Source of the DNA: Bacillota bacterium
Lineage (GTDB): Bacteria > Bacillota > Dethiobacteria > DTU022
Reading direction: 5' to 3'
Length of the DNA stretch: 64,000 nucleotides
Assembly: GCA_019428945.1 (NCBI GenBank)
Contig: JAHYJM010000006.1
Span: 1-64,000 of the forward strand
Both the position numbers and the translations under genes were made by a program. Shown here one piece after another: positions 1 to 64,000 of the stretch. Within the stretch, counting starts at the first letter, position 1, and each line of letters begins with the position of its first letter. Below the pieces are notes generated by a model. That model did not search any database. It had not been told where the DNA came from and saw nothing but the letters and a program-made list of their open reading frames with translations.

Positions 1-120
1 GTAGTACCAAGAGGGAAGGCGCGTATCAGAGTGCAGCCATCGGCTGCGCACTCAAAAGAAGATCTTGACAAGGCTATAGCCGCCTTTGTCAGGGTAGGCA
101 GGGAGTTACAAGTAATATAA
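1..120 (+). CDS. kbl: Glycine C-acetyltransferase (2-amino-3-ketobutyrate CoA ligase), C-terminal fragment
   Basis: Frame 1 is open from the first base and ends at TAA 118-120, giving 39 residues. They contain the blocks [20 protein letters not shown] and [12 protein letters not shown], which match the C-terminus of the alpha-oxoamine synthase family, best glycine C-acetyltransferase. That PLP enzyme, with threonine dehydrogenase, converts threonine to glycine and acetyl-CoA. The start lies outside the window. It is convergent with the amidohydrolase at 134. A glycine-producing enzyme fits the glycine reductase operon found downstream. Other alpha-oxoamine synthases such as BioF have similar tails, so the exact member is likely rather than certain. 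Confidence 0.75.
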
Positions 121-133
121 CTATTATATTTTC

Positions 134-1330
134 CTATCTGACTCTGCATCCACCTTTATATACTGCTTCAACTCCATCAAGAAGCGCCTGTAGGCTGTTA
201 TCAAGTGAGCCATTAATAACTACCAGGTCCGCAGCCTTGCCGACCTCAATGGTGCCGATACTCTGCTCAAGGCCTGCAGCTTCAGCCGAAACCTTCGTTC
301 CGGAACATATAGCCTGCACCGGGGTCATGAACCCTTCTTCAACCAGCAGTACAAGTTCAAGGGCATTCCTGCCGTGATAGTTAAAATTAGTGCCTGCATC
401 CGAGCCGAAGGCGACCTTAACTCCTGCCTTAATCGCCCTGCGCAGGTTGTCTTTAAAAAGTTGTTCTGTTTCCCTGTTCTTCTCGATCATAAATTCAGGT
501 ATTCCGGCCCCGGACGCGTACTTTTCAAAAAGGTGGCCCACCACATAAGTCGGCACCAGGAAGGTTCCGCGCTCAAGCATTAATTCAATAACCTCGTTAT
601 CGATAAAAGTCCCATGCTCAATTGTAGCGACGCCGGCTTCAATTGCATCAATGATGCCCTTTTTACCGTGGGCGTGAGCAGCAACCCGTAAACCAAGTTT
701 TGCCGCTTCTTCAACAACAACGGCCATTTCTTCCCGGCTTAACTGAGAAGCGCCCGGTATTCCGCCTGGGTTCATGTAAGCTCCGGTAGCCATAAGTTTA
801 AGGAAATCAGCCCCTGCTTTGAGCTGCTCCCGGGCCGCTTTTCTTACCTCGTCACAACCATCTGCCTCACGATACATACCAAGGAAATAATCGTTACCGG
901 CTGCAGTGATGCTGATAATTTTTCCGCTGGCCAGTATGCGCGGTCCCTCGCACCAACCAACTGCAATCGCTTCTTTGACAGCAATATCTATGAAATTGAC
1001 ACTGCCGCAGTTTCGCACAGTAGTTATACCGCTTAATAAAGTATCACGCATTTCCCTGGCAGTGCGAATGGCCCGCAGTTTATCTTCCACGAGGTTTTCC
1101 GCATAAGTATCGGCCATGCCATGCAGATCCATGTGAATATGAATATCGATCAAACCGGGAATGACAGTTTTACCGGCAAGATCAATAATATCTGCACTTT
1201 CAGGTAATCTGACCTTTTCGCCATCACCAGCATATGATATAGTGCCATCTTCGATTATTACAAGTGAATTCTCAAGGGGCTGCCTGCCTGTTCCATCAAT
1301 AAGAATTGCGTCTTTTAGTACTGTTATCAA
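134..1330 (-). CDS. Metal-dependent amidohydrolase, Xaa-Pro dipeptidase/imidazolonepropionase-like
   Basis: This is an amidohydrolase-superfamily TIM-barrel hydrolase. Visible metal-site motifs are GLIDIHIHMD (HxH), KLMATG (candidate carboxylated lysine), AAHAHG, ATIEHGT and FGSDAG. The ORF track starts at a GTG (1354), but that puts the ribosome site AGGAGG inside the ORF. The TTG at 1330, after AGGAGG and an 11-base spacer, is the better start and gives about 398 residues. It is the last gene of the minus-strand purine operon, 39-64 bases after ygeW depending on start. Its substrate is unknown. By position it could be one of the ring or ureide hydrolases needed because no hyuA is present, but this is inference; the sequence looks closer to prolidase-like amidohydrolases. 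Confidence 0.8.
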   Translation of the reverse strand: MITVLKDAILIDGTGRQPLENSLVIIEDGTISYAGDGEKVRLPESADIIDLAGKTVIPGLIDIHIHMDLHGMADTYAENLVEDKLRAIRTAREMRDTLLSGITTVRNCGSVNFIDIAVKEAIAVGWCEGPRILASGKIISITAAGNDYFLGMYREADGCDEVRKAAREQLKAGADFLKLMATGAYMNPGGIPGASQLSREEMAVVVEEAAKLGLRVAAHAHGKKGIIDAIEAGVATIEHGTFIDNEVIELMLERGTFLVPTYVVGHLFEKYASGAGIPEFMIEKNRETEQLFKDNLRRAIKAGVKVAFGSDAGTNFNYHGRNALELVLLVEEGFMTPVQAICSGTKVSAEAAGLEQSIGTIEVGKAADLVVINGSLDNSLQALLDGVEAVYKGGCRVR

Positions 1331-1393
1331 TAGTGTAATGACCTCCTGACCCACTTATTATAACTAAATTAAATCTTTTCTGTAACATAGTTG

Positions 1394-2377
1394 TTACTTT
1401 CCACCCATCAGCAGGACCATCACCGCTTTCGCAGTATGGAGCCTGTTTTCAGCTTCATCATAGACAATAGAATGCGGACCGTCTATCACCGCATCAACAA
1501 CTTCGTTACCCCGGTCTGCAGGCAGGGCATGCATGTAATATACATCTTCATTGCCGAAAGATATCTTTTCCTCAGTGCAGATCCAGCCCCTGTTTGCTTC
1601 CAGCAGTTCATTGCCCAGTTTGTTTTCAGGATCGGTAACCCAGTTGCCCCAGTTTTTCGGAATTACCACATCAGCATCTTTATATGCAGCATCCATATCA
1701 TTTGTTATCGTCAGGGTACCGCCGTGCTTTATAGCCGATTCTTCAGCCTGCCTGATTACCCAGTCGGGCAGTTCGTAACCTTTCGGGTGAGCCAGCCAGA
1801 CATCCATCCCGTACCTTGGGAACAGCAGAACCTGTGACAGCGGCACAGAAATTGGCTTTTTATGACTGGTGGCATAGGCCCAGATAACCGAAACTTTCTT
1901 ACGTTTTAGATCACCCATTTTTTCCTGCATCGTCATCAGATCAGCAACCGCCTGCAGGGGGTGATAAAGGTCGCACTGCATATTTATTATCGGTACTGTA
2001 GAATTTTCTTCCATTTCCCTTAAGTACTTGTTGCCGCTTTCCCAGAAACAGTTGCGGCAGGCAATTGCATGCCCGAAGCGGGAAAGTATCACTGCAGTAT
2101 CTTTCGCAACTTCTCCATGCGCTACCTGCATCGTGCTGGTGTCAAGGTAGTTGGCATGCCCGCCGAGCTGCGCAATACCGGCTTCCATTGAGTTTCTTGT
2201 TCTTGTCGATTGTTCAAAGAACATCAGGAACATGGTCTTATTTTCAAGATAGGAGGTATTAATGCCCATGGCAAACTTCTTTTTAAGATCAAAAGAAACC
2301 TCCAGCAGAGTGTCTATTTCTTCCTTTGTCCATTCCTGCAAGGTAATAAAATGTTTACCTCTGAAACAGGTCTGCAT
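1394..2377 (-). CDS. ygeW: YgeW-type carbamoyltransferase
   Basis: Aspartate/ornithine carbamoyltransferase-family protein of 327 residues. It carries the carbamoyl-phosphate loop STRTR (residues 57-61), HPLQ (139-142) in place of the usual HPxQ, and MHALPADRG near the C-terminus. The N-terminal and central sequence, such as YLDTSTMQVAHGE, resembles the knotted YgeW group rather than ArgF or PyrB. In purine-degrading bacteria YgeW is proposed to release carbamoyl phosphate from a ureido intermediate. It lies directly after ygeY and in the same cluster as dpaL and ygfK, which supports that role. The start ATG follows a GGAG ribosome site. Carbamate kinase, the expected partner, is not in the window. 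Confidence 0.88.
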   Translation of the reverse strand: MQTCFRGKHFITLQEWTKEEIDTLLEVSFDLKKKFAMGINTSYLENKTMFLMFFEQSTRTRNSMEAGIAQLGGHANYLDTSTMQVAHGEVAKDTAVILSRFGHAIACRNCFWESGNKYLREMEENSTVPIINMQCDLYHPLQAVADLMTMQEKMGDLKRKKVSVIWAYATSHKKPISVPLSQVLLFPRYGMDVWLAHPKGYELPDWVIRQAEESAIKHGGTLTITNDMDAAYKDADVVIPKNWGNWVTDPENKLGNELLEANRGWICTEEKISFGNEDVYYMHALPADRGNEVVDAVIDGPHSIVYDEAENRLHTAKAVMVLLMGGK

Positions 2378-2409
2378 AATTCAATCTCCTTTCATTTACT
2401 TATGGTTGA

Positions 2410-3618
2410 TCAGGCATGCTTTGCTGTATATACTGTGGGGATCACTGCATACATGGCCGCTGCTTTTACCAGTTCCTTTTTCCATGTTTTTTCGTTTGGA
2501 GCATGGGCCTGATCTTCATGCCCCGGCCCGAACCCGACACATGGAATACCGTGCAGGCCCATAATTGAAACTCCGTTTGTCGAAAATGTCCACCTGTCAA
2601 CCAGTGGTTCTATCCTGAAAAGCCCGCTGTATGAGTCTACCAGTGTCTTCGTTGCCGGATGATCTTTTTCGATCAGCCAGGCCGGAAAATAAGATTCCAT
2701 CGGGTAAACCAGCCCTGTATAAGAAGGGCTTTCATATTTGTAGATTTCCACCCTGGCATCGGCCTCTTTAACAGCCGGCAGGTTCCTGATCTGCAATAAA
2801 GCATCTTCAGCAGTTTCTCCCATGGTCAGCCTGCGATCTACGGATATTGAGCAGCCGTCAGCAACAGCACAGCGGGATGGTGAGGTAAAGAAAATCTCCG
2901 AGACAGTAAGGGATCCTCTACCGAGAAATGGATGGTCTCCCAAATTTTCATTCAGAGCCCTCAGCTCAATCAGGATTGGAGCCATCTTATATATTGCGTT
3001 GTCGCCTCTTTCGGGAGCAGATCCATGGCAGCTTAATCCTTTCACAGAAACTTTAATCTCCATCCTGCCCCTCTGCCCGAGGTAAACATTACATGATGTC
3101 GGTTCAGTCAGAACTACCAGTTCCGGTCTGATGTTACCTTCATTGATCATATACTGCCAGCAAAGGCCGTCACAATCTTCTTCCTGAACCGTGCCGGTCA
3201 CCAGCAGGGTATAGTCGCCTTCCAAGCCCAAATCTTTAATTATTTTGGCTCCATAAACCAGGGCAGCCATACCGCCCAACTGATCGGAAGCGCCCCGGCC
3301 GACAATGATCTCGTCATCTTCATATCCTTTAAGCGGATCAAAATCCCATGAGTCGGGATCTCCAACACCTACGTTATCTATATGGGCATCCATTGCCACC
3401 AGGTGTTTTCCCCGGCCTATATAGCCCAGAACGTTACCCATGGGATCAATTTCTACCTTGTCAAAACCAACATTTTCCATTTCCTGCCTGATCCTGATTA
3501 CCCTTTGTTCCTCCCGGCCGCTTTCAGCCGGTATGGCAATCATCTCCCTTAAAAACCCTGAGATCTCTTCATTATAATTTTCTGCAGCGGATAAAACCCG
3601 CCTGAAATCAAGATCCAC
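2410..3618 (-). CDS. ygeY: YgeY-type M20 metallohydrolase
   Basis: M20/ArgE/DapE-family zinc hydrolase of 402 residues, almost the same length as E. coli YgeY. Metal and catalytic motifs are in order: MDAHIDNVG (H and D), [10 protein letters not shown] (bridging D), QEEDCDG (general-base E and metal E) and LTEPT. The start is GTG preceded by AAGGAGGCTTAAGAAA. The family cleaves amide or ureido bonds. In the purine cluster it acts between YgeW and diaminopropionate ammonia-lyase, probably deacylating a 2,3-diaminopropionate derivative. It sits 32 bases upstream of ygeW in the same operon. The role in the pathway is known for the cluster; the exact substrate is inferred. Confidence 0.88.
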
Positions 3619-3702
3619 TTTCTTAAGCCTCCTTTTATGTTGATCCTGCCTTATCCCGGCAAGTAAGGGAAACAGGCAGGCGTGCTTATTATTAATCTAT
3701 TA

Positions 3703-5028
3703 TTATATGATACCAGTCCTCTCACGCAGCTTGCCGATTAAATAGTTACACTTACTGACAACCCGATCCTGTTCAATCGTTTTCAGGCTGCGCCTTTCCA
3801 TTAAAATCTGCCCGTCAACCATGGTCATGTCAACATCTGAACTCTTGAGAGAATATACCAGCAGAGAATAGGGATCTGCTGCAGATACAGGGTTTGTATG
3901 CATGCCGTCCAGTGATATGAGAACCAAATCAGCTTTCTTGCCCACTTCAATCGAACCAATCTCATTTTCGAGCCCCATCGCTTCAGCTCCGCCCAGGGTA
4001 GCCATTCTAAACACTTCCCTGGCCGGCATTACCGTCGGTCCGTGCAGTGGTTTTTGGATCAGCGCTGCCATCCTCATCTCCTGGAAAATATCCATGTTGT
4101 TATTGCATGGCGCCCCGTCTGAGCCGAGAGAAACTGAGATGCCCTGCTCAAGCATTTTCGGAACAGGTGCTATACCGGAAGCCAGTTTTACATTGCTGCC
4201 CGGGCAGTGTGCCACTTTTACCTGTCTTGCTTTCAGCACAGCTAATTCTTCATCGTCAATCCAGATACTGTGAGCCAAAATAAGGTCGGGTGAGGCAAGA
4301 CCGAGATGATCAAGATAGTGAATATTTTTCATTCCCTTCAGGCTCTCAACCAGCTTAATCTCTGATCTGTTTTCAGAGGCGTGGGTATGAATTTTTACTC
4401 CGTACTTGGCGCTTAAAATAACTACTTCTTTTAGCAGGTTTTCACTGCAGGACAGCACAAAACGGGGGGTAAAAGCATACTGGATTCTGCCCTGTTCACT
4501 GCAATGCCATTTTTCAAGCAGTTCGACACTTTCACTAAGCGATTTATCGGTACTTTCCTGCAGCGTTACGGGAATATCATCTCCGCTATCCATCATCACC
4601 TTGCCGCTTATGGCTCTAATACCACTTTCCCTGATCGCTTCCAGGGCAGCGTCAGCGTGATGAACTGTTTCCATATCAACAACCGCTGTGGTTCCGCCCA
4701 GGATCAGTTCACCAAGACCAAGCAGCGCTGAATAGTAAACCGTCTCCTGATCATGTGCGCCTTCCAGCGGCCAAATTCTCTCTTTCAGCCATGTTAAAAG
4801 TTCAAGGTCATCTGCCTGGCCGCGAAATATAGCCTGGGGTAGATGGATATGCGTCTGAACGAGGCCTGGTATAAGCAGCTTCCCCGAGCCATTTATAACC
4901 TGATCGGCCCAGGGTTCATCACTGCCAATGTAGACAATTCTGTCTGCTTCAATTAGCACGTTTCCCTGCTCCAATGCCCCGGAGTTATTCATGGTAACAA
5001 TTAATGCTTCTTTAATCAGGGTTTTCAA
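3703..5028 (-). CDS. Amidohydrolase, purine/aminohydrolase (guanine deaminase or ATZ/TRZ-like)
   Basis: Amidohydrolase of 441 residues in the ATZ/TRZ and nucleobase deaminase group. Motifs are QTHIHLPQAIFRG (HxH metal site), IHTHASE, LAHSIW and SLGSDGAPC (metal D). The start is a TTG whose last two bases begin the TGA stop of xdhC (TTGA overlap), with GGAGG upstream. It lies between ygeY and the XdhC-type subunit, so deamination of guanine, an 8-oxopurine or a related ring is the likely job. Guanine deaminase, deoxyadenosine deaminase and N-ethylammeline chlorohydrolase-like enzymes all share these motifs, so the substrate stays open. It is distinct from the SsnA-type paralogue three genes upstream. 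Confidence 0.82.
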   Translation of the reverse strand: MKTLIKEALIVTMNNSGALEQGNVLIEADRIVYIGSDEPWADQVINGSGKLLIPGLVQTHIHLPQAIFRGQADDLELLTWLKERIWPLEGAHDQETVYYSALLGLGELILGGTTAVVDMETVHHADAALEAIRESGIRAISGKVMMDSGDDIPVTLQESTDKSLSESVELLEKWHCSEQGRIQYAFTPRFVLSCSENLLKEVVILSAKYGVKIHTHASENRSEIKLVESLKGMKNIHYLDHLGLASPDLILAHSIWIDDEELAVLKARQVKVAHCPGSNVKLASGIAPVPKMLEQGISVSLGSDGAPCNNNMDIFQEMRMAALIQKPLHGPTVMPAREVFRMATLGGAEAMGLENEIGSIEVGKKADLVLISLDGMHTNPVSAADPYSLLVYSLKSSDVDMTMVDGQILMERRSLKTIEQDRVVSKCNYLIGKLRERTGII

Positions 5029-5516
5029 GTATGATCGCCTCCGGTTCCGGCGGTTTCATTTTCCAGTGACTTTTTAACTGCCTTAATTATATTCTGGTAA
5101 CCGGTGCAGCGGCAGAAGTGCCCCGCGAGCTCTTCTTTAACCTCAATATCTGTTAAGCTGTGTCCTCTGGACTGCAGAGCCGAGGCTGTAATGACAAACC
5201 CCGGGGTACAAAAACCGCACTGCACAGCCCCCTCGCTGATAAAGGCCTTTTGTACTTTCGACAGCTCACCGTCTTTAGCTAACCCTTCAACAGTGACAAT
5301 TTCCCTGCCGTCTGCCCAGACTCCGAGGTAGAGGCATGAATTAATTGCAGTCCCATCAATAAGCACTGTACATGCGCCACATTCTCCAACGCCACAGCCT
5401 TCCTTGGTTCCGGTTAGATGCAGCCTCTTTCGTATTATTTCCAGGAGGGTCTCACCGGCATTAATTTCAAGCTCTCTTTTTTTACCGTTCACGGTAAAGT
5501 TTATTTTTTTAATCAT
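5025..5516 (-). CDS. xdhC: Molybdenum hydroxylase small [2Fe-2S] subunit (XdhC/CoxS-like)
   Basis: Iron-sulfur subunit of 163 residues with the two expected domains. The N-terminal plant-type ferredoxin fold has GCGVGECGACTVLIDG plus a later NSCLY cysteine. The C-terminal helical domain has QCGFCTPGF and HFCRCTGYQ, binding the second [2Fe-2S] cluster next to the molybdopterin. It overlaps xdhB by 8 bases and the downstream amidohydrolase by 4 bases, so the genes are translationally coupled. It passes electrons from the XdhA-type Mo subunit to the XdhB-type flavin subunit. Naming follows E. coli xdhABC, where the small Fe-S subunit is XdhC; this is not the XdhC/CoxI insertase family. Confidence 0.92.
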   Translation of the reverse strand: MIKKINFTVNGKKRELEINAGETLLEIIRKRLHLTGTKEGCGVGECGACTVLIDGTAINSCLYLGVWADGREIVTVEGLAKDGELSKVQKAFISEGAVQCGFCTPGFVITASALQSRGHSLTDIEVKEELAGHFCRCTGYQNIIKAVKKSLENETAGTGGDHT

Positions 5517-6393
5517 AACTTATCCCTCCCGCCCTGTTACATGCACTTTTTAAAGCTCTTTGGGTTAGCTCCACGACAAGGTGTTCCCTGAATTCTTTGG
5601 ATGCCCGCTGTGAATCCCTGGCCCTAGATGACTTTACTGCGAGTCTGCCGATTTCTGCTATAATCGAATCATTTACCGGTTTACCAGGCGGAAAATTTTC
5701 AGCTATTTCGCAGCGGAGAGGGGTGGGACCGGCAACACCCAGGGCTATGCGGACCAGGTCAAAAATACCAGTTACCCTTATTCGACAGGTAACAGCAACC
5801 CCCAATATGGCCAGATCCATGGCTTTACGCGGGGCAAACTTGATGTAACAGCCTCCAAAGTTAAGATAATCTTCCTTCGAAATAAGAATTTCTGTCAGCA
5901 GTTCTCCCGGGCGCAGATCTACTTTTCCGGGCCTCAGGTAAAATTCCTGAAGGGGAGCCAAACGCACTCCGCTTTTACTCAACAGCTTTAACCGGGCATT
6001 AAGAACAAGCAGCGCGGGAGCGCTGTCTGCCGATGGCATCCCATTGCACAGATTGCCTCCCACAGTAGCCATTTCGCGAATTTGAGGGCCACCCACAGTC
6101 ATAGCTGCCTCAGCCATGATAGGAATATTATTCTGCACAAGTTCACTGCGTACCAGATCGTTAAAAGTGGCCATCGCCCCGATGCTGATTACGTTTTGTT
6201 CATCTTTCTCAATTTTTCGCAGAGGTTCGATCCTGCGGATACCGACCATTTGTACGTTTTCCAAAATGCCATCGCGCATCTTGATTAGCAGATCCGTTCC
6301 TCCTGCGATGATCAGCCTTTCCGGGTTATCCGCCAGCAGATTAACCGCTTCATCTACTGAGTCGGCCTCGATATAATCGTCAATCAGGTACAA
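5509..6393 (-). CDS. xdhB: Molybdenum hydroxylase FAD-binding subunit (XdhB/CoxM-like)
   Basis: FAD subunit of the CoxM/XdhB type. The motif IIAGGTDLL binds FAD near the N-terminus, and TVGGNLCNGMPSADSAPALL is the second FAD-binding signature. The ORF track start at 6444 would overlap xdhA by 65 bases. The TTG at 6393, eight bases after an AGGGGGTGATC ribosome site, gives MYLIDDYIEADSV and a 14-base overlap, which is more plausible; about 294 residues result. The protein takes electrons from the [2Fe-2S] subunit and reduces NAD+ or another carrier. It is the middle gene of the xdhA-xdhB-xdhC set. Confidence 0.9.
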   Translation of the reverse strand: MYLIDDYIEADSVDEAVNLLADNPERLIIAGGTDLLIKMRDGILENVQMVGIRRIEPLRKIEKDEQNVISIGAMATFNDLVRSELVQNNIPIMAEAAMTVGGPQIREMATVGGNLCNGMPSADSAPALLVLNARLKLLSKSGVRLAPLQEFYLRPGKVDLRPGELLTEILISKEDYLNFGGCYIKFAPRKAMDLAILGVAVTCRIRVTGIFDLVRIALGVAGPTPLRCEIAENFPPGKPVNDSIIAEIGRLAVKSSRARDSQRASKEFREHLVVELTQRALKSACNRAGGISYD

Positions 6394-8713
6394 CCTGATC
6401 ACCCCCTTCGAGCAGGCCTGCAGCTTTAAATTTTTCAAAAGCAAGCTGCGGCCTGATCGGAATCCGGTTTATAGCCACCCCGGTTGCATCAAACACTGCA
6501 TTGCGTATAGCCGGCGCCGGAGAAATCGTGGGCGGCTCACCCAGTGCCTTATTACCGTATGGTCCTGTCGGCTCAAAGGTTTCAATAAAATCAAGCCCTA
6601 TAACAGGGGTATCAAGAATTGTTGGCAACTTGTAATCGAGCAGGTTATTATTCAGAGGCTTTCCGGTTTTATTGTCAAACAGCAGCTCTTCGCTTAAGGC
6701 ATAGCCGAGAGCCATGCTGACAGCGCCATGAACCTGCCCTTCAGCGAGCTGGCGGTTAATTATTTTTCCGGAGTCATGAACATTGAATATTTCGATAATC
6801 TCGATTTGTCCGGTTTTTATGTCAACTTCCACTTCGACAAAAGTAGTTCCGAAAGAGATGGCATTTACCCGGGCGTTATTTGAAATATCTGCAGTGATCG
6901 GTTCTGAATTCTGGCGGTCGTAATAGCTCTGGAGGGCAACTGCAGCTACCGGCATTATAATGCTTCCGGAATCTTTTAATATAATATTGGCATCGGCAAT
7001 CTCGAGGCAGTCGGCCGGTAAATCGCTAATCCTGCGGGCAAATTCGAGAATCTTATTTTTTACCTCACCTGCTGCTTTCCTGATTGCCATACCCGTTATA
7101 TAGGTTTGTCTTGAAGCGTAGCTGCCGGTGTCAAAAGGGCTGATATCAGTGTCCTGAGTGGAAACAACATTAACCATCCCCATGGGAATACCCATCGTTT
7201 CGGCGGCCATCTGGGCAAATACAGTATCACTGCCCTGCCCTATTTCAGTGGCGCCAATTTGAAGTTGAACAGAACCGTCCTGATTGAGGATAATCCTCGC
7301 CCCGGCAACCTCAAGTCCGGCAGGATAGGTGCCGGTACCGTAGCTGAAGCAGGCCATTCCCAGACCCCGCTTTTTATGGCTTCCCCGCTCATTTTTCTCC
7401 TTAAATGACTGTCTTTTCTTATCCCAGTCGATCAGTTCCTTCCCCCGCTCTACACATTCACGGACTCCGCAGCTTAAGATTTGATTGCCCGTGTTGGGAT
7501 CTTTGTAACCGACCCGGTTAAAATTCTTCAGGCGCAGTTCAACTGGATCGATATCGAGTTTAACTGCAATATTATCGAGATGAGATTCCAGGGCAAAAGC
7601 TATCTGCGGCGACCCGTACGCCCTCATGGCGCCTGCCACCGGCAGGTTTGTATAAACAGTGCGGGGCATATACCGGATTGCATCGAAGTTATATAGGTAT
7701 TTAAATTTTGACCCGCCTGCCAGCATTACCGAATGACCATGAGAAGCGTAAGCGCCTGTGTTGGAAACAGCGTCAACCTGAATAGCAAGCAGTTTACCCT
7801 CATTGCTCACCGCTGTCTTTAGTTTTAACTTCACGCTATGGCGGGTTCTGGTGCCAATCATGTATTCCTCCCTGGTCAGTTCCAACTTAACCGGACGGCC
7901 GCCAACTGCCATGGTCATGGCGGCATTCAGTGGTTCCAGGCAGACATCCTGTTTTCCGCCAAACCCGCCACCAACATATGGTTTTATTATTCTAATTCTC
8001 CCCCATGGCAGTCCAAGAGCCTGCCCCACAATACGGCGGGCAATGTGGGGGATCTGGGTGGAAGAAACAATCACAATTCTCTCGTCTTCATCAATGTAGG
8101 CATATGAGACGTGGTTTTCCAGGGCGCAGTGCTGCACTATACCGGTTTCAAATTCATCGCTGAAAATAAAATCTGCCTGCTGCATTACACTGTCTATGTC
8201 ACCAACATGATATCCTGCAGAACCGGCAATATTGCTGCCCCGCTCATCGTGAACCAGGGGAGCTCCTTCACGTAGGGCTGCTTCGGTTGACAGAAGAGCT
8301 TCCAGCATTTCGTATTCAACCTTGATCAGTTTTAATGCCCTGGCTGCTGTTATTTCATCCACGGCAACTACGGCCGCGATTTCATCTCCAACAAAGCGGG
8401 CTTTTGAGGTAAGAATCGTTTTATCGGCCACATCACCACGTTCAGGGTCGAGTGAATGAGGATGCCCGGCAGTGGCATAAATATTTCCCGGCACATTTTC
8501 ATGAGTTAATACTGCCTCGACACCTGGCAGAGCTTCAGCTTCGGATGTTTCAATATTTATTACCCTGGCATGCGCATAAGGGCTGCGAAGGATTTTACCG
8601 ACAAGCATATCGGCAAGAAAATAATCCCCCGTATATTTTGCCTTTCCAGTTACCTTTGCCATGGCATCGAGCCTTGGCAGACTTGCACCAATAATACCGC
8701 TGGCCATCTTCAT
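6380..8713 (-). CDS. xdhA: Molybdenum hydroxylase catalytic subunit (xanthine dehydrogenase-like, XdhA)
   Basis: Molybdopterin-binding large subunit of 777 residues, close to the 752 of E. coli XdhA. Visible motifs: YTGDY (start of the aldehyde oxidase a/b hammerhead), VGGGFGGKQD, MRAYGSPQ (the arginine-bearing loop of the AFRGFG class), EIGQGSDTV and ALGEPPTISPAPA (catalytic glutamate). Two ATGs lie six bases apart after GAGGGAGG; either is possible. With the following XdhB and XdhC subunits it forms the usual three-subunit hydroxylase, likely acting on hypoxanthine, xanthine or a related purine. Whether it is a selenium-dependent enzyme cannot be read from the sequence. Confidence 0.9.
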   Translation of the reverse strand: MKMASGIIGASLPRLDAMAKVTGKAKYTGDYFLADMLVGKILRSPYAHARVINIETSEAEALPGVEAVLTHENVPGNIYATAGHPHSLDPERGDVADKTILTSKARFVGDEIAAVVAVDEITAARALKLIKVEYEMLEALLSTEAALREGAPLVHDERGSNIAGSAGYHVGDIDSVMQQADFIFSDEFETGIVQHCALENHVSYAYIDEDERIVIVSSTQIPHIARRIVGQALGLPWGRIRIIKPYVGGGFGGKQDVCLEPLNAAMTMAVGGRPVKLELTREEYMIGTRTRHSVKLKLKTAVSNEGKLLAIQVDAVSNTGAYASHGHSVMLAGGSKFKYLYNFDAIRYMPRTVYTNLPVAGAMRAYGSPQIAFALESHLDNIAVKLDIDPVELRLKNFNRVGYKDPNTGNQILSCGVRECVERGKELIDWDKKRQSFKEKNERGSHKKRGLGMACFSYGTGTYPAGLEVAGARIILNQDGSVQLQIGATEIGQGSDTVFAQMAAETMGIPMGMVNVVSTQDTDISPFDTGSYASRQTYITGMAIRKAAGEVKNKILEFARRISDLPADCLEIADANIILKDSGSIIMPVAAVALQSYYDRQNSEPITADISNNARVNAISFGTTFVEVEVDIKTGQIEIIEIFNVHDSGKIINRQLAEGQVHGAVSMALGYALSEELLFDNKTGKPLNNNLLDYKLPTILDTPVIGLDFIETFEPTGPYGNKALGEPPTISPAPAIRNAVFDATGVAINRIPIRPQLAFEKFKAAGLLEGGDQVVPD

Positions 8714-8725
8714 CAGGCCTCCCTC

Positions 8726-10054
8726 TTAAAAACGCTCCCATAACTTTACCGCCAGTTCCCTGGCTTTCGCTTTAACTTCCTGTTCATTTATCTCTGTTAA
8801 AACCCGGTTTTGCATCAATATTTTTCCGGCCACGATGGTGGTCTCAACCGCTCTGCCCGTTACCCCGAAAACCAGATGACCGTAATAGTTTTCTGCTGTA
8901 AGGGGGGTGGGGGGATCGTAATCGATCACAATTACATCAGCCGGAGCTCCGGGCGCCAACTCGTTTAACCCGGAAATGAAATAGTTGGACATTATACGCG
9001 CATTGTTTTCAAACTGCATCCGGGGAACTTCTTTCCAACCAGCCCTGGGATCATTGTTACAAAACTTGTGCAAAATATGAGCTGTTTTTAAACCCTCCAG
9101 CATATCAGCGCTCATTCCGTCTGTTCCCATGCCGACAACAACACCGGCAGCAAGCATTTTATTAACCGGAGCGCACCCAACGGCATTGTTCATATTTGAC
9201 TGGGGATTATGGGCAACATTGGTCTGAGACGCAGCCAGAAGCTCTATTTCCCGATCACTGACGTGAACGCAATGAGCGGTCATGCTTTTATCGCCAAGCA
9301 GACCATACTTATCTAACCGCTCAATTACCCCCATACCGTATTTATCAAGGCTGTCATCCACATCTTCGCGACTTTCTGCAGCGTGTATATGAACTCCGGC
9401 TCCCAAATCGTTTACTGTCCGGGCACACTTCTCCATCGTTTTAGTTCCGATTGTAAAAGAGGCATGCATGCCAAATGATGCCGTTAACATAGAAGATTTT
9501 TCGTCGCTGCATTTTTTTATAAAAGCGGCGTTTTCCTCAAGACCCCCCAGCATTTTGGCTTCACCATCCCTGTCGCTCACCTCATAACATAGATTCGCCC
9601 GGATCCCGGCCATGCGGGCGGCCGAGGCGATCAATTCCAGGCTGCCTTCTATGGCATTGGGACCGGCATGGTGATCGAGCAAAGCTGTAGTACCATTTTT
9701 TACAGAATCTATAAAAGTGACCAGGGCGCTGTAGAAAATATCTTCGTTGGAAAGGGCCTGATCAAGCCGCCACCATAACCGCTCTAAGATCTGGGGAAAA
9801 TTAACAGGAGCATCATCTTTAAGGGCCATCCCCCGGGCAAAGGCACTGTAGGTGTGTGTATGGGCGCAGGTAAAACCGGGCATAATCAGCCTGCCGCGGC
9901 AGTCAATAAAGTCAGCATCCGGGGCGACAGCCTGCAGATTTGCTGTTTCACCGATAGTAGAAATCTTTTCTCCCTCAATTAAAAGAGCTCCATCTTCTAT
10001 CACACGGCACTTGCTGCCCAAAGTTAAAAGTCTTCCATTTCCTAATATCAGCAT
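8726..10054 (-). CDS. ssnA: SsnA-type aminohydrolase
   Basis: Amidohydrolase of 442 residues, the same length as E. coli SsnA. The metal motif AHTHTYSAFARGM, then VHIHAAES, TAHCVH and GMGTDGMS, give the metal and catalytic residues and match the SsnA subfamily. The gene lies between the XdhD-like protein, whose TGA ends four bases upstream of the ATG, and xdhA, separated by 12 bases. In the purine/uric acid clusters ssnA accompanies ygfK and xdhD; its chemical step is thought to be hydrolytic ring opening or deamination, but is less firmly assigned than that of dpaL. The two other amidohydrolases of the operon have different motif contexts. Confidence 0.88.
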   Translation of the reverse strand: MLILGNGRLLTLGSKCRVIEDGALLIEGEKISTIGETANLQAVAPDADFIDCRGRLIMPGFTCAHTHTYSAFARGMALKDDAPVNFPQILERLWWRLDQALSNEDIFYSALVTFIDSVKNGTTALLDHHAGPNAIEGSLELIASAARMAGIRANLCYEVSDRDGEAKMLGGLEENAAFIKKCSDEKSSMLTASFGMHASFTIGTKTMEKCARTVNDLGAGVHIHAAESREDVDDSLDKYGMGVIERLDKYGLLGDKSMTAHCVHVSDREIELLAASQTNVAHNPQSNMNNAVGCAPVNKMLAAGVVVGMGTDGMSADMLEGLKTAHILHKFCNNDPRAGWKEVPRMQFENNARIMSNYFISGLNELAPGAPADVIVIDYDPPTPLTAENYYGHLVFGVTGRAVETTIVAGKILMQNRVLTEINEQEVKAKARELAVKLWERF

Positions 10055-10058
10055 AATA

Positions 10059-12869
10059 TCATTCCCCGTTTTTTTTGCTGAGAGCTTCTGTTATCTTTGC
10101 CGGCGTAGCCGGTAGATCACAGATTCGAACCCCCACGGCATCATAGATAGCGTTGATGATAGCCGGGGCAGTCGGGTTAAGGGGCAGTTCACCCATTCCC
10201 TTAGCCCCGTAAGGCCCTTCAGATGGTTCTTCTACCAGAATAATCTCCGTATCCGGATAATCCGTAATCTTTGGCAGTTTCAGTTTGGACAAACTGACTG
10301 AACTCACAACACCATTATCTATAACAAGTTCTTCACTTAAGCCATATCCCATCCCCATTACTATGGCCCCTTCCACCTGGCAGCAGCTATTTTGGTAATG
10401 TATCGCTTTCCCCAGGTCCTGGGCGGCAATAATTTTTATCACCTTTACATCCCCTGTTGCTTCATCCACCGCCACAACTGCCGCCTGGGCGGCATAGCAA
10501 TAGGCAAAGTGAATATCGTAGCCTTCAACAGGTACGCCTTCCTCCTGATCAGACCTTTCTCTTAAGGGATACGTTTTCGGAGCCTTATAAATAAACTCAC
10601 CAACCGGTAATAGCCCAGCTTTTTGAGCAGCCTTAGCTATTTCGGCATATGATACATACCTGCTTTCTCCATTTTTGTTTTTCATGAGCAAACCGCCACC
10701 TGCAGGCTTGTATCCCTCTTCGCCAGGGTTATAAAGCTGATCAAGGCAGCGATTAAGGGCGTTCTTAAATTCAAGGGCCGCTCCCACTACCGCGTGCCCG
10801 GAAATATAAGTTTGACGCGATGCTGTGGTAACCCCGCCTTCGGGAGTCTGGGCGGTATCATTGGAGATTACTAAAAAATCATCATAATCAAGGCCTGTTG
10901 CGCTGGCGGCTATCTGGGCCAGTGCAGTATCTGAGCCCTGCCCCATATCGGCAGCGCCAACTTTGAGCAGCAGTTTGCCCTGTGGGTTGAGTTCTATCCT
11001 TGCGCCTGCCTGATCAATTTTACCGGCTCCCAGCCCTACATTTTTATAAGCACCGGCCACACCGATGCCGATCTTCTTTCCGGGAAGCGAGGGAGGCAGC
11101 TCTTTTAAATAAGCTTTTAGCGACTGTTCCACCTCTGCCAGTGCTTTCTGGTAACCGCAATCATTTTTAACAACCTGCCCGGTAATAGTTCTTTTTCCCG
11201 GTGCCAGGCCGTTGATTTTTCTTATTTCAAAAGAATCCATTCCTAAAACGCGGGCCAGTTTATCTACCTGCATCTCCGACCCAAATGCAACCTGGGTGGT
11301 GCCAAATCCCCTGAATGCGCCTGCCGGCGGGTGGTTGGTATATACACCGTAAGCATCTGTTTTTACATTGGGGATATCATAGGGGCCAGCCGTGATAATT
11401 CCGGCACGGAATACAACGGGCTTGCTCAAAGACTCGTAAGCGCCTGCATCAAGGATGACTTTGGCTTCCATTGCAATAATTTTACCCTCTGCGGTAGCCC
11501 CGTGGCGGTAAAACATTTTTGCACTATGCCTTTTGGTCGACATAATAATTGATTCGCGCCGCGATAAAACCATTTTTACCGGTCTGCCGGTAATCATCGC
11601 CCCCAGGGCACAGTGAATCTGAACTGTCGGTTCTTCCTTACCACCGAAAGCCCCACCGGCCGGAGTATAGACAACTCTTACCTTTTCCGGCGGCAGGTTT
11701 AAACTGGCGGCAATCATTTCCCGGAAGGCGTAAGAACCCTGGCTTGCTGTCCATATAGTGATAACCCCGTCTTGATCCGGCATCGCTACAGCTGCTTCAG
11801 GTTCAAGATATGCATGCTCAACCATGGGGGTTACATATTCGCCTTCCACAACTAGATCTGCTTTGGCAAAAGCTTTTTCTGTATCACCCCTGCGAACAGA
11901 AACATGATGGAGCAGGTTTCCTTCAGGATGAATAAACGGAGCATCGGCTTTCAGGCCATCTACTGCCGAAAATATGCCCGGCAGTGGTTCATAATCAACT
12001 TCAATAGATGAAAGAGCATTGAGAGCCTCTGCTTCACTCTCAGCTAAAATTACAGCTACAGGTTCGCCAATATACCTGACCCGCTCAGCGGCAAGAACAG
12101 GCTGGTGAGGATTAAGCAGGCCAAAAGTTTTACGACCCGGGATATCACGTGCTGTTAGAACTTTAACCACCCCTGGTTGAGTTAGCGCCTGCTTAAAGTT
12201 TATTTTTTTTATCATTGCAGATGGAAACCGGCTGAAGAGGAGCTTGCCGTAAAGCATATTTTCAAATTTAAGATCATCAGCAAACACAGGAGCGCCGGTT
12301 ACTTTCAGTCTGGCATCTTTTTTAAGCGGAGAAGAACCGATCTGCACATCCTCCGGACTGAAGTCTGCCCTGCCGGTCATTTCCCCGGCGGCAGAGTTTT
12401 CGCCCTTCAGAGCTGCAGCAGCGCTCTGCACAGCCCTTACAATTGCCGCATAGCCTGTACAGCGGCAAATGTTGTGACGAAGAGCCTTTTTTATATCCCC
12501 GGGAGTGGGGTTTGGGTTGGTATCGAGCAGCGCTTTAGCAGCCATGATCATGCCAGGGGTGCAGAAGCCACATTGAACGGCTCCTTCTTTCATAAAAGCA
12601 TCCTGCAGAGGATGAAGCTGATCTTTTGCAGACAGGGATTCTATTGTCTCAACTTTTGATCCATCCAGCCCGGATACCATGACTGTGCAGGCCCTCTTTG
12701 CCATGCCATCAATAATTACCGTGCAGCTGCCGCAATGCCCCTGGTTGCAGCCATTTTTTGCGCCAAAAAAGCCCAGACAGTCCCTCAGATAGGATAGTAG
12801 GGATAACCTGCCGGGCTTACGGATCTCTACAGTATTTCCATTAACCTTAAAGGAGACAATGTCTGCCAT
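10059..12869 (-). CDS. xdhD: Fused [2Fe-2S]/molybdopterin hydroxylase, XdhD-like
   Basis: Fusion of a small Fe-S subunit and a Mo catalytic subunit, about 936 residues. Residues 1-160 hold GCNQGHCGSCTVIIDG, QCGFCTPGM and NICRCTGY. Residues from about 180 onward form the Mo domain with GGAFGGKEEP, AFRGFGTTQ, DMGQGSDTAL and GMGELPLNPTAP. This architecture is that of XdhD, annotated as selenate reductase or selenium-dependent hydroxylase in purine clusters. The track start is a GTG (12878), but AGGTGGATCTG precedes the ATG at 12869, which is preferred. It is the first gene of the nine-gene minus operon and has no separate FAD subunit next to it, so it may share XdhB or use YgfK as partner. Confidence 0.88.
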   Translation of the reverse strand: MADIVSFKVNGNTVEIRKPGRLSLLSYLRDCLGFFGAKNGCNQGHCGSCTVIIDGMAKRACTVMVSGLDGSKVETIESLSAKDQLHPLQDAFMKEGAVQCGFCTPGMIMAAKALLDTNPNPTPGDIKKALRHNICRCTGYAAIVRAVQSAAAALKGENSAAGEMTGRADFSPEDVQIGSSPLKKDARLKVTGAPVFADDLKFENMLYGKLLFSRFPSAMIKKINFKQALTQPGVVKVLTARDIPGRKTFGLLNPHQPVLAAERVRYIGEPVAVILAESEAEALNALSSIEVDYEPLPGIFSAVDGLKADAPFIHPEGNLLHHVSVRRGDTEKAFAKADLVVEGEYVTPMVEHAYLEPEAAVAMPDQDGVITIWTASQGSYAFREMIAASLNLPPEKVRVVYTPAGGAFGGKEEPTVQIHCALGAMITGRPVKMVLSRRESIIMSTKRHSAKMFYRHGATAEGKIIAMEAKVILDAGAYESLSKPVVFRAGIITAGPYDIPNVKTDAYGVYTNHPPAGAFRGFGTTQVAFGSEMQVDKLARVLGMDSFEIRKINGLAPGKRTITGQVVKNDCGYQKALAEVEQSLKAYLKELPPSLPGKKIGIGVAGAYKNVGLGAGKIDQAGARIELNPQGKLLLKVGAADMGQGSDTALAQIAASATGLDYDDFLVISNDTAQTPEGGVTTASRQTYISGHAVVGAALEFKNALNRCLDQLYNPGEEGYKPAGGGLLMKNKNGESRYVSYAEIAKAAQKAGLLPVGEFIYKAPKTYPLRERSDQEEGVPVEGYDIHFAYCYAAQAAVVAVDEATGDVKVIKIIAAQDLGKAIHYQNSCCQVEGAIVMGMGYGLSEELVIDNGVVSSVSLSKLKLPKITDYPDTEIILVEEPSEGPYGAKGMGELPLNPTAPAIINAIYDAVGVRICDLPATPAKITEALSKKNGE

Positions 12870-13165
12870 CAGATCCACCTCAAAGAAACTTATTCAAAAA
12901 AAGGCCCTCTGAGCCTTGATCATTATTTCGGGGATCGATTCTATGCTGCTTACTGCTGTAATGACAGAAATGCCTGTTTAATCAAAGAATTAATATAATT
13001 ATTAATATGTTTTCCATAAATTATGGCAAAATCCTGCCTCAGCTTAAAATTACTGTTTTAATCCTGCTGCCACACCGGCAGGATATTTTGGGAACCAATA
13101 GAATTAAGCCTTTAGCAGTTATTGATCAGGCGCGCTCTAATTTATCCTGGCGAGGAGGCCCTAAA
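12870..13165. promoter_or_regulatory. Divergent control region between the xdhD operon and ygfK-dpaL, with inverted repeats
   Basis: This 296-base stretch separates two divergent purine operons, so both promoters must lie here. It holds an AT-rich block near 12985-13010. A perfect 9-base inverted repeat, ATCCTGCTG (13061-13069) and CGGCAGGAT (13076-13084), has a 6-base loop. A further copy ATCCTGCC at 13031-13038 is also perfectly complementary to GGCAGGAT at 13077-13084. The alternating arms could form an operator or an attenuator-like pair. The ORF track extends ygfK through this region, but the AGGAGG at 13153 argues that it is untranslated. No clear -35/-10 pair was found. Confidence 0.45.
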
Positions 13166-14893
13166 ATGAGCGACCGCATGAGAGTAATCCCCTTTGACAA
13201 ACTGGTAAACTGGATCATTGAAGAATATCGGCAGGAAGATACGATCTTCGGGATATCGGCAAAAGACTTTTACCCTGAAACAACTGATAATATGTCTTAT
13301 TGCGGAGAACAGTTAAACCGTCCTCTTGGACCTGCAGCCGGTCCTCATACCCAACTTGCCCAGAATCTTGCCGCCTCCTACCTGACCGGGGGCAGGTTTT
13401 TTGAATTAAAAACTGTCCAGATTCTTGACAGACTCACATTTCCCAAACCGTGCATAAACGCTGCCGATGAATGCTACAACACCGAGTGGTCGACAGAACT
13501 ATCCATCGAGGAAGCTTACGCAGAATATGTCAAGGGATGGTTTCTGCTGCATCTTCTCGGCAGAGAGTTTTTTAACTTAAAACAGCGCAATTTTATATTT
13601 AACATGAGCGTCGGCTATGATCTGGCCGGAATTAAATCTGAAAAGGTTAACTGCTTTATTGAGGGAATGAAAGATGCATCAACTGCTGAAATCTTTACAG
13701 GGTGCAGAACTGTAATAAAACAAGCAACAGAACGGTTTAATAATATTGATGAAAATTATATTGACAAGATATCACCATTCATATGTAATTCTATCGCACT
13801 TTCTACCATGCATGGCTGCCCGCATGACGAAATTGAAGCAATATGCAAATACCTGATTCTTGAAAAAAAGCTGCATACTCACGTTAAGCTAAACCCTACC
13901 CTGCTCGGTTACGACTACGTCAGAAATACACTTGACCAGATGGGTTACGACTACATAAAACTAAGTGAAAAGACCTTTACCGACGACCTCAGCTATGAAG
14001 AAGGAATACCCATGCTTCAAAGGCTTATTGCACTTGCCGGGAAATGCGGCATTGAGTTCGGTGTAAAACTTTCCAACACTCTGCCTGTATTGATCAACAG
14101 AGACGAGCTGCCGGGTGACCAGATGTACCTGTCAGGCAAGCCCCTCTATGCACTGACAATCAACCTGGCCTATAAGCTGGCTGCTGAATTTGATGGCAAA
14201 TTAAATATTTCATACTCCGGCGGAGCAGATCGAAATAATACGGCCAAAATCTATGCCACCGGTATAAAGCCGATTACAGTAGTTACTACCCTTTTAAAAC
14301 CTGGCGGTTACGCCCGTTTAACAAAACTGGCCGGAATAATAGAACCTGGATTAAAACGCGAATTCTCAAGGATTAATTTGGCCGCCCTGAAAAACCTTTC
14401 CCATGAATCTCTTGTCGAGACTACCTACCAGAAAAAGAAAAAAACAGGCGGCTCTTTAAAAGCTTACAGACAGCTGCCTCTTTTCGACTGCAGAGAATCG
14501 TGTAGTATTTGCGTTTCAGTATGTCCCAATCGTGCCAATATCCAGGTTGAAACTGCAGGTCACAGTTATAAATACAGCCGACAGATAATGCACTTGGACG
14601 GTATGTGCAATGAATGTGGTAACTGTGCCACTTTTTGCCCCTTTGGAGGAATACCATACCGCGAAAAACCGACTCTGTTCTGGTTTGAGGAAGATTTTAC
14701 AGATAGTAAAAACGGAGGCTTTCAGCTGATTACAGCAACACCTACCCCTATCTTCAGGATCAGGTCAAACAATGAAATTTTTGAAATCGGTTTAAGCGCT
14801 TTAAACAGTGATACGGTTCAGGCTGCCAGGCTTCCTCTTTTGACAATGATCAAGATCGTTTATGAACACTATCGACACACCTTCCTGAGCTGA
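13166..14893 (+). CDS. ygfK: YgfK-like protein lacking the central flavin oxidoreductase module
   Basis: Start ATG 13166 follows CGAGGAGGCCCTAAA and gives 575 residues; the track start at 13007 has no ribosome site. Residues 1 to about 436 match the dihydropyrimidine/dihydroorotate dehydrogenase-like N-terminal part of YgfK (motifs PAAGPHTQLAQN, ELKTVQILDRL, TMHGCPHDEIEAI). Residues 437-575 match its C-terminal ferredoxin part: CRESCSICVSVCP (C-x3-C-x2-C-x3-CP) and CNECGNCATFCP. E. coli YgfK, from memory about 1030 residues, has a GltD-like FAD/NAD(P)H domain of about 440 residues between these parts; here it is absent without a frameshift. YgfK accompanies XdhD in purine/urate degradation, probably as an electron-transfer reductase. 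A separate flavoprotein may be needed. Confidence 0.85.
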   Translation: MSDRMRVIPFDKLVNWIIEEYRQEDTIFGISAKDFYPETTDNMSYCGEQLNRPLGPAAGPHTQLAQNLAASYLTGGRFFELKTVQILDRLTFPKPCINAADECYNTEWSTELSIEEAYAEYVKGWFLLHLLGREFFNLKQRNFIFNMSVGYDLAGIKSEKVNCFIEGMKDASTAEIFTGCRTVIKQATERFNNIDENYIDKISPFICNSIALSTMHGCPHDEIEAICKYLILEKKLHTHVKLNPTLLGYDYVRNTLDQMGYDYIKLSEKTFTDDLSYEEGIPMLQRLIALAGKCGIEFGVKLSNTLPVLINRDELPGDQMYLSGKPLYALTINLAYKLAAEFDGKLNISYSGGADRNNTAKIYATGIKPITVVTTLLKPGGYARLTKLAGIIEPGLKREFSRINLAALKNLSHESLVETTYQKKKKTGGSLKAYRQLPLFDCRESCSICVSVCPNRANIQVETAGHSYKYSRQIMHLDGMCNECGNCATFCPFGGIPYREKPTLFWFEEDFTDSKNGGFQLITATPTPIFRIRSNNEIFEIGLSALNSDTVQAARLPLLTMIKIVYEHYRHTFLS

Positions 14894-14914
14894 TCTGATA
14901 AGGAGGCCAACAGT

Positions 14915-16153
14915 ATGGAAGAAAGCATTAAATGGATTGTCAACCCGAAAGCGCGAAATGAAGATAATATAAAAAGGCCCGGTCCCGATTTCCTGGGTGG
15001 AAAAGCAGCAGCTGAAACTCGTAACTTCATGGAAAGTTTTCCACAGTATGAAGTGACTCCTCTCCGGAACCTGGGCAGACTGGCCGCTTATACCGGAATA
15101 GCAGGAATCTATGTTAAAGATGAATCATACCGTTTCGGTTTGAACTCATTTAAAGTTTTAGGCGGGGGGCATGCCATCGGCAGGTACCTTGCCGGCAAAC
15201 TAAATCTTAGCCCCCTAAATTTTTCATATGCTAAGCTGAGGTCAGACGAAGCCCGGGAAAAGCTGGGCGAAATTACATTTACATCAGCGACCGATGGAAA
15301 TCATGGCCGGGGGGTGGCATGGGCTGCCCGCCAGCTTGGCCACAGGGCAGTTATTAATATGCCCAAAGGATCATCGCCCATTCGATTGGAACATATTACA
15401 GCAACAGGCGCCGAAGGTTACATAACTGATGTTAACTACGATGAAACAGTTAGGATTACAGCAGAAAACGCCAACAAAAACGGGTGGGTTGTAATTCAGG
15501 ATACAGCCTGGGAAGGTTATGAAGATATACCAAATTGGATTATACAGGGTTATACAGTGATGGCAGACGAAGCGTATAAACAGATTCAGCAATATGGCTT
15601 TAACAGGCCAACTCATATTTTTATCCAGGCTGGAGTAGGTTCGCTGGCAGCAGCAGTGCTGGGTTTCTTTGCATCAATGTTCAATAATATCAGGCCTGTT
15701 ACGGTTATCGTTGAACCGGATAAGGCCGACTGTTTTTACAAATCTGCGCTGGCAGGTGACGGAATACCCAGATATGTTACCGGTGATCTTGATACAATTA
15801 TGGCCGGCCTGGCCTGCGGGGAACCGAACCCCTTTGCCTGGGACATTTTAAAGGATATGGCCGATATGTTCATCTCATGCCCTGATTACATATCTGCAAA
15901 GGGCATGAGAATACTGGGTAACCCCTTAAGCGGCGATACCAGGGTGATTTCCGGTGAATCTGGCGCAGTGACCACAGGCATGCTTGTCGAACTGCTTCTA
16001 AATGAAGAACTGGCTGAAGCGAGAGAAGGGCTAAAACTTGATCAGGATTCCAGGGTTTTGGTTTTCAGCACCGAAGGGGATACTGACCCGGAAATGTACA
16101 GAAAAATAGTCTGGGACGGAGCTTATCCTGTTCCGGGCAAGTCACATATTTAA
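14915..16153 (+). CDS. dpaL: Diaminopropionate ammonia-lyase
   Basis: PLP fold-type II lyase of 412 residues, close to the 398 of E. coli YgeX/DpaL. It converts 2,3-diaminopropionate to pyruvate and two ammonia. Visible motifs: SFKVLGG with the Schiff-base lysine at residue 80, TDGNHGRGVAWAA (the acid residue of the D-isomer reaction), DTAWEGYEDIP (second catalytic aspartate) and QAGVGSLAAAV (phosphate/PLP cradle). AAGGAGGCCAACAGT precedes the ATG. It follows ygfK by 21 bases. In the uric acid pathway it delivers pyruvate at the end, so it is the best functional marker of the whole cluster. Confidence 0.93.
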   Translation: MEESIKWIVNPKARNEDNIKRPGPDFLGGKAAAETRNFMESFPQYEVTPLRNLGRLAAYTGIAGIYVKDESYRFGLNSFKVLGGGHAIGRYLAGKLNLSPLNFSYAKLRSDEAREKLGEITFTSATDGNHGRGVAWAARQLGHRAVINMPKGSSPIRLEHITATGAEGYITDVNYDETVRITAENANKNGWVVIQDTAWEGYEDIPNWIIQGYTVMADEAYKQIQQYGFNRPTHIFIQAGVGSLAAAVLGFFASMFNNIRPVTVIVEPDKADCFYKSALAGDGIPRYVTGDLDTIMAGLACGEPNPFAWDILKDMADMFISCPDYISAKGMRILGNPLSGDTRVISGESGAVTTGMLVELLLNEELAEAREGLKLDQDSRVLVFSTEGDTDPEMYRKIVWDGAYPVPGKSHI

Positions 16154-16220
16154 ATATTTTGCAGCATGGACGTTTTTTCCCATCAACTGAAGTTCTTCCG
16201 GAGAATAAGGAGGTTTTCTT

Positions 16221-17402
16221 GTGCAGCCTGCATTTTCTAAAAATATAGCGAAACTGTCGGGTAATGTGATCCGGGAAATTCTTAAGCTCACTCAGCAGAC
16301 TGATATCATCTCTTTTGCCGGTGGCATGCCGCCGGACGATTCATTTCCCATTGAAGCCCTTAAAGATATAAGCAGCAAAGTTATCGATAAATACGGCAGT
16401 TCAATTTTTCAGTACGGCACCAGCGAAGGATTTATGCCTCTTCGTGAATTTATCGTTACCTGGATGGCCGCTAAAGGGGTTAACACGGTAATTGAGGAAG
16501 TATTAATTACGAGCGGCTCGCAGCAGGGCATTGATCTGCTATCCAAAGTTTTCATTGATTCAGGTGACGGTGTAATTCTGGAAAATCCCACATATCTGGC
16601 AGCGATCCAGATCTTTAATCTTTACGGAGCCCGGTTTTCGCCCGGAGAAAGCGACGATCTTGGCTTTATACCGCAATCATTAAATAAAGCGATAGAAAAC
16701 AACATCAGTAAACTGCTCTACCTGGTGCCCAGTTTCCAGAATCCAACGGGGATATCCTTAGCCCGGGAAAGACGTCAGGAACTCGCTGAACTACTGAGCA
16801 GGTTTGATATAGTAATGATTGAGGACGATCCCTATGGCGACCTGCGCTACAGCGGCGAAGCTATAATACCAGTTAAAAGTTTTGATAAAGATAGGCGCAT
16901 CGTCTACCTTGGCTCTTTTTCAAAAACTATTGCACCGGGGCTGCGAGTCGGCTTTGCAGTGGGTCCAAAGGATATCATAAGAAAAATGGTGATCGGTAAG
17001 CAGGCCTCAGATGTTCATTCCTGCAACCTTGCCCAGGCGATGATCTATGAATTCTGCGCACAGGGTTTACTGAAACCCCATATCGAAAGCCTCATAGTTA
17101 ACTACCGCAAAAAGCGGGATTTAATGCTTAAAATGATCAATAAATATTTCCCGCCTTCGACATCATGGACCATACCGGAAGGAGGCCTTTTTATCTGGGC
17201 GAAATTACCTGACGGCGCATCAGCATCAGATCTATTCAAACTGGCAATTGAAGAAAAAGTAGCCTTCATTCCGGGCAATAATTTTTATGCCTCAGGTGGC
17301 GGAGAAAACTCACTGAGGCTTAATTTTTCCAATGCCAGCGAGGAACAGATTGAAGACGGCATCAACAGGCTTGGCCGGGCATTGGATAAGTATCTGTCAT
17401 GA
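16221..17402 (+). CDS. PLP-dependent aminotransferase, class I (2-aminoadipate/LysN-like)
   Basis: Fold-type I aminotransferase of 393 residues. Motifs are FAGGMPPDDSFP at the N-terminus, EEVLITSGSQQGIDL, PSFQNPTGIS, EDDPYGDLRY and SFSKTIAPGLRVGF, which carries the PLP lysine. This pattern is typical of the LysN/2-aminoadipate aminotransferase branch, which also acts on aromatic and branched amino acids. The start is GTG after AAGGAGGTTTTCTT. It is 67 bases after dpaL and could be cotranscribed. It may recapture amino groups released by the purine pathway, for example as alanine, but that is inference. It is not part of the E. coli purine cluster. Confidence 0.82.
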   Translation: MQPAFSKNIAKLSGNVIREILKLTQQTDIISFAGGMPPDDSFPIEALKDISSKVIDKYGSSIFQYGTSEGFMPLREFIVTWMAAKGVNTVIEEVLITSGSQQGIDLLSKVFIDSGDGVILENPTYLAAIQIFNLYGARFSPGESDDLGFIPQSLNKAIENNISKLLYLVPSFQNPTGISLARERRQELAELLSRFDIVMIEDDPYGDLRYSGEAIIPVKSFDKDRRIVYLGSFSKTIAPGLRVGFAVGPKDIIRKMVIGKQASDVHSCNLAQAMIYEFCAQGLLKPHIESLIVNYRKKRDLMLKMINKYFPPSTSWTIPEGGLFIWAKLPDGASASDLFKLAIEEKVAFIPGNNFYASGGGENSLRLNFSNASEEQIEDGINRLGRALDKYLS

Positions 17403-17426
17403 CTAATGTCAACGATAAAAATTTGC

Positions 17427-17455
17427 ATGACAAGGTTATAATAGGTTAGTATAAT
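17427..17455 (+). promoter_or_regulatory. Sigma-A-type promoter for ilvE
   Basis: ATGACA (17427-17432) and TATAAT (17450-17455) are separated by 17 bases, a near-consensus vegetative promoter 39 bases upstream of the ilvE ATG. It suggests ilvE is transcribed independently of ygfK-dpaL. Confidence 0.65.
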
Positions 17456-17493
17456 ATTTATCTATCTGTATTATCACAGGGGGTCGTTGGATA

Positions 17494-18561
17494 ATGAAAT
17501 TCAGTTTTCCAGTAACCAGAACTACAACGCCGAAAAAGAAACAAAATCCGCAGGATCTCGTTTTTGGAACCGTTTTTTCCGATCACATGTTTGAAATGGA
17601 CTACAACCCGGATAAAGGCTGGCATGACGGCAAAATTATCCCATACGGACCGATCATGCTGGATCCTTCAACTGCGGTTTTTCATTATGGACAGGAAACG
17701 TTTGAAGGACTTAAAGCTTACAAAGCTTCAGACGGCAGAGCCCTCCTGTTCCGCCCGGAAAAAAATGCAGAGAGAATTAATATATCTAATGAACGTCTCT
17801 GCGTTCCGACCATTGATCCGGATTTAATGGTGGAAGCAATCAAACAGCTAGTGGCAATTGACATAGACTGGATACCCGAAGCTGAAGATACATCTTTATA
17901 TATTCGCCCCTTTATTATTGCAACAGATCCCTACCTGGGAGTGCGGCCATCACAAACTTTTAAGCTCTATATTATACTTTCACCTGTGGGACCTTATTAC
18001 AAAGGCGGGTTAAACCCGACCAAAATTCTTGTTGAAGATAAATATGTAAGAGCCATGGCAGGCGGAACGGGATATGCCAAGGTGGGGGGTAATTACGCCG
18101 CCAGCCTGAAAGCCCAGGAAGAAGCAATTAAAAAAGGTTACAGCCAGGTTCTTTGGCTTGACGGTGTTGAAAAAAGCTACGTGGAAGAGATAGGTACCTC
18201 GAATGCCTTTTTTAAAATTGACGGCGAAATTATAACCTCACCGCTTACCGGTACTATACTCCCCGGTATTACAAGAGATTCAGTCCTGCAGCTGCTTAAG
18301 CACTGGGGTGAAAAGGTTACAGAAAAGCGTTTCACAATCCAGGAAGTTTATGAAGCGCAGGCCTCGGGTAAACTGGACGAAGTCTTCGCCACAGGAACAG
18401 CAGCAGTCATCTCACCGGTGGGAGAGCTCTGCTGGAAAAATCAGGTTATTACAATCAATAATAATCAAATAGGGGCCATTTCCCAGAGACTTTTTGGTGA
18501 AATCAACGCTATCCAGAGAGGCAGAACATCAGATCAATTCGGCTGGGTGACAGAGATCTAA
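17494..18561 (+). CDS. ilvE: Branched-chain amino acid aminotransferase
   Basis: PLP fold-type IV aminotransferase of 355 residues in the longer BCAT group (IlvE2/BCAT1-like). Motifs: GQETFEGLKAY, RPFIIATDPYLGVRP, GGNYAASLKAQ with the catalytic lysine, and YVEEIGTSNAFF. It interconverts leucine, isoleucine and valine with their 2-oxo acids using 2-oxoglutarate/glutamate. The start ATG follows an AGGGGGTCGTTGGATA ribosome site. It has its own promoter upstream and a terminator downstream, so it is probably a single-gene unit. In an amino-acid fermenter it may serve either synthesis or Stickland-type catabolism. Confidence 0.92.
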   Translation: MKFSFPVTRTTTPKKKQNPQDLVFGTVFSDHMFEMDYNPDKGWHDGKIIPYGPIMLDPSTAVFHYGQETFEGLKAYKASDGRALLFRPEKNAERINISNERLCVPTIDPDLMVEAIKQLVAIDIDWIPEAEDTSLYIRPFIIATDPYLGVRPSQTFKLYIILSPVGPYYKGGLNPTKILVEDKYVRAMAGGTGYAKVGGNYAASLKAQEEAIKKGYSQVLWLDGVEKSYVEEIGTSNAFFKIDGEIITSPLTGTILPGITRDSVLQLLKHWGEKVTEKRFTIQEVYEAQASGKLDEVFATGTAAVISPVGELCWKNQVITINNNQIGAISQRLFGEINAIQRGRTSDQFGWVTEI

Positions 18562-18604
18562 AGGGTATAACAAGCGATTTGTAACTTAAACAGTTTTGCA
18601 AATT

Positions 18605-18647
18605 AAGGGTCCCCTGAACGAAATATTTCAGGAACCCTTTATCTTTA
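18605..18647 (+). terminator. Rho-independent terminator after ilvE
   Basis: AAGGGT plus CCTGA pair with TCAGG plus ACCCTT around an AT-rich loop, followed by a T-rich tail (TTTATCTTTA). It is 44 bases after the ilvE stop. Confidence 0.75.
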
Positions 18648-18673
18648 TATAATACTATTTGATAAAAATGATT

Positions 18674-18702
18674 TTGACCATTTATGGCGAAATAAAGATT
18701 AT
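18674..18702 (+). promoter_or_regulatory. Candidate promoter for the MORN-repeat lipoprotein gene
   Basis: TTGACC (18674-18679) and GATTAT (18697-18702) with a 17-base spacer lie 60 bases upstream of the start codon, just after the ilvE terminator. Confidence 0.45.
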
Positions 18703-18761
18703 CTTATCATCATCCACTATACAACCAGATGCCGGTAAGGATAAATTACAGAGGTGATAAA

Positions 18762-19619
18762 ATGTATCCTAATCAATTTCGCAAACTGCTATCAATCATC
18801 ATTGCTCTCTTTATATTTATAACTGTAATATTTCTTTCCGGCTGCAGCTTTTTTGAAGGCTATGTCAAATATGACGGCGGTAAGTATAAAGGTGATTTGG
18901 TTGATGGCATACCACATGGTACAGGAAAATGGATCGGTCCAGATGGAACAATTTACGAAGGGCAGCTCATAGATGGCGCTGCAGGGGGAACAGGTAAACT
19001 CACATTCCCTGACGGGCGTATCTATGAAGGGGATTTTTCTGATGGACTTCCTCATGGCAAGGGGATTGAAACCCTTCCAGATGGTGAAATCTATGAAGGC
19101 GAATGGGAAAATGGGTTGCGTCACGGCATGGGATCATATTCATTTGATGGCACTCGATATGAAGGTGAATTCATAAATGGGGTGCCAACCGGTACTGGAA
19201 AAGTTACTTTACCTGACGGAATAGTTTATATTGGCGAAGTGAAAGGCTATGTATCGCATGGAACCGGTAAAATGACATGGCCCGATGGCAGGGTTTATGA
19301 AGGTGAATGGAAAGATGGCAGCAGGGAAGGTTATGGAGTGTTAACTTTCCCCAACGGCACCCGGTATGAAGGAGAATTTGAAAATGGAGTTCCTCACGGC
19401 AGCGGAACAGAAACCTGGGTCGATGGCAGTGAATATGTCGGCGAATGGAAGGATGGGCTCAGGCACGGTATTGGAATATACACCTGGCCCGATGGTTCTG
19501 TATATGAAGGGGAATGGGCAGACGGAGACATGCACGGCCTGGCAACTTACACCGAAGCCGATGGTACCGTAAAATCGGGAGTGTGGATTAATAATGAATA
19601 CCAGGAGCAGGAAGAGTAA
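18762..19619 (+). CDS. MORN-repeat lipoprotein
   Basis: The ATG at 18762 follows GAGGTGATAAA; the track start 33 bases upstream lacks a ribosome site. The 285-residue protein has a lipoprotein signal (hydrophobic FIFITVIFLSGC lipobox, Cys about residue 27). Ten tandem MORN repeats of about 23 residues follow, each built on a core like PDGxxYEGEWxxGxxHGxG. It should be anchored to the outer face of the membrane. MORN repeats form elongated beta-hairpin rods that often bind lipids or act as scaffolds; no enzyme domain is fused here. Its neighbours, ilvE and the baeRF gene, give no clue. Function unknown. Confidence 0.88.
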   Translation: MYPNQFRKLLSIIIALFIFITVIFLSGCSFFEGYVKYDGGKYKGDLVDGIPHGTGKWIGPDGTIYEGQLIDGAAGGTGKLTFPDGRIYEGDFSDGLPHGKGIETLPDGEIYEGEWENGLRHGMGSYSFDGTRYEGEFINGVPTGTGKVTLPDGIVYIGEVKGYVSHGTGKMTWPDGRVYEGEWKDGSREGYGVLTFPNGTRYEGEFENGVPHGSGTETWVDGSEYVGEWKDGLRHGIGIYTWPDGSVYEGEWADGDMHGLATYTEADGTVKSGVWINNEYQEQEE

Positions 19620-19743
19620 GTTTTAATAAACCCTGGTAGAGTTAGAATATTTTTTGCTCCCAGTATTTACCATTCATGATAATTTCTGAGATACAGGATC
19701 TTACTTCTTACCTTTAGACCTACAAGATTCGCCGACTTACATA

Positions 19744-20901
19744 TTACCAGCGAAATACTGCAGCAACCGGGTTCGAATCAGGCATCTGGTTTAATTCAAC
19801 CACATGGACATTGCCATTGGTTAAAAAAGTTTTGGTAGCGGCAAGATCAATTAAATCCTCATTTCCGCTCTGAGATTCCTCACTTAAGCTCAGCCTTTCA
19901 GTTTCCTGATCATAATCTCCCCATTGCTGAATTCCCGGGACGACAAACAGCTCACTTACTCTGCCGTGATAAGCAGCCGGCAATATTTCCACAATATTAT
20001 TAGATGTTTTTCCTGTTCCCTTAAATTCATGATAGAGCGCTTTTGCTTCTTCCTCTTTTTCCCTGAAGAACGGTCTAACTATAGCCCAGGCCTTTTGTTG
20101 AAGCTCTTTTTCAGATTCATATTCAGGGTTCCCTTTAATAATCTCTTTATGCAAAAGCGAATACTTGCTTACTTCCCTATAGAGTGGGGCCAGGTAATCC
20201 ACACAGGCCAGAATAAGCGGTGCGCTTGTTTCAACAAGCATACTCTGAATCTCCCGGTCGATAAAACGAAAATAGTTAAGCAGCTTCTCTCTTTCGATAC
20301 TGTCAATTTCTCCACCATGGCCGTGATATACAGCGCCCCGATCACCTTCAATACCGGGAGTCCCGGTGTGAAATTGCAAGTGTTTTTCAATCAGTTCCTC
20401 GCCAATTTCAGCTTTATATTTTTCAATGATCTCTCTTAAATCTACCTCTTCAACATAAGACTGTGTACAGCGCAGCAGCCTGGCATTTTTCTGGCTGAGG
20501 GCAAGAATATAAAAAAGACCATCTGATGAAAGCAGCTTAAAGAGTGGCTTCATATGAAAAGATTTCCTTACCACAGCCATTTCTTCAAAGGGCAAAGGCA
20601 GCCTGTAAAACTGGGCAAATTCCAGCGAGATGAAGTAAGCTAATCCCTCGCTCTGATTTGCCCAGAAGTAACTGTCGCTGATTAGCTTTTTAGCCGGATT
20701 AGTGAGCTCTTTCAGTTCAGAAGTATTCATATTAATTTTTTCCAGGCGCTGCCCAGCCTCATTAAGCAAGCTTTTAAAACGGGTTGAATTTTCTTTTGCC
20801 CGTTCTCTGCCCTTCATCGTTGGCATGTAGATCGATATACTCGGTTTACCTTTACCCATCTCCAATAATAGTTCAATATCGCTCTTACTTAAATGTTCCA
20901 T
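19744..20901 (-). CDS. baeRF-family (bacterial archaeo-eukaryotic release factor-like) protein
   Basis: Protein of 385 residues resembling the bacterial eRF1-like (baeRF) families. Recognition rests on the N-terminal PSISIYMPTMKG block followed by RFKSLLNEA, the central FYILALSQKNARLLRC strand, and the C-terminal VVELNQMPDSNPVAAVFRW end. These families relate to archaeal/eukaryotic peptide release factor 1 and are linked by comparative genomics to ribosome rescue or stress hibernation, but lack firm experimental roles. No GGQ motif is visible, so peptidyl-tRNA hydrolysis of the classical type cannot be claimed. The ATG follows AAGGGAGGAATAAAAT. It is a single gene facing the MORN gene and divergent from the ABC exporter. 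Confidence 0.72.
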   Translation of the reverse strand: MEHLSKSDIELLLEMGKGKPSISIYMPTMKGRERAKENSTRFKSLLNEAGQRLEKINMNTSELKELTNPAKKLISDSYFWANQSEGLAYFISLEFAQFYRLPLPFEEMAVVRKSFHMKPLFKLLSSDGLFYILALSQKNARLLRCTQSYVEEVDLREIIEKYKAEIGEELIEKHLQFHTGTPGIEGDRGAVYHGHGGEIDSIEREKLLNYFRFIDREIQSMLVETSAPLILACVDYLAPLYREVSKYSLLHKEIIKGNPEYESEKELQQKAWAIVRPFFREKEEEAKALYHEFKGTGKTSNNIVEILPAAYHGRVSELFVVPGIQQWGDYDQETERLSLSEESQSGNEDLIDLAATKTFLTNGNVHVVELNQMPDSNPVAAVFRW

Positions 20902-21158
20902 ATTTTATTCCTCCCTTAGAAATAATAGAACATAGGCTTCAAGACTGCTTTTCAAACTGGATATTTCGGCATTGGAATTTAGATAGATAGTATTTGTAGG
21001 TTTTAAGAACTGCATCATCCTGGAATAACTATTACTATAACCTTTTTTATATTATATCTTATTGAGATGCGGCTTCAACCTTTTAAGACAAGAATATTCA
21101 AACGAATGTAAGCTGTGATAAGATGAAAGGGTTAAATTAGTTATTGAGGGTAGACACG

Positions 21159-22910
21159 ATGAAATCTTTCTGGCTTTTAAAGGACTTCTTTCGCAACAAT
21201 GTCTGGCGTTACGTGCTGGGTGTATTGTGGCTAATCATTGTTAATTCGGCACAACTGGTAATCCCCTATCTTTTAGGCTATATCACTGATCAGGTTGAAA
21301 CCGGACAGGTTGCATCTTCTGACTTGTGGAGATTCGCAGGTTATATTATGGCCATTGCAATATTGATCGTAGCCAGCCGCTATCTGTGGCGCATATATAT
21401 TATGGGTACTGCCCGTAAACTTGAATTTCACTTAAGGGATATGCTCTTTATTCACCTGCAAAAGTTATCGGCAAACTTCTACAACGAACACAAAACCGGC
21501 GACTTAATGGCACATGCCACCAATGATGTCAACGCTGTTCGGATGGCGCTGGGGCCGGGAATAATTATGCTGACCGATGCAATCTTTCTTACCATTGCCA
21601 CAGTGATTATTATGTCTCAGACGATCGACACAAGACTTACTGCCCTGGCCCTTCTGCCCCTGCCCTTCATGGCGATGCTGGTCATGTTTGCCGGCCGGAT
21701 TATTCATGTCCGTTTCAAGGCTGTTCAGGCGGCATTTTCAAACATGACCGACCGGGTCCAGGAAAACCTTTCCGGCATCCGGGTTATCAAAACTTTTGTC
21801 CAGGAAGATTCCGAAGCGAAACGGTTTGATGAAGTAGCCCGCAATCTTATCTTCAGAAATATGGATCTGGTCAGAGTATGGGGCCTTTTCATGCCGCTGG
21901 TTCAGTTTATCTCAGGTCTCAGCTACCTGATCGTTTTAGCTTACGGCGGCACCCTGGTCATTGAGGGCACAATTACTCTGGGCGCTTTCGTTGCTTTCAA
22001 TACATATCTGGCTATGCTGATCTGGCCGATGATGGCTCTGGGCTGGGTTATAAATGTTTTACAGCGGGGAGCCTCTTCCATGGAACGCCTGAAAGTTTTA
22101 CTTGAAACTGAACCTGAGATTGTAGACAGACCGGATGTAAAAGAGGTGAACCGGCTTAACGGCGATCTGGAAATACGCAACCTTCACTTCAGTTATCCCG
22201 ACGGCACTGAAGTGCTGAAAGATATAAATATCATACTTCACCGGGGCAATACACTGGCCATAATCGGGCGAACCGGCAGCGGCAAGAGCACCCTTGCCAA
22301 CCTGCTTCTGCGGCTTTACGACCCTCCTGACGGTCGGATATTTATAGACAATACCGATATAAACCAAATTCCCCTGGAGGTACTGCGCCGGGATATAGGC
22401 TATGTTCCTCAGGATCTCTTTTTGTTCTCTACCACGCTGCACGAAAATATTGCTTTTGCTGATGAGAGCTACAGCCGTGAGCAGGTGGAGGAAGCGGCCA
22501 GACTAGCCCAAATCTACGATAATATTATTGAGTTCCCTCAGAAATTTGACACCATCTCCGGTGAACGGGGCGTTACGCTCTCCGGTGGCCAGAAACAGCG
22601 AATGACCATCGCCAGGGCTTTAATCAAGAACCCGGCCCTGCTGATTTTAGACGACTGCCTCTCAGCTGTTGATACAGAAACAGAAGAAAAGATCTTGAAA
22701 GAGCTGCACCGCTTCATGTCCGGGCGATCGACTATTATTATTTCACACAGGGTTTCCACTGTGCAGGATGCTGATGAAATTGTGATTCTGGATCAAGGTC
22801 GGATTATCGAAAAAGGCACCCATGAAGAACTACTTAAAGCAGACGGCTTTTACAGGCAGCTTCACCACAAGCAGCAGCTGGAAAGATTAATTGCGGAGGA
22901 CCGCGGATGA
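21159..22910 (+). CDS. Heterodimeric ABC exporter subunit with degenerate ATPase site (BmrC/YheI-like)
   Basis: ABC exporter half-transporter, about 583 residues. An N-terminal six-helix membrane domain is followed by an ATPase domain with GRTGSGKST (Walker A), LSGGQKQR (signature) and ALLILDDCLSAVD (Walker B). The catalytic glutamate after Walker B is replaced by aspartate, as in the degenerate half of BmrCD/TM287-288-type exporters. The ATG at 21159 sits after TTGAGGGTAGACACG; the track TTG lies in that ribosome site. It overlaps the next gene by four bases (ATGA). Likely substrates are drugs or lipids, but none can be read from sequence. Confidence 0.9.
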   Translation: MKSFWLLKDFFRNNVWRYVLGVLWLIIVNSAQLVIPYLLGYITDQVETGQVASSDLWRFAGYIMAIAILIVASRYLWRIYIMGTARKLEFHLRDMLFIHLQKLSANFYNEHKTGDLMAHATNDVNAVRMALGPGIIMLTDAIFLTIATVIIMSQTIDTRLTALALLPLPFMAMLVMFAGRIIHVRFKAVQAAFSNMTDRVQENLSGIRVIKTFVQEDSEAKRFDEVARNLIFRNMDLVRVWGLFMPLVQFISGLSYLIVLAYGGTLVIEGTITLGAFVAFNTYLAMLIWPMMALGWVINVLQRGASSMERLKVLLETEPEIVDRPDVKEVNRLNGDLEIRNLHFSYPDGTEVLKDINIILHRGNTLAIIGRTGSGKSTLANLLLRLYDPPDGRIFIDNTDINQIPLEVLRRDIGYVPQDLFLFSTTLHENIAFADESYSREQVEEAARLAQIYDNIIEFPQKFDTISGERGVTLSGGQKQRMTIARALIKNPALLILDDCLSAVDTETEEKILKELHRFMSGRSTIIISHRVSTVQDADEIVILDQGRIIEKGTHEELLKADGFYRQLHHKQQLERLIAEDRG

Positions 22911-24970
22911 GCGAACCCTATAACTACCACGAAGAAGAAGCTCTGGGCATAAGCTATGATGGACGGCTGATGAAGCGACTGCTTTCCTACGCCAGGCCAT
23001 ACTGGCTGATTATTTTTGCCTGCATTATACTGTTGTTCATTGTGACTGCGGCAGAGTTGGCCAGACCGTATTTAGTCAAGATTGCCATTGATGACTATAT
23101 CACTCCCGGGCCGCTGGTAGTGTGGGAGGCCGGCAATGAACCGCAGGAAGGTATTGAATACAGGGGACGGATTTACATTCCCCAACATCGTTTAACAAAA
23201 GAATACCCCGACCGACCTATGGCTCAGATGCTAACTTATGAAGGCCGTTATTATCTTGTCGATGACTACTTGGGAGGCACTGAATATTCTGTGCGCAGAG
23301 ACGGGGTGGATCTGATCCTCGATACCGAGGCAGGCTTCTTAACAGTCAGCCCGCTTGAAGACGTGGAATACCGGGCCTTCCGCCAACCCGATCAAACCGC
23401 GCTGGTGCGGTTGGCCCTGCTCTACCTGGGTGTAATTGCACTCAGTTTCAGTCTCAATTATTTACAAATATACCTGCTGCACCGCGCAGGACAGCAGATC
23501 ATCTTCAATATCAGGCACCAGGTATTTTCCCACCTGCAGCGCCTCTCACTGCGCTTCTTCGACACCAACCCGGTGGGCCGGCTGGTAACCAGGGTTACGA
23601 ATGATACCGAAACCCTGGACCAGATGTTTACCGGCGTGGTAGTCTACCTGTTCAAGGATTTATTTATGCTGCTGGGCATTGTTATTGTCATGCTGCAGCT
23701 AAACGTTCGCCTGGCCCTGGTCAGCTTCTCTCTTATACCGGTAGTAATCATTGCCACTATAGTATTCCGCTTAAAAGCCCGGGAAGCTTACCGCGAAGTG
23801 CGGGTGCGGCTCGCCCGGATTAACTCCGCCCTGGCAGAAAACATCACCGGTGTGCGTACCGTTCAGATTTTCCACCGCATGGGAAAAAAACACCAGGAGT
23901 TTAATGATATCAACCACGCCCACTATCGGGCCAGCTTCAGGGAATTAAAAATCTTTGCCGTGTTTCGCCCATTTATTGACCTGATTTACTTTCTGGCCCT
24001 GGCCCTGCTGATCTGGTATGGGGGGGGTAGCGTGGTCCAGGGTCTGATTCCCTTTGGAGTGCTCTACGCTTTTATCCAGTATTTAGAAATGTTTTTCCGC
24101 CCCATTAATGATATGGCTGAGAAATATAACATCATGCAGTCGGCGATGGCTTCATCGGAAAGAATTTTTCAACTTTTGGATACAACGGTAGATACCCAAT
24201 CACCACAACAACCTGTACCGGTAAAGGTCAAGGGTAGAATTGAATTTTGCAATGTTTGGTTCGCCTACAACCCAGGTGAGTGGGTACTCAGGGATGTCAG
24301 CTTCACCATTGAAAAAGGGCAGACCGTGGCTTTTGTAGGAGCAACCGGTGCCGGAAAAACATCAATTATAAATCTGATCAGCCGTCTTTACGACATTCAA
24401 AAAGGACAAATTCTGATTGATGGTGTGGATATAAAAGAGATCGATCTTGATCAGCTGCGCAAAAATGTAGCTGTCGTCCTCCAGGACGTTTTTATGTTCA
24501 GCGGCACGATTGCCGACAATATTCGCCTGAACAGTGATATTGACGATCAACAGATCCGGCATATTGCCGAGGCGGTTGATGCTCACCGCTTTATCAGCAG
24601 ACTGCCCCGGGATTATGAAAGTGAAGTTAAGGAGCGGGGCGCAACCATGTCCGCCGGTCAGAGGCAACTGCTTGCCTTTGCCCGGGCCCTGGCCTTTAAA
24701 CCTAAAATTTTGATCTTAGACGAAGCAACCGCCAATATCGATACAGAAACTGAGCAGGTTATTCAGAAGGCTATGAAGACAATTTCCCGGGGACGAACCA
24801 CTCTGGTTGTTGCTCACCGCCTTTCCACCATTCAGTCCGCCGATAAAATTATTGTGATGCACAAGGGAAAATTACGGGAGGAGGGCAACCACCAGCAACT
24901 ACTGGCCAGGGGCGGATACTACTACAATTTATATCAGCTCCAGTACAAGGAGCAGGAGGCAAGCCAGTAG
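22907..24970 (+). CDS. Heterodimeric ABC exporter subunit with canonical Walker B (BmrD/YheH-like)
   Basis: Partner half-transporter of 687 residues. An insertion of about 110 residues between the first two membrane helices (roughly residues 55-165, rich in Gly, Tyr and charged residues) matches the extra extracytoplasmic domain of the YheH/BmrD group. The ATPase domain has GATGAGKTS, MSAGQRQ (glycine replaced by alanine in the signature) and ILILDEATANID with the catalytic glutamate. The noncanonical signature and the partner's missing glutamate together define one degenerate and one competent ATP site. It is translationally coupled to the upstream subunit. Confidence 0.9.
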   Translation: MSEPYNYHEEEALGISYDGRLMKRLLSYARPYWLIIFACIILLFIVTAAELARPYLVKIAIDDYITPGPLVVWEAGNEPQEGIEYRGRIYIPQHRLTKEYPDRPMAQMLTYEGRYYLVDDYLGGTEYSVRRDGVDLILDTEAGFLTVSPLEDVEYRAFRQPDQTALVRLALLYLGVIALSFSLNYLQIYLLHRAGQQIIFNIRHQVFSHLQRLSLRFFDTNPVGRLVTRVTNDTETLDQMFTGVVVYLFKDLFMLLGIVIVMLQLNVRLALVSFSLIPVVIIATIVFRLKAREAYREVRVRLARINSALAENITGVRTVQIFHRMGKKHQEFNDINHAHYRASFRELKIFAVFRPFIDLIYFLALALLIWYGGGSVVQGLIPFGVLYAFIQYLEMFFRPINDMAEKYNIMQSAMASSERIFQLLDTTVDTQSPQQPVPVKVKGRIEFCNVWFAYNPGEWVLRDVSFTIEKGQTVAFVGATGAGKTSIINLISRLYDIQKGQILIDGVDIKEIDLDQLRKNVAVVLQDVFMFSGTIADNIRLNSDIDDQQIRHIAEAVDAHRFISRLPRDYESEVKERGATMSAGQRQLLAFARALAFKPKILILDEATANIDTETEQVIQKAMKTISRGRTTLVVAHRLSTIQSADKIIVMHKGKLREEGNHQQLLARGGYYYNLYQLQYKEQEASQ

Positions 24971-25097
24971 TACGAAGCAGCGAGACTGGATGCCTGCTTG
25001 CATATCTTTGTTTAACAGCTATCGATTTTACCTCTGCCATCTGTTAAGCTGACCTACATGTTAAAATGGTCAGTTCCACTTACTTGGCCTTAAGCTG

Positions 25098-26054
25098 CTA
25101 ATCTTGATCACCTTGAAGTTCCACGAAACTGCCATGCACCCAACCTTCAATTCCTTCAGGAGTAACCACCTCCAACCAGGCACCTTCTGAGCCGGTTACT
25201 TCCAGGACGGTTCCCGAACGAAGGACATCTACGATCAGGTAGGTAATTTCCGGCCCTCTTCTTAAGTTCAGGTTGTCGGGGCCGGTGCTTACCACAACTT
25301 GATCCCCGGGTTTTGGAACTGCTGGTTGATCAACCAGTACCGCATGATCTTCAATAATGGCTGCTGCCCGGTTTAGGTTTTCGGGATAAGCCAGCTTCTC
25401 AATAAGAACACCGCTTTCTCTGTTCTCAACAGCTACTGTTACCTCCGGGGTTAAATCTGCGGCATTAAGATACTGGAAGTATAAGGCCAGCATAAACAGT
25501 TCCGAGGCGGTAACCAGGGCTTTGTTACTTCGCTCCGGGTTCACAACCAGGTAAAAATCTTTATAGGCGCTGTCAGAGCTGATACTGACAACCTCGGGAT
25601 GCTCTCCCTGATCATTTATAGCAGCAATTTTATCTGTTAGGTTATTTTCCGTTTCCACAAGCAGACTGTTTTTAACTTCAGTAGTCATAGTAAAGACTAA
25701 GAAGTCTCCCTCAATGGGTGTAACTTCAATAACACCATGCTCCCCGACAGCCCTTGCGGATACTTCTTCAAGATCCTGTCCGGCGAAAAGTGCTTCCGGC
25801 AAAATAATCTGTATAGTTTTCACCTCGGAAGAAAATAAGCCATCCAACCAGCCGGGCAGCCTAATCAAATTGCGGCTGCTAAGAAACCCGACTGCACCTG
25901 CTCCCACAATCAATATTATCGCAAGAACAAGAGGAAAGATCCATTTGTTTCCCTTAACTTCCAGCTCGTCTTTCTTAAGTCTTCTTGGTTGATAGAGATT
26001 TTCGTTATCAACTTTCTCTTCAAATTTTTCACGGTACTTTTCAATATCATCCAT
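25098..26054 (-). CDS. Membrane-anchored SH3b-domain protein
   Basis: About 318 residues from the ATG at 26054, which follows AGGTGATATAT; the track GTG lies inside this ribosome site. A cytoplasmic charged N-terminus of about 35 residues precedes one membrane helix (WIFPLVLAIILIVGAGAVGF). The extracytoplasmic region has a middle section with GerMN-like spacing and a C-terminal bacterial SH3 domain (LNLRRGPEITYLIVDVLRSG, ending GIEGWVHGSFVEL). SH3b domains commonly bind peptidoglycan. A role in envelope maintenance or sporulation is possible but not shown. It is convergent with the ABC exporter and divergent from the diguanylate cyclase. Confidence 0.78.
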   Translation of the reverse strand: MDDIEKYREKFEEKVDNENLYQPRRLKKDELEVKGNKWIFPLVLAIILIVGAGAVGFLSSRNLIRLPGWLDGLFSSEVKTIQIILPEALFAGQDLEEVSARAVGEHGVIEVTPIEGDFLVFTMTTEVKNSLLVETENNLTDKIAAINDQGEHPEVVSISSDSAYKDFYLVVNPERSNKALVTASELFMLALYFQYLNAADLTPEVTVAVENRESGVLIEKLAYPENLNRAAAIIEDHAVLVDQPAVPKPGDQVVVSTGPDNLNLRRGPEITYLIVDVLRSGTVLEVTGSEGAWLEVVTPEGIEGWVHGSFVELQGDQD

Positions 26055-26236
26055 ATATATCACCTGACCTTCGATATTGTATCGAAATGTACATGATAGA
26101 ACAATTATTTTCAGTCACATTAATTTATTCGTGATGATTTTATAAAGCCCTTGATCTTTTCTGTTATTTTATTAAGAACAGGCCAGAAAACAATGCCGGG
26201 GATAGAAGCGGTCGGAAACACAGGATGACGAACTGC

Positions 26237-26265
26237 TTGCGCGAATATACTTTAGAATATAAAAT
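26237..26265 (+). promoter_or_regulatory. Candidate promoter for the diguanylate cyclase gene
   Basis: TTGCGC (26237-26242), a 17-base spacer and TAAAAT (26260-26265) lie 60 bases upstream of the ATG. The -35 is weak. Confidence 0.35.
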
Positions 26266-26324
26266 CATGTCATGCAAATCTAATCACGAAAGAATAGCAC
26301 TCACATCTGGAGAGAAGGCATAAT

Positions 26325-27875
26325 ATGATTTATATAACCATAACTGTTTACCTTTTTTTTGCAGTTTTGTTGACGGTTTATATCGCAACTTACACTTATA
26401 CCAAAGGAAAATCTACTTTAACAAAAATATTTACAGCCATGAGTTTTTGTTTAAGTGTTTATCTATTTGGATATCTCATGGAACTTAATAGTACCAGCCT
26501 TGAACAGATGCACTTTTGGAATCAGATTCAATATTTAACCCTACCCTTTTTCCCCTCTTTCTGGCTTGCCGTATCCCTTCTTTATACTAATAATAGCCGG
26601 GCTGTTATGCGCCCTGTGATCATTGGAGCGATTTTTTTTATACCTATTATCACATTTTTTGTTAGATTAACCAACGATTATCATCACCTGTACTATAGCT
26701 CAATGACATTAAATAACGCTTACGGCCTCTCTATAATGCAATTGGAAAAAGGAATTTGGTATTTATTGCATAGTGCCTATTTGGCGCTGATTTATTTCTT
26801 TACTGCCATAGTTTATCTCAAATATTCCAGAAAAGCCGCTAATCCAACCATAAGCCAATATAAATCAATCATTATTGGTATTACACTACCATTTGTTGGC
26901 CTCATTCTGATTGTAGTAGATGCCGGCAGGATAGGAATTGATTATGCTGCATTGCTAATGCCCATTGCCCTTCTTTTCCTCGCACTGGCTGTCTTTAAAT
27001 TTGATTTTTTAAAACTAAAAACCCTGGCCAGGGAAACTGTTTTTGAAAATAGCGCTGATGCCATGATTCTCCTTAATACAGATAACATATTGATAGATTA
27101 TAATCCCGCTGCCGCTGAGATCTTTTGGGAGCTTAAGGTGAATGTGAAAGGTGAATCAATTAACAATATCCTTAAAAACCACCCTGATTTTTTGCAAGCA
27201 TATAAAACCGGTAAGATAAAAGATCTGCAACTCGACACAGGAAAATACTATGAAATGAAAGTCATAAAAGCTGGGAACGATTCATTAAATACATTTGGAT
27301 ATTTGATTTCGCTAACAGATATAACTGCCAGAAATATCGCCCGGGAAAAACTAATTCAGCTTGCCACAACAGACGAGCTAACAGGGCTAAGTAATCGCAG
27401 ACATTTTATAAATCTTGCTACACAAGAATTTGACCGGGCGAAAAGATATGGAGAAACATTTTCCATCCTTATGATTGATATTGACTATTTTAAATCTATT
27501 AATGATACTATTGGGCATTCAGGAGGAGACGCAATATTAAGGGAGTTTGGCCTTATAATGAATTCATTCTTCCGAAGCACAGATTTTGCAGGTCGTTTAG
27601 GGGGTGAAGAGTTTGCAATCATATTGCCCAAACTAAACATTGATAGCGCTCATCGTGTGGCAGAGAAATTCCGAAAAGAAATTGCCAAAGCAATATTAGT
27701 ATATGAAAATAACGAATTAAGTTTTACTGTCAGTCTGGGTATAGCAGCTTATAGTGACGGGCTTGAAAACTTTGAACAGCTCGTCAAGTTAGCCGATCAA
27801 AGCCTCTATGAAGCGAAGCGTCGTGGGAGAAACTGTACTGTAGCTTCTGACCCTAAACAACCCTTTAATCTCTGA
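26325..27875 (+). CDS. Membrane-bound diguanylate cyclase (7TM sensor, PAS, GGDEF)
   Basis: Protein of 516 residues. Residues 1-230 contain about seven hydrophobic segments of the kind found N-terminal to sensor kinases (7TM-HisK type). A PAS-like segment follows (ARETVFENSADAMILLNTDN, then LISLTDITARNIAREKL). The C-terminal GGDEF domain has the active-site motif GGEEF and an RSTD inhibitory site five residues upstream. It should make cyclic-di-GMP from two GTP and be product-inhibited. The start ATG follows GAGAGAAGGCATAAT. The neighbouring GGDEF/HD-GYP gene, convergent with it, may degrade the same messenger. Confidence 0.9.
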   Translation: MIYITITVYLFFAVLLTVYIATYTYTKGKSTLTKIFTAMSFCLSVYLFGYLMELNSTSLEQMHFWNQIQYLTLPFFPSFWLAVSLLYTNNSRAVMRPVIIGAIFFIPIITFFVRLTNDYHHLYYSSMTLNNAYGLSIMQLEKGIWYLLHSAYLALIYFFTAIVYLKYSRKAANPTISQYKSIIIGITLPFVGLILIVVDAGRIGIDYAALLMPIALLFLALAVFKFDFLKLKTLARETVFENSADAMILLNTDNILIDYNPAAAEIFWELKVNVKGESINNILKNHPDFLQAYKTGKIKDLQLDTGKYYEMKVIKAGNDSLNTFGYLISLTDITARNIAREKLIQLATTDELTGLSNRRHFINLATQEFDRAKRYGETFSILMIDIDYFKSINDTIGHSGGDAILREFGLIMNSFFRSTDFAGRLGGEEFAIILPKLNIDSAHRVAEKFRKEIAKAILVYENNELSFTVSLGIAAYSDGLENFEQLVKLADQSLYEAKRRGRNCTVASDPKQPFNL

Positions 27876-27943
27876 TGTATCTATACCTAATCTTTCAGGG
27901 AGTGCAGCTAAATCCCAACATGATTCAACTCAAGGAGTAAAGC

Positions 27944-28043
27944 ATGGAAGGACGCTAATTTTCTGTTATTGCTGTTGTCAACATGTGTTGCTATTGGTTT
28001 ATTTTGGTTCATTTCAGCTCGCTTTTGTTCAATACATAGGTAA
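27944..28043 (+). pseudogene. Possible frameshifted 5' remnant of a membrane-protein gene
   Basis: CAAGGAGTAAAGC precedes ATG 27944, but the frame stops after four codons. One base-shift away, the frame from 27954 reads ANFLLLLLSTCVAIGLFWF, a convincing membrane segment, up to a TAA at 28041. A good ribosome site plus a shifted hydrophobic start suggests a decayed gene whose body is gone. It overlaps the 3' end of the convergent gene. Chance cannot be excluded. Confidence 0.25.
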
Positions 28044-30015
28044 AAACTTGAATCAATTGCGGATCAAATTGACTTCCTGAACACCTTTTCAATTCTTTGA
28101 GTGCCTTGCTTTCTGATTTAGCCTTGCTATAAGACCTGTTGTTGGTCATAGCATCAAAAGCATCAACGATACTTAGAATACGGCATTCTACCGGGATATC
28201 TTCTCCCTTCAGCCCCAGTGGGTAACCCTGGCCATCCCAGTTTTCATGGTGTTTTAGTATCAGCTCTGCCACAGGAGAAAGATCTGGTGACGCAGAAGCG
28301 ATACGGTACCCTTTTTCGGGATGCATCCGCATAATTTCCCATTCTTCAAACGTCAGCTCTCCCGGTTTAAATAATATGTAATCGGGTATCCCAACCTTAC
28401 CTAAATCATGAACCTGGGCTAGCAAAGCCAAATCAGAAAGCTGAGAAGAGGATAATCCCACTTCTACTCCCATTCTGTAACATAATTCCTGGACCCGGTC
28501 GGCATGTCCCTCGGAGATAAAATCCCTTTCGGATAAAGTCGCCATGAGCGCCTGAACAGTTTGATTACGCCTACTGCTACGGTGGTATAATTTATCCCTG
28601 TACATGAAATCGTCTGCCTTTTTAACCAAGTCATAAAGATTTCCTTGTTCGGGACTATCTGCAGTTGCTACACCAAGCGATAGGCTCAGTGGCAGGTCAG
28701 TAACATTGCTGTTGAAATCACTTAGCTTTATTCTTATCCTGCTGCATATTGCCTCTCCGGCATATGTATCTGTTTTCGGCATGATTACTGCAAACTCATC
28801 ACCGCCGATCCGGGCTAATACATCGCCATCTCGCAAAGAATCTTTTAATATTTTGGCGCATTTGATAAGCATCTGATCACCCCTGGCATGGCCAAGAGTA
28901 TCATTAATAATTTTCAGACCATCTAGATCAGCGGATATCACTGTAACCGGATAATCCCTGCTTCTGCATATTCGATCAAGCTCTTCTTCAAAGAAGTTCC
29001 TGTTATAAAGGCCGGTTAGCTGGTCGTGAAGGCTCATAAATTTTAGTTTGTGTTCATAAAGCTTGCGTTCGGTTATATCCTGAATCATGCCCACTGAGCG
29101 AACTATTATTCCATTTTTATTTTTAATGTGTTCACACTTTTCCAGAACATAATGAATTTCACCTGTTTCCTGACGAATCAATCGGTGTTCAAACTCGTAG
29201 CGCTCTCTTTCTTCTTTTAGTGACTCTTTAAAAGCCTGGTCTACAGCAGCTCTGTCTTCTGGGTGGACAGCTTCAAGGAACGAGTTATAATCTGGCTGAA
29301 AATGCTGCTCCGAAAGGCCAAAAATCTTATATGCCTCTGGAGACCAAGTTAGATCCCCGGTGGAATGGTCCAAATCCCAACTGCCCACCTTGGCAATTTC
29401 CTGGGTTTTTTTCAGCCTTTTCTCATTTTCCTGTAATTTAAGTTCAGTGTTCATCCTTTCTTCCTGAACATTGATAATGTAAACAATAGCAAGGGTTGTC
29501 AGCGGATAAATAACAAGTATAGGGAATGCTAACTGTGTTAATATTGTTTGCAAACTTAAACCTGGTATATAAATAAATGAGTAAAGCATGATCAGTTGAA
29601 CTGCCAGGCTGAAAGCTATAATGCTTAATGGGGTCAAAGAAACTTTATTCCACCGGTTCAGGTAGTAAAAAAGAACACCTAAGGCAGATGATTGGAAAAC
29701 ATTGAAAACGCCAACAACCATTCCGCCTCCGCCAAGGTAAATCCTGTAACCGGCGCTGATCACTGCAGCTGTTAGAGCGGTAAATGGCCCACCTAACAAA
29801 CCTGCAATACTGTGTATAATTGAACGACCATCAAATATTACACCAGGTTCTAAAATAAAAGGCATTCTCATGCCCAATATTGCGACGATACTGAAAAGAA
29901 TGCCGGAATAGATTGCATAAATAATGCTGCCTTTTGCCCAGCGATGAATGATCATTGTGTAAATAACAATTGCCGTTACAAGCAGTGTCACATTCTGAAT
30001 GAAAACAGTAAACAT
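28009..30015 (-). CDS. Cyclic-di-GMP signalling protein (5TM-LYT, PAS, GGDEF, HD-GYP)
   Basis: About 668 residues from the ATG at 30015, after GAGGAGC; the track start 40 codons upstream lacks a ribosome site. Domains in order: a LytS-type 5TM receptor (residues about 5-190, with GGPFTALTAAVISAGYRIYLGG), a PAS domain (WSPEAYKIFGL to DITERK), a GGDEF domain with intact GGDEF and an RDGD inhibitory site, and an HD-GYP domain (VHDLGKVGIPD, HHENWDGQGYP, DAFDAMTNNR). The motifs predict both synthesis and hydrolysis of cyclic-di-GMP, with the balance set by the membrane and PAS sensors. It converges on the membrane diguanylate cyclase. Confidence 0.9.
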   Translation of the reverse strand: MFTVFIQNVTLLVTAIVIYTMIIHRWAKGSIIYAIYSGILFSIVAILGMRMPFILEPGVIFDGRSIIHSIAGLLGGPFTALTAAVISAGYRIYLGGGGMVVGVFNVFQSSALGVLFYYLNRWNKVSLTPLSIIAFSLAVQLIMLYSFIYIPGLSLQTILTQLAFPILVIYPLTTLAIVYIINVQEERMNTELKLQENEKRLKKTQEIAKVGSWDLDHSTGDLTWSPEAYKIFGLSEQHFQPDYNSFLEAVHPEDRAAVDQAFKESLKEERERYEFEHRLIRQETGEIHYVLEKCEHIKNKNGIIVRSVGMIQDITERKLYEHKLKFMSLHDQLTGLYNRNFFEEELDRICRSRDYPVTVISADLDGLKIINDTLGHARGDQMLIKCAKILKDSLRDGDVLARIGGDEFAVIMPKTDTYAGEAICSRIRIKLSDFNSNVTDLPLSLSLGVATADSPEQGNLYDLVKKADDFMYRDKLYHRSSRRNQTVQALMATLSERDFISEGHADRVQELCYRMGVEVGLSSSQLSDLALLAQVHDLGKVGIPDYILFKPGELTFEEWEIMRMHPEKGYRIASASPDLSPVAELILKHHENWDGQGYPLGLKGEDIPVECRILSIVDAFDAMTNNRSYSKAKSESKALKELKRCSGSQFDPQLIQVFTYVLNKSELK

Positions 30016-30204
30016 AAATCCATTGCTCCTCACTAGCAACACCAGCCTAAAGGGTGTAAAGATATCATCTAAATAGCAAGCAACCAAATTAATCTTGATT
30101 TTGCTTATAATAACATTTAAACCATGCCACATCAAATATTTATCAGAATTTTAATACTACAACTCGGAATAACTCAGGATGCCGTTACACCATCTGGCAG
30201 ATAC

Positions 30205-30231
30205 AACACAAAAGAACCGTCCCTCTGTGTT
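30205..30231. repeat. Palindromic AACACA...TGTGTT repeat element
   Basis: AACACA (30205-30210) and TGTGTT (30226-30231) flank AAAGAACCGTCCCTC. This resembles the short 'gggacggttct' elements scattered through many Firmicutes genomes. It lies in the 312-base stretch between the HD-GYP gene and a truncated gene. Confidence 0.5.
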
Positions 30232-30327
30232 ATAAAAGCCATTGCTGTATGTGATCATTGAGAGATTTTATGTTATTCTGAAGTTAGCTATCCTGTTGAA
30301 GGCAGATCAATATACGGGGGGGATAAT

Positions 30328-30516
30328 ATGGCAGACGAGATTTACCGCAGGTTACAGCAGCAGCTTGACAGTTATTCGGTCGGCTTTCCGGCAACCGAAT
30401 CGGGCGTGGAAATTAAAATTTTAGAATACCTTTTCAGCAAAGAAGATGCCGAACTTTTTAGAGAGACCGGTTGGAGTAACCTTCTGTGTTATTCTTTTAT
30501 GTCAAAAAGACAGTAA
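30328..30516 (+). pseudogene. Truncated N-terminal remnant of a 4Fe-4S ferredoxin-type oxidoreductase
   Basis: The ORF of 62 codons starts with ATG after GGGGGGGATAAT. Its first 46 residues (IYRRLQQQLDSYSVGFPATE and then SGVEIKILEYLFSKEDAELF) match the N-terminus of a clostridial 4Fe-4S dicluster protein several hundred residues long. After this the sequence switches to TGWSNLLCYSFMSKRQ, which is antisense to the 3' end of the convergent gene. No cysteine cluster remains. The pattern is a deletion or rearrangement junction near base 30466. The parent family is recalled from its conserved start, so the identity is moderate. Confidence 0.5.
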
Positions 30517-30986
30517 TCATCTCCATCGAGCACGTTTTTTAGGTGACGGCAACGGGTACCGTTGTATGTTTCGAACTTAACTTCATCTACTTTACAGTAA
30601 ATGCGACCCAGTTTTTCAGAGCCATGTTCTTTCCAGTAATCAGCCAACGGACAACTTATTATCCGTCCCCTTTCAACCCCGTCTTCACAGACAATTTTGT
30701 CGCTCTCCCAGCCCCATTTGGGCAGGTCTGCACCGGTATTGAAATTTCCAGCAGTCACCGTCAGGCCAAGAGCTTCAACCTTTTCCCTGGTCGAAGTGCC
30801 AACCTCAACCCCGTAGCGCCTGATAATTTCTGCTAAGAGCTCCTGACCCTGCTCCTCGCCATAGCGTTCGACCAATACTTCTCCCGTGTAGTGGTAAAGC
30901 ATAGCCAACCTTTTAATGATCAGCTTAACCTGCTCTTCTGCCAGTTTCTGCGGTACCATTTCAATATCATTGTCCTGTTCGGTCAT
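30489..30986 (-). CDS. L-2-amino-thiazoline-4-carboxylic acid hydrolase-like protein
   Basis: Protein of 165 residues resembling the ATC-hydrolase family. Key blocks are CPLADYWKEHG and IYCKVDEVKFETYN, then a C-terminal RCRHLKNVLDGDDYCLF. The conserved cysteines of CPLADYW and YCKVDE are the likely active or metal-site residues. Family members convert L-2-amino-thiazoline-4-carboxylate to N-carbamoyl-cysteine, but many homologues in anaerobes are uncharacterised. The ATG follows GGAGGAGTAATTT. It is a single gene, convergent with a gene remnant whose last 28 bases it overlaps. Confidence 0.65.
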   Translation of the reverse strand: MTEQDNDIEMVPQKLAEEQVKLIIKRLAMLYHYTGEVLVERYGEEQGQELLAEIIRRYGVEVGTSTREKVEALGLTVTAGNFNTGADLPKWGWESDKIVCEDGVERGRIISCPLADYWKEHGSEKLGRIYCKVDEVKFETYNGTRCRHLKNVLDGDDYCLFDIKE

Positions 30987-31150
30987 AAATTACTCCTCCT
31001 CTGCCGTGCCATATTGTTTTCGTAATGGTGGCTAGCCTGTACATTTGCTTATTTCATCAGTTATTTCTACACTGCGGCCAACTTACCTTCTATGCCAAAT
31101 GAATCAAAAAAAAATAAGGGTTTATAGAACATACCGGGATTACAATATTT

Positions 31151-31186
31151 GGGGACATACTCCCTGCAGAAGGATGTCCCCATTTT
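31151..31186. repeat. GGGGACAT...ATGTCCCC hairpin
   Basis: Eight-base perfect stem (31151-31158 with 31174-31181) followed on the plus strand by ATTTTTC. It lies downstream of the glycine reductase operon and upstream of the ATC-hydrolase gene. The T-run is on the plus strand, so it is not a clear terminator for the minus-strand operon. The 55542 terminator has a similar GGGGACA arm. Confidence 0.4.
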
Positions 31187-31238
31187 TCAATAGTCTTAAA
31201 CAGATTTAGCTGTACACGACAGCTTTTAACTAAAGTTT

Positions 31239-31448
31239 TCAGCCACCGCCACCGAAACCTATATTTTTTACAACACCATCTTCCACCAGCACCGGTACTT
31301 TGTCTGCCTGATATTCTTCACGGGCTTTTTTACGCGCATCCAAATCAGTGCTTACATTATACAGCTTGTATTCAAGACCTTTACGATCCAGGACGGAAAG
31401 CTGTTTTTCACAATAGGGGCAACCATCTTTTACGTAAATCTCGAGCAT
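31239..31448 (-). CDS. Glutaredoxin-like thioredoxin-fold protein (Uxx-star type, Cys form)
   Basis: Protein of 69 residues starting at the ATG 31448, seven bases after GGAGGTGATGTG. It has the redox motif CPYC near the N-terminus, the cis-proline block KVPVLVEDG and a glycine-rich end IGFGGGG. Small proteins of this shape, often selenoproteins with U in place of the first Cys, occur in clostridial glycine reductase loci. Here it is the last gene of that operon, 42 bases after grdB. It may reduce a Grd component, especially since no thioredoxin gene is present in the operon; this is inference. Confidence 0.75.
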   Translation of the reverse strand: MLEIYVKDGCPYCEKQLSVLDRKGLEYKLYNVSTDLDARKKAREEYQADKVPVLVEDGVVKNIGFGGGG

Positions 31449-31490
31449 CACATCACCTCCGCTTCAAATGTAAATGAATCACAAATAAAG

Positions 31491-32807
31491 TTATTCAAAA
31501 ATTGTCTGGCCTTCAACCTCTGTTTGCAAAGCTTTTAAAGCTTTCTCCACAAGTGCTCGTCTTAACAGCTTCTCCTCATCACACGGCAATTCAGGGTTGC
31601 CAAGCGGGTGGGGAATTGCTACAGCGGGGACGATCCTGTTCGCTCCGACTGTCAGGGAGATAGGAACGACTGTGCACATATGGACCACCGGTAAACCGGC
31701 TTTTTCAATTTCTTTAACCATCGCTGCACCGCAGCGAGTACAAGTTCCTCACGTTGAGGTGAGAATGACGGCATCTACACCTGCCGCCTTAAGATCGGCA
31801 GCAATAGCGGCACCGTATTTGGCGGCATTTGCAACTGAAGTACCGTTACCGACAGTGGCATAGTGGTAAGGGTGAAGTTCACCGATAACACCCTCTTTAA
31901 CCAGATCCCGAACCACATCTAAAGGCAGAACACGATCGGGATCCTGGTTGGCATAGACCGGGTCGTAACCGCCGTGAGCGGTTTCGTGTGTTTCAGAAGT
32001 TAAATCGCTTAAACCTTCCAAACTATACTTGCCATATTTTGAAGCGCTGGAAGATTCGATCCGATCGGGATTACCTTTTGGAACAATACCACCCGATGTA
32101 ACCAGGGCAATCTTCGCTTTACTTAAATTCTCCAGAGGTGGATTGGGAGTAACACGATCAAAATCAGGCATTGGCAGTTCAGTAGTAAACGGTTCGCCTT
32201 TAAGTTTAGCTAATAGCATATTCACAGCGCGTTTTGCTCCATTTTCCTCAGCAAACGAGTTAAAGCGAATGCCTCTCGGCAGATAACCCTCCTCTTCGGG
32301 GGAACCGACTTTTTCTTGCCTAATCAGTTTCATCAGCAGCTTTACCATTACCCCTACTGCATCTTTCATTCCCCTGGCTGAATCTTCTGTGGCAATGATA
32401 TAAATATCTTTCCGGTACAGTTCTGCACCCGGGTTCTCCACATACATACCCGTGATTACAGGCATTCCCAGTTCCCGGGCTGCCGCCTGGCCAACTATTC
32501 CGCAGGCTACTCCGTAGCGGCCGGCATTAAAAGCCGGACCGGCCACCAATGCATCAGCGTTCTGCTCACTGATCAGGGCCAAGATTTCCCTGCTTGCCTG
32601 TTCAAGGTTATCAGCCACATAATTATCACCACATATAATTGTAGCCACTACCTCTGCCGAATTTCCCAAGGCCTGCTGAAGAGCAAGGCCGGGTCCCACC
32701 GGGCCGGGCTGCACCCTGGGCGTGGTTCCGGCCATTTCTTCACCACCAATTTGACCAAAAAACTGGTTCAGGTAATGGACTATCCGCAGTTTTCCATTTG
32801 ACGTCAT
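31491..32807 (-). CDS. grdB: Glycine reductase complex component B, selenocysteine subunit (GrdB)
   Basis: Selenoprotein of about 438 residues, split in the ORF track into 31749-32912 and 31491-31721. The in-frame UGA (31749-31751) encodes Sec at about residue 353 in ILTSTUGTCTRCGAAM, the GrdB active-site UxxCxxC. The downstream frame continues MVKEIEKAGLPVVHMCTVVP, as in the family. Start ATG 32807 follows AGAGGAGGTTTATT; the 35 extra residues of the track are not translated. Component B binds glycine through the pyruvoyl group of GrdE and passes a carboxymethyl group to the GrdA selenol. Sarcosine (GrdF) and betaine (GrdH) versions are close relatives; the glycine riboswitch favours glycine. 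Confidence 0.95.
31721..31737 (-). promoter_or_regulatory. SECIS-like stem-loop of grdB
   Basis: Starting 11 bases after the UGA, TCGCTGC and GCAGCGA form a perfect 7-bp stem closed by a GGT loop. Position, stem and a loop with G and U fit a bacterial SECIS element read by SelB. Confidence 0.75.
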
Positions 32808-32841
32808 AATAAACCTCCTCTCCAAGCTGGTCTGCTCAACT

Positions 32842-34128
32842 TTAAAAGCCTTCTCCCCTGAGTTTGCTGAAACCGAGTTCATTGGTCGAACCGGTAATAG
32901 CCTGAATTTCAACTTTTATGCTGCCGTCAGCATGCAGGGCACCGGAAAAACCTCCGGCAATTATCTCGGCTGTTTTCAGATTACCGATAACTTTCTTGCA
33001 AGCCGGAAGCTCTATTACTTCGTTGGCATTACCCACACTGATCACAGCGTCAGCCAGGGTTGTGGCATCAGCCAGCGACTGCGAAGCCCCATCGCGCCCG
33101 GCATACTCATCGGTGATCAAAACCGTCTTGATCCCCATTTCCTCAAGCTTTTGACAATTCATAATCAGATCGGTATCAGGGTTACCGAATCCTTCTTCCG
33201 AGACTATTGCGCCTTCAGCGCCAATCATTTTAACCAACTTGGCAGCATAATCTGATGACCGAATCTTATCAGCCAGGGTTACATTTTCATTACTGATCAC
33301 CACGCCATGAAAGCACAGCTCTTTACCGTGCTGAAGCAGCAGTTCCCTGATCACCGGATTATTTTGATGATGATATGTGGTATTTTTATCGCAGGCTGAC
33401 ACGCAGTTACCGCTGACAATAGCGCCATCCATAACCTCTGTCGGGCTGATCAGGCTGGGCAGAATCTTTTTGGCATCGACCCCATAAACATAAGTATCGT
33501 GCAGGAGCCCCTGGGTTTGCAACATATATAGATAGGCCACTTTCGGCAGGGTCGGATATTGGACCGCATTCTCCGCGAAGTTTCCCAGTTCAAATATTTC
33601 CACCTGATCTGGAGTCAGGTCAACTGCTGCAGAGCCAAGATAGGCGGCCGCTTTTAAACCAACCATTCTTACTGCATGTTCATGTTTGTGCTGAGGTAAC
33701 CCCTCCAACGGGGTAATTGATACAACCAGGTTAAGGGTTTTCGAAAAGGGAGTATAATCGGCGCCGGGTCCGCTCATATCAATGATCCCTTCCTGAAAAC
33801 CAACAATGTCACCCGTAGTGACCACTGCCATACCGGAGAGAACATGGGTGCGACCACTGCCGACCGTTTCAACCTTACTGATGAAGCCGGGGAATACCCC
33901 TCCCGGACCTTCAACTTTACAGCGTGGCTCAATAACATCTTTGACCGGTATAATCCGGACATCTTCTCCGGGTTTGGCCAAGTCAAGATCAACCCCGACC
34001 AGGTTGGGATCATCGGCCAGTAAAACTTTTAATTCAGCATCGTTGATCACTAAAACCCCCTGCTGAATCTCAGTTTTTTCGCCGAAGCGGATATCGGTTA
34101 TATTAATTCTTCCCAATTCCAAGCGCAA
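32842..34128 (-). CDS. grdE: Glycine reductase component B proprotein, pyruvoyl subunit precursor (GrdE)
   Basis: Protein of 428 residues, the usual GrdE/GrdG/GrdI length. The motif GAIVSGNCVSACDKNTTYHH contains Asn241-Cys242, the self-cleavage site that gives the alpha and beta chains and turns Cys242 into a pyruvoyl group. The pyruvoyl forms a Schiff base with the amino group of glycine. The start is TTG, seven bases after GAGGAGG. It is followed after 34 bases by grdB, its partner. The N-terminal RLELGRINITDIRFG and C-terminal STNELGFSKLRGEGF blocks agree with complete family members. Confidence 0.95.
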   Translation of the reverse strand: MRLELGRINITDIRFGEKTEIQQGVLVINDAELKVLLADDPNLVGVDLDLAKPGEDVRIIPVKDVIEPRCKVEGPGGVFPGFISKVETVGSGRTHVLSGMAVVTTGDIVGFQEGIIDMSGPGADYTPFSKTLNLVVSITPLEGLPQHKHEHAVRMVGLKAAAYLGSAAVDLTPDQVEIFELGNFAENAVQYPTLPKVAYLYMLQTQGLLHDTYVYGVDAKKILPSLISPTEVMDGAIVSGNCVSACDKNTTYHHQNNPVIRELLLQHGKELCFHGVVISNENVTLADKIRSSDYAAKLVKMIGAEGAIVSEEGFGNPDTDLIMNCQKLEEMGIKTVLITDEYAGRDGASQSLADATTLADAVISVGNANEVIELPACKKVIGNLKTAEIIAGGFSGALHADGSIKVEIQAITGSTNELGFSKLRGEGF

Positions 34129-34210
34129 GTCAATTCCTCCTCTCGTCTGAACAAACTTGTTTGCCCAGTTTTAATAATATTTATGACGGGCTGTATCCTG
34201 GAACAAGCGC

Positions 34211-34579
34211 TTAAAGAGCTTCCAGTGCCGCTTCCAGGTGAGATAGATCTACTACTGCATAATCGCTTAATGTTTCTTCACTACAGCTTTCCGGTTCAGG
34301 CAATGCGGTTTTTCTAGAAACCTCGATACTGTTCTCAATATACTGCAGGGAAAGGAGATCCAAACCGTTTTTGGAACAGCTTAGAGCGATAGTTTTATAG
34401 GGAATTCTTCCCGGTTTAAGGCTGCCGCTTAAAGGGTGGGTAAGCAGGCTATGGCCCATGTGGACATAGTTTCTCACCCTGATCAACAACTCAATCAGGG
34501 AACCGTCAAAACTATCCAGGGTAAGATTCGGGTACTTACCCCCAACCAGTGGATTATTTGTTACCAGGAAGAAACCCAC
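34211..34579 (-). CDS. grdX: GrdX family protein
   Basis: Protein of 122 residues with the GrdX blocks FFLVTNNPLV near the start, VHMGHSLLTHPLSGSLKPG in the middle and a PYKTIALS strand. The start is a GTG with a weak GAAAGG site; no better upstream start is in frame before a stop. GrdX is encoded in most glycine, sarcosine and betaine reductase operons, usually first; its function is not established. Here it lies between grdA (50 bases upstream) and grdE (82 bases downstream), an unusual position. Confidence 0.88.
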   Translation of the reverse strand: MGFFLVTNNPLVGGKYPNLTLDSFDGSLIELLIRVRNYVHMGHSLLTHPLSGSLKPGRIPYKTIALSCSKNGLDLLSLQYIENSIEVSRKTALPEPESCSEETLSDYAVVDLSHLEAALEAL

Positions 34580-34629
34580 CTTGCAATCAACCTTTCTGAT
34601 CCTGTAGTAATCGTGAGGCCTCTTACTGA

Positions 34630-35085
34630 TTAACCTTCACGAATTTTCTTGACAACCCGCGTAATCGACTCCTTGTCGAGCACCATTTCCATCATACCTA
34701 CCTGCTGCTGATATACCTCGGGATCGATATGCTCTTTAACCTCGTCTTCTAAGATATGATAAACCGGGAGTCCCAACGAGACTCCTGCCAGTGGACCGGC
34801 GTAAGTGGGATCGCCATTTTTAACAGTCTCAGCATACATCTCGGCGCTCTTATCATCAGGAGAGCCAAGCACAACCATTACAGCGCTGATGCTGTCTTGC
34901 TCCTCGACTGTTTTTTTGATTATCCCCTGATCTTCCAGATCCATGGCCCCAGCAGCCGTTCAGACAAAGCACTGGGTGAGCTGAAGGACCGGTTCGCCGC
35001 CGGCAGTCTTAATGCATTCAGCGATAGCCGAACCGGGCACACCGTCTCTCTCTCCGATGCAAAGTACTTTCTTACCCTTAAACAT
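34630..35085 (-). CDS. grdA: Glycine reductase selenoprotein A (GrdA)
   Basis: Not found as one ORF in the track. From ATG 35085, after AAGGGAGTGAGATT, the frame reads FKGKKVLCIGERDGVPGSAI, then CFVUTAAGAMDLE with UGA at 34960-34962 (Sec42), then the track ORF ending VVKKIREG. Total is about 151 residues, matching GrdA. The selenol of Sec42 accepts the carboxymethyl group from component B and passes it as ketene-level thioester to component C. The downstream sequence can form only a short GGC/GCC stem, weaker than in grdB. The spurious ORF 34920-35126 is another frame of the same DNA. Confidence 0.95.
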
Positions 35086-35135
35086 AATCTCACTCCCTTA
35101 AGATTTATTAAACATAGTAAAACCAAATAGCAAAC

Positions 35136-36584
35136 TCAACCTATTACTTTAGCCTTGCTGTTCTTCTCAATAATAAAAGAGATGCCATCAGACATATTGG
35201 TCATCTTGGCTAAAAACAGACTGCCTTTGCCGACAAACATAGTCCGGCTGATTTCTCCTTCCATAATACTTTTACAGGCCTGACCCAGGTAAGGTAGCGC
35301 CGATGGTATGTGTCCCTGGGTCGGTGAATAACCGGGCATGCCATGTATTTTTTCAAATTGATCAAGTTCTTCCCTGGGCAGCTGACCCTGCATAACCGCC
35401 AAACCGCCGATCATCCGGTAGTTATTCTTTGGGACATTACCACTGCCGGCAGGCTCTGTTATTTCAGGATTATGCAATTCCGTGGAATATTTATCGATAT
35501 CGGGAATAGTAAGGCCTATTTTGTCCAGCGGTTTCTTGACCAGAGATTCATAAATGGCCTGCTGCGAGGATCCGGCTCCTACATCATGCTTGCCGATCAC
35601 ATCAAGCCTGATTTGCGGATTAATCCCGTCATCGGGACCAATCACAACGACGAAGGCAGCCAGAATATCTTCAAGAATTGGCATTGAATTTGATAGGTGC
35701 CCACGCATTTTCATACCCAGCTTGGCCAGGCATCCACCTCCGATTACCACAACATTTTCAAAAATACCGGACTGTACCAGGCTTCCCGCCAACACCATTG
35801 TATGAACCGGTCCACAACAAAAGGCTTTAATGTCAGAACCTGAGCTGTTAATGCAGCCTGACATTTCTGCCATAGCTTTAGCCAGGTTGCCTGCTCCGCG
35901 TTGATAGCGGTCACCGACACCCTCTTCTCCGGAATTCATGGCATAATCAATAGATGCCGGGTCAATCTGTAATAAGTGGAAGGCATTGCGCATAGCCAAG
36001 ACACCCGTTGCTTTACAGGACAGATTTTCAAGCAGGATATGCGCTTTTAGATTTTCATCTTCATCATGACCATCCTGGATACAACCGATCAAACTGCCGC
36101 GGTCATAGAGAGGCAGGGCTCCGGCAGAAATTTTCTCCTCAAGTAAACCTATCTCAACACCGGAACCTAGCCTTTTATTATCGTCAGCGGTAAAAAGCCT
36201 GTGTTTCTCTAAACTTGATCTTACCTGTTCGGTAAAAGATGCAGTTAAGAAAACCAGATCAAACTCATCTACAATTTTCAGGTAGCCGTAAAATTCATCC
36301 TGGGGCATTATTTCTCCCCAGGGGCCGAAACGCGAAGCATCTTCATGCAGGTTTTCGAACCAGGGTTGTTCGATCTGCCAGAGATCTTCAGGTTTCATGT
36401 TGCCGATATAAACCTGGTGAGGAGGATAGTTTTTCGCTTCCACGTAACTGCGCAGGTTTTCGTTGATCCGTTTCTGCAATAATGGATCGGTGAGAAATTC
36501 CCGGGTTGGCTTGGACCCGTACCTTACCAGGTCAGGTGTATGCGTCAGCATATAAGATACTCCCTTGATGACCGGAAAACTCAT
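35136..36584 (-). CDS. grdC: Glycine reductase complex component C subunit beta (GrdC)
   Basis: About 482 residues from ATG 36584, after AAAGGATGATTGCC; the track start 8 codons upstream lies over that site. The protein resembles KAS III-like GrdC, with VIKGVSYMLTHTPDLVRYGS at the N-terminus, the central AFCCGPVHTMVLAG block bearing candidate catalytic cysteines, and VVVIGGGCLAKLG. Component C accepts the acetyl group from selenoprotein A and, with GrdD, releases acetyl phosphate. It is the first gene behind the riboswitch. GrdD, normally next to GrdC, is not present in the window. Confidence 0.93.
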   Translation of the reverse strand: MSFPVIKGVSYMLTHTPDLVRYGSKPTREFLTDPLLQKRINENLRSYVEAKNYPPHQVYIGNMKPEDLWQIEQPWFENLHEDASRFGPWGEIMPQDEFYGYLKIVDEFDLVFLTASFTEQVRSSLEKHRLFTADDNKRLGSGVEIGLLEEKISAGALPLYDRGSLIGCIQDGHDEDENLKAHILLENLSCKATGVLAMRNAFHLLQIDPASIDYAMNSGEEGVGDRYQRGAGNLAKAMAEMSGCINSSGSDIKAFCCGPVHTMVLAGSLVQSGIFENVVVIGGGCLAKLGMKMRGHLSNSMPILEDILAAFVVVIGPDDGINPQIRLDVIGKHDVGAGSSQQAIYESLVKKPLDKIGLTIPDIDKYSTELHNPEITEPAGSGNVPKNNYRMIGGLAVMQGQLPREELDQFEKIHGMPGYSPTQGHIPSALPYLGQACKSIMEGEISRTMFVGKGSLFLAKMTNMSDGISFIIEKNSKAKVIG

Positions 36585-36631
36585 ATGGCAATCATCCTTT
36601 CTATACATTTTTCAACACATTATTAAACAAT

Positions 36632-36676
36632 AAAAAAACAAAAGACAGGGAAAGCCGACCGGCTTTTTTCCCTGTC
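36632..36676 (-). terminator. Riboswitch expression-platform terminator upstream of grdC
   Basis: On the minus strand GACAGGGAAA pairs with TTTCCCTGTC, with an inner AGCCG/CGGCT helix, followed by TTTTGTTTTTTT. The 5' arm overlaps the 3' end of the second glycine aptamer (CAGGGACAG), so ligand binding can compete with terminator formation. Confidence 0.85.
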
Positions 36677-36872
36677 CCTGATACCTGAGAGATTGCTCCC
36701 TTAGCAATTAAATTAAGAGGCTTTCCCCGTCGGTGCCCCGCTTAAACGGGCGCTCTCCAGAGGCGCGTCCCCCGGTGGTCCTGAAACCTGAGAGTTTCTC
36801 CCGCATCCGCCAAGCGCGGGATTTCTCCTTCGGCGTCCATTTAACCAGAACTCTCCCACAGGGTTCATTCGC
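36677..36872 (-). promoter_or_regulatory. Tandem glycine riboswitch
   Basis: Read on the minus strand, two aptamers follow each other. The first has GGGAGAG, ACGCCGAAGGAGAAA and AAACTCTCAGGT. The second has CTGGAGAG, CACCGACGGGGAAAGCC and AATCTCTCAGGT. These are the conserved cores of the glycine (gcvT) riboswitch. The tandem form and the downstream terminator indicate glycine-induced expression of grdC-grdA-grdX-grdE-grdB. Confidence 0.92.
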
Positions 36873-36873
36873 T

Positions 36874-36903
36874 GTTATATAAATTATTAATAACATTCTT
36901 CAA
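36874..36903 (-). promoter_or_regulatory. Promoter of the glycine riboswitch-grd operon
   Basis: Minus-strand TTGAAG (36903-36898) and TATAAC (36879-36874), spacer 18 bases, immediately upstream of the first aptamer. Confidence 0.6.
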
Positions 36904-37361
36904 CATTATTAAATATCCTGCTTAATAAATATTTTATTTCAAGATTACCCTGATCATATTCCCGGAAAACATATCAGGCCAATAGATGATTTAAAACCAT
37001 GATTATTCTCGCCTCCTTTGCAAGTGTTCATTGCCCGACAATTTCGTTATCTACTTTTAATAGATTCTTTTAAAGTGCCCTTCAAGTTTTTTCCCTAACA
37101 TTTAAATTGTCAGCCATACCACCTCAAGATTAACAATTGCCTGTCAACAAATAGTCAACAAATTAACTGTATCCCTCAATAACCGAAATAATTTAATTAG
37201 CTTTGTCCACTTGTTGAAATTCTAGGATGTTAGGGCGTGAAATTTTTGCCCAAAATAAGACTTATTGATTCAGGAACTACACCTGGAATGATAGCGGGTT
37301 GAGTAAAATACAAAAAAACCGGAATTCTATCTCCGGCATTTTGATACTTATACTGATTTGA
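36904..37361. other. Gene-free stretch with two micro-ORFs
   Basis: No gene of normal size is visible. On the minus strand two tiny ORFs have good ribosome sites: 37117-37082 (11 codons, MADNLNVREKT, after GAGGTGGT, containing GAAAAAAC) and 37000-36974 (8 codons, MVLNHLLA, after AAAGGAGGCGAG). A weak hairpin CCGGA/TCCGG with a T-run lies at 37312-37336. These may be gene debris or leader peptides. Confidence 0.3.
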
Positions 37362-37393
37362 ACAAAAAAATAAGCGGGAGTAGCACTCCCGCT
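37362..37393 (-). terminator. Rho-independent terminator after the 37411 lipoprotein gene
   Basis: AGCGGGAGT and ACTCCCGCT form a perfect 9-bp stem with a 3-base loop, followed on the minus strand by TATTTTTTTG. It is 18 bases after the gene's stop. Confidence 0.85.
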
Positions 37394-37410
37394 AGGGTAT
37401 GAATTAATTA

Positions 37411-37944
37411 TTACTTGAGAATTATTGAATAGAACATGCCCATTATTTCATCATCATCAAGGTGATTTTCTCCGGCTAGGGTAATTTCAATCTGCTGGCC
37501 ATCTTTAACTGCGCCAAACTTGGTTTGCTCCAAACCTGAGAAAATATAAGTGGTCGCATGAAAAGTAAGGCCAAACAGCTCGATCTCTTCTACTTCAGTT
37601 CCATCATAGCTGGATGCAAAATTTTCAATCGATTTCTGGCCAGCATCATCTGCCAACCCGGAGCCGCGCACCCAAACTTCAACAGCCTTGCTGATCCCCT
37701 GGTAGGCCTGTAGCCCGCCGCTGATATCCATCACATCCCACCCGTCTGCGATGATCATCGAAACAGTGTCCGTTTCGTAGCGCTCACCCTCTATTGTTGG
37801 AATATCCGGCGTGGCCTCTTCACCAGCATCACCAGCAGTAGGTGAGTCGCTCTCAGAACCGCAACCCGCAATCAACATAACAGTCATAAATGTAACGACT
37901 AGTGCTAATGCATACCACTTCAAATTTTGCTTGTTCTTCATCAT
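37411..37944 (-). CDS. Small lipoprotein of unknown function
   Basis: Protein of 177 residues with a lipoprotein signal (MTVMLIAGC lipobox, Cys at about residue 28) and an acidic linker (SESDSPTAGDAGEEATPDIP). The mature domain of about 120 residues alternates beta strands and ends IMGMFYSIILK, as in small stress- or surface-associated lipoproteins. GAGGAGAGAAA precedes two ATG codons. It has its own terminator. No specific family is recognised. Confidence 0.75.
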   Translation of the reverse strand: MMKNKQNLKWYALALVVTFMTVMLIAGCGSESDSPTAGDAGEEATPDIPTIEGERYETDTVSMIIADGWDVMDISGGLQAYQGISKAVEVWVRGSGLADDAGQKSIENFASSYDGTEVEEIELFGLTFHATTYIFSGLEQTKFGAVKDGQQIEITLAGENHLDDDEIMGMFYSIILK

Positions 37945-38021
37945 TTTCTCTCCTCTTATACAAGAATGTTGTTTATGTGCGATGGATTCCGCTTAATGTA
38001 GCTGAATTCCAAATACCCCTG

Positions 38022-38702
38022 TTAAAACACCTGACTGAGATTTAAAGCAATTTCCGTGAAATAGATCATCTCTTCCGCCTTTTCCATCCCTCGTTCTGTT
38101 CTAACCTTTATACCCTGCGGATCGCCTAATAACACCAGCTCATTCCCCTTACCTGAATATTTATTGCGCCAGACTGTTAAATGCTGAGCAACTTTGGCGG
38201 CGAGATCCGCTGCTTCAGAAGTCTCTGAATAAACAGCACAATGACCACTTACCTGATCTGGGAGCAGGTTAGCTGCCAATCGGGGTGTGTCAACTGGGAA
38301 TTTGAGCTTTTTAAAAATTTCGGCCAGCACAAAGTCAGGTAAAGTGATGCCCTCATGGGCCATGATCAGAAAAGAATACCCGCAAACTTTATCAGCTTCA
38401 AATTCTGTGGAAGGCAGCAGCTCAACCTTTAAATCGCCGCCTTTATCAATCTTTTTCAGGTGTCGACAGGTTACTTTCCAGTTCACTCCCTGTTCAGTCT
38501 TTCCGGCAAGGCGGTAACTGATATTGCGTTCATCGTCGGGAGTACTGACCACTACAGGTGAAAGATCATTTTCATATTGCCATCCTTTTTCCTCTGCGGC
38601 TGTTTTTCGTTTTTGATCGGCATCTTTGCCTGATTTGATCATGAAGTAGGCCATAGCTCCAAGCCCGCCGAGAATCACAAGGACAGGCAGATATTCAAGC
38701 AC
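38022..38702 (-). CDS. Membrane-anchored protein of unknown function
   Basis: Protein of 226 residues with an N-terminal membrane segment (LPVLVILGGLGAMAYFMI) and a basic stretch, then a cytoplasmic domain of about 180 residues. The sequence AAEEKGWQYENDLSP resembles N-terminal cytosolic starts of a family of uncharacterised single-helix proteins in which a helix is followed by a KRKTAAEEKGW-type motif. The GTG start follows GAGGGGGACTGAGTATA, a long spacing. It is 77 bases upstream of the lipoprotein gene. Function unknown. Confidence 0.6.
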   Translation of the reverse strand: MLEYLPVLVILGGLGAMAYFMIKSGKDADQKRKTAAEEKGWQYENDLSPVVVSTPDDERNISYRLAGKTEQGVNWKVTCRHLKKIDKGGDLKVELLPSTEFEADKVCGYSFLIMAHEGITLPDFVLAEIFKKLKFPVDTPRLAANLLPDQVSGHCAVYSETSEAADLAAKVAQHLTVWRNKYSGKGNELVLLGDPQGIKVRTERGMEKAEEMIYFTEIALNLSQVF

Positions 38703-38791
38703 TATACTCAGTCCCCCTCTTTTGGGTCAAGCAGCGTGTAAAGATTATAAGATCAATATAAACATCTGTGCCGATGAATAGCATTTATCTT

Positions 38792-39148
38792 CTAATTTTC
38801 AAGCGCTTTTAAAATGGAATCTATCGACAGCATGCCGTAATCAATTATAAATTCATTGTCATCATCAGTGATTAAGGTGATTCTTTTATTAAGCATGCTT
38901 CTTTTGGGAATAATACTTTTAATCTTTTCGCGGGAGACAACTAAAAACTGTTCCCCGTCAATGGTTTTTAATAAAGCCTTATCGAGAATGGCATTAATAG
39001 ATGTGTCAAACTTGCTCAGGTAGATTACTCTTTTATCGGTTACTGTTAAATCTCCAAGATAGCGACCGATATCGGGGATAACAAAATTAGTAGTCCAGGT
39101 ACCCAGTTCCTTTTCATCACTGTCCAGGGGAAAAGTGCATTTAGCCAT
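38792..39148 (-). CDS. Small PH-like domain protein
   Basis: Protein of 118 residues. The order of strands GDLTVTDKRVIYLSKF, EQFLVVSREKIKSIIPKRS, RITLITDDDNEFIIDYG, then a C-terminal helix SIDSILKALEN is typical of bacterial PH-like/GRAM folds (bPH family). No signal or membrane segment is seen, so it is probably cytoplasmic. The ATG follows GGGAGGTTAGTGA. It lies between the AraC regulator and the membrane protein, all on the minus strand, but gaps of 90-120 bases leave cotranscription open. Function unknown. Confidence 0.65.
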   Translation of the reverse strand: MAKCTFPLDSDEKELGTWTTNFVIPDIGRYLGDLTVTDKRVIYLSKFDTSINAILDKALLKTIDGEQFLVVSREKIKSIIPKRSMLNKRITLITDDDNEFIIDYGMLSIDSILKALEN

Positions 39149-39268
39149 TCACTAACCTCCCTTCCTCATAATCAGCGGCCTATCGGCCTATATTGATCAT
39201 ATGCAGAAGAGGGGGAAGCGGCTATGAAAATATTGCTCTATTATTGTTGGTTATTGCTCAATATTCGC

Positions 39269-40162
39269 TTAATAGCAGGTTTTTTTGCGGTAATTGATTG
39301 GGCTGATCCCGGTAAGTTTTTTAAAGACTTTGCTGAAGTGGCTGTGTTCGGAGAATCCACAGAGAAAACAGATCTCTGTGATTGAGTAATTGCTGAAGGT
39401 CAACATTTCTTTTGCCTTATCAATTTTCAGGTGCACAAGATATTCGTGTGGTGTCTTTCCTGTCTCTTTTTTAAATAACCGGATAAAGTAATAGGGGCTG
39501 AGGTTCGCTATTTTAAAAAGTTCACTGTTTGACAGTTGTTGGTTATAGTTATCGTTAAGGTATTCAATAGCTTTCAGGATATTCTCTCTCACCCCGATTT
39601 CTTTCCGGTTCATTCTGGTCATTACATTACTCTGTGTATTGCGTAGCAGTTCAATAACCAGCTGCATGCTAATGCTTTCCAAGATGAATCGATGACCGGT
39701 CTGTTGGGCACGAGCCTCTTCAACAAACTGGTCGACCAACAGCTGTAGATTTTGACTGAAGGGTTTGGCTTCAGCTTTAAAATGGATTTTTTTGATCCCG
39801 GTTAATGAATGAGCAGTCTGCTGAATGTAATCCTTCTGAATGTAAAGGCACAGTGAGTTATAGATTGTAAATTCCCCAATGACCCCGTGAGGCTGGCCAG
39901 GATTGGTTGGGACTATCATCCCTGGCCGGGGAACAATAATTGCCTGATCCGCTTTCAAGTTTATCAGGTGAGGTGAATAGGAGAAGGGGATAAAAAATTC
40001 GTAGCCTTCATGGGCATGTTCATAGGATACCACGTCAATTGGCTTGTGAGTAATCAGGATGTCCACATTACTACTGTTATATATTTCAAAATCGGGAGAT
40101 ACAAGCTCCTCCGGTTCGTAAATCTGATCTAATTCATTTATTACAGCCAAACTTTTTTCCAT
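39269..40162 (-). CDS. AraC-family transcriptional regulator
   Basis: About 297 residues from ATG 40162, after AAGAGGA; the track start 14 codons upstream is less likely. The N-terminal half is a cupin-like ligand domain (YEHAHEGYEFFIPFSYSPHL, with a conserved histidine pair) and the C-terminal 100 residues are the double helix-turn-helix domain (LSNSELFKIANLSPYYFIRL and FSEHSHFSKVFKKLTGISP). Such regulators usually sense sugars or small organic acids. Downstream it is followed by a short PH-like gene; upstream a 276-base intergenic region faces the divergent lipoprotein genes, which are candidate targets. Confidence 0.88.
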   Translation of the reverse strand: MEKSLAVINELDQIYEPEELVSPDFEIYNSSNVDILITHKPIDVVSYEHAHEGYEFFIPFSYSPHLINLKADQAIIVPRPGMIVPTNPGQPHGVIGEFTIYNSLCLYIQKDYIQQTAHSLTGIKKIHFKAEAKPFSQNLQLLVDQFVEEARAQQTGHRFILESISMQLVIELLRNTQSNVMTRMNRKEIGVRENILKAIEYLNDNYNQQLSNSELFKIANLSPYYFIRLFKKETGKTPHEYLVHLKIDKAKEMLTFSNYSITEICFLCGFSEHSHFSKVFKKLTGISPINYRKKTCY

Positions 40163-40320
40163 ACAATAGAATCCTCTTAGCCCCAATTTGATCCAACTAA
40201 TCATATTATAGCTTTTAATTCAGAAAAATGACAGTGATCTACATATTTTTTATATTTACTTACTCATTGGATATTTATTTGCATTAGTAAGATTGTTGCT
40301 TTTATTAAAATCGAGTGATC

Positions 40321-40350
40321 TTGATTAGCAACATAGTGGTATAGTATTAT
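40321..40350 (+). promoter_or_regulatory. Candidate promoter for the lipoprotein cluster
   Basis: TTGATT (40321-40326) and TATTAT (40345-40350) with an 18-base spacer, 88 bases before the first lipoprotein start codon. Confidence 0.45.
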
Positions 40351-40438
40351 TATCCCAGCAGAAAAGCAGTTTTATATCTAATTACCCAGCGCAGCTATTC
40401 AGCATGAAGGAGATATATTGGCAGTGGGAGGACTTGAT

Positions 40439-40801
40439 ATGATTAAAAAGGATTTACTTGCTCCGCTCATATTTTTATTTATTCTTATCTTATCTCTGAC
40501 ATGTTGTCTGGAAGAGTCAGGCGAGGAAGAGGGCATTTTACCTGAACCGGAAGGGTCGGAAAATGTGGAAGAGCCCTCCTTTGCTGATATTGATGAGCCG
40601 ATACCAAATGGTGTTTTAGTCACTGCTTATGATGAGGTTTTTGGCTGGTCGGCAGCTTTTAAGTGGGTTGGACCTGCCACATATGTAGGGCTTGATTTTT
40701 CATATTTTCTTGAAGAGTCCATTCTCTGGGTTACGGAGATAGGAGGAGACTCAAGAATTATTGATCTGCGAGTCTCTTCATTTTATGCCCGGCTTCAGTG
40801 A
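40439..40801 (+). CDS. Small predicted lipoprotein
   Basis: About 120 residues from ATG 40439, after GGGAGGACTTGAT. A TTG at 40418 with AAGGAGATATA is a competing start 21 bases upstream. The signal LLAPLIFLFILILSLTCC gives a lipobox LSLTC. The mature part starts with an acidic region (EESGEEEGILPEPEGSENVE), then a compact domain (VFGWSAAFKWVGPATYVG). It is the first of three plus-strand lipoprotein genes and may be controlled by the divergent AraC regulator. No family recognised. Confidence 0.6.
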   Translation: MIKKDLLAPLIFLFILILSLTCCLEESGEEEGILPEPEGSENVEEPSFADIDEPIPNGVLVTAYDEVFGWSAAFKWVGPATYVGLDFSYFLEESILWVTEIGGDSRIIDLRVSSFYARLQ

Positions 40802-40984
40802 CAGGATATGAATAAGTGTTTCAATTTACTCCCAAAATATTAGCAAAATTTTTATAAGATACAGCCACATTGCAGGTATTTTGCCATCTATTAACGAATT
40901 GATAGAAACAAAGGACTATTGATAGCCTTTTGTCGGTTTGTATTTATACAGCCTTAGGAATGATCTTAGGGGGAGGCAGAACAA

Positions 40985-41497
40985 ATGCGCTGGAGAAGCC
41001 GTTTGCTTTTGTGCAAGATTATCTTCATCTTATTAAGCCTCTTGGTCTCAGGATGTACCGTTACCGACATTGTAGGTTCAAATGAAACGCAGCCTTTAGA
41101 GGAAGAAATTGACGGTCCCGGTGGATTGACCCCCTTTGGCCCGGAGCAAGAACCGTTGTTCGATTTCTATAATCTTCCTACAAACTGGCCTCGGATGGTC
41201 CCTATAATGAACGAGTTTCAGGTAACGCATTACGACTGGTTGGAAGAAGAAATGTATGCTGCCGGTTATAGCAATGTGAGCATGTCAAGAGCCAGTAACT
41301 ACTACACCAATGCCCAAAAAATACATGTCAGCTCTAATATTTGGGAACAGGACCCAACAAACCCTTCTGTTACGGCAGGTTCGAGACAGGTCTTTCACTA
41401 TATTGGTGAGGGAAATACTTTGTCGGTTGTTTTGCTCGAAAGTGGCGAGGACAGCCTTTATTTTGAGCTTTACTTTAAACCAACATCTCAAGAGTGA
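40985..41497 (+). CDS. Predicted lipoprotein
   Basis: Protein of 170 residues with signal FILLSLLVSGC (lipobox VSGC, Cys about residue 24). After a linker, the domain has NLPTNWPRMVPIMNEFQVTH, repeated aromatic residues and a C-terminal SVVLLESGEDSLYFELYF, a beta-sandwich-like alternation. AGGGGGAGGCAGAACAA precedes the ATG. It is separated from its neighbours by 183 and 40 bases; the latter suggests an operon with the third lipoprotein. No family recognised. Confidence 0.68.
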   Translation: MRWRSRLLLCKIIFILLSLLVSGCTVTDIVGSNETQPLEEEIDGPGGLTPFGPEQEPLFDFYNLPTNWPRMVPIMNEFQVTHYDWLEEEMYAAGYSNVSMSRASNYYTNAQKIHVSSNIWEQDPTNPSVTAGSRQVFHYIGEGNTLSVVLLESGEDSLYFELYFKPTSQE

Positions 41498-41537
41498 AGT
41501 TTCATAGTACCATAAGTAAATTAGAGGAGGCGTATGG

Positions 41538-42443
41538 GTGTCTATTTACAAAAAGAACGGAATCGTTGGTTTAATGCTGGTAGCCTTGCTCATCATGGCA
41601 CTACTGGCAGGCTGCGGTGGAGGTGCAGACGAAAATAATGTAGATTCATCAAGTGAGGGTGGAGCTTCAGGTAACTCCGCCAGCTTTTCCGGCGAATGGA
41701 CGGGGATGCAGCTTCTCTCTGAGATCAGCGGGCCAGATGCTGAGCAGTATATGGAGATGGAAGGCTTAACGCTTGATTCCCGCCTGCTTCTCACTCTTCA
41801 CGATAACAGTACGGGAACAGCAGATCTTTATTTTGCCGATGAGCTTGCCGGTTCAGCATTGACTGCAACTGCGGCACATGACCGACTAACACTCAGTGGC
41901 GCTCTGTGGGGTGACCCCTTCGAGTGGAGCGGTACTTTTGAATATGATGAGGATGCAGACGAATGGACGTTAACCGGTGGAGGCGATATCACGGGCACGA
42001 CAGAGGATGTGGTCTTTCATATCGTCTTAAGCCTGAATCAATCGGCTGCGGATGCGCCCGGAGGACAACAGGCTGAGGAGACCGAAACGGGTAGTCAGAC
42101 CGCAAGTGTCGATGCTCCCCTCGAGCAAATGTTAATCGGTTCGTGGATGCGTGAGCCTTCGAATGTACTGGTTGAAAGAACCATCAGGGTATTTAACGCC
42201 GACGGCACAGTCTTGGGCATTGTGGCAAAACCAGGCTCAGGTGATACGGAAGCTACCTGGAATACCGGTTCCTGGGAAAAAGACGCGCCCATAAATGGCA
42301 CCTGGATAGTAGATGGAGACATGCTCATCGTGGAATTTGAAAATGATCTAATCTCCTTTGAAACAGAAGTACGGGTGGTCGATGCGAACACCATTGTCAT
42401 CAAAGAGGTTCATACCCTTTATGATTATTACAGGTTGCCCTAA
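41538..42443 (+). CDS. Lipoprotein with two beta-rich domains
   Basis: Protein of 301 residues. The signal GLMLVALLIMALLAGC gives a clear lipobox. A linker (GGGADENNVDSSSEGGASG) leads to two domains of about 110 residues: SGEWTGMQLLSEISGPDAEQ and GSWMREPSNVLVERTIRVFN. Both have lipocalin-like patterns where a Trp-containing first strand is followed by GTA/GTV and WTLTGG or TWNTGSW. The C-terminal half resembles DUF5640-like beta barrels of small lipoproteins. The start is GTG after GAGGAGGCGTATGG; the overlapping ATG at 41533 is out of frame. Function unknown. Confidence 0.7.
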   Translation: MSIYKKNGIVGLMLVALLIMALLAGCGGGADENNVDSSSEGGASGNSASFSGEWTGMQLLSEISGPDAEQYMEMEGLTLDSRLLLTLHDNSTGTADLYFADELAGSALTATAAHDRLTLSGALWGDPFEWSGTFEYDEDADEWTLTGGGDITGTTEDVVFHIVLSLNQSAADAPGGQQAEETETGSQTASVDAPLEQMLIGSWMREPSNVLVERTIRVFNADGTVLGIVAKPGSGDTEATWNTGSWEKDAPINGTWIVDGDMLIVEFENDLISFETEVRVVDANTIVIKEVHTLYDYYRLP

Positions 42444-42460
42444 AGAACCGTATTAAAAAT

Positions 42461-42523
42461 GCCCCACCGGACAGACATCACAATCGACCTCCTGATTTAT
42501 AGGAAGCAGAAGTAGTGCCTTTT
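42461..42523 (-). pseudogene. Decayed tRNA-Arg 3'-half-like fragment
   Basis: On the plus strand CGACCTCCTGATT (42485-42497) is identical to the anticodon/variable region complement of the intact tRNA-Arg at 51641, and CCGG..CAG upstream aligns with its T-arm. The continuation TAGGAAGCAGAAGTAGTGCCTTT is not tRNA but is shared with the similar fragment at 48545. Confidence 0.35.
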
Positions 42524-42936
42524 AGTGATTCCCAATAGCAATACATCCTTGGTATCAGACATTTCCAGCATACCAAGATACACATTATTATAAATGGCAT
42601 AATGTGATACCAGAAAAACAACAAAAAAGTGTAAGCGAATTTATAAACTCTGCTGAACGGTTAATGATATTCTGTTTAACGCTTAAATTTAAGGGCTCTC
42701 ACTGTGCATAGAGCTCATGTTCACTTTAGGGGCACGAACAGATGCGCTATTAATAAAGGTGCTCATTAATATTAGTGCAGTCGAAATAGGATAAAGGTAT
42801 TTTCCATAAAAAAAAGAAATTAGAACATGGTTTTCTTAAAACATTCTATACTTCCTTCAATCTTTGAGAAAAAATAAGATGTTGATTAGAATAATAATGG
42901 CTGCACACTCTGAATTATTAAATGGAGAAGATAAAG
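42524..42936. other. Gene-free AT-rich stretch
   Basis: No ORF, RNA or clear promoter is supported here. The stretch is AT-rich and follows the tRNA-like fragment, ending at the glycosyltransferase gene. Confidence 0.4.
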
Positions 42937-44043
42937 ATGTGGACTGATTTAATGCCAATCGCAGGCTTAGTTATTGGTTTCCTCCTATTCTACAGGTATC
43001 CCATCCTTTCAGGTAATTACACCAAACTTGAACCTGAAAAGATTTCAATTATAATTCCGGTCAGAAACGAAGAAGAAAATCTGGCTTTACTCCTTGAAGA
43101 TCTAAAAAATCAGAATGCACCTTTATTTGAAGTAATTTGCGTTGATGATAACTCTGAGGATGGAACAGCAAAAGTTGCTGAATCATTTGCTGAATTATTG
43201 AATGTAAAATTAATATCCGTTCATGATAAACCTGATGATTGGACTGGCAAATCATGGGCATGTCAGGTCGGAGCCAATAAAGCAAGGGGCAAATTACTTT
43301 TATTCCTTGACGCTGATGTTCGCCTGCAACCTGATGCTTTTGGCACGCTGATTAAAAATTATCAAATAGATAATTGTGCTCTTTCTGTTCAGCCATATCA
43401 TGAAGCGAAAAATATTTATGAGCAGCTCTCTCTTTTCTTCAATTTAATCCTTATCGCTGCCAACGGAGTTGGCGTATTCTTTTCATTTAAGAATATCGGC
43501 CTTTTTGGTCCGGTGATCTTAATTGACAAGGAAAGTTACAATGCAATAGGAGGGCATTTTTCAGTAAGAGATAGTATAGTTGACGATCTTGCGCTGGGTG
43601 AAAATATGGTTATGAACAATTTAAAGTATAAGCTTTTCCTGGGGGGCGATGTGATCACTTTCAGGATGTATCGTTCAGGCATTAATCAGCTGATTCAGGG
43701 GTGGACAAAAAACTTCGCCACCGGTGCAGGAAAAACCCCTTTTTACCTTATGGCAATGGTGATCCTATGGATAGGGACATGCATCTATGCTGCATATAAC
43801 CTGACTCTTTCATCAATTAATTTGAATCTACCGGAAATGGCAGTTTATCTTCTTCTATATCTAATCATTGTTTTCCAGATTGGGAGAGCGGCTGTTCAGG
43901 TAGGTAGTTTTACAAGAATGACAATCCTGCTTTACCCACTGCCATTAACTTTTTTTCTTTTTCTGTTTTTGCTTTCTCTTTATAAAAAAATGTTTCGCCA
44001 CAATGCAACATGGAAAGGCAGAAAGGTCTATTTAAGGAGATAA
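42937..44043 (+). CDS. Family 2 glycosyltransferase, CrtQ-like
   Basis: About 368 residues from ATG 42937, after GGAGAAGATAAAG; the track ATG 15 bases upstream overlaps that site. N-terminal membrane segment (LMPIAGLVIGFLLFYRYPI), then a GT-A domain: SIIIPVRNEEENL, CVDDNSEDGT, LFLDADVRL (DxD) and WTGKSWACQVGAN, the last characteristic of 4,4'-diaponeurosporenoate glycosyltransferases. Three or four helices close the C-terminus. It would glycosylate a lipid or carotenoid acid at the membrane. Three bases separate it from the acyltransferase gene. Confidence 0.82.
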   Translation: MWTDLMPIAGLVIGFLLFYRYPILSGNYTKLEPEKISIIIPVRNEEENLALLLEDLKNQNAPLFEVICVDDNSEDGTAKVAESFAELLNVKLISVHDKPDDWTGKSWACQVGANKARGKLLLFLDADVRLQPDAFGTLIKNYQIDNCALSVQPYHEAKNIYEQLSLFFNLILIAANGVGVFFSFKNIGLFGPVILIDKESYNAIGGHFSVRDSIVDDLALGENMVMNNLKYKLFLGGDVITFRMYRSGINQLIQGWTKNFATGAGKTPFYLMAMVILWIGTCIYAAYNLTLSSINLNLPEMAVYLLLYLIIVFQIGRAAVQVGSFTRMTILLYPLPLTFFLFLFLLSLYKKMFRHNATWKGRKVYLRR

Positions 44044-44046
44044 AAT

Positions 44047-44610
44047 ATGCAATTGATTACATTTCAGCTACCGACAGCATGGACCATTGTTCTTTTTGCA
44101 TTATTATGGTTTCTGCTTCACCTGACAGCATCAGCGGTCAGTCATAGGATTGATGAAAAATATCTTTCCGTTGAAAAAGCACTATTTAAAACTCGAACCT
44201 GGGAAAAAGAGGGACAATTATATGACAGATTATTAAGAGCAAAAAAATGGAAGAAATTTTTACCGGAAATATATCTCTTCAAGCAAGGGGTTCTTAAAGA
44301 GATCCTCTCTAAAAAAGAGCCGGGCACGAAAAAAAAGGAGCTTTTGGAACAATACTTGTTGGAGTCCTGCCGGGCAGAGTTATCGCACTGGTTGGCCATT
44401 ACCCCTTTCTGGATCTTCGGGTTTTTTGCCCCACCCCCGGTTATACCCTACATGCTGCTATACGCCCTGGCGGCAAATATACCCTGTATTATTATTCAGC
44501 GTTATAACAGACCGAGAATAACCAAACTGCTTTTAAAATCAAGCAGTGAATCGGCAGGAAATTTAACCAGCGTTTTTTCAACGCTCAGGAAATTAGAGCC
44601 GGGGAATTAG
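44047..44610 (+). CDS. Glycosyl-carotenoid acyltransferase-like protein (CrtO type)
   Basis: Protein of 187 residues resembling glycosyl-4,4'-diaponeurosporenoate acyltransferase. Recognition blocks are FKTRTWEKEGQLYDRLLRAK, KKWKKFLPEI, the ESCRAELSHWLAI region and two C-terminal membrane helices (ITPFWIFGFFAPPPVIPYML). In staphyloxanthin synthesis CrtO acylates the C6 of the glucose added by CrtQ. Here the gene directly follows the CrtQ-like gene, with the same order of steps, which supports a glycolipid that is first glycosylated and then acylated. The acceptor is unknown. Confidence 0.78.
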   Translation: MQLITFQLPTAWTIVLFALLWFLLHLTASAVSHRIDEKYLSVEKALFKTRTWEKEGQLYDRLLRAKKWKKFLPEIYLFKQGVLKEILSKKEPGTKKKELLEQYLLESCRAELSHWLAITPFWIFGFFAPPPVIPYMLLYALAANIPCIIIQRYNRPRITKLLLKSSSESAGNLTSVFSTLRKLEPGN

Positions 44611-44618
44611 AAAACTCC

Positions 44619-45095
44619 TCAACCAAATTTTTTCGATAAAAATTTTCGATAAATCTTGTTAAATCGTGGGATATTATTAAATATATCGCCCCATAAATCA
44701 TAATAATCACGTTGCTCAATGATCAATCCCTGATCATTTAATGTCAGTCTGGTGCTCCCATATAGCGGTGTACTTGGATACTTGGTAAATGACATTGTCA
44801 TAATCCATTCAATCATAATAATTTTATCTTGCTTTAAAACGTTTAGCAGCTCCATATTTAGGCTTTGGCAGCGCTTAGCCAGCCGCTGACACATGGCGTT
44901 GAAAGCTTCTTTTCCTTCAATGCGCTGGATGGTATCCTGAAAAACGATCTGTGAATCGTAATAAGGAAATAAGTGTGACCAGTCCGGCTCGCCTTGTGTG
45001 TTGTATGTCTTAGACCACAAGCTGTAAACTGAATCCACGGTAAGAGGCTCACGTACAAGTTTATCTTCATCATTGGGAATATTTTGTTGATGCAC
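44619..45095 (-). CDS. SnoaL/NTF2-like protein
   Basis: Protein of 158 residues with the SnoaL/NTF2 cone fold pattern: LYSLWSKTYNT-like helix followed by YYDSQIVFQDTIQRIEGKEA, KQDKIIMIEWIMTMSF and RDYYDLWGDIFNN. Members act as small isomerases, cyclases or binding proteins. The GTG start follows AGAAGGGAGTTAACCT. It is the last of three minus-strand genes with the desaturase-like and SDR genes, 112 bases after the former, and converges on the acyltransferase. A role in the same lipid pathway is likely by context only. Confidence 0.65.
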   Translation of the reverse strand: MHQQNIPNDEDKLVREPLTVDSVYSLWSKTYNTQGEPDWSHLFPYYDSQIVFQDTIQRIEGKEAFNAMCQRLAKRCQSLNMELLNVLKQDKIIMIEWIMTMSFTKYPSTPLYGSTRLTLNDQGLIIEQRDYYDLWGDIFNNIPRFNKIYRKFLSKKFG

Positions 45096-45207
45096 AGGTT
45101 AACTCCCTTCTCAAATTTTTTATGTTTTGCTCAAAGCTTCGGCAATCAGTTTACCGAACCATGACGCCACTGGTATTCCTGTGCAGGGGGCCTGCCAGCC
45201 AAAGGCC

Positions 45208-46791
45208 TTACTTACATTGCTTCGCTGCAATTCTGCCTGTCATAATAGCAGTAGGTCCACCAGCCGGGCTGAAGGCCCATTTTCCCGCTATATAAACATC
45301 CGGCAAGGCGGTTTTTACCGAACTGGCCATTTTAAACATGCTGGTAACCACAGGGATTTTCCCTTCAAAGGACCAGCCTACAATAGAACCTTCCGAACTG
45401 CCTACCCGTTCATAAATAGACCAGGGTGAAGTGGAAAAACTAAACAGCACCTTGTCCTTAAGATTGGGGTAAATACTCGACGAAACAGTGAAAATAAATA
45501 ACTCCTCCACCTTCTTTTTAAATTCCTCATACCATCCTCTGGCACGAATTAGGCTGGTCAGCTTATAGTCAAACAGTGTACTGATAATAATGCCCGTTTT
45601 ACCGGGAGGCGCTGCATCGGGATCACGGAGAACGGGTATCGATATTTCAAAAGTGTTATAGCGGCAGAACTTTTCCAGCCAGAGATAGAGTTCTTCCTTT
45701 TGAACGGTATCCCAGCGTTGCAATAGGGTTTGAAGCTCGGTGGTATGTACGGTACCCAACCCTCGGCGGTCTGGGGTATAAAATACATGGCCGCTGGCCT
45801 TTTCATGAAAATATTCAGGCGGTAAATCGGCCGCAATAAATACGGAAAACACCGATTCGGCGCCCTTATTGGCCATTACTGCCTGTTTTCGTGTTCTGAA
45901 TTTGTCTTGAGCCTGTTTTGCCATGCCCTCATCGCTCGTCATCGTATAAAGGGCCTTGAGATCTGCGGCCCAGATCATTTTATTGTACCGATATTCTTTG
46001 CCGGCCGAATCTCTCAGCACCTTATTCTCTGCATCTATGCCTACAATTTCAGTTTTGTAACGTATGTCGCCTCCCCGCGCTTCGACAGCTTCAACCAATT
46101 CTTGTATGAAAGCGCCCACCCCGCCTTTGGGGTAAATGTAGTCGTTATAGAGGGAGAAATAACTTAAGGCAAAAAACACGGGAGTGTTTCTGAAAAAGTG
46201 CTGGCCAATAATATCCTTGAGGGACTGATTTGTAGCTAAGAGATCCAGATAATCTTCGAATGGAGTATCCATTTTATTAATACGGTAAATCGTTCTTAAA
46301 TATTTTAGCATCCAGGCGACAACCGAAGGAGCCAGAATCATAATATTCTTTTTCTTTTTAGCAAATAAAGGATTGTCAACACCATAGAGAACCTTCATAT
46401 CCTCAATTATTTCATGGATAGTCTGGATAATCCTGTCGACCTCATCTTTGCTTGCAGGATAGAGATCTTTCAAAATATCTGCATAATGGTAAAGGCTTTG
46501 TTCTGCATCAACTTTGAGTGTTCTGTCTTCAATCCCCAGGGTAATAGTGTTTCGCAGAATCTCAATATCAAGCGCAAACTCCTTGATAAGAGGTTTTACA
46601 AGGCCTGCGTTTACCAACGCCCGAGCTCCAACTTCAAAGCGGAAACCGTCCCGTTCAAAGGAGTTCATCAACCCTCCGCAGCTTTCGTTTTTTTCGAGCA
46701 GTAGAACATCCCTGTCCTTGTGAACAAGACTCAAAGTTGCAGTCAGCCCTGCGATACCACCGCCTACAACAATGATATCTTTATGAATCAC
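45208..46791 (-). CDS. Phytoene desaturase-family FAD oxidoreductase (CrtN/CrtP-like)
   Basis: Protein of 527 residues with the CrtI/CrtN-type layout. The N-terminal FAD site is IIVVGGGIAGLTATLSL, with the second glycine block SCGGLMNSFERDGFRFEVG. The C-terminal block is VYIAGKWAFSPAGGPTAIMTGRIAA. The start GTG overlaps the SDR stop (GTGA) and has AAAGGAGTAATACT inside the SDR gene. In staphyloxanthin clusters CrtN and CrtP carry out desaturation and terminal oxidation of the C30 chain; related enzymes act on other polyenes or retinol. No squalene-type synthase (CrtM) is nearby, so the substrate is open. Confidence 0.85.
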   Translation of the reverse strand: MIHKDIIVVGGGIAGLTATLSLVHKDRDVLLLEKNESCGGLMNSFERDGFRFEVGARALVNAGLVKPLIKEFALDIEILRNTITLGIEDRTLKVDAEQSLYHYADILKDLYPASKDEVDRIIQTIHEIIEDMKVLYGVDNPLFAKKKKNIMILAPSVVAWMLKYLRTIYRINKMDTPFEDYLDLLATNQSLKDIIGQHFFRNTPVFFALSYFSLYNDYIYPKGGVGAFIQELVEAVEARGGDIRYKTEIVGIDAENKVLRDSAGKEYRYNKMIWAADLKALYTMTSDEGMAKQAQDKFRTRKQAVMANKGAESVFSVFIAADLPPEYFHEKASGHVFYTPDRRGLGTVHTTELQTLLQRWDTVQKEELYLWLEKFCRYNTFEISIPVLRDPDAAPPGKTGIIISTLFDYKLTSLIRARGWYEEFKKKVEELFIFTVSSSIYPNLKDKVLFSFSTSPWSIYERVGSSEGSIVGWSFEGKIPVVTSMFKMASSVKTALPDVYIAGKWAFSPAGGPTAIMTGRIAAKQCK

Positions 46792-47750
46792 AGTATTACT
46801 CCTTTTTCATGCAATAGTTCTCTGGTTTTTTCCCAGAGGGCTTCTGCTGCCTCCAAATCCCGGGCTGGAGGGGTTAGTTCTTCTTCTGTAGTTAGATGGA
46901 AAAAGAGCGCACTGGTATGTGTCAGCTCCGGGGAGGTTCCAAGATAGTATAGGATCTCAGCGGAAACTTCCGGAGAGGCTGAATATTTATCGATTATAAT
47001 CTTTTTATACCACTGGTACAATCTTCCGTTATCTTTGCCGGACTCTGTCCGGACCATTCCGGGATGCATCGCATTAACAGTTACGTTATGGGGTGCCAGT
47101 TCTCTGGCGAGGATATGCATAGACAGAATCTGTGCCAGTTTTCCGGCTCCATAAACCTTGATACCGGCATAGCGCCGCCGTTTCCACTGGAGATCTTCGA
47201 GATCTAGACCCCACACGGCAAAACGGTATGCCTCTGAACTTACAAAAATAATTCTTCCTGTCCTGTCCTGCTCATATTTTGGCATAAGTGTCCTGGTAAT
47301 AATAAGAGGACAAAGATAGTGTATTACAAAATTAACCTCCAGGCCTTCTGGAGTTTCTTTGCGAGACTGATAATATAATCCCGCATTGTGGATCAGTACA
47401 TCTACCGGTTTATCAATGGCCAGAATATATTTTCCTACCCTTTGTATGTCTTCCAAAAGTGTTAAATCCGCAATAACATATTCTATCGGAGTGCCAAATT
47501 CTTCAGCTATTTCCCTGCGGACCCGCTCTGATTTTTCCGGGCTTCTATTAACCATGATGATCTGGGCACCCATAGCAGCATATTTACGGGCCGTATAATA
47601 CCCGATACCTGTGGTAGCGCCGGTTATGACTACAAGTTTATCCCGGAAAGGTTCCGGGTTTCGTCTGGTAGGCCGTTTCATATTTTTAATCATTGCGAAC
47701 ACATTTGACCACTTGTATTGAGGCCGATATTTTCTCATTGCTGAATTCAT
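46788..47750 (-). CDS. Short-chain dehydrogenase/reductase (retinol dehydrogenase-like)
   Basis: Classical SDR of about 320 residues. ATG 47750 after AAAGGAATTATCCATA is preferred to the track start 24 codons upstream. A basic 40-residue leader (MNSAMRKYRPQYKW) precedes the Rossmann motif TGATTGIGYYTARKYA. NAG, the catalytic SSE serine and YGAGK (Y-x-x-x-K) are present. The leader and the retinol-dehydrogenase-like C-terminus suggest a membrane-surface enzyme acting on a lipid alcohol or aldehyde. It overlaps the desaturase-like gene by four bases, so the two likely act in sequence. Confidence 0.84.
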   Translation of the reverse strand: MNSAMRKYRPQYKWSNVFAMIKNMKRPTRRNPEPFRDKLVVITGATTGIGYYTARKYAAMGAQIIMVNRSPEKSERVRREIAEEFGTPIEYVIADLTLLEDIQRVGKYILAIDKPVDVLIHNAGLYYQSRKETPEGLEVNFVIHYLCPLIITRTLMPKYEQDRTGRIIFVSSEAYRFAVWGLDLEDLQWKRRRYAGIKVYGAGKLAQILSMHILARELAPHNVTVNAMHPGMVRTESGKDNGRLYQWYKKIIIDKYSASPEVSAEILYYLGTSPELTHTSALFFHLTTEEELTPPARDLEAAEALWEKTRELLHEKGVIL

Positions 47751-47883
47751 TATGGATAATTCCTTTGCGTATTTTTTACAGCCATTACTGATGTTATTAT
47801 ACAGCTCATAAGACCTTTCCATTATTGAGAATGACTACTGTTTTCTATTGTAATATATATAATTGTATGGTTCAATATAAATT

Positions 47884-48483
47884 ATGAAGTCCAAGTATGC
47901 TCTGGTTGGTTTTCTTGCCATTATGGCAGGAATGATTGGCTTTGCCGTCTTATTTCAGGAAACCTTTATTACTCTTCTGAAACACCCGGTCATGTACAGC
48001 CACGCCCGCTTTTTACACATTATAGCGGTAACCCTTTTCTTTGCCAATGCGGTGGTAGGTATCTTATGGGAACAGCGGAGCCTTGCCTCCGGCAGTAAAG
48101 AAGTAATCCTTCATACTTATAACACCGTAGCCTTTTTGGACTCCCATTTTTCATCTCCCCTTATCATACTTTCGGTGCTGGGGGGGCTTTCCCTAAGTTT
48201 TAATACTGGAGAACTGTGGCAAATTGGCTGGCTTTCGGTAAGTTTTCTTCTCTTTATATTGTCCGGCATCTTCTGGACAGCAAGTGATATTCCAACCCAG
48301 TACAAGATAAAACAGCTCATGTCCAGCCTGAAACCAGAAGATCAGACACTTCCGGATGAGTTGATCCGCCTCCTTAAAATGCGTCTGTGGATCAGCTTGG
48401 CTGGTGTTGTTCCCCTGTTAATTATCTTTATATTAATGGTATACAAACCTGAAATCACAGCGGTAGCAGAATGGTTACAGTAA
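47884..48483 (+). CDS. DUF2269-like integral membrane protein
   Basis: Protein of 199 residues with about five hydrophobic segments; histidine-bearing helix MYSHARFLHIIAVTLFFANA, followed by NTVAFLDSHFSSPLIILSVLGGLSL, resembles the DUF2269 integral membrane family. No catalytic motif is visible. The ribosome site is poor. It is divergent from the SDR-desaturase genes with 133 bases between starts and is ended by a strong terminator, so it is probably monocistronic. It may belong to the same lipid locus. Confidence 0.65.
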   Translation: MKSKYALVGFLAIMAGMIGFAVLFQETFITLLKHPVMYSHARFLHIIAVTLFFANAVVGILWEQRSLASGSKEVILHTYNTVAFLDSHFSSPLIILSVLGGLSLSFNTGELWQIGWLSVSFLLFILSGIFWTASDIPTQYKIKQLMSSLKPEDQTLPDELIRLLKMRLWISLAGVVPLLIIFILMVYKPEITAVAEWLQ

Positions 48484-48513
48484 TTGAAATGCTATGCTAA
48501 TTTCAGCATTGAA

Positions 48514-48545
48514 GCCCCGCCTGTAATGAAAAGGCGGGGTTTTGT
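48514..48545 (+). terminator. Rho-independent terminator after the DUF2269-like gene
   Basis: CCCCGCC and GGCGGGG form a 7-bp G+C stem with an 11-base loop, followed by TTTTGT. Confidence 0.85.
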
Positions 48546-48612
48546 ACTGGTGCGCCGGCAAGATTTAAACTTGTGGTATCCTGATTCTTAGAAAGCAGAA
48601 TTAGTGCCTTTG
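48545..48612 (-). pseudogene. Decayed tRNA-Arg 3'-half copy
   Basis: TACTGGTGCGCC (48545-48556) is identical to the sequence at the 3' end of the intact tRNA-Arg (51639-51650), including the encoded CCA. The following about 40 bases align with its T-arm and variable region up to TCCTGATTC, mostly through transitions. The 5' half is missing. The fragment lies in the same orientation as the intact gene and starts directly after a terminator. Confidence 0.55.
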
Positions 48613-48676
48613 TATACTGTCTGTAAAACCATTGCTAATAGATACGACAAGGCAATGCCCGGCATCTTGCAGAAGT

Positions 48677-49108
48677 TTATTGACTTTTTTTGAGGAAGGA
48701 TCTTATCTGTCTGATGAAAGTAGAAAAAACATCAAGATCAGCGGACGATATTTCATATACGCGCTCGTTTGAAATAGTTTGGTAGCCATGAACCACTCTG
48801 TTACGAAACCCGATCATCACTGAATACAATTCTTGTTCTTCATCAGCGAGAATGCCATTTTTGGTGAGGATAGCGATTGCTTCACGCCCGTCTGTCGGAG
48901 CTGCTTTTATATGCTTGGCGGATACGTGGTAAGCAATATCTATCATAGCTTCTATTGATGTTTGAAGGGAATACTTCAGTCCTCTGATAAACCATTGATT
49001 AGCGATAATTTCTTCTTTGCTTTTTTCATGCAACAAACTCTGAATGGCTAAAACCTGCCCCTGAATATATGCAATCTTTTCAAAAATGCGTTCTTCATCA
49101 AGTGTCAT
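48677..49108 (-). CDS. hepT: HEPN-domain ribonuclease toxin (HepT-like, DUF86)
   Basis: Protein of 143 residues, all-helical, with the HEPN catalytic motif RNRVVHGY (R-x4-H) near residue 110 and the upstream QTSIEAMIDIAYHV helix. These are typical of DUF86/HepT. The ATG follows GGAGGTTTAAAG, lying in the last codons of the MNT gene (two bases between genes). In HepT/MntA systems the HEPN ribonuclease is held inactive by AMP added by the nucleotidyltransferase to a tyrosine near the motif; GYQTI supplies a candidate. It is a likely type VII toxin-antitoxin pair, next to an IS element. Confidence 0.85.
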   Translation of the reverse strand: MTLDEERIFEKIAYIQGQVLAIQSLLHEKSKEEIIANQWFIRGLKYSLQTSIEAMIDIAYHVSAKHIKAAPTDGREAIAILTKNGILADEEQELYSVMIGFRNRVVHGYQTISNERVYEISSADLDVFSTFIRQIRSFLKKSQ

Positions 49109-49110
49109 CT

Positions 49111-49536
49111 TTAAACCTCCGCAGCAATCAGTTCTAAAGCCTTGCGGTAGCGAGGATAGTTCTCTCTGTACTTGTTGCTGACCACCTCTATAAAATCAGT
49201 TAACTCCTCGGCATCACTAACAAAAAAAAGGCTGCCCTTTCTAATTACCCGATGTGTAAAAAAAGCATCACTTTCCCTTAAAATGCTAATATCGATCAGG
49301 TGATTGCCAGACTGGGGCGTTTCAGATAAGATTCGCTCAATTAACAAATCCTGTTCTTTCTCTGTCATATGAACCTTACTGTTTAATATGACGCCAATAT
49401 CAATATCACTGTCAATTCTGCAAAGACCCAGGGATGATCCAAAAAAATAGGCTGCAACTATTTCCGGATGCTTTTCAAGCGCAGGTTTTATCAAACGCTC
49501 AGTTTCGTTTAAATCTATATAAATTAAGTTATTCAC
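49111..49536 (-). CDS. mntA: MNT-type nucleotidyltransferase antitoxin (MntA-like)
   Basis: Protein of 141 residues with the minimal nucleotidyltransferase motif AAYFFGSSLGLCRIDSDIDI (GSx10DxD) at residues about 30-49. In MntA this domain transfers AMP to the HEPN partner and neutralises it. The start is GTG after GAGGGATGTTGCT. It is encoded directly upstream of the HEPN gene, an order seen in many MNT-HEPN pairs. The antitoxin reading assumes the pair is functional. Confidence 0.85.
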   Translation of the reverse strand: MNNLIYIDLNETERLIKPALEKHPEIVAAYFFGSSLGLCRIDSDIDIGVILNSKVHMTEKEQDLLIERILSETPQSGNHLIDISILRESDAFFTHRVIRKGSLFFVSDAEELTDFIEVVSNKYRENYPRYRKALELIAAEV

Positions 49537-49651
49537 AGCAACATCCCTCGCTACAGTTAGTATTTCACATTCAACTCTTTGTCTGTAATTATACTATCAA
49601 GCGAAGAACTTGTTAACCCTAAGAAAGATCTATGCAACCGGGGTTACATCG

Positions 49652-51540
49652 CTAGCGTGAGTTTACTAAACCAACTACTAAAAACGCTGTAATTACCGGT
49701 AAAATAGCCATTTTTAGCGTATAAACTAAAATAAATTGAATGAAAACGCCTATTGACAGAGCTTTACGAGTAGTGTATAAACTAAATATGGCTACTATTC
49801 GCAAAAGCAAGGTCGGCAAGTATACATACTGGCAGATTGTCGAGTCTAAAAGAATCGACGGCAAACCCCGTCCGATCGTGCTGGCTCACCTGGGCACTGC
49901 TGAACAACTTCTGTATAAACTAAGCAAAGGCCCTTTGGAGCAGAAAATCCGTTCAGTATCGCACGGAGCAGTTGAGCTTCTCTACAAGGCCGCAACTAGT
50001 TTGGAGCTGCCATATATATTTGAGCAAATCTTTCCTGCTCAGAAACGAGACGGTTTAAAGGTTGGCCAAAGCCTGCTAGTGGCGGCATTACACCGGGCAA
50101 TCAGCCCGGGCAGCAAAAGAGCGTTTGCCAGCTGGGCTTCTGGGACAAGCTTAACAGAATTTATTAACTGTAACCCGAAAGCTTTAGGCAGCCAACATTT
50201 CTGGGACCAGATGGAAGCTGTAAACGTCGAACAGCTGGCTGCAGCCGAAAAGCAGATCACCTTAAAGCTGATCGAACAAAATCTTTTTTCACCCCGGCTG
50301 CTTTTCTATGACCTGACTAATTTTTTCACCTATATTGCCTCAAAAAATGAGCGGGCTGACCTGGCCAAAAGAGGTCACAACAAACAAAAGCGTCATGATT
50401 TAAGACAGTTTGGCTTGGCCCAGGTGGTAACAAAAGATTTCCTGCTGCCGATTTTCTCGGAAATATATGAGGGAAACAGAACTGATAAAGAACTCTTCAT
50501 TCCCTTTCTAACCCGGCTAAGAGAAAAACTGGCCGAGCTAAATGTTTCTTTAGAAGAGATCACCTTAGTATTTGACAAGGGTAGTAACAGCAAAGGTAAC
50601 TTTAATGAGCTCGATCAGAAAAACATCCATTACGTGGCTTCACTTAGTTCCGCTTATCACCCGGAACTGCTGACAGTACCGCTGGAACACTACCGTGAGG
50701 TAGCTTTAGGCGACCAGTCTCTACCCTGTTACCGGACCTGCTGTGAGGTCTGGGGTAAAAAAAGAAATGTGCTGATTTATTTAAGCGAAAAGCTGCGTCA
50801 GGGTCAGATCCGCGGCTTGACCCAGTCTTTAGAAAAAAAGTATGCTCTTTTAAAAGAGTTAAAAAACAAACTGAATAACCCGCGGGCCCATAAAAAAAAG
50901 CAAGAAACGGTGCAAAACAAGTTAAATGAAATCCTTAAAGGTGAACGCGGCCCGGAATTGATCAAGGTAAGTATCATTGATCAAGGTAACGGACGTTTCG
51001 ATATTGACTGGGAACTTGACCTCTTGGCCTGTCTTTATGTTACCGAAGAGATTTTCGGTAAAAAAATACTGGTCACCTCCCAGGATGACTGGAGTGATGC
51101 TGAAATAGTAAACGCCTATTTTGGCCAGAGCAATGTTGAACGTGTTTTTAAGCATTTGAAAAATCCTTATCATAATGCAGTGCAGCCCCAGTATCACTGG
51201 ACAGATCAAAAGATTAAGGTTCACACCTTTATTTGTTTAACCGGCCTTTTATTATCCCAGTTATTGTGGAAAAAAGCTAAAGATTTGGGCTACACTTACA
51301 GCATCGAAAGCTTAATTGATATGCTCTCAGATATCCGTAAAGCAGATATCGTTACTCTTACCGGCTTAAAAGGCAAGCCAGCTAAAGTGTCGCAGCTCGA
51401 AGAGATGGAACCGGAATTAAATAAACTTTATCAAGAACTGCTCGGGTCGTTTTAGTTTATACAGCGCAGATCGCTCTAAAGGCCTGATATCATTGAGCAA
51501 AACGCTTATTTGGCTTTTTTAGTTAGTAAACTCACGCTAG
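49652..51540. mobile_element. IS1634-family insertion sequence
   Basis: Perfect 18-bp terminal inverted repeats CTAGCGTGAGTTTACTAA (49652-49669) and its complement (51523-51540) bound an 1889-bp element with one intact transposase. A second, subterminal inverted pair is present: GTATAAACTAAA (about 49718 and again about 49776) and TTTAGTTTATAC (about 51452). No target duplication is visible at the two flanks (..TACATCG and GAAGATA..). Confidence 0.88.
49788..51455 (+). CDS. IS1634-type DDE transposase
   Basis: About 555 residues from ATG 49788; the track start 16 codons upstream lies among the subterminal repeats. The N-terminus (ATIRKSKVGKYTYWQIVESK) and the layout match IS1634/IS4-like transposases. 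Candidate acidic residues of the DDE site are in FYDLTNFFT, LVFDKGSNSKGN and SNVERVFKHLKNPYHNAV. The reading frame is uninterrupted, so the element may be active. It lies inside the perfect terminal inverted repeats and is convergent with the MNT/HEPN pair. Confidence 0.88.
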   Translation: MATIRKSKVGKYTYWQIVESKRIDGKPRPIVLAHLGTAEQLLYKLSKGPLEQKIRSVSHGAVELLYKAATSLELPYIFEQIFPAQKRDGLKVGQSLLVAALHRAISPGSKRAFASWASGTSLTEFINCNPKALGSQHFWDQMEAVNVEQLAAAEKQITLKLIEQNLFSPRLLFYDLTNFFTYIASKNERADLAKRGHNKQKRHDLRQFGLAQVVTKDFLLPIFSEIYEGNRTDKELFIPFLTRLREKLAELNVSLEEITLVFDKGSNSKGNFNELDQKNIHYVASLSSAYHPELLTVPLEHYREVALGDQSLPCYRTCCEVWGKKRNVLIYLSEKLRQGQIRGLTQSLEKKYALLKELKNKLNNPRAHKKKQETVQNKLNEILKGERGPELIKVSIIDQGNGRFDIDWELDLLACLYVTEEIFGKKILVTSQDDWSDAEIVNAYFGQSNVERVFKHLKNPYHNAVQPQYHWTDQKIKVHTFICLTGLLLSQLLWKKAKDLGYTYSIESLIDMLSDIRKADIVTLTGLKGKPAKVSQLEEMEPELNKLYQELLGSF

Positions 51541-51591
51541 GAAGATATTTATAAAAATTTTACAAACGGACTTAGCAAACCATTTTAAGCA

Positions 51592-51640
51592 GTAAGGAAA
51601 AGGTTTCGAAGTTTAAAAAACTCCGAAACCTTTTCCTTAC
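51592..51640. terminator. Long perfect hairpin after the tRNA operon
   Basis: GTAAGGAAAAGGTTTCG (51592-51608) and its exact complement (51624-51640) give a 17-bp stem, with a further AGTTT/AAACT helix inside. It begins exactly where the CCA of tRNA-Arg ends. It probably terminates the tRNA transcript, though the minus strand lacks a strong T-run after the stem. Confidence 0.55.
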
Positions 51641-51718
51641 TGGTGCGCCCGGCAGGATTTGAACCTGCGACCTCCTGATTCGTAGTCAGTTACTCTATCC
51701 AGGCTGAGCTACGGGCGC
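51641..51718 (-). tRNA. tRNA-Arg (ACG)
   Basis: Full cloverleaf with encoded CCA. Acceptor GCGCCCG pairs with CGGGCGC, T-arm GCAGGTTCAAATCCTGC, anticodon loop CTACGAA gives anticodon ACG, read CGN after A-to-I editing. It is last in a three-tRNA operon. Two decayed partial copies lie at 48545 and 42461. Confidence 0.93.
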
Positions 51719-51721
51719 ATG

Positions 51722-51815
51722 TGGCGGAGAGAGAGGGATTCGAACCCTCGAAGCAGGCTTTTACCCACTTAATCGCTTAGCAGGCGACCGCCTTCGACCT
51801 CTCGGCCATCTCTCC
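51722..51815 (-). tRNA. tRNA-Ser (GCT)
   Basis: Class II tRNA of 94 bases with long variable arm and encoded CCA. Acceptor GGAGAGA pairs with TCTCTCC, anticodon loop CTGCTAA gives GCT (codons AGC/AGT), T-arm GAGGGTTCGAATCCCTC. Confidence 0.93.
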
Positions 51816-51825
51816 GTATATTTAG

Positions 51826-51913
51826 TGGCGGAGGGGGTGGGATTCGAACCCACGGCCCTTTCGGGTCACTAGTTTTCAAGACTAGCTCCTTAAACCGCTC
51901 GGACACCCCTCCC
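51826..51913 (-). tRNA. tRNA-Ser (TGA)
   Basis: Class II tRNA of 88 bases with variable arm GACCCGAAAGGGC and encoded CCA. Acceptor GGGAGGG pairs with CCCTCC; anticodon loop CTTGAAA gives TGA (codons TCA/TCG). First gene of the operon. Confidence 0.93.
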
Positions 51914-51957
51914 AAATGCGGATTGGTATTTTTCAGTAACTAGTTTAAGCACTTTAT

Positions 51958-51987
51958 AGAATACACTATGAACTACATTTTTGTCAA
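51958..51987 (-). promoter_or_regulatory. Promoter of the tRNA operon
   Basis: Consensus TTGACA (51987-51982) and TATTCT (51963-51958) with an 18-base spacer on the minus strand, 45 bases before tRNA-Ser(TGA). Confidence 0.65.
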
Positions 51988-52299
51988 AACCAAATTACCA
52001 TAAAACCCTAATTTTTAGCCTTAAAAGTACGCCATTAATCAAGAACAATATAATACTACATGTTACTCAGATATTCAACTAATTTTCTTCAGGCATAGTT
52101 ACTATTAAACCTAATGTAACTAAAAAACAATCTGTTTGTAATGCTCCTGTAACTTTGATGCTATATAGTAATAAATGAGTTGACCCCCTCTTTTTATATA
52201 TATTGATTGGGCACAGTTGATACTGTGCCCTCTTTCTTATACACACCGTAAACATATCAGTGGACCTTGTATAATTGTAACTATTGATGTTACGTTTTT
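51988..52299. other. Gene-free stretch with GGGCACAG hairpin
   Basis: A perfect 8-bp inverted repeat GGGCACAG/CTGTGCCC (52209-52230, 6-base loop) is followed on the plus strand by TCTTTCTTAT. It lies after the flavodoxin-like gene and may end its transcription, although the better T-run is on the plus strand. The track ORF 52079-52324 has no ribosome site or recognisable features. Confidence 0.45.
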
Positions 52300-52872
52300 T
52301 CAGCTTATCTTTTTCATTAACCAAGCCATGTTCGTACCTAGTTCCTGCATTATTTGAATCCCTTCCTCGTCGGATTCTACATCTCCTATATCCCTGCCTA
52401 TACCAAGGTTCCAGTAGATCGAGCCAGGGACTATCATTCCATTGATAAAAAAGAAATTGTTAATCGCCTGGAATACATTCATCGAACCTGCCCTGCGAGC
52501 TACGGTTACTGCTGCCCCTACTTTTCTTCTCAACAAGCCACCGTTTCCTTTAATAACATAACCTGCTCTATCAATTAAAGCCTTGGTTTCAGCAGTCATA
52601 CCGGCAAAATATGTGGGTGAACCGATTATGATACCGTCAGCTTCTATCATTTTCTCAATACATTCATTAATAATGTCGTCATCAAAAACACAGCGTTTAT
52701 TTAGATTTTCTCTACACTTGAGGCAGGCAGTACAGCCTCTTTTTATTTGACCTGCGATATTTATTACTTCACTTTCTATTCCTGCTTCTTCTATCTTGCT
52801 CAGTACCTGGTTTATCAGAATGTTTGTATTGCCATCCTTACGTGGGCTACCATTAAAAGCAACTACTTTCAT
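52300..52872 (-). CDS. NADPH-dependent FMN reductase-type flavoprotein with iron-sulfur-like cysteines
   Basis: About 190 residues from ATG 52872, after AAGGAGATGTTCAA. The N-terminal FMN-phosphate loop is VVAFNGSPRKDGNTNILI and the flavin-contact loop is IIGSPTYFAGM. An insert with GCTACLKCRENLNKRCVFDDD, containing three spaced cysteines, matches the iron-sulfur flavoprotein group of anaerobes, where a Cys cluster binds [4Fe-4S]. The fold transfers electrons between FMN and ferredoxin or small molecules. It is followed on the minus strand by the tRNA operon and preceded by DUF4126, with 78 bases between. Confidence 0.85.
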   Translation of the reverse strand: MKVVAFNGSPRKDGNTNILINQVLSKIEEAGIESEVINIAGQIKRGCTACLKCRENLNKRCVFDDDIINECIEKMIEADGIIIGSPTYFAGMTAETKALIDRAGYVIKGNGGLLRRKVGAAVTVARRAGSMNVFQAINNFFFINGMIVPGSIYWNLGIGRDIGDVESDEEGIQIMQELGTNMAWLMKKIS

Positions 52873-52950
52873 TTGAACATCTCCTTCATAACTATTTAAC
52901 TCTACCTTTGATACCATTTCATATTCTGAGCGCGTTCGGCCACCCAATAA

Positions 52951-53526
52951 TTAAGATGGCAGGCCAGTAAAACGGTTTCTTCTTAAACGTTTATAAATCC
53001 TGACCATTATAATTGTTAATAAAATAAACACCATTATGGCTATGACTGGAACAAGTATGGAAAGAATAGAAAGAACAAAAGCAGCAACACTTTCAAATAT
53101 AGACAGAAGCGGGTTTACAAACCCTCCGGTAGTAGCTGTGGAACCGGTATGTGCGGTATTGCTGATAACAGTTCCACCAAAAGCTGACCCACCTCCCAGT
53201 ATTATAGCCAAAGCCCAGGTAAGCATTGGAGACAATTCTACCATTACCGATGCAGCGATTAACATTCCGGCAAGTATTTTGATCGGCGTGGCAGCAATAC
53301 CTAGTAGATTATCGATGTAAGGGAAAAAGTAAGCCCCGGTTTCAAGCACAGCAGCAATAGTTAGTGCTGCAAATGCCGGATAAGTTCCTATCCAGGCAAA
53401 ATTTGGAGACAATTCTACCCAGCCAGCCAGTGAACACCCGCTAAGGACTAATAGTGGAATGAAAAGACGGAAACCAGTTGTTGCGCTTAAACTGATACCA
53501 ATTAATATGCTTAGTAAAATTTCCAT
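52951..53526 (-). CDS. DUF4126 family membrane protein
   Basis: About 191 residues from ATG 53526, after AAGGAGAGGTT; the track start lies 13 codons upstream. Glycine-rich hydrophobic segments (LSILIGISLSATTGFRLFIP, LETGAYFFPYIDNLLG, SGSTAT-like HTGSTATTGGFVNP) and a basic C-terminus match DUF4126. The family is widespread and has no known activity. It is divergent from the universal stress protein gene. Confidence 0.78.
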   Translation of the reverse strand: MEILLSILIGISLSATTGFRLFIPLLVLSGCSLAGWVELSPNFAWIGTYPAFAALTIAAVLETGAYFFPYIDNLLGIAATPIKILAGMLIAASVMVELSPMLTWALAIILGGGSAFGGTVISNTAHTGSTATTGGFVNPLLSIFESVAAFVLSILSILVPVIAIMVFILLTIIMVRIYKRLRRNRFTGLPS

Positions 53527-53703
53527 AACCTCTCCTTGCCACCCCTTGCAGCATCGCAAATCCAACTATCGTTACTTACAAAGCTATTAATTCTTTACAG
53601 AAATTTATTATCCTTCAAATTATACTCTACCTGTATAGCAGGTTTTCACAATTTATTATCGAAAACAATTAATATTCAAAGGTTACAGATGGGAGTGATA
53701 AAG

Positions 53704-54147
53704 GTGAAGATTTTAGTCTGCACGGATGGATCGGAGTATAGTCAAAAAGCTTTAAAGCAAGCTTCGCTGATCGCCGAAGGTTGTAATATTGATGAAGTGG
53801 CTATCATTCATGTATATGAAAATAAGCAAACTGAATCTCCCTTGTTTATATCATCTGATAAACAGGCTGAATTAATCAGACTGGTAGCAGAAGAGCTTCA
53901 GGTAGAAAGAAAAAAGATACTTGAAGACGCTTTGACATTTTTTAAGGAGAAAAATATTAAACTACGAACAATTTTGAAAGAAGGCCACCCTTCTCATACA
54001 ATTGTCAGTGTAGCTGCCGAGGAAGGATTTGGTATGATCTTTATCGGCAGCAGGGGGTTAAGCGGTTTGGAAAAAGTATTTCTTGGCAGTGTAAGTAACG
54101 CGGTCGCCCAGGAAGCAAAAAATTGCAGCGTTGTAATCGTTAAATAA
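53704..54147 (+). CDS. Universal stress protein (UspA family)
   Basis: About 147 residues from a GTG at 53704, after GGGAGTGATAAAG; the track start 56 codons upstream is not credible. The N-terminal KILVCTDGSEYSQKALKQA and the C-terminal nucleotide-binding block GSRGLSGLEKVFLGSVSNAV (G-x2-G-x9-GS) are intact, so it is of the ATP-binding type. The SGLEKVFLGSVS region is well conserved. These cytoplasmic proteins respond to stress and energy limitation. It stands alone, with 107 bases before the serpin gene. Confidence 0.88.
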   Translation: MKILVCTDGSEYSQKALKQASLIAEGCNIDEVAIIHVYENKQTESPLFISSDKQAELIRLVAEELQVERKKILEDALTFFKEKNIKLRTILKEGHPSHTIVSVAAEEGFGMIFIGSRGLSGLEKVFLGSVSNAVAQEAKNCSVVIVK

Positions 54148-54254
54148 ACCATTGCTGTTAATCAAATATGCAGCCTCTCACACATTTAAGGGAACCAATC
54201 CTGGTTTCATTCTGTCACAGCTAGTAGAGTAATATGAAAGGGGTGGCAGCTTAA

Positions 54255-55496
54255 ATGAGTGAAATAAAGAGGTTCGCTGCATTAAGTTTATTAATTACGT
54301 TTTTGCTGTTGTTAATTATCGGAGGCGGATGCAGTTTGAGAGGCTCAGAAAGCCTGGCGGCGCCGGTAGAGGAGCTTGATCAGAGACTTGTAGACGCCAA
54401 TAACGGCTTTGGCTTTCACCTCTACAGTGAGCTGATTTTGGCAGAACCTGATGTAAACCTATTAATTTCACCTTCAAGTATTATTACCGCCCTGGCTATG
54501 ACCTATAATGGAGCTGACGGGGAAACTCGCGAGGCCATGGCAAATGCCCTTAAACTGGGAGAAATGAGCATGGATGAGGTCAACAGAGCTTTTGCAAATC
54601 TGCTCACTATTCTGCAAAACCCCGACCCTGAAGTAGAACTGGCTGTGGCAAATTCACTCTGGGCGCGGGAAGGTGTCGACTTCTATGAAGAGTTTCTTGA
54701 ATGTAACCGCGAATTTTATAATGCAGAAGTTGCAGAGCTTGATTTTGACAATGCCGGAGCGGCTGATGTCATTAACAGATGGGTAAAAGAACAGACCAGG
54801 GATAAAATTGACGGGATTGTCGAACCGCCGATTAATCCGGAAACAATTTTATTCCTGATTAATGCCATTTACTTTAACGGTGATTGGTCGGTACCCTTTG
54901 ACCCTGACAATACGACAGATGTTGAATTCTCATCGTCAGATGGTAGTAAAAGCGAACATCCGCTGATGTTTAGAAACGACGATTTCCGTTATTATGAAAA
55001 TGACCTGTTCCAGGCTGTAAGCCTGCCTTACGGTAAAAACGAGAGAGTCAGCATGTATGTATTACTTCCAGTTGAAGAGAAAGGACTTGAACAGCTGTAT
55101 GCGGAGCTTAACAACGCCAACTGGAACAGCTGGGTCAATTCTTTCAGAACTATGGAGGGAGAGCTAGGCCTGCCGCGCTTTAGATTTGAATATGAAACTT
55201 CGCTTAATGATGCTTTGAAGGCACTCGGCATGGGTATCGCCTTTGATGAAAATGCGGCTGATTTCAGCGGAATGAGACCGACTCCGCCAAGTCTCTTCAT
55301 CAGCGAGGTTAAACATAAAGCTTTTATTGATGTTAATGAAGAGGGCACAGAGGCAGCGGCAGTAACCTCGGTTGAAGTAAGCGAAACGGCAATGCCCGAG
55401 ACTTTCTCTATGATTGTAGACAGACCATTTTTCTTCGCAGTTGCCGATGACATGACAGGAACCATTCTCTTCATGGGTTCTGTACTGAAGCTTTAA
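54255..55496 (+). CDS. Secreted/lipid-anchored serpin
   Basis: Serine protease inhibitor fold of 413 residues. The N-terminus (SLLITFLLLLIIGGGC) is a signal with a cysteine that may be lipidated, although GGGC departs from the usual lipobox. Serpin blocks include LLISPSSIITALAMTYNGAD, FLINAIYFNGDW, VSLPYGKNERVSMYVLLP and the C-terminal DRPFFFAVADDMTGTILFMG. The hinge GTEAAAVT of the reactive-centre loop has the small residues needed for strand insertion, so it is likely inhibitory. By simple counting from the hinge P1 would be Thr; loop length may differ. GAAAGGGGTGGCAGCTTAA precedes the ATG. A terminator follows. Confidence 0.92.
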   Translation: MSEIKRFAALSLLITFLLLLIIGGGCSLRGSESLAAPVEELDQRLVDANNGFGFHLYSELILAEPDVNLLISPSSIITALAMTYNGADGETREAMANALKLGEMSMDEVNRAFANLLTILQNPDPEVELAVANSLWAREGVDFYEEFLECNREFYNAEVAELDFDNAGAADVINRWVKEQTRDKIDGIVEPPINPETILFLINAIYFNGDWSVPFDPDNTTDVEFSSSDGSKSEHPLMFRNDDFRYYENDLFQAVSLPYGKNERVSMYVLLPVEEKGLEQLYAELNNANWNSWVNSFRTMEGELGLPRFRFEYETSLNDALKALGMGIAFDENAADFSGMRPTPPSLFISEVKHKAFIDVNEEGTEAAAVTSVEVSETAMPETFSMIVDRPFFFAVADDMTGTILFMGSVLKL

Positions 55497-55541
55497 TCAG
55501 CGGCGCCTGCACCGAATCATAAAAGCTAATCATAAATTGTA

Positions 55542-55577
55542 GGGGACAGACCCTAAACCGGGGCCTGTCCCCTTTTT
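55542..55577 (+). terminator. Rho-independent terminator after the serpin gene
   Basis: GGGGACAG pairs with CTGTCCCC, with inner CCC/GGG pairs, followed by TTTTT. Confidence 0.85.
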
Positions 55578-55594
55578 GGGTCAATAAGTAAAGC

Positions 55595-56682
55595 TTACTC
55601 TGTCTCTGTCAGCCTAATATGCTCATAAGTGTGGTTGATGATAATTTTAAGCACAGTAAAAGTTGGCACTGCTAAAATAATGCCAAGCAAACCGCCAAGA
55701 CGACCTGCAACAAGTACAATCAGGATAATTGCCAGGGGATTTAAAGACATTTTCCGACCCATAATCTGTGGTGATATGACCAGGCTTTCAAGCTGCTGCA
55801 CTATTACTATGACCACAATCACCTGCAGCATCAGCAGTGGTGAATCGAGCAGACCGACAAAGGCGGCTGGAATTGCGCCGATAAATGGTCCTAGAAAGGG
55901 AACAACATTGGTAATCATGATAAATATTGAAAGGATAAGGGCAAACTCAAGGCCGATCACAAGAAAACCTATATAAGCCAAAACACCAACAAACAAGCAA
56001 ACCACACTAAGTCCCTGGAAGTAGGAAGCAAGCATTTTATTCATCTCAGCCAGAGCCCTGTTGATTTTATCGGCATATTTTTCAGGAGCTATCTTAGTAA
56101 TTGCGTCAGGAATCATATTTTTGCCTTTCTCTTTAAGCATGTAATAGAGCAGAAAAGGCACTATGACAATAGTCATGAATATGCCGGTTATAAAATCAAA
56201 AAGATTAGATATGCTGGTGACAATGCCTGTAACCGCAGTGTATGCCGTCGAAGTGAGACGATTTGTAAGGTTATTCAGATCGAGGGCATCAATATTGAGA
56301 AACCTGGCAACCAGGGGATTACCCTCAATACTTTCTAACAAACGCTTCAAATTTTCAACTTGATCCGGTAAGCTCACGATAAGCTTGGTAATTTCGGCTG
56401 ACAATATAGGCCCTATGGCCAGCCCAAGCAAAGTCAGCAAGCCGATAATAATCAGGAAAACAATTATTATAGCCAGGGGTCGGGGCACTTTGCGGCTGCT
56501 TAACCAATCACTTAATGGATATGTGAAATAATAGAGAATACCGGCGATCAGGAAAGAGATAAAGAGAGCTTCAAAAGCTACAACTAAAGGCATGAAAATA
56601 AAGGTAATCTGGCTGCCGATATAAATAATCAGGAATACAAGGAGAATGCCGATTCCCGCTTTAAAGAGCTTTGAATCCCACA

Positions 56683-56683
<1 letters not shown>
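55595..56683 (-). CDS. AI-2E family transporter-like permease
   Basis: Integral membrane protein of 362 residues with about eight hydrophobic segments. Paired N-terminal helices are followed by a soluble loop (VENLKRLLESIEGNPLVARF), and the C-terminal half has the family blocks ITNVVPFLGPFIGAIPAAFVG and ISPQIMGRKMSLNPLAIILI. The family includes YdiK/PerM, TqsA and sporulation protein YtvI-like permeases; substrates vary and are mostly unproved. Its ATG shares one base with the serS stop (TAATG), so it is translated by coupling with serS. Confidence 0.85.
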
Positions 56684-58193
<1,510 letters not shown>

Positions 58194-59903
58194 CTACATT
58201 TCTTCCGGAGCGACTATGCCAAGCAGGGCCAGCCCGTTGGCAATAACCTGTCTTGTTGCGCTGATCAAAAGCAATCGTCCCTGCTGCAGTTCCCCCTCAC
58301 TGCTAAGCACCGGACAGTTATGGTAAAACCGGTTAAATTCGCGGGCAACATCGATCAGATAGCGAGCCAGGATTGAAGGGCGGTAATTATCCGCCGAAGC
58401 AATAATTTTGTCAGGCAGCATAGCCAGAGTTTTGATCAATACCGTTTCTTCTTCCTCAACAAGCAAGGTTGCAGCGCTGTCATTCCACAGCTTTTGTTCT
58501 GCGCCTGCTTTACGCATTATGCTGCAAATTCTGGCATGGGCATATTGGATATAAGCGGCGGTTTCTCCCGAAAAATCAAGCACTTTCTCCCAGTCAAATT
58601 CAATATTTTTAATACGGTCATTGCTTAGGTCTCCAAAACGGACCGCGCCTAATCCAACCGCTTTGGCAGCGCTTTCTTTATCATCAAGATCAGGATTTTT
58701 CTCTTCGATTATTTCCCGGGCCATATCTATTGAACGTCTGAGCACTTCTTCCAGTAGAATTATTTTGCCGGCACGTGTCGACATGCGCCCCTCTTTGAAA
58801 CGAATCAGGCCAAAAGGAACATGAACACAGTTTTTAGCCCATTCGAACCCCATCAGTTCCAGCAGTTTAAAAAGCTGTTGGAAGTGAAGAACCTGCTCAG
58901 CCCCCACCACATAAAGAGAGAGGGCAAAATCAAATGTATCGTGTCGGTAAATGGCCGCAGCCAGGTCGCGGGTGATGTATAAAGTGGCGCCGTCTTTCTT
59001 GCGCAGCATAACCGGCGGTAAGCCGTGCTGTTCAAGATCTACGATCAGGGCTCCTTCGCTTTCTTTGGCTATCCCTTTATCTTTCACCAGCTCAATCACC
59101 TGGTCGAGCATTTCATTATAGTGGCTTTCTCCGTGATAATGCTCAAATTCGATGCCAAGCAAATCGTAGATCAGGGCATAGTTTTCAAGGCTTAGCTTAC
59201 GAAAGCGGTTCCAGTATGAAACTGCTTCCTGATCACCTTCTTCGAGGCGCTTAAACCAGGAGCGGGCCTCATCATCAAGATTAGCATCTTTTTCAGCTTC
59301 CTGGTGGAATCTCACATACAGTTTATACAAATAGTCGACAGGGTCTGCTTCAAGTTTTTCTTCTTCACCCCAGAGTTCAAAGGCGACAATAAGTTTGCCG
59401 AACTGGGTTCCCCAGTCACCAAGATGGTTAATACCGATGCTGTTGTAACCGAGCGCTTTGAAAATCAGGTACAGCGAGTGCCCAATCACAGTTGATCTGA
59501 TGTGCCCTACCCCAAAAGGTTTGGCTATATTGGGGGAGGAGTAATCTATGGGCACATTTCTGCCCAGCCCAAGGTTGGTATGACCATATTTGTCACCCTG
59601 ATCCCATACCTGCTGCAATACCTCACGTCCATAAGCGGCAGGAGCAAGATAGAAGTTAAGATAAGGGCCTCTTGGCTCAGCTTTGCTCCAATACCGGCCT
59701 TTTTTATCGGATAACTTTTCAGCCAGATCGACAGCAATCAGTGGCGGCGCTTTTTTAAGCTTTTTTGCAAGTGTATAACATGGGAAAGCATAATCGCCGT
59801 ATTCCGATTCAGGGGGCACTTCCAGAAGGTTTACTACCTCGGCGGGGTCAAGATCAACCAGAGGCGATAGAATATGACCGATTTCTTCTTTAAGCTTTTG
59901 CAT
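58194..59903 (-). CDS. argS: Arginyl-tRNA synthetase
   Basis: Class I synthetase of 569 residues from ATG 59903, after AAGGAGATTATTG; the TTG in the track is one codon upstream. The N-terminal additional domain (residues 1-90) is followed by the HIGH-type motif AKPFGVGHIRSTVIGHSLYL, the WGTQFG block, and the KMSKS-equivalent GRMSTRAGKIILLEE. The C-terminal helical anticodon-binding domain ends NGLALLGIVAPEEM. It charges arginine to tRNA-Arg; an intact tRNA-Arg(ACG) gene lies about 6.5 kb away on the same strand. Confidence 0.95.
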   Translation of the reverse strand: MQKLKEEIGHILSPLVDLDPAEVVNLLEVPPESEYGDYAFPCYTLAKKLKKAPPLIAVDLAEKLSDKKGRYWSKAEPRGPYLNFYLAPAAYGREVLQQVWDQGDKYGHTNLGLGRNVPIDYSSPNIAKPFGVGHIRSTVIGHSLYLIFKALGYNSIGINHLGDWGTQFGKLIVAFELWGEEEKLEADPVDYLYKLYVRFHQEAEKDANLDDEARSWFKRLEEGDQEAVSYWNRFRKLSLENYALIYDLLGIEFEHYHGESHYNEMLDQVIELVKDKGIAKESEGALIVDLEQHGLPPVMLRKKDGATLYITRDLAAAIYRHDTFDFALSLYVVGAEQVLHFQQLFKLLELMGFEWAKNCVHVPFGLIRFKEGRMSTRAGKIILLEEVLRRSIDMAREIIEEKNPDLDDKESAAKAVGLGAVRFGDLSNDRIKNIEFDWEKVLDFSGETAAYIQYAHARICSIMRKAGAEQKLWNDSAATLLVEEEETVLIKTLAMLPDKIIASADNYRPSILARYLIDVAREFNRFYHNCPVLSSEGELQQGRLLLISATRQVIANGLALLGIVAPEEM

Positions 59904-59982
59904 CAATAATCTCCTTGCGCTTTTTCACTTATTCTAGCCTAAAGAAGAGCGCTTGACAAATAGAATTCGGTTTCCACAACGC

Positions 59983-62025
59983 TTACTCGGGGTTAATAAA
60001 AAAGGGCTGACGGTAAAAACGGTTAAGCGGAGGGTAACCTTCCGGCGGGGTCCAGTACTCACCTTCAACAATTATTTCAGCTCTCTGTCTGCGGCCATTT
60101 TCAAAGGCAGTGAGGAAAAGGGCATCAAGAATTAAAGCAGCCTGCAGTTTTTCAGTTTCACCCGCTACCTCAGGGAATAGCTCCATAAAGGAATCATTAA
60201 GGTTGATCTGAACCTGCTCTGAGGAAACTTTTATATCAATCAGAGCCAGGTCAGAAGGAACAAAATTCATCGAACGGGACGTACGAAGTACCTGTTCAAG
60301 CAAATTTTCAATCGGCACTTCACCAGGATCTTCTGCAGCACCTTCCCGGATATCAAGATAGTAACGGCTACCGCTTGCTACAGGTACATAGACAGGCTTT
60401 TGAATGTGCTGTGGTTCAAGGGGCAGCTCAATATCCAGGGAGCCAAAACTGTCCGCCGGCACCCTGTTAACTGTCAGATAGATCTCTTTGACATTTTTGA
60501 AATCGCTTACTGTTTTAATTAATGAATTCAGAGCTGCCTCACTTTGTATTGAACCATTGAAGTTTAATAGCTCCTGAGACAGATCGAGATAGAGCAAACC
60601 TTTGATATTGTCAAAATCAACCTCAATTGAAACATCTTTATCCGGTATTGTGCGGTAAAGCGAACTACCACGCGCCGGGCCGCGAATCAGTTCTTCGAGA
60701 GCAGCACGCAGGGGATTGTCATCCAGGCTGATCAATCGCGATACCGGAATCAAATTGGCATTATCGTCGGCAAAGTACAGAGTTATCCTGGTCTGATCTG
60801 TTTGCAGCCCGGTGATAACCGGGCTATATAATGGCACCTCAGGTATACCGTTGCCGTTTACACTGCTCAGAAGCGGCTGAAGATCTATTAAATCGATGTA
60901 GCCATCTTCCCCGCCAACAACGATTAGGTTAGGATGACCGGTTACTAAAAGATGTTCCACCCGCATAGCCACTTCCCAGGAGTTAATTTCATTCCCATCA
61001 CGGTCGAGCAATATCATCTGGGTAAAGTCTTCCTTAAAGTGGCGCCACGAGCTGGTAATAATATTCTGGCCATCAGCGGTGAACGAGAAGAGTGAACCAT
61101 CGGCAATGCGTTTCATCCAGAGCAAATCTTCAGCCAGATCAAAGTAATAAAGGTTTTCTCCTGCCCCTTCTCTGCTGCCGTATACCAGGATACGGTTATA
61201 GTTCTGGGGATTAAACATCACATTTTTCACTTCAAAAGGCAGCGCGGTACTCCAAAGCGCATAACCAAGCGAATCATATACAATTATACGATTTTCCTGC
61301 ACAGCTGCCAACCTGCTGCCATGCCTTGAAACGGCAACCAGGCTTTGATTTTCATATGACCACATCTCTTCGCCTTCCAGGTTTATTGCTTTTATAACGG
61401 GCAGCTCTTCTTCTATTGAGGTAAAGTAAACATGGGCCTGCTCAAGGTATTCACTGGAAAGGTAAAGGTTCTGGATGGCACCTGTTTCAATTTGCCAGTT
61501 CAATCGGCCGGCCTGGCTGAAAAAGTCGATATGGTGATATTCCTGTCCGGGGTATGTGCGGGCGGCGGCAATCCAGGTAGCACTGGGAGACATGGCGAGA
61601 AGATCAACAGGATCGCCTTCGTCATTCCAGGATGTCTGCTGATCCGTGGAAGTAAAATAGATCCTGCCACCATCGGTACCTATTACTGCATAACCACCAC
61701 AGGCAGATATTTTAGCCTGCTTCGGCGAAGTGGCAAAAACTTTTTCCCAGAGCAGTTTACGATCTCGATCAAGTAAGTTAACAGTATTATTGTCAGCGCT
61801 GTAAAGGATTAAGCTGAGGGCGTGATCCACACCAAAATCATATATGCCTGTAGCGGTAAACCAGAGGTCATAAAGAGCTTCTCCCTGGCCATCAGTTTGA
61901 GGATCAACTGTAATCCCGGTGCTTTCAGCAGTCGGGAACAATTGAAGGGAAAAAAGAATCAGCCCGGCCAACAAAAAGAGACCGGCCAGGGCTACTATAT
62001 AATAATACGGTTGCATCCGTTTCAT
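59983..62025 (-). CDS. Membrane-anchored beta-propeller-like protein with GerMN domains
   Basis: Protein of 680 residues. An N-terminal membrane segment (YYYIVALAGLFLLAGLILFS) leads to about 350 residues of WD/PQQ-like repeats (GGYAVIGTDGGRIYFTSTDQ, VVGGEDGYIDLIDLQ). The C-terminal 280 residues hold two GerMN-type modules (RAALEELIRGPARGSSLYRT, VKEIYLTVNR; then ENLLEQVLRTSRSMNFVPSD). GerMN is found in the spore germination/cortex protein GerM. The ATG follows GAGGTGTTAGTAA. It lies between argS and the histidine kinase gene. Sporulation or envelope roles are possible. Confidence 0.8.
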   Translation of the reverse strand: MKRMQPYYYIVALAGLFLLAGLILFSLQLFPTAESTGITVDPQTDGQGEALYDLWFTATGIYDFGVDHALSLILYSADNNTVNLLDRDRKLLWEKVFATSPKQAKISACGGYAVIGTDGGRIYFTSTDQQTSWNDEGDPVDLLAMSPSATWIAAARTYPGQEYHHIDFFSQAGRLNWQIETGAIQNLYLSSEYLEQAHVYFTSIEEELPVIKAINLEGEEMWSYENQSLVAVSRHGSRLAAVQENRIIVYDSLGYALWSTALPFEVKNVMFNPQNYNRILVYGSREGAGENLYYFDLAEDLLWMKRIADGSLFSFTADGQNIITSSWRHFKEDFTQMILLDRDGNEINSWEVAMRVEHLLVTGHPNLIVVGGEDGYIDLIDLQPLLSSVNGNGIPEVPLYSPVITGLQTDQTRITLYFADDNANLIPVSRLISLDDNPLRAALEELIRGPARGSSLYRTIPDKDVSIEVDFDNIKGLLYLDLSQELLNFNGSIQSEAALNSLIKTVSDFKNVKEIYLTVNRVPADSFGSLDIELPLEPQHIQKPVYVPVASGSRYYLDIREGAAEDPGEVPIENLLEQVLRTSRSMNFVPSDLALIDIKVSSEQVQINLNDSFMELFPEVAGETEKLQAALILDALFLTAFENGRRQRAEIIVEGEYWTPPEGYPPLNRFYRQPFFINPE

Positions 62026-62131
62026 TTACTAACACCTCGGGACTTTAAATGCCAGAGTGATGATATTTTACCACAATGATTATGCAAGTATTTAAGATTC
62101 TGTTGCAGTGATGTTAAGATTTCCTAATAAT

Positions 62132-63544
62132 TTATTCTTCAGCCAGGGGCAGAGCAAAATAGAACCTGCTGCCGCTGCCTTCTTCGCTTTCGACCCAAAC
62201 CCGGCCATTATGCTTGGCAATAATTTCACTGACTATGGCAAGACCAAGACCGGTACCGCCACCTTCTCTTGACCTGGCTTTATCAACCCTGAAGAAGCGC
62301 TCAAAGATGTAAGTTAAATCTTCCTCGGGAATCCCACAGCCGCTGTCTTCAACTTTAACAACCGCCTCCGCATCTTCTCGTGTAAGCGAAACAGTAACCT
62401 TGCCGCCTGGATCTGTATAGTTCAGGGCATTATCGAGCAGATTGCTTAAAACCTGGCGCAGCTGAAGTGGCGCCGCTTTAATTATAAGCGCATGTCCTTC
62501 CAGATCACTGTTCAGATCCAACCCTGCCGCGGCAAAACGATACTGGTTATCCGTAATTAAATCATTTATAAAGTTATTTAGGTTGATTTCTTCAAGCTCA
62601 ACCTGGTTTTTCTCAAGCCTGGAGAGTTCCAGCAGGTCATTAACCAGGGCGACCAGCCGCTCTAGTTCATTATCAAGATCATCGATAAATTCCCGCTGCT
62701 GATCTGGTTCCATCTCGTGTTCTTTAAGGGCCTTGGTTAGTAAACTCATGGTTGTCAGGGGAGTCCTAACTTCATGGGCTACATCGGCGGCAAATTTTTT
62801 CAGATTGGTGGTGTAATAATCTAATCGCTTAGCCATCAGGTTAAACTGTTCAGCAAGGCGGCCGATTTCATCTCCTGATCTGACCTCAAGATGCTGGTCA
62901 AGTTTTCCTTCAGCCATTCTGCGCGCCGCAAAAGTTAGTTCTTCAATCGGCCCGGTAAACCGGCGGGCTAGAGCTACAGAACCGCCTCCAACCACGCCCA
63001 TAGCTAAAACTGTGGCGAAAAAAAGAAACCGCCGGATGTCATTGAGGGTGCGGTACACTTCTTCAAGTGAAGCAGAAAGAAATACCACACCGGTAATCTG
63101 GTTATTTTCTTCTTTAACCGGAACAGCCATATGCATTACAGTCTGTTCGATTCTTTCGCTGTAGCTGATGCTGCTGCTGACATTTCCACCAAGAGCTGCA
63201 GTAATATCATTATGCTCCAATACCTGGTTAAGTAAACCGCCGACCCTGATTGAGTCTCCGATCACAAGAGCCTGTTGGTCGGTAAATAGTACTCGTGCCT
63301 GTGACTGACGGCTCATATTTTCAGCAAGCACACTGAGACGAACCGAGTTAACCTGGCCGGTCAGCTGCCCGGCAACAAAATCCGCGGCTAAAAAACCGGA
63401 CCGTTCAAGATTATCGGTAAAATTGTCGATATAGTAGCGCTCAAGAATACTGTAGAGAAAAAAACTGATTATAACCATGACCGCCAGGATAATCACCAGG
63501 AAAGATGTGGTTAGCCTGAAGCGGATGCTGTAAAACCTGGCCAT
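62132..63544 (-). CDS. Sensor histidine kinase
   Basis: Protein of 470 residues. Two membrane helices (about residues 10-32 and 170-192) flank an extracytoplasmic sensor region of about 135 residues. A HAMP linker follows (RRFTGPIEELTFAARRMAEG), then HisKA with the phospho-accepting histidine in AADVAHEVRTPLTTMSLL, and HATPase with NLLDNALNYT (N box), VEDSGCGIPEED (G1) and GGGTGLGLAIV (G2). It is similar to PhoR/ResE/WalK-type kinases. Its ATG shares a base with the regulator's stop (TAATG), so the pair is translationally coupled. Confidence 0.93.
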   Translation of the reverse strand: MARFYSIRFRLTTSFLVIILAVMVIISFFLYSILERYYIDNFTDNLERSGFLAADFVAGQLTGQVNSVRLSVLAENMSRQSQARVLFTDQQALVIGDSIRVGGLLNQVLEHNDITAALGGNVSSSISYSERIEQTVMHMAVPVKEENNQITGVVFLSASLEEVYRTLNDIRRFLFFATVLAMGVVGGGSVALARRFTGPIEELTFAARRMAEGKLDQHLEVRSGDEIGRLAEQFNLMAKRLDYYTTNLKKFAADVAHEVRTPLTTMSLLTKALKEHEMEPDQQREFIDDLDNELERLVALVNDLLELSRLEKNQVELEEINLNNFINDLITDNQYRFAAAGLDLNSDLEGHALIIKAAPLQLRQVLSNLLDNALNYTDPGGKVTVSLTREDAEAVVKVEDSGCGIPEEDLTYIFERFFRVDKARSREGGGTGLGLAIVSEIIAKHNGRVWVESEEGSGSRFYFALPLAEE

Positions 63545-64000
63545 TAAAGGTCCTCCCTGATTTTGTAGCCAGTACCCCAGACGGTTATGATTAAATCGGG
63601 ATTACCGGGATCATTTTCAAGCTTTTCCCGTAAATGTCTGATATGAACATCCACCGTCCGTACATCTCCATAGTAATCATACCCCCAGACCTGCTCAAGC
63701 AGCTGCTCGCGAGAATAAACATTCCCGGCATTGGCCGCAAGAAAGCTGAGCAGGGCAAATTCTTTTGAGGTAAGACTGATTTCCTGATCACCTATCCGAA
63801 CCCTATGCTGTAAAAGGTCAACCTGGAGCTTGCCTATCTGGATTAACTTGCGGTTTTCTTCATCCCTTACCGTACTGCGCCTCAGGATTGCCTTAATACG
63901 GGCGACCAATTCTCTCGAATTAAAAGGCTTGGTCAGGTAATCATCTGCGCCAAGTTCGAGCCCCAGCACTTTATCTATATCTTCTGCACGGGCTGTAAGC
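63544..64000 (-). CDS. OmpR/PhoB-family response regulator, 5' end outside the window
   Basis: The track begins at a GTG (63969), but the frame stays open to the window edge and reads LTARAEDIDKVLGLELGADD, which is receiver-domain sequence, so the start is beyond base 64000. The visible part has the receiver end with YLTKPF (conserved Lys) and a winged-helix DNA-binding domain (EFALLSFLAANAGNVYSREQ, VWGYDYYGDVRTVDVHIRHL, GTGYKI). It acts with the downstream kinase. Regulon unknown. Confidence 0.93.
   Translation of the reverse strand, partial: LTARAEDIDKVLGLELGADDYLTKPFNSRELVARIKAILRRSTVRDEENRKLIQIGKLQVDLLQHRVRIGDQEISLTSKEFALLSFLAANAGNVYSREQLLEQVWGYDYYGDVRTVDVHIRHLREKLENDPGNPDLIITVWGTGYKIREDL

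Follow-up and report, generated by a model that had tools for sequence, protein, structure and literature searches.

Genes of the urate cluster

In the window (64,000 nt, positions 1 to 64,000 of contig JAHYJM010000006.1 of a Bacillota bacterium, assembly GCA_019428945.1), a short ygfK gene was identified within a reductive urate cluster, which also contained xdhD, ssnA, ygeY, ygeX, a carbamoyltransferase gene in the ygeW position and xdhABC. The short ygfK (13166-14893, + strand) was an open frame of 575 aa plus stop, with a Shine-Dalgarno-like GAGGAGG (13152-13158, +) 7 nt before its ATG as judged from the sequence. The diaminopropionate ammonia-lyase gene ygeX (14915-16153, +; TIGR03528, 602.7 bits, above cut-off) followed 21 nt downstream. 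Divergent from the short ygfK, on the minus strand, was an xdhD-like gene for a fused 2Fe-2S plus Mo reductase (10059-12878), whose best model, TIGR03311, scored under its cut-off, and next to it ssnA (8726-10054, -; TIGR03314, 580.9 bits, above cut-off).

A three-part xanthine dehydrogenase was also encoded on the minus strand, with an xdhA-like Mo subunit (6380-8713; NF007426, 1190 bits), an xdhB-like FAD subunit (5509-6444; NF007427, 368 bits) and an xdhC-like 2Fe-2S subunit (5025-5516), the last being an ORF 40% identical to the 2Fe-2S portion of xdhD in the window. The same strand carried ygeY (2410-3618; TIGR03526, 665 bits) and the carbamoyltransferase in the ygeW position (1394-2377), which was distant, with 34% identity to E. 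coli YgeW. A deaminase-like amidohydrolase was also in the cluster, and HyuA was found above its cut-off on another contig (C55).

Domain composition of the short YgfK

The short YgfK was composed of the FMN-barrel half of YgfK fused to the YgfK diferredoxin, with the join at residues 437-442. Its residues 2-442 matched positions 1-442 of the YgfK model TIGR03315 (1012 positions) with 790.7 bits, slightly below the whole-protein cut-off of 835.3 bits, and a second match lay at the C-terminus, so that both the YgfK-type N-terminal barrel and the C-terminal diferredoxin were present. Against E. coli YgfK, which has 1032 aa (the original prediction correctly gave about 1030), residues 1-459 aligned to 1-470 with 46% identity (E 3e-133) and residues 440-571 to 899-1025 with 36% identity (E 1e-25), with no aligned residues between the two blocks. 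Chance could be excluded as the origin of the domain match from these E-values and from 28 other short homologues. The part missing relative to the full-length protein was about 446 residues long and corresponded to the GltD-like Fe-S/FAD/NAD(P)H module; in E. coli YgfK this stretch carries Fer4_20 (453-532) and Pyr_redox_2 (552-839), and neither domain was matched when searched in the short YgfK. The direct joining of the outer parts near residue 437, in an open frame and with intact cysteine motifs, was thus just as predicted.

The N-terminal half (residues 1-436; 13166-14473, +) was predicted to be an FMN-binding barrel of the dihydroorotate dehydrogenase (DHODH)/dihydropyrimidine dehydrogenase (DPD) type. 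It was followed by the join (residues 437-453, LPLFDCRESCSICVSVC; 14474-14524, +), at which full-length YgfK has about 446 residues between LPLxDC and the diferredoxin. LPLxDC is where the module starts in full-length relatives (LPLLDC, LPLTDC), and the join LPLFDC-RESCSIC (residues 437-449) lay at the same spot; because LPLxDC here meets the C-x3-C-x2-C-x3-CP of the diferredoxin, the cysteine could be assigned to either part. The diferredoxin (C442-C491; 14489-14638, +) kept both 4Fe-4S cysteine motifs, C442-x3-C446-x2-C449-x3-C453-P and C481-x2-C484-x2-C487-x3-C491, and the YgfK-specific tail (residues 492-575; 14639-14890, +) could be aligned with the E. coli YgfK C-terminus as far as residue 1025. 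A chimera with a foreign ferredoxin was considered and rejected, the diferredoxin plus tail being closest to those of YgfK, though this stretch is too short for fine placement.

Conservation of the short YgfK

The barrel kept 87 of its 88 near-invariant residues, defined as at least 97% constant among 86 full-length YgfKs, and the C-terminal part kept 27 of its 30, with all three exceptions at the join. The eight cluster cysteines did not vary when 7 and when 23 short forms were aligned. An AlphaFold model of the protein reached a mean pLDDT of 90.9 and a pTM of 0.93, and its best PDB folds in Foldseek were DPD and DHODH, in keeping with an FMN barrel; when a solved structure of the barrel was sought by sequence, ferredoxin domains were the only matches.

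A gene from a separate assembly (G028; same family, different genus) encoded a protein of 61% identity with the same kind of join, LPIFDCRDSC. Between the two genes, 361 differences were at third codon positions versus 163 and 124 at the others, an excess which points to purifying selection on the short ygfK; as dS was saturated for this pair, codon-position counts are given in place of a dN/dS ratio. The short YgfK is not a decayed copy, it is a genuine minimal YgfK.

Two residues differed between the forms. Residue 211 (13796-13798), just before the STMHGC motif, corresponds to T224 of E. coli YgfK, which is Thr in 86 of 86 full-length and both medium-length YgfKs and Ala in the short forms of the window, G028 and C. 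magnum; these Ala-bearing proteins represent two separate short lineages. C898 of E. coli YgfK (L009; RCLEC), near-invariant in full-length proteins and just before the diferredoxin, was gone in most short forms, and may belong with the clusters of the lost module.

Distribution of short forms and of other reductases

A scan of public genomes, from which the best 80 relatives were kept and pooled with other loci, gave at least 29 distinct complete short YgfKs of 539-601 aa, the window protein included, and no complete protein between 601 and 836 aa in this set. The minimal YgfK that had been predicted is therefore both genuine and recurrent, and the short homologues that had been suggested as a check, at about 560-600 aa, numbered at least 28 besides the window protein. 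Carriers included Clostridium magnum DSM 2767, Metaclostridioides mangenotii DSM 1289, Anaerocolumna aminovalerica DSM 1283, C. sartagoforme, C. gallinarum, Veillonella sp. R32 and a spirochaete, with C. magnum, Veillonella sp. R32 and A. aminovalerica among the isolates. The C. magnum short form passed the TIGR03315 cut-off with 877 bits.

In the genome of the window itself, no full-length or second YgfK was found, nor any UacX or PreA-type back-up reductase, with a single 315-aa DHODH-like protein present, so the short YgfK was the sole YgfK/UacX/PreA-type reductase. A full-length YgfK elsewhere together with a lack of short homologues had been named as the sign of decay, and what was found was the opposite on both counts.

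A census covered 89 genomes of the same phylum, with SsnA above cut-off in 87 and below it in two. Full-length YgfK was found in 41 (two also with PreA), an 836-aa YgfK in 2, short YgfK in 7, the UacX type in 15 and the PreA type in 17, of which 11 had an adjacent GltD-like gene; in the remaining 7 no reductase was found. Apart from the two genomes with PreA beside full-length YgfK, the reductase types did not co-occur, and short YgfK was never seen together with UacX or PreA near ssnA.

The 836-aa YgfKs (L049:8573-11080 and L050:8714-11284, minus strand) kept Fer4_20 and the FAD GxGxxG motif, had lost the NAD(P)H subdomain, and were nested among full-length proteins in the tree; they are possible intermediates between full-length and short YgfK. 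SsnA clusters with a PreA-type reductase and an adjacent GltD-like gene, and without YgfK, were also observed (L093, L101, L102, L105, L106, L109, L115 and others). This arrangement is a further form of likely yanthine reductase, one not named in the main text of PMC12507026.

Phylogeny of the short forms

An unrooted tree of 77 rows was built from the barrel only. The window protein and that of G028 were sisters (100/100) inside a full-length group (bootstrap 97 / SH-aLRT 93), a nesting which supports common descent of the short YgfK with full-length YgfK. At least four changes between short and full labels were needed, each forced by well supported branches, and still four after two long-branch rows were removed.

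That all short forms share one origin was rejected by the tree and by AU tests. Holding all short forms together was rejected (p-AU 6.6e-39), and so was a placement of the window pair (p-AU 2.6e-86) or of C. magnum (p-AU 7.1e-36) with the 25-member short clade, while for the spirochaete the rejection was weak (p-AU 0.012). The p-values for joining to the 25-member set are less clean, since that set was read off the tree, whereas the all-short test was grouped by architecture. As the tree is unrooted, the 25-member clade could be a loss or the ancestral state; for the three short cases nested inside full-length lineages, loss of the entire electron-input module is the best reading.

An FAD subunit of XdhD was seen in 5 of 24 short clusters and 17 of 32 full-length clusters, as raw counts within the stretches examined. 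Co-loss of this subunit with the YgfK module is not claimed, since only three independent pairs were available and these had no trend.

Comparison with known reductases

PreA, whose core is a barrel plus diferredoxin, receives NAD(P)H electrons from PreT. The full-length YgfK (E. coli b2878; TIGR03315) shares with the short form the barrel, the diferredoxin, the C-terminal tail and the position in urate clusters, whereas the Fer4_20, FAD and NAD(P)H domains are its own. UacX (C. difficile type, PF01180) likewise has a barrel plus diferredoxin without the FAD domain and occurs in urate clusters, and hhalign placed the short YgfK colinear with UacX/PreA through barrel and diferredoxin (99.1%, E 1.7e-18, 360 columns). 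From this colinear homology, YgfK may be viewed as this core plus an inserted GltD-like module. However, UacX is about 360 aa long against 575 aa, and UacX-type proteins match DHODH/PreA models while the short YgfK matches YgfK; no PF01180 DHO_dh domain was matched in it at E 0.01, and two other short forms matched this domain only weakly, below threshold. Unlike the short ygfK, the PreA-type gene often has a partner gene of GltD type beside it (11 of 19 clusters).

The ferredoxin-dependent dihydropyrimidine dehydrogenase PydAc of Clostridium chromiireducens has no FAD domain and reduces uracil with reduced ferredoxin or methyl viologen, not with NAD(P)H (PMC7332683). Like the short YgfK it is without FAD/NAD(P)H domains, but its substrate is uracil and it keeps an additional two-cluster 4Fe-4S domain (PMC7332683) which the short YgfK is without, so the electron path of the latter would be shorter than in this tested precedent. 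UacX is as short as the short YgfK in this respect, and its use of ferredoxin is a proposal (PMC12507026, main text). It was therefore an overstatement in the original prediction that the short form changes the cofactor logic, a layout without flavin module being already known for pyrimidine from PydAc and proposed for purine with UacX. The novelty is that YgfK itself arrives at the module-less layout, repeatedly and in unrelated bacteria.

In the main text of PMC12507026, from 2025, urate clusters are sorted only into YgfK, UacX or F420 type, and a commentary (PMC12990295) discusses a C. sporogenes study. Among the searchable papers, the supplements of PMC12507026 aside, no report of a short YgfK was found.

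Proposed electron route

In the pathway given in the main text of PMC12507026, XdhD converts urate to yanthine (2,8-dioxopurine), then YgfK with SsnA dearomatizes yanthine, and E. coli YgfK was shown there to use NAD(P)H directly. With no Fer4_20, FAD or NAD(P)H domain, the short YgfK should not do so. On domain content and analogy with characterized enzymes, we consider it likely that it is a yanthine reductase of the YgfK lineage cut to barrel plus diferredoxin, probably fed by ferredoxin; its FMN binding, substrate and donor are all inferred. Direct donation by ferredoxin is the best inference from the architecture, the PydAc precedent and the missing partner gene of GltD type. Pyruvate:ferredoxin oxidoreductase (PFOR) and two RnfC proteins are encoded in the genome, so reduced ferredoxin should be available.

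Reduced ferredoxin would come from PFOR or be exchanged via Rnf, and would dock close to the former site of the GltD-like module. Electrons would then travel singly along the C-terminal diferredoxin, by way of its two 4Fe-4S clusters, to the FMN of the barrel, and this FMN would reduce and dearomatize yanthine, the XdhD product of urate. SsnA would open the reduced product, and HyuA, the enzyme in the YgeW position, YgeY and YgeX could complete the route to pyruvate and ammonia.

A supply of the module in trans, with NAD(P)H electrons arriving through a separate flavoprotein as from PreT to PreA, or through the FAD subunit XdhB of the cluster, is unlikely yet the most serious of the alternatives. 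Besides the PreA/PreT precedent, GltD-like proteins exist elsewhere in the genome and xdhB lies about 7 kb from the short ygfK, both counterpoints to ferredoxin feeding, as is the finding that, with phylogeny taken into account, the YgfK module and the XdhD FAD subunit were not lost in step. However, no GltD-like gene adjoined the short ygfK as preT does preA, and 23 of the 24 short ygfK loci with enough flank had none within about 10 kb, the one exception being glutamate synthase. The stand-alone GltD-like gene and the separate flavoprotein donor suggested earlier accordingly had no dedicated candidate next door. The GltD-like proteins of the genome seem to serve other systems. One is fused to a NuoF-like subunit and occurs in relatives too, and another, which carries a diferredoxin as well and whose gene seems to be split by a contig break (C62/C63; L214, L215), lies between 2-oxoacid:ferredoxin oxidoreductase-like subunits. 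A search of the genome for stand-alone proteins of NfnB or PreT type found none, and many short clusters had no FAD subunit in the stretch examined.

Ferredoxin feeding would be kept with another substrate, such as xanthine, hypoxanthine or a different heterocycle, which the presence of xdhABC and the deaminase-like amidohydrolase in the cluster and the absence of ssnA near some short forms (L193, L197; within the stretches examined) might suggest. This is quite improbable, since ssnA, xdhD, ygeX and ygeY are all in the window, and the barrel is nearly intact in a protein nested among full-length YgfKs. For the urate/purine reduction originally proposed, yanthine is a better name for the substrate than urate because XdhD makes yanthine first. 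That the gene is inactive or in decay, or owes its shortness to an assembly deletion in a draft genome of 170 contigs, as a profile score slightly under the cut-off might hint, is hardly credible in view of the join in the separate G028 assembly, the short forms of isolates (among them C. magnum DSM 2767 and Veillonella sp. R32), the intact residues and the purifying selection.

For the family, we lean towards the reading that YgfK switched between full-length and module-less forms at least four times, three of these best read as losses, with each product a ferredoxin-fed yanthine reductase. If so, the module-free enzyme would be a recurrent outcome, parallel to yet separate from UacX and PydAc, and NAD(P)H dependence would not be a family property of YgfK. 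Database models file the short forms under NAD(P)H-dependent YgfK, and with ferredoxin feeding the cofactor would be mis-assigned for several cultured organisms (Veillonella, Clostridium, Anaerocolumna). Host urate is affected when anaerobes of gut and soil break urate down reductively, and the source of the electrons decides what the pathway costs in energy and where it can run. Recurrent loss of the module also amounts to a natural experiment, in which a multi-domain redox enzyme would drop its input module yet stay active.

Other features of the window

A putative lipoprotein of MORN-like repeats was recognized from its sequence at 18729-19619 (+). The gene at 31680-32912 (-) contained an in-frame TGA (LTSTUGTCTRCGA) followed directly by a SECIS_4 match (31711-31748, 57.5 bits), and probably encodes a selenoprotein subunit of a glycine/betaine reductase operon. 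Upstream of this operon, tandem glycine riboswitch aptamers were located at 36670-36868 (-).
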